Shown here one piece after another: positions 1 to 10,258 of a DNA stretch of 10,258 bases (within the stretch, counting starts at the first letter, position 1; every line of letters starts with the position of its first letter). The DNA lies in the NCBI GenBank assembly GCA_016841005.1, contig JAEORG010000206.1, positions 1 through 10,258 on the forward strand. Reading direction: 5' to 3'. Under the pieces are notes generated by a model that worked only from the letters and a program-made list of their open reading frames with translations, was not told where the DNA came from and made no database searches. This stretch comes from Candidatus Thorarchaeota archaeon (GTDB taxonomy: Archaea > Asgardarchaeota > Thorarchaeia > Thorarchaeales > Thorarchaeaceae). The translations under genes were made by a program, and so were the position numbers.

Positions 1-1164
1 ATGGATACTATAGGAGTTTTGTGACTCTCTTGCGACAATCAAAGCGTCTGTATAATTTCGAAGTGTATGAATAATATTCCCCTTCAGATTCTTCTTCAAA
101 TACATCCATGCATTGTTAGAGATTAATAGAACATCGATTTGCTTCAACACAGGCTCTAGATGCTTGAGACCTCTTTCAAGGAATGGTACCGAACAGCGAT
201 ATACAATAGGAATGGAGTTACTCCTTGCAAATGCACTTATTGTGGAGGCAACTTCAGTAAAGACTTCCCCAAGATAGACCACTCGCGTTTTTTCAAACTT
301 CGACCATGGTACTTGAGAAGGTGTAGTAATCGATAGCGCGGATGCTGTACCAACCCCAATCAGAGTTCTTGACCCTTTTTGATCATTTATCAAAACAGTT
401 TCATTAGTGACCTTTCCATCCTCGACTGATATATTCGTTACATCAACTTCCTTCTGAATCAAATTGGAGATTAGGTTCCATCCGTCTTGATTGTTACCAA
501 CCGTGGACACAAATGTAACTGATTTACCACGTTCTGCAAGAGTTTTAGATAGACTGATACTAGGTCCTCCAGGATATCGTACAGGAATGTCGCAACTTAT
601 GCTACTATTCGGATTAGGCAACTTAGTACAGGATATTTTAGTGTAATATGCAGAAGCTCCAAAAATCAAGAAGTCAGGTTTCACATATTCTTTTGAGCTG
701 CTACGCATGGCATTTGCCTGAGCTTTGGTAAATATGTCTTGAAGAGAGGAGCTGGATATCTCGAGATCCCGAAATAAAGACACAATATGAGTCAAGTAAT
801 CCTCTAGAAGGTATGAGGTCAGTTCGCGCACATCGGACGGTAAACCCTCAAAGAAAATCCTAGCGAAACTCCATCCTGTCTTGGTCAGCTCATGAATAAC
901 TACTCGTTTACCTTCGTGTATAGCGCTACTACTGGTCACCAATCCAGCATTCTTTAAAGCTGAAAGATAAGCCAAAATACTCTTGTTTGAGTGGGGCAAC
1001 TTCTCCACAAGATCTCTCTGAAGGACTTTTCCGTCTTTGTCAAAACTTGAGAGTATTGGTGCAGCAACTTTAGGCGCGAGAATAGTTTTGATGAATGCTT
1101 GTTTTTTGGTTAAATCGTGTGGAAGAAGGACAAGATAAGGAAGGAAACGTGATTTTGACAGCAT
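1..1164 (-). CDS. HTH-PfkB fusion: winged-helix domain plus ribokinase-like domain (partial, 3' end outside window)
   Basis: The minus-strand frame is open from ATG at 1164 to the left edge (388 codons, no stop). A perfect SD (GGAGGT, 1172-1177) sits 7 bases before the ATG and decides the start. Residues about 30-105 look like a winged helix-turn-helix: an 'LPHSNKSILAYLSALKNAGLV' type recognition pattern followed by a wing. A helical linker follows. From about residue 164 a PfkB/ribokinase fold begins, with the strand 'DFLIFGAS', the 'PGGP' loop at 198-201 and 'STVGNNQDG' at 220-228. The C-terminal third, which would carry the ATP-site GAGD motif and catalytic Asp, lies outside the window, so activity cannot be judged. 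The Asn usual after the GG pair in this family appears to be replaced by Ser, which may favour sensing over catalysis. HTH-kinase fusions are known in other settings (E. coli YeiI; archaeal RbkR has an unrelated kinase). Divergence from the membrane gene at 1269 suggests local regulation. The domain calls are firm; the ligand is unknown. Confidence 0.85.
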   Translation of the reverse strand, partial: MLSKSRFLPYLVLLPHDLTKKQAFIKTILAPKVAAPILSSFDKDGKVLQRDLVEKLPHSNKSILAYLSALKNAGLVTSSSAIHEGKRVVIHELTKTGWSFARIFFEGLPSDVRELTSYLLEDYLTHIVSLFRDLEISSSSLQDIFTKAQANAMRSSSKEYVKPDFLIFGASAYYTKISCTKLPNPNSSISCDIPVRYPGGPSISLSKTLAERGKSVTFVSTVGNNQDGWNLISNLIQKEVDVTNISVEDGKVTNETVLINDQKGSRTLIGVGTASALSITTPSQVPWSKFEKTRVVYLGEVFTEVASTISAFARSNSIPIVYRCSVPFLERGLKHLEPVLKQIDVLLISNNAWMYLKKNLKGNIIHTLRNYTDALIVARESQNSYSIH

Positions 1165-1171
1165 ATCTATT

Positions 1172-1195
1172 ACCTCCAGTATCTTCAAATACTGG
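1172..1195 (-). promoter_or_regulatory. Perfect 7-bp inverted repeat overlapping the SD of the HTH-PfkB gene
   Basis: The arms are CCAGTAT (1176-1182) and ATACTGG (1189-1195) around a 6-base spacer. On the minus-strand transcript the second arm runs into the GGAGGT ribosome site (1177-1172), so two G residues of the SD would be paired in the hairpin. It could be an RNA hairpin masking the ribosome site or a DNA operator used for autoregulation. The repeat is directly visible; the role is inferred. Confidence 0.5.
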
Positions 1196-1228
1196 TTGTT
1201 CCACCCATTCAGTGTACAAACTTACCTA

Positions 1229-1247
1229 TGTAGTTTACTAAACTACA
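1229..1247. promoter_or_regulatory. 19-bp palindrome, probable operator between divergent genes
   Basis: TGTAGTTTA and TAAACTACA are perfect 9-bp inverted arms around a single central C (1238). The site ends 21 bases before the ATG of the membrane gene at 1269. A TATA-like stretch for the minus-strand gene (GGTATAG, about 1249-1255) abuts it, so a bound protein would cover both promoters. Perfect near-contiguous palindromes of this size are typical of dimeric HTH regulators; the adjacent HTH-PfkB protein is the obvious candidate. Confidence 0.6.
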
Positions 1248-1268
1248 CTATACCTAGAGGTAAAGAAA

Positions 1269-2057
1269 ATGTCAAACTTTCCAAATTCGAAAGCATATCC
1301 ATGGGTACTTACAGGGATTTTTGCAGCTGTTCATACAGTTCTAAGTATTATTCCAGCATTTCCTGGAGTAGGAGGAGGAGCTATATCGTTAGGAATGATA
1401 TCAGGGCCTCTTGTGGGATACCTTCTCGGCCCAATATATGGAACAATTTCTGTTCTTATCGGCTCAATCATCGGGCTTTGGGCAAATCCAACAACTCCAA
1501 TACTAGGAATATTTACTGTGATACCACCAACTGTTGGTGCATTTGCTGCTGCAAGTGTTCGTGCGAAGAAATCTATTCTTGTACCAGTTCTAATTGCATA
1601 TGGTTTCCTACTCTTCTTGATAGGACCAATTGGGCAATTCACATTTCAATTTCTCTGGCTACATCTAGTCGCAATTTTGCTTGCCTTATTAATGATGATT
1701 CCAAAACTACGAGATTCGTTTGACATGCCAGAGTCTACACCAATAAACTATGCATTTCTACTAATTTCATTTTGGATTCTTAGCTTTGTTGCTGTTATGG
1801 CTGACCATGCAGTAGGAGCAGGTATTGGAGTGTCATATTTTCATTATGTGCTTGGATTTTCAGCATCGGATCTTGAATTTGTTTTCATGACTATTGTACT
1901 TCCGATTTATCCAATCGAAAGGATTGTTATGGCCACTATTCTAGCATTTGTCCTATTTGCATTAGATAGAACTCTTGCTAAGAGTGACTTTAAACCACCT
2001 CTCATAGGTGAAGAACAACAGAGTTTTCAAGAATTACCTAGTGATGAAATAGGTTGA
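1269..2057 (+). CDS. Polytopic membrane protein, ECF transporter S-component-like
   Basis: 262 residues starting at ATG with SD 'AGAGGT' (1256-1261) 7 bases upstream. About six hydrophobic segments span residues 10-230, including a Gly/Pro-rich stretch 'SGPLVGYLLGPIYG' near residues 46-60 that resembles the repeating G-P-L-x-G pattern of ECF substrate-binding (S) subunits. A short charged tail closes the protein. S-components capture vitamins or similar small molecules at the membrane and need a shared EcfT/EcfA energy module; none is encoded here. The protein is longer than the usual 180-200 residues, so the family call is tentative. An unrelated archaeal membrane family is the alternative. 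Its divergent neighbour is the HTH-PfkB gene, so transport and phosphorylation or sensing of one small molecule is a reasonable inference. A hairpin terminator follows. Confidence 0.55.
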   Translation: MSNFPNSKAYPWVLTGIFAAVHTVLSIIPAFPGVGGGAISLGMISGPLVGYLLGPIYGTISVLIGSIIGLWANPTTPILGIFTVIPPTVGAFAAASVRAKKSILVPVLIAYGFLLFLIGPIGQFTFQFLWLHLVAILLALLMMIPKLRDSFDMPESTPINYAFLLISFWILSFVAVMADHAVGAGIGVSYFHYVLGFSASDLEFVFMTIVLPIYPIERIVMATILAFVLFALDRTLAKSDFKPPLIGEEQQSFQELPSDEIG

Positions 2058-2084
2058 TTTCAGGAGAGAAGCATTTACATATCA

Positions 2085-2127
2085 CAGATGGAGTTCTATT
2101 GAACTCTATCTGATTTCCTTTTTCATT
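2085..2127 (+). terminator. Hairpin plus T-rich tail after the membrane transporter gene
   Basis: A 12-bp stem (2085-2096 with 2101-2112, one G-U pair) closes a TATT loop and is followed by T-rich sequence (ATTTCCTTTTTCATTT). It begins 28 bases after the stop at 2057. The layout is that of an intrinsic terminator; in archaea the T-rich tract alone may be what terminates. Confidence 0.6.
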
Positions 2128-2178
2128 TCTCAATACATTGTTGGCATTAGAACGAAGCTTCATATGCTTTCATGCCAG

Positions 2179-2212
2179 TTTTATACATGGAACGGGGGTT
2201 TCGGAACCGTTC
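2179..2212 (+). promoter_or_regulatory. TATA-like box and adjacent interrupted palindrome upstream of slipin gene
   Basis: TTTTATAC at 2179-2186 fits an archaeal TATA box, predicting a transcription start near 2207-2212 and a leader of about 40 bases. Just downstream, GAACGG (2190-2195) and CCGTTC (2207-2212) form a perfect 6-bp inverted repeat with inner TT/AA pairing around TCGG. It lies between box and start site, where a repressor could act; that role is inferred. Confidence 0.45.
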
Positions 2213-2249
2213 AACCTAACATGTCTAGGTTATCAGGAGTAACAGAATA

Positions 2250-3083
2250 TTGCAATTAGAAGCATTTTGGTTTGGAATGACGTTCCTATTGATAGTAATC
2301 GCCTTCTTTGCGTTGATGTTCATCGCAAGTGGTATCAAAGTATTGAAGGAGTGGGAGCGAGTAGCCATTCTACGTCTCGGTAAATTCAAACATATCCGAG
2401 GCCCTGGGATAATTTGGGTAACACCATTTCTTGACAAAGTAGCAATGAAGGTGTCCCTTAGGCTTCTTACTTACGCGTTTAAGACCGAGCGTTCATTGAC
2501 GAAGGATAATGTCCCGGTAGTTGTTGATGCTGTAATGTATTTCCGCGTCATAGATGTTGAGAAAGCAATTCTTAGCGTGGAAAGATACACTGTTGCAGTG
2601 GAACTAGCTGCTCAGACTACACTCAGAGAGACCACTGGTAAGGTGACTCTAGATGAACTGTTATCAGATAGAGATAGAATCGCTACACATCTACAGGAAC
2701 TGATTGATGAGAAGACAGAACATTGGGGTGTAAAAGTCACCGCTGTCGAAATACGAGATGTTGTGATTCCTACTCAATTACAGGATGCAATGAGTAGAGA
2801 AGCTCAGGCAGAACGTGAACGCCGTGCAAGAGTCACTCTTGCTCAAGCAGAACTTGAAGCTTCTCAGTCGATGCTTAAGGCAGCTCAGACATATGAGCAA
2901 TCACCTGCAGGAATGACACTACGAACTTGGAATATTATGCAGGAAATTAGTAAGAATGCTAACTTAATCATCATGGTACCGACTAATATTCCAGAGGTAG
3001 GTACATCCGGTGGTATAGCAGCAGCACTGTCAGCGGGTACAAGTGGATTGAAGGTCCCTAAGAATAAGGGAACTGATACCTAA
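2250..3083 (+). CDS. Slipin/stomatin-family SPFH (band 7) membrane protein
   Basis: 277 residues. One N-terminal membrane segment (about 6-28) is followed by an SPFH/PHB domain (about 30-180) with the hallmark 'EWERVAILRLGKF', 'RGPG' (50-53), 'TPFLDKV', 'TKDNVPVVVDAV', 'AQTTLRE', 'LLSDRD' and 'WGVKVTAVEIRDV' stretches. A coiled coil 'AQAERERRARV' (from about residue 186) and a hydrophobic C-terminal segment end the protein. Length matches archaeal slipins such as Pyrococcus PH1511 (about 266 residues). These proteins oligomerise on the membrane and organise microdomains, usually with an NfeD partner, which here lies immediately downstream in the same operon. The start is taken as TTG 2250, 10 bases after GGAG (2236-2239). 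An in-frame ATG at 2277 has no SD and would cut into the membrane segment. Family call very secure. Confidence 0.93.
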   Translation: MQLEAFWFGMTFLLIVIAFFALMFIASGIKVLKEWERVAILRLGKFKHIRGPGIIWVTPFLDKVAMKVSLRLLTYAFKTERSLTKDNVPVVVDAVMYFRVIDVEKAILSVERYTVAVELAAQTTLRETTGKVTLDELLSDRDRIATHLQELIDEKTEHWGVKVTAVEIRDVVIPTQLQDAMSREAQAERERRARVTLAQAELEASQSMLKAAQTYEQSPAGMTLRTWNIMQEISKNANLIIMVPTNIPEVGTSGGIAAALSAGTSGLKVPKNKGTDT

Positions 3084-3104
3084 TCCCAATTGTCGAATAA
3101 AACA

Positions 3105-3120
3105 GGAGGTAAAGAATATA
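3105..3120 (+). promoter_or_regulatory. Strong SD of the NfeD gene pointing to an AUA start
   Basis: GGAGG (3105-3109) is followed after 8 bases by ATA (3118-3120) in frame with the NfeD-like gene. The first in-frame ATG (3148) is 38 bases away and has no SD of its own. No in-frame ATG, GTG or TTG lies between. The strong site so close behind the slipin stop argues for initiation at about 3118. Confidence 0.5.
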
Positions 3121-3819
3121 GACGCTTGGATCAAAATCCTCGTCGTCATGGTACTTATGTCAGCATTGAGTCTAGTGCTCGGAATGATTGTGTTCAATCC
3201 TTTCTATGGACTGATTCTTGTTGGCATAATCCTAACCCTAATGGTATTGACTGTAGATCCAGCAACAGGTAAAGCTATGGCACAGGTCACAATCCCAATT
3301 GTGATTATTCTGTTCGTCTTCGAGATGATTCTCTTTGGCACAGATTTTGTGTTTGATCCTCTGATGATATTTGTTGTTGGAGCTATCCTCTACATGATGT
3401 TCGCTATGTTCACAGGCGGAGGAGGCATTATAGAGGGAGGCTTTATTGATGCTAAGCTTTCATTGAAGCTATTTCCAATCTATGGAGTTGCTATAATCAT
3501 AGCATGGTTTCTTGACCCAACTGGACATATGCCTGTGTACATAATGGTAGGAACGATCTTTAGTCTGATGGGGCTATACATGGTTTTTCTAAGAAACTAT
3601 GACAAATGGCCTCAATATGAATATGGCAAGATGCGTGACATTATTGCAATAACAGACATCAATCCTAAGGGTAAGGTCAAGTCAGGCGCTGAAATATGGT
3701 GGGCAAAGACAACTGGTCCTCCGATTCCAGCTGGCGAAAGAGTGAGGGTATTAGGCCTCTCTGGAATGACCATGATAGTCGCCAAAGAGGTTGCAAGTGA
3801 ACTACCTTTTGAGCAATAA
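3118..3819 (+). CDS. NfeD-like membrane protein, partner of the slipin
   Basis: From the proposed AUA start the product is 233 residues; from the first ATG (3148) it is 223. The N-terminal two thirds hold about five or six hydrophobic segments. The last 60 or so residues form an NfeD C-terminal OB-fold with the family pattern 'DINPKGKVKSGAEIWWA', 'IPAGERVRVLGLSGMTM' and 'VAKEV'. There is no N-terminal ClpP-like serine protease domain, so this belongs with the short NfeD forms rather than the protease form such as PH1510. It follows the slipin gene by 34 bases (64 from the ATG), the standard slipin-NfeD order, and should act with it in membrane organisation. The choice of 3118 rests on SD spacing and on the extra residues (DAWIKILVV) leading smoothly into the first membrane helix. 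The alternative is ATG 3148 with weak initiation. Confidence 0.85.
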   Translation: MDAWIKILVVMVLMSALSLVLGMIVFNPFYGLILVGIILTLMVLTVDPATGKAMAQVTIPIVIILFVFEMILFGTDFVFDPLMIFVVGAILYMMFAMFTGGGGIIEGGFIDAKLSLKLFPIYGVAIIIAWFLDPTGHMPVYIMVGTIFSLMGLYMVFLRNYDKWPQYEYGKMRDIIAITDINPKGKVKSGAEIWWAKTTGPPIPAGERVRVLGLSGMTMIVAKEVASELPFEQ

Positions 3820-3839
3820 ATATAGAAAAATGGGGAACA

Positions 3840-3870
3840 GGGATGGTTTTACCACCCCTTCCTCTTATTT
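3840..3870. terminator. Probable bidirectional terminator between convergent genes
   Basis: GGGATGG (3840-3846) pairs with CCACCCC (3852-3858) with one A-C mismatch around a TTTTA loop. T-rich sequence follows on the plus strand (TTCCTCTTATTT). On the minus strand, 'CCCCATTTTTC' (about 3826-3836) follows the hairpin. It sits 20 bases after the NfeD stop and just beyond the protease stop, so it can serve both. Confidence 0.5.
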
Positions 3871-4770
3871 GTTGAACTTTTTCAGTTGCAACAAAATCCA
3901 CAGAATTGACAATCCAAATAAGAATCCAATTATTGTTGTGATTCCCCATTCAATCTGGAATATTTCAGGAAGATTTACAGATTCTCTTGGGTAAGTTGGA
4001 AATAGTATGTATCCTATCATATTCCACGAGAAATGAAATCCAATCGGGACCCAAAGTTTGTTTCCGGACATGAAATATGAGAAGGACAGTACAACACCGC
4101 CTAGCATTATGTTGAATGTAAAAAGAACCACCAAATGAAGTGGAACTGTACCTACAGGTGCCCACCAAGCAAAGTGTAGTATAGAGAAAATGAAGGAACT
4201 AATTATAATTCCCTTCCCCTGACCCCAAAGATCTACCATCTTAGGCATCATATAACCTCGGTAAGCCAATTCTTCAAAGAAAGCAGTTGGTACAGTAATT
4301 ATTATTTCAGAGGCAATTAAATCTCCGGTAATCTCGATTGACGGGCGTAAGTCCCCACCAAACATCCAAGCAATAATGACAACTAAAGCTGATGCAAACG
4401 CACCAGCAAGTAAACCAATACCGAGATGAGGAAAGAGCTGCGTATCTTCAAGAGCTGCGCCAATGTCGCCTATATTGGATTTCCCGTCCAATTTTAGAAA
4501 ATACAACACGACAAAGTAAGTCAAACCAAAATTAAGGAAAAAGAGTGCAGTTCCAATAAGACCGTACATCGATGTCCCAATAAATGGTGTAGTTAGTAGA
4601 GGGGATAACATCACAATGAGGGCCATTAATCCAGTGAAAATTGTAACTCGAAATAATGGAGAATCGTCGCTAATGCTCATTTTATTATCATGAGATTCAA
4701 AATAGTTCTCAGTTAAAACTTGTCCGATGGATAGACACGCGAAGCTATTATCTATAATTGTCGCGTTCAT
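3865..4770 (-). CDS. CPBP-family intramembrane glutamic endopeptidase (Abi/Rce1-like)
   Basis: 301 residues with about eight hydrophobic segments after a 35-40 residue soluble N-terminus. The CPBP motifs are all present: E166-E167-x3-R171 (FFEELAYRGY), H199 in 'FSILHFAWW', and H246-x3-N250 in 'GFHFSWN'. These residues form the catalytic site of Rce1-type membrane proteases, which cut membrane-anchored or prenylated substrates. In bacteria and archaea the substrates are mostly unknown, and some members serve in bacteriocin immunity. Neither ATG 4770 nor the alternative ATG 4680 (residue 31) has a clear SD. The shorter form would still keep all membrane segments, so the start is uncertain. The gene stands alone on the minus strand, convergent with NfeD and divergent from the HEAT gene. 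Confidence 0.88.
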   Translation of the reverse strand: MNATIIDNSFACLSIGQVLTENYFESHDNKMSISDDSPLFRVTIFTGLMALIVMLSPLLTTPFIGTSMYGLIGTALFFLNFGLTYFVVLYFLKLDGKSNIGDIGAALEDTQLFPHLGIGLLAGAFASALVVIIAWMFGGDLRPSIEITGDLIASEIIITVPTAFFEELAYRGYMMPKMVDLWGQGKGIIISSFIFSILHFAWWAPVGTVPLHLVVLFTFNIMLGGVVLSFSYFMSGNKLWVPIGFHFSWNMIGYILFPTYPRESVNLPEIFQIEWGITTIIGFLFGLSILWILLQLKKFNK

Positions 4771-4773
4771 AAA

Positions 4774-4812
4774 ACTACTTCATAGAGTGTGAAATTTGTG
4801 GTGCGAAGTAGT
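4774..4812. repeat. 8-bp inverted repeat upstream of the CPBP protease gene
   Basis: ACTACTTC (4774-4781) and GAAGTAGT (4805-4812) are perfect inverted copies separated by 23 bases, starting 3 bases upstream of the protease ATG at 4770. It could be a two-site operator or a long-loop stem in the leader. The repeat is visible; a function is not demonstrated. Confidence 0.35.
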
Positions 4813-4897
4813 CTGAGTATCATCAAAAAATATCAATACATGGGGCCAACTCATTTAAGTAGCGGAATCAAATCGACGTACACACTAGAGCATTCTG

Positions 4898-4905
4898 TAT
4901 ATATC
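4898..4905 (+). promoter_or_regulatory. TATA-like box of the HEAT-repeat gene
   Basis: TATATATC lies 49-56 bases before the TTG start at 4954. An archaeal start site about 25 bases downstream would give a leader of roughly 25-30 bases that contains the SD (GGAGTGATC, 4941-4949). Confidence 0.5.
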
Positions 4906-4953
4906 TATAACAGAAAAATCTGGAAAGACCACACTGTAACGGAGTGATCATCC

Positions 4954-6147
4954 TTGTCTGAAACCCGAAGAATGTTGCTAGACTTCCAAACTGAAGAAGT
5001 TGGAAGAAAAGCTAGGTCAAGCCAAAAGATAAGAGATGCGCTTATCAAAGCAATTTCAGATACATCGGACATTGTACGACAGCGAGCGTTGATTGCGACT
5101 ATGGATTTGGCAGACCCAACAATAGTGAAAGACATTGTGAAAGCGTTAAAGGATGATGAAGAAGAAGTACGAATTACTGCTGCTGAAGTTTTGGCTTGGT
5201 ATCAACAACCTAGTACAATACCCAATTTCTTAGAAGGCCTTAAAGATCCCAGCACTTGGGTGAGATCACACTGCGCAAATGGCCTCTCAAAATTAATAAG
5301 CGGCCCAATTTGGGCAAGGTTATCAGAAATAAAAATAGATGAGATACTTTCTGATTTTCCTGAAAAGGATGAAGAACAAATCAGAGAATTCTTGATTGAT
5401 ATTAAAGTAAGGTCAGATCAGCTTGACAGATTCATGAGATGGCGAAAAGCAAACTTCGAAGTTGAAATTGATACAAGTATTATTGAGGAGATGGAATCAG
5501 GTCCGATAATTCTTGAAGGGGCGGAGGCTTCAGCTGCACCACTCTTACCAAAACCAACTGGCATTTCACAGGAGGTAGAGGAAATTCTATCTGAATTACC
5601 AGAAGAGATTCTAGCTACACTACCAGAAGAGGACCTAAAACGTCTTACACCCAGAACTGCCAGAGAATTAGTAGATTCACTATTAGGCTCACTAGCTGAT
5701 ACAAAAGAGAAAGAACCAAAGAAAAAGAAAGTACGAGTCAGAAAGGTAAAGAAAGTAAAGAAAACGAGTGGTCCAACAAAGGAAGAACTTCTTGAGCAAA
5801 TACCAGAGGAAGTGAAAGCGAGTCTACCAGAAGATGTATTGTCCGAACTCTCTGTTGAAGAACTAGAAGCAGTTGTTGCTTCAAGTTCAGAATCTGGCGC
5901 ATCTGTAATCGAGGAATCAGAAGAGGCAGACAAAGAATCTAGAAAAAAGGAAAAGAAATCAAAGAAAACCCTTTCTAAAGAAGAGGATGAGAGATTTAAT
6001 GCTCTATCAGATAAGTTCGGAGAGGACAAAGCAGAGATACTCATTAGTGTTCCAGAGGAGATGCTTTCTGGTATACCAGATGATCAGATTCAGGAAATGG
6101 ACTTGGATTCTTTGAAAGATTTAGCAGATGCATTGGAGCCAAGGTAG
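4954..6147 (+). CDS. HEAT-repeat protein with three LPEE-type C-terminal repeats
   Basis: 397 residues. The start is TTG 4954, 9 bases after GGAG in a long SD (GGAGTGATC); an ATG at residue 7 is poorly placed. Residues about 25-117 form three HEAT-like helical units, each with a D-x-x-x-x-V-R turn ('DTSDIVR', 'DDEEEVR', 'DPSTWVR'), a common protein-binding scaffold. A helical middle part contains 'EILSDFPEKDEE', which looks like a half copy of the later repeats. Three repeats of about 35 residues follow (from about 210, 278 and 361), each with two Pro-centred acidic turns (LPEE then LPE/D-D). They are separated by a very basic linker (about 250-272) and an acidic/Lys-rich linker (about 310-345). 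No signal peptide or membrane segment is seen, so it is probably cytosolic. I know no named family with this layout. It converges on the CDC48-N/VWA gene with a 4-base gap, which may point to a shared pathway. Confidence 0.8.
   Translation: MSETRRMLLDFQTEEVGRKARSSQKIRDALIKAISDTSDIVRQRALIATMDLADPTIVKDIVKALKDDEEEVRITAAEVLAWYQQPSTIPNFLEGLKDPSTWVRSHCANGLSKLISGPIWARLSEIKIDEILSDFPEKDEEQIREFLIDIKVRSDQLDRFMRWRKANFEVEIDTSIIEEMESGPIILEGAEASAAPLLPKPTGISQEVEEILSELPEEILATLPEEDLKRLTPRTARELVDSLLGSLADTKEKEPKKKKVRVRKVKKVKKTSGPTKEELLEQIPEEVKASLPEDVLSELSVEELEAVVASSSESGASVIEESEEADKESRKKEKKSKKTLSKEEDERFNALSDKFGEDKAEILISVPEEMLSGIPDDQIQEMDLDSLKDLADALEPR
5581..6138 (+). other. Three coding copies of an LPEE-type repeat
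   Basis: Copies lie at about 5581-5688, 5785-5889 and 6034-6138 within the HEAT-repeat gene. Shared pattern: E-[IL]-L-x-x-[LIV]-P-E-E-[IVM]-x-[AS]-x-[LI]-P-[ED]-[ED] followed by a Leu-rich helix. The DNA of the copies is diverged, so these are old protein repeats and not recent duplications. Confidence 0.6.
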
Positions 6148-6151
6148 ATTC

Positions 6152-7441
6152 CTACTCGGCTCCACGAATTACAATAGCGAATTCACTTGCTAAACGACCG
6201 TACCATTCCAATAAATCTCGCATATTATCGACATGTCTGTATGTACCATTTCCATATTGGGATAGGGCAAGCATCAATTCTTCATCCAACTCACTTCGTT
6301 CCCCTAAACCAATACAATACATCACAAAGCTACTTCTCGATGGAAATCTTTCTTTCATTACTTTCAGTGGAGGAGGACCTGCGGTAGTCATACCATCAGT
6401 CAGAAGTATAAGCATGGTTGGCTTTGAGGGGTCTCCGAAAGCTTCTAGAACATCAGCTGCTCTTCCGAGCGCATTTCCCATATTTGTAAGTGTTCCACCT
6501 TCCTCAACTTTGTCAACAACGTGAGTACTGATTATTTGAAGCCCAAGAGCCTTTTCACGTCCTGTGCACTCAACAAACGGTTGAACTTCTCCAGTGTCTG
6601 CATTTAAGAAAGTCATCTCAGAAACTTCTTTCTCAAAGGTGATAACACCAACTTTCTCTCCGTAACCTCGTCCGACTTTTTCAGCGAGGTAAAGGAGAAC
6701 TGCCATAGCAGCAGCTTCACCTCGAGAAACATTTCGGCCCTCTTCAAATCTATCTAGGAATGCTTGGACTTCAGGATTATCTCCTGCAAGATCCTTCAAA
6801 CCCTCACGAGCGTGAGCTATGTCTTGAACTGGAACATCATTGGTTTTCATAGATCCACTTGTATCAATGCAAAGAATTGCATTGAATGGAGATGCAATTC
6901 CAACGGTCTTGAATTGATAGCCTGTTCGCTCCTTAAGGGCTTCAAATGCAAGTTTCGCAAAACTCTTTCCAGTCAAACTCGGACGTGTGTTCATAATCTC
7001 GACTTTTACATCAAGTTCCGGCCAATTGAAAGACATTCCTGGATATACCAGCCGACCTCCAATAAGAGATTCTAGAGATTCAACCATTTCAGCGGCTCGA
7101 GTTACGAGGTCCTCAGTATTGGCATCCTCAGATAGAGGTTTTAACCCAAATTCAACATAATCCAAAGCAATCATATCTCTATCATAGAGTGTGACCTCAA
7201 CAGAGTCACTCTCCATTAGAAGTGATGCCTCTAGTACAAGTGTATCAACATAGATTTCATTTTCGGGTACATCTTCACTCTTTCGTATTTCAGCTGCTCC
7301 CCAAAAACTACTATTTGGATCCTCAAAAATTACGATAGAGCCAATCTCTGCTTCAATACGCTCTGCTGTCTTTGGGTGAAGTGTGGCGTATCCACGAAGA
7401 TCCCCACCATCTACGATTTCAAGGGTCAGGTTATCGACGAT
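6152..7441 (-). CDS. CDC48-type N-domain fused to a von Willebrand factor A (VWA) domain
   Basis: Read from about 7441 the product is 429 residues; the first ATG (7216) is residue 76 and would cut through a domain. Residues about 5-100 resemble the double-psi barrel of CDC48/p97/VAT: 'GGDLRGYATLHPKTAERI', then 'GSIVIFED', 'VDTLVLEASLL' and 'DSVEVTLYD'. The second half of the N-domain follows ('GGRLVYPGMSFNW', 'VKVEIMNTRP', about 128-154). A VWA domain then starts at 'FNAILCIDTSGSM'. The metal-ion (MIDAS) residues are all visible: D193-x-S195-x-S197, T319 and D349 in 'LLTDG', with an extra helical insert after the first motif. No AAA+ ATPase part exists. CDC48 N-domains bind adaptors and substrates; VWA domains bind partners through Mg2+ and often work with MoxR/AAA+ machines. 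Cytosolic. It converges on the HEAT/LPEE-repeat gene and has its own promoter downstream of the amidohydrolase gene. Domain calls are good; the pathway is unknown. Confidence 0.85.
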   Translation of the reverse strand: MVDNLTLEIVDGGDLRGYATLHPKTAERIEAEIGSIVIFEDPNSSFWGAAEIRKSEDVPENEIYVDTLVLEASLLMESDSVEVTLYDRDMIALDYVEFGLKPLSEDANTEDLVTRAAEMVESLESLIGGRLVYPGMSFNWPELDVKVEIMNTRPSLTGKSFAKLAFEALKERTGYQFKTVGIASPFNAILCIDTSGSMKTNDVPVQDIAHAREGLKDLAGDNPEVQAFLDRFEEGRNVSRGEAAAMAVLLYLAEKVGRGYGEKVGVITFEKEVSEMTFLNADTGEVQPFVECTGREKALGLQIISTHVVDKVEEGGTLTNMGNALGRAADVLEAFGDPSKPTMLILLTDGMTTAGPPPLKVMKERFPSRSSFVMYCIGLGERSELDEELMLALSQYGNGTYRHVDNMRDLLEWYGRLASEFAIVIRGAE

Positions 7442-7449
7442 ATTAGTAG

Positions 7450-7495
7450 CCTCCGTTACTCCTTGTGTTAATCTTCTTCTCTTAAAGATATAAAG
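7450..7495 (-). promoter_or_regulatory. Promoter and ribosome site deciding the start of the CDC48-N/VWA gene
   Basis: On the minus strand, TTTATATC (7495-7488) is a good TATA box predicting transcription from about 7465. GGAGG (7454-7450) follows, and ATC (7441-7439) lies 8 bases after it. The frame upstream of 7441 is open back to 7510 but falls inside this promoter, so those codons are probably not translated. No in-frame ATG, GTG or TTG exists between the promoter and 7216. Confidence 0.6.
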
Positions 7496-7513
7496 GATAG
7501 TACATCCTACTTA

Positions 7514-9031
7514 CTACTTGAAGAGACGAGGAATACTCTCTACAAGAGATTTTGCATCCCGTTCATGACGTGTATTTCTCGTTAATTCTTCAATTAGACG
7601 CTCCCCTATCTTATGCGTTGCGTATTCGACAGTGACTAATGAATCCTCACCACTGGTGCCCAAAGATGCAAGTGTTAAGTAATCACCAGGAATATTGCGC
7701 AACCATAGATGCAATTCATATTCAACTTCCCTGGATGAGAGGGTAGCAATAACTGAATCATTATATACACCATTAAAGCCACCTTCCTTTTCAGAAACTG
7801 GTTCAGGCCAAGTTTGATGAGGTGGTAGCATTGGGTCGAGAGAAGCGAGTTCCCAACCATTCTTGTGTAGGAGAGAGATGATTCCCTCCTCCACAGTAAT
7901 CCGAGAATTTCCATTATCGCTAGGACAAGCAAGCTGCCGAGGATATCGTTTGGTTGTTCTAGCTGTTCCGAAGGGTCTTTGGGTTATCGAGAGTGCATTT
8001 CCGCCCAGAATTCTCTGGACATCACTTAATGTTCCTGGGAATTCTCGAGATAATGCGAACAAAATCAGTTCTGCAGCCTGAACAGATAGGAAACTGTAGT
8101 CAGTTCCAAAGATAAGACTCTCCGACCATCTTTTATCAGGCGTCTTGATTCGATTTACAGCCATATCAAAAAGAAGAGGAATGTCTTGATCATGAAGTGT
8201 TGAGGTATCTGCACTGAATGATGGATCTCTCAGGATGTCATATAATTTTGAATCACCAGGACTCATCCCACAATGAGCGATGATAATCTTCAATCCGCGC
8301 ATTGCCATTTGATATTGCTCATCCTCCCTCATCGAATCTACTAATTTCTTGATACGAATGGCAGTTCGCATGTTCCGTGTATCAAAAATGACAGGAATAG
8401 CTAGTTCTCCTGCCTTCTTCATAACACGTTTTGTGATATCATCTTCCAATTCATCAATGAATAATTGGGCAAGGGGGTGTAACTTAAGCCCTCTCAAACC
8501 GAGATGACGGATTGCTCGCTCTAACTCTCTGACTGCGATATCAGGGGGACCATGTTGTGCATCAGATGGGTCAACACGACCAAATCCAATGAGCCTTGAT
8601 GAATGAGGCGCGCGAGTGGTCCAACCAGCGATTTTATCATTGGATACTTTGAATGACGGTGATCCATCAGACCCTCGTTTAGAGTAGTCATCCGAATAAG
8701 GAAATACTATTGTTCTATCAACAAGCCATCCATGATCTAGCCGTTTCCAGCTCTTTCTGCTGTTGAAAATTCGTGAGGGAAAGGATGGTGCAATTATATC
8801 AATTGGTTCAAACAGAAGTTTTTCTTCTTCCATTGCACGTTGTACCAAACGTTTCATTTCAAACCATAAAAGCTGATAGAAGTCATATGCTCCACCTGGT
8901 GTGTTCTTATGGGTTTTTTCCTTTCCCATATGGTGATGAGCGTCTACAATATAGATGCGAAAGGTATCTCCCTGTTTTATTCGTTGTTTAGGTATATCCT
9001 CAAGTGCTCGCACGATGAGCATGACAATCAC
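7514..9031 (-). CDS. Amidohydrolase-2 family metal-dependent hydrolase with C-terminal extension
   Basis: 505 residues. The first 350 or so form an amidohydrolase-2 TIM barrel: strand-1 H-x-H (H32 and H34 in 'VDAHHHMG'), H185 in 'GLKLHPLAQ', H253 in 'IIIAHCG', D311 in 'FGTDYSF', and the closing 'ILGGNAL' helix. All ligands expected for a mono- or binuclear Zn-type centre are present, so it should be an active hydrolase or decarboxylase; the substrate cannot be told. The last 140 residues or so (after about 365) are an extra alpha/beta domain I do not recognise. The start is GTG 9031 or ATG 9022; neither has a strong SD, and a TATA-like box at 9061-9070 predicts transcription from about 9040, so the message may be nearly leaderless. 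It is divergent from a related but apparently inactive paralogue at 9170, and its stop lies 72 bases before the proposed VWA start. Confidence 0.85.
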   Translation of the reverse strand: MIVMLIVRALEDIPKQRIKQGDTFRIYIVDAHHHMGKEKTHKNTPGGAYDFYQLLWFEMKRLVQRAMEEEKLLFEPIDIIAPSFPSRIFNSRKSWKRLDHGWLVDRTIVFPYSDDYSKRGSDGSPSFKVSNDKIAGWTTRAPHSSRLIGFGRVDPSDAQHGPPDIAVRELERAIRHLGLRGLKLHPLAQLFIDELEDDITKRVMKKAGELAIPVIFDTRNMRTAIRIKKLVDSMREDEQYQMAMRGLKIIIAHCGMSPGDSKLYDILRDPSFSADTSTLHDQDIPLLFDMAVNRIKTPDKRWSESLIFGTDYSFLSVQAAELILFALSREFPGTLSDVQRILGGNALSITQRPFGTARTTKRYPRQLACPSDNGNSRITVEEGIISLLHKNGWELASLDPMLPPHQTWPEPVSEKEGGFNGVYNDSVIATLSSREVEYELHLWLRNIPGDYLTLASLGTSGEDSLVTVEYATHKIGERLIEELTRNTRHERDAKSLVESIPRLFK

Positions 9032-9041
9032 GTACCTTAAC

Positions 9042-9059
9042 GATGCCTGAGATGCCTAG
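9042..9059. repeat. Tandem 9-base direct repeat near the amidohydrolase start
   Basis: GATGCCTGA followed directly by GATGCCTAG (7 identical bases, last two swapped), 11 bases upstream of the GTG at 9031 and next to the predicted transcription start. It may be a regulator site; short enough to be chance. Confidence 0.3.
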
Positions 9060-9060
9060 A

Positions 9061-9070
9061 GTGATAAAGT
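9061..9070 (-). promoter_or_regulatory. TATA-like box of the amidohydrolase gene
   Basis: On the minus strand the sequence reads ACTTTATCAC. Transcription about 25 bases downstream (near 9040) would leave a leader of only about 10-20 bases, in line with the missing SD. Confidence 0.4.
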
Positions 9071-9128
9071 ATTGCTCTACGGCGAATTTTCTCATCAACA
9101 AGAAAGAGGGGGTCTACATTAGGCATAA

Positions 9129-9146
9129 ATCTGTTTAATCTGTTCA
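9129..9146. repeat. Tandem 9-base direct repeat in the divergent promoter
   Basis: ATCTGTTTA then ATCTGTTCA (8 of 9 identical), 23 bases upstream of the ATG at 9170. It overlaps a TTTAATC stretch that could be the TATA element of the plus-strand gene. Confidence 0.3.
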
Positions 9147-9169
9147 GTAAATACAGGTAGAGACCCGCT

Positions 9170-10258
9170 ATGATTGTTGTAGAGGACAAAGAAACAAACG
9201 AAGTCAAACAATTTTTACTCGTTGATGCCAGTACGAAATTAGGATTAGTACAATTAGGAACAAGCATTAGAGCATTTAATCCAGAGAGACTAATCCGTTT
9301 TTATGATTTGGTTGCCAATCAGTTGTTTGATTACTCTACACGTTACGCCACTTCGTTTAGGTTTCAACCTCGAAGGGCATATTCCTATTTATCTAAACCT
9401 CCTCTATTAGCAACTATCTATGAGAGTGTTCCAAGTACCACTGATAGCTCTTGGATTTGCGATCTCTTTCTTACGAATCCACTCCTTGAAATATCTGGAA
9501 AACCTTTGCCAAGATTTCAACAGAAGACGAACATTGATACTTCATACAGATGGGCTGCACAGTCTCAATATTCCTCTAGACTCTATAACGTAAGAGGTCT
9601 TCAAAGCGATTTTGAAACCCAACCAGGTTGGGGATGTAGATTGAACTCCAAGAATCTTAAGGGGGTGTTTAAAGGAAAACTCCGCGACACGTTGATATCC
9701 AGTATTGTGTCTAGAGACCCTATTTTCTTGAACATAGAACAAGAGCAGGATCTGGAACCTCTTCTTGAGTGGCTTGTTATAACAAAGGAAGCGAATTTAC
9801 CCCAACCTGAGCTAGTTCTTTCTGTTCCGTCATTCAAAGATAAGGAACAGGTAATCATGGCACTTCTTGAAATTCCGAGAACCAGATTACTGACATCAGG
9901 AGCTACAATAGGAACTCTTTCTTCGATTATTAACAATTTAAAGGCTCAAAAAGGAAAGATGCATTGGTCTGAAAAAATTGTGTTTGGTAGCTCATACCCT
10001 GAAACACAACTTGGAGATAGTGTTACTGAAATATTGAGTTTCGTATTAAGTCGGAATCTAGGTGCTACCAGTCAAGAGATACAGAGAATTCTTGGAGGTA
10101 ACATTTTGTCATTATTACCTCCTAGACCTCGATTCCAAAAGCTCAAGTCAAGTGAAGGTTCGGTTCATGCAGAAGGAAAACTCGGTGAAATCGCACTCAT
10201 GGAGATTTCTCGGCTCTTACGAGTGTTAGACGCACAAAAGCAACACAGAGTAGTATCA
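9170..10258 (+). CDS. Amidohydrolase-like protein lacking metal ligands, probable pseudoenzyme (partial, 3' end outside window)
   Basis: The plus-strand frame from ATG 9170 is open to the right edge (363 codons, no stop). Several landmarks match the divergent amidohydrolase: 'FLLVDASTKLG' (15-25) parallels its 'IVDAHHHMG', 'VFGSSYP' (271-277) parallels 'IFGTDYS', and 'IQRILGGNILSL' (304-315) parallels 'VQRILGGNALSI'. The H-x-H pair is replaced by S-x-K and the catalytic Asp by Ser275. The strand ending 'TRLLTSGATIG' has no His where the partner has 'AHCG'. The frame is long and free of stops, so it is a maintained protein and not a decaying gene. A regulatory or structural subunit for the active enzyme is an inference. 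SD is weak (GGTAGAG, 9155-9161); a short-leader message is possible. Homology to the neighbour is by eye only and should be tested. Confidence 0.75.
   Translation, partial: MIVVEDKETNEVKQFLLVDASTKLGLVQLGTSIRAFNPERLIRFYDLVANQLFDYSTRYATSFRFQPRRAYSYLSKPPLLATIYESVPSTTDSSWICDLFLTNPLLEISGKPLPRFQQKTNIDTSYRWAAQSQYSSRLYNVRGLQSDFETQPGWGCRLNSKNLKGVFKGKLRDTLISSIVSRDPIFLNIEQEQDLEPLLEWLVITKEANLPQPELVLSVPSFKDKEQVIMALLEIPRTRLLTSGATIGTLSSIINNLKAQKGKMHWSEKIVFGSSYPETQLGDSVTEILSFVLSRNLGATSQEIQRILGGNILSLLPPRPRFQKLKSSEGSVHAEGKLGEIALMEISRLLRVLDAQKQHRVVS

Follow-up and report, generated by a model that had tools for sequence, protein, structure and literature searches.

A motor-less CDC48-type N-domain joined to a VWA domain in Asgard archaea and its likeness to the N-terminal half of DEPDC5/Iml1

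CDC48-N domains recruit cofactors, and VWA proteins partner MoxR ATPases. Ufd1 is a motor-less, CDC48-N-like cofactor that binds ubiquitin and is not known to have a VWA domain. In DEPDC5, as described in a review (PMC8534245), an NTD that resembles a domain of Sec18/NSF is followed by a SABA domain that resembles a domain of Sec23. Here, we analyzed a stretch of 10,258 nucleotides from a Candidatus Thorarchaeota archaeon (contig JAEORG010000206.1, hereafter the window), which encodes a protein that we term CDC48N-VWA. The original prediction had seen in it a CDC48-type N-domain fused to a MIDAS-bearing VWA domain without a AAA+ motor, had regarded this architecture as undescribed, and had proposed a role as adaptor for a CDC48 or MoxR machine. 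The description of the protein stood up to our analysis; the novelty of its architecture did not in terms of fold, and the adaptor role received little backing.

The coding strand, which had not been given, is the minus strand, and its reading frame extends without interruption between position 7510 and the stop codon at 6152 (Table 1). The first in-frame ATG/GTG/TTG is ATG 7216, which falls inside the barrel and would cut it; as predicted, the barrel begins upstream of this codon, with 'DLRGYATLHPKTAERI' present, and the second half of the N-domain ('GGRLVYPGMSFNW...NTRP') is found in the translation. The Pfam scan of the protein gave a VWA_2 match (E 2.5e-9) and no AAA match, and the five MIDAS residues (DxSxS ... 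T ... D) are invariant in all 30 aligned homologues, in agreement with a complete VWA domain and the lack of a motor. Searches of Pfam, NCBIfam and the PDB with the single sequence found the VWA domain only, or nothing. We confirmed that the window protein consists of a CDC48-type N-domain and a VWA domain with an intact MIDAS, and that it is motor-less. Elsewhere, the window contains a gene for a PfkB-family kinase (1-1188, minus strand), with an N-terminal winged-helix-like stretch that scores below the cut-off, and an SPFH/Band 7 gene that precedes an NfeD-domain gene (2250-3819, plus strand).

Table 1. Features of the window around the CDC48N-VWA gene
Feature	Position	Strand	Remarks
HEAT-repeat protein	4954..6147	plus	convergent neighbor, conserved in Thorarchaeota
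CDC48N-VWA gene	6152..7441	minus	429 aa, ATC 7441-7439 to stop 6152-6154
VWA domain	6155..6892	minus	residues about 184-429
MIDAS motif DTSGS (D193, S195, S197)	6851..6865	minus	T319 and D349 complete the motif
Second N subdomain, CDC48_2-like by fold	6962..7171	minus	residues about 91-160
CDC48-N barrel	7172..7429	minus	residues about 5-90
Probable AUC start codon	7439..7441	minus	fixed distance from GGAGG
GGAGG Shine-Dalgarno	7450..7454	minus	8 nt before ATC
TATA-like TTTATAT, putative promoter element	7488..7494	minus	upstream of Shine-Dalgarno; leaders, column conservation
Amidohydrolase	7514..9031	minus	PF04909, 43.2 bits versus cut-off of 26.4; retains the motifs HxH, K, H and D
Divergent pseudo-amidohydrolase gene	9170..10258	plus	cut by window end

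We then evaluated the N-domain. As a single sequence, the window protein has no match to Pfam CDC48_N (PF02359) at E<=10. Among eight Asgard homologues scanned, one passed the CDC48_N cut-off (L119, with 35.7 versus 35.1 bits over positions 13-82 of the 85 in the model), L121 (32.2), L120 (19.0) and L105 (15.1) scored below it, and four had no match; the CDC48_2 HMM (PF02933) did not match the homologue in genome G001. In a PDB search with a profile of the family N-domain, the top match was VAT-N (1cz4; E 0.0012), which upheld the predicted similarity to CDC48-N at the profile level; the Thorarchaeal-only family profile found VWA-type chains only. The structure models resemble p97/CDC48-N in both subdomains by fold, as had been anticipated: Foldseek aligned N-domain-only p97/CDC48 chains with both models at an rmsd of 3.0-4.2 over 165-189 columns, and those aligned with model 2 (rmsd of 3.2-4.1 over 181-189 columns) reached a TMt of 0.51-0.75, with both subdomains covered. 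VIA-align lists for the models were filled by VWA chains and are silent on DEPDC5 or p97-N either way. Profile-profile links of the N-domain to CDC48-N varied with the alignment used. With hhalign, they amounted to 73% against a Thorarchaeal CDC48-N set and to 12.7% against a diverse, gappy and less clean set of 16 sequences (4.8% with its non-Thorarchaeal rows alone); with 68 family sequences, we obtained 57.8% over 141 columns and also 58.3%; the second value comes from just 44 columns, which lie outside the shared N-domain. Because these links are unstable, the CDC48-N assignment rests on the Pfam match in a homologue, the PDB profile match and the structure.

The start of the gene is unusual. 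Position 7441, where the original prediction had placed the end of the feature, belongs to an ATC codon that follows a GGAGG at a distance of exactly 8 nt, and the window has no in-frame ATG/GTG/TTG from the upstream stop down to ATG 7216. We compared 36 loci (35 of the 37 family loci, excluding L027, where the motif is absent, and the truncated L032, plus the window) and found GGAGG 8 nt before the putative start codon in all of them, with ATC at the start position in 30 cases, ATT in 3, ATA in 2 and ACC in 1. In the gene bodies, ATC represents 29.9% of 837 Ile codons, versus 30/35 at the start position (binomial 1e-11, kinship ignored), and the third base of the start-position codon has a constancy of 0.86, the highest among the degenerate codons listed. 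More distant members (P0109, P0118 and P0120) have Met at the start position itself. As counterevidence, 18 of the 36 loci contain an ATG/GTG/TTG 4-9 codons downstream, at which some database entries (such as P0003 and P0016) start, and L033 has an ATG just ahead of the start-position codon. Translation table 11 permits AUC as a start codon. Translation of CDC48N-VWA probably starts at the conserved AUC, and such initiation would probably hold the amount of protein down. We found no support for AUC as a common start in Thorarchaeota in 400 kb of one Thorarchaeal genome, where we surveyed 244 long frames, of which 57 carry a GGAGG close to the 5' end. The 72 codons located 6-9 nt downstream of GGAGG included ATG (14), TTG (7), ATT (4) and GTG (3) but neither ATC nor ATA, and in all 244 frames a canonical codon occurs no more than 60 codons from the stop. 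The open-access papers listed for unusual start codons included none on the subject. Among archaea, a conserved AUC start would be a rare example of start-codon control, and one that can be tested.

The same two-domain layout, which the original prediction had proposed to look for in archaeal genomes, is widespread among Asgard archaea: the family profile matched in 132/227 Asgard genomes at E<=0.1. Two protein sequence searches (182 and 152 matches) yielded, among the 120 matches listed for each, only relatives that are 64-92% identical; those named among the 120 listed of the 182 were Thorarchaeota, one Promethearchaeota and one Lokiarchaeota. One locus titled Lokiarchaeota (L036) has a copy 83% identical to that of the window and the Thorarchaeal gene order, and is perhaps a mislabeled bin. 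Many non-Thorarchaeal open frames of the family have 700-1019 residues. When read, the translations of long members (L105, L106, L108 and L112) showed one or two additional barrel-like repeats, together with Pro-rich linkers, on the N-terminal side of the common C-terminal CDC48N-VWA unit, while L117-L122 have a single barrel.

We then looked into the gene neighborhood. The amidohydrolase gene lies upstream of CDC48N-VWA on the same strand in all 24 Thorarchaeal loci examined (22 of the 37 family loci, the window and L124), and the metal motifs of the enzyme are invariant in 10/10 aligned sequences. Its nearest PDB match by profile has an E of 0.003, its single sequence has no match in the PDB, and the L105 copy scores below the Pfam cut-off. 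A GCS2-type amidoligase gene was found in 16/16 Thorarchaeal genomes, in 14 of them on the contig of the VWA gene and 8-10 kb away from it; the gene is not in the window and, on the window's own contig, would lie outside the window. The enzyme assignments of the amidohydrolase and the GCS2-type amidoligase are family-level.

The divergent gene at the window end belongs to a gene fusion that is complete in 21/24 Thorarchaeal loci (for example, L002:1658-4318 and L124:8840-11461). In the 12 relatives first examined, it encodes 872-892 aa and joins an amidohydrolase-like part to a CDC48N-VWA part; the CDC48N-VWA gene matches the C-terminal half of the fusion in 10/12 (E 1.9e-19 to 6.9e-5). The five MIDAS residues are kept in 0/21 fusion proteins and both His of HxH in 0/12 fusion N-termini, with one His kept in L007 and L035. 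By its motifs, the fusion is a doubly inactive paralogue, composed of a predicted dead amidohydrolase, a CDC48-N domain and a MIDAS-less VWA domain.

Outside Thorarchaeota, we evaluated 59 Asgard loci, several of them from the same genomes, counting genes within the fetched stretches. Of these loci, 22 have an amidohydrolase gene near CDC48N-VWA, 25 a GCS2-type gene and 19 both; Roadblock is found in 13, gelsolin-like genes in 17, actin in 7 and ACT/MazE-like genes in 7. In 21 loci, the fetched stretch, short in the case of some contigs, contains neither enzyme nor a Roadblock or gelsolin-like gene. Among the neighbors scanned, GCS2 and Robl_LC7 were each above their Pfam cut-off in 3/3 and ACT below it in 4/4; gelsolin was below it in the three with a match, and a fourth had no match. 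In L121, L151, L155, L156, L158, L105 and L123, the genes for the amidohydrolase, the GCS2-type amidoligase and CDC48N-VWA adjoin on one strand, and some of these loci have a filamin- or TRAPPC13-like gene (below the cut-off). In L108, L110, L111, L150 and L171, CDC48N-VWA lines up with genes for gelsolin-like, Roadblock, ACT/MazE-like, actin and CHAT-like proteins. As a triad that recurs in Asgard archaea, CDC48N-VWA, the amidohydrolase and the GCS2-type amidoligase resemble an uncharacterized enzyme system.

We then compared the protein with DEPDC5. Foldseek against the PDB placed GATOR1/DEPDC5 entries at ranks 1-6 for model 1 and 1-5 for model 2, the matches of model 2 having E values of 1.3e-12 to 1.2e-11 over 423-431 columns that span both domains; yeast Iml1 came at ranks 18 and 22 (model 2). 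The DEPDC5 chain is named for 9o5a_B, 8fw5_A and 8adl_W and was inferred from entry and length for 9v0j_C and 9o5e_H. Over the whole chain, the match to DEPDC5 has low TM-scores (0.31-0.36) and an rmsd of about 10-12, since each domain matches separately rather than the two as a rigid pair. In fold terms, the statement that no described family has this architecture is thus wrong, since the NTD-SABA half of DEPDC5 has the same domain order. At the profile level, hhalign linked the N-domain to the DEPDC5 NTD at 88% (30 sequences), 89% and 91% (68 sequences), with E values of 2.8e-6 to 1e-6 that are for a single comparison and uncorrected for database search, and the full alignment extended into the first VWA strand (67-78%). 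The full-length score against DEPDC5 was 44.5, versus at most 23.3 in 60 column shuffles, and 50.7 with 68 sequences, versus at most 30.4 in 100 column shuffles. DEPDC5 was the closest profile among those compared, and the DEPDC5 NTD itself reached only 3.8% and 2.3% against CDC48-N. The VWA-SABA link alone was undetected by sequence (hhalign, 2.0% and 0.2%). Pfam IML1 (PF12257) passed its cut-off in 0/227 Asgard genomes, and none of the IML1 places listed at E<=1 falls on a place listed for the family profile. The window protein ends with the VWA domain and has no SHEN, DEP or CTD part (translation and Pfam). Homology of the N-domain to the DEPDC5/Iml1 NTD is probable, and shared descent of the whole CDC48N-VWA pair with NTD-SABA is possible.

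We propose that CDC48N-VWA is the motor-less scaffold of an amide-bond-editing complex, from a family present in many Asgard archaea whose N-domain, and perhaps whole unit, is homologous to DEPDC5/Iml1 NTD-SABA; we give this proposal an even chance of being right. GCS2-type ligases act on a carboxylate. In the proposed complex, the amidoligase would make and the amidohydrolase would break amide bonds on a carboxylate substrate, with CDC48N-VWA as noncatalytic scaffold: its N-domain would dock peptide motifs or a partner enzyme, and the MIDAS metal would hold a carboxylate of a client or partner. In Thorarchaeota, the doubly inactive fusion paralogue may provide the other half of a heteromer. 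The fusion gene is evidence for association and not for mechanism, and as a counter-reading to the scaffold, the amidohydrolase could be a mere client in the same pathway.

The domain pair could also have arisen by chance recombination of two common folds, in which case the fusion would be independent and the resemblance to DEPDC5 convergent. The commonness of both folds, the absence of a VWA-SABA sequence link and the singly matching domains, with their low whole-chain TM-scores (0.31-0.36) and rmsd of about 10-12, suit this reading, but the family N-domain is closer to that of DEPDC5 (88-91%) than the latter is to that of CDC48 (2-4%), and the DEPDC5 alignment continues into the first VWA strand (67-78%). 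We regard convergence as rather unlikely. Equally tentative is an evolutionary extension of our scaffold proposal, that DEPDC5/Iml1 descends from an Asgard CDC48N-VWA scaffold of the amidoligase/amidohydrolase module, in some lineages already beside Roadblock, ACT-like and actin genes, which would give GATOR1 an archaeal root, with a working MIDAS that was later lost in eukaryotes. If the DEPDC5 link holds, an ancestor for a GATOR1 subunit is supplied and its origin becomes testable. In the open-access literature, which left most subscription papers outside its scope, we found no DEPDC5/Iml1 relative named in Asgard archaea; by the listings, it gave, for Asgard with GATOR1, only work on a bacterial Roadblock GAP and, for Asgard with Cdc48 and von Willebrand, only a review of posttranslational modification.

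The original suggestion, in which the protein serves the host's CDC48 or an AAA+ machine of the MoxR type as an adaptor or presenting subunit, seems to us quite improbable. The recruitment of cofactors by CDC48-N domains and the pairing of VWA proteins with MoxR count for it, as do a CDC48_2 match over the cut-off in all 119 Asgard genomes tested and, in one case, on contig C148 of genome G093, a CDC48 gene located some 7 kb away from a CDC48N-VWA paralogue. Yet neither MoxR nor CDC48 is among the Pfam-scanned neighbors, many neighbor ORFs being outside the scan, and the adaptor, decoy or presenting role found little support: the neighbors that recur are the two enzymes, amidohydrolase and GCS2-type amidoligase, joined in part of the other Asgard lineages by Roadblock, gelsolin-like and actin genes. 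Another reading is an archaeal precursor of a GATOR1 subunit, which would be DEPDC5-like, hold a longin/Roadblock-type partner and control a Rag-like GTPase. DEPDC5 is the best structural match and the closest profile of those compared, and Roadblock and an ACT/MazE-like small protein neighbor CDC48N-VWA in 13/59 and 7/59 non-Thorarchaeal loci. RagA-type GTPases are found at E<=1e-10 in all eight non-Thorarchaeal genomes tested, and a published Asgard list includes Gtr1/RagA and an NPRL2-like longin for a Lokiarchaeon (PMC9834061). In the lineage of the window, however, RagA-type GTPases are found in 0/3 Thorarchaeal genomes at the same threshold, the neighbors include enzymes, and Roadblock is present in 0/9 loci; moreover, the NPR2 model matched in 3/227 genomes at E<=0.001 and in none over the cut-off, and the SHEN, DEP and CTD parts are missing from the window protein. 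A GATOR-like function is thus unsupported in Thorarchaeota and fits some other Asgard loci better; taken as a whole, we consider it unlikely.

Compared with known systems, CDC48N-VWA shares both N-terminal subdomains (PF02359 and PF02933) with CDC48/p97/VAT by fold, but the CDC48 ATPase carries AAA domains and the window protein none, and CDC48_N lies below single-sequence Pfam detection in the window protein itself. VWA proteins with a MIDAS, such as the TFIIH VWA subunit, Rpn10, BatB and Cav alpha2-delta, have other partners and another domain context. By its description, Ufd1 shares the motor-less, N-domain-like fold but not the VWA domain. The NTD-SABA half of DEPDC5/Iml1 shares with the Asgard protein a CDC48/NSF-type N-domain followed by a VWA-type domain without a AAA motor; it differs in that the Asgard protein keeps the MIDAS, whereas in the alignments DEPDC5 reads QMSCE at the DxSxS place, and in that DEPDC5 continues with SHEN, DEP and CTD parts, without which the Asgard CDC48N-VWA unit stands.
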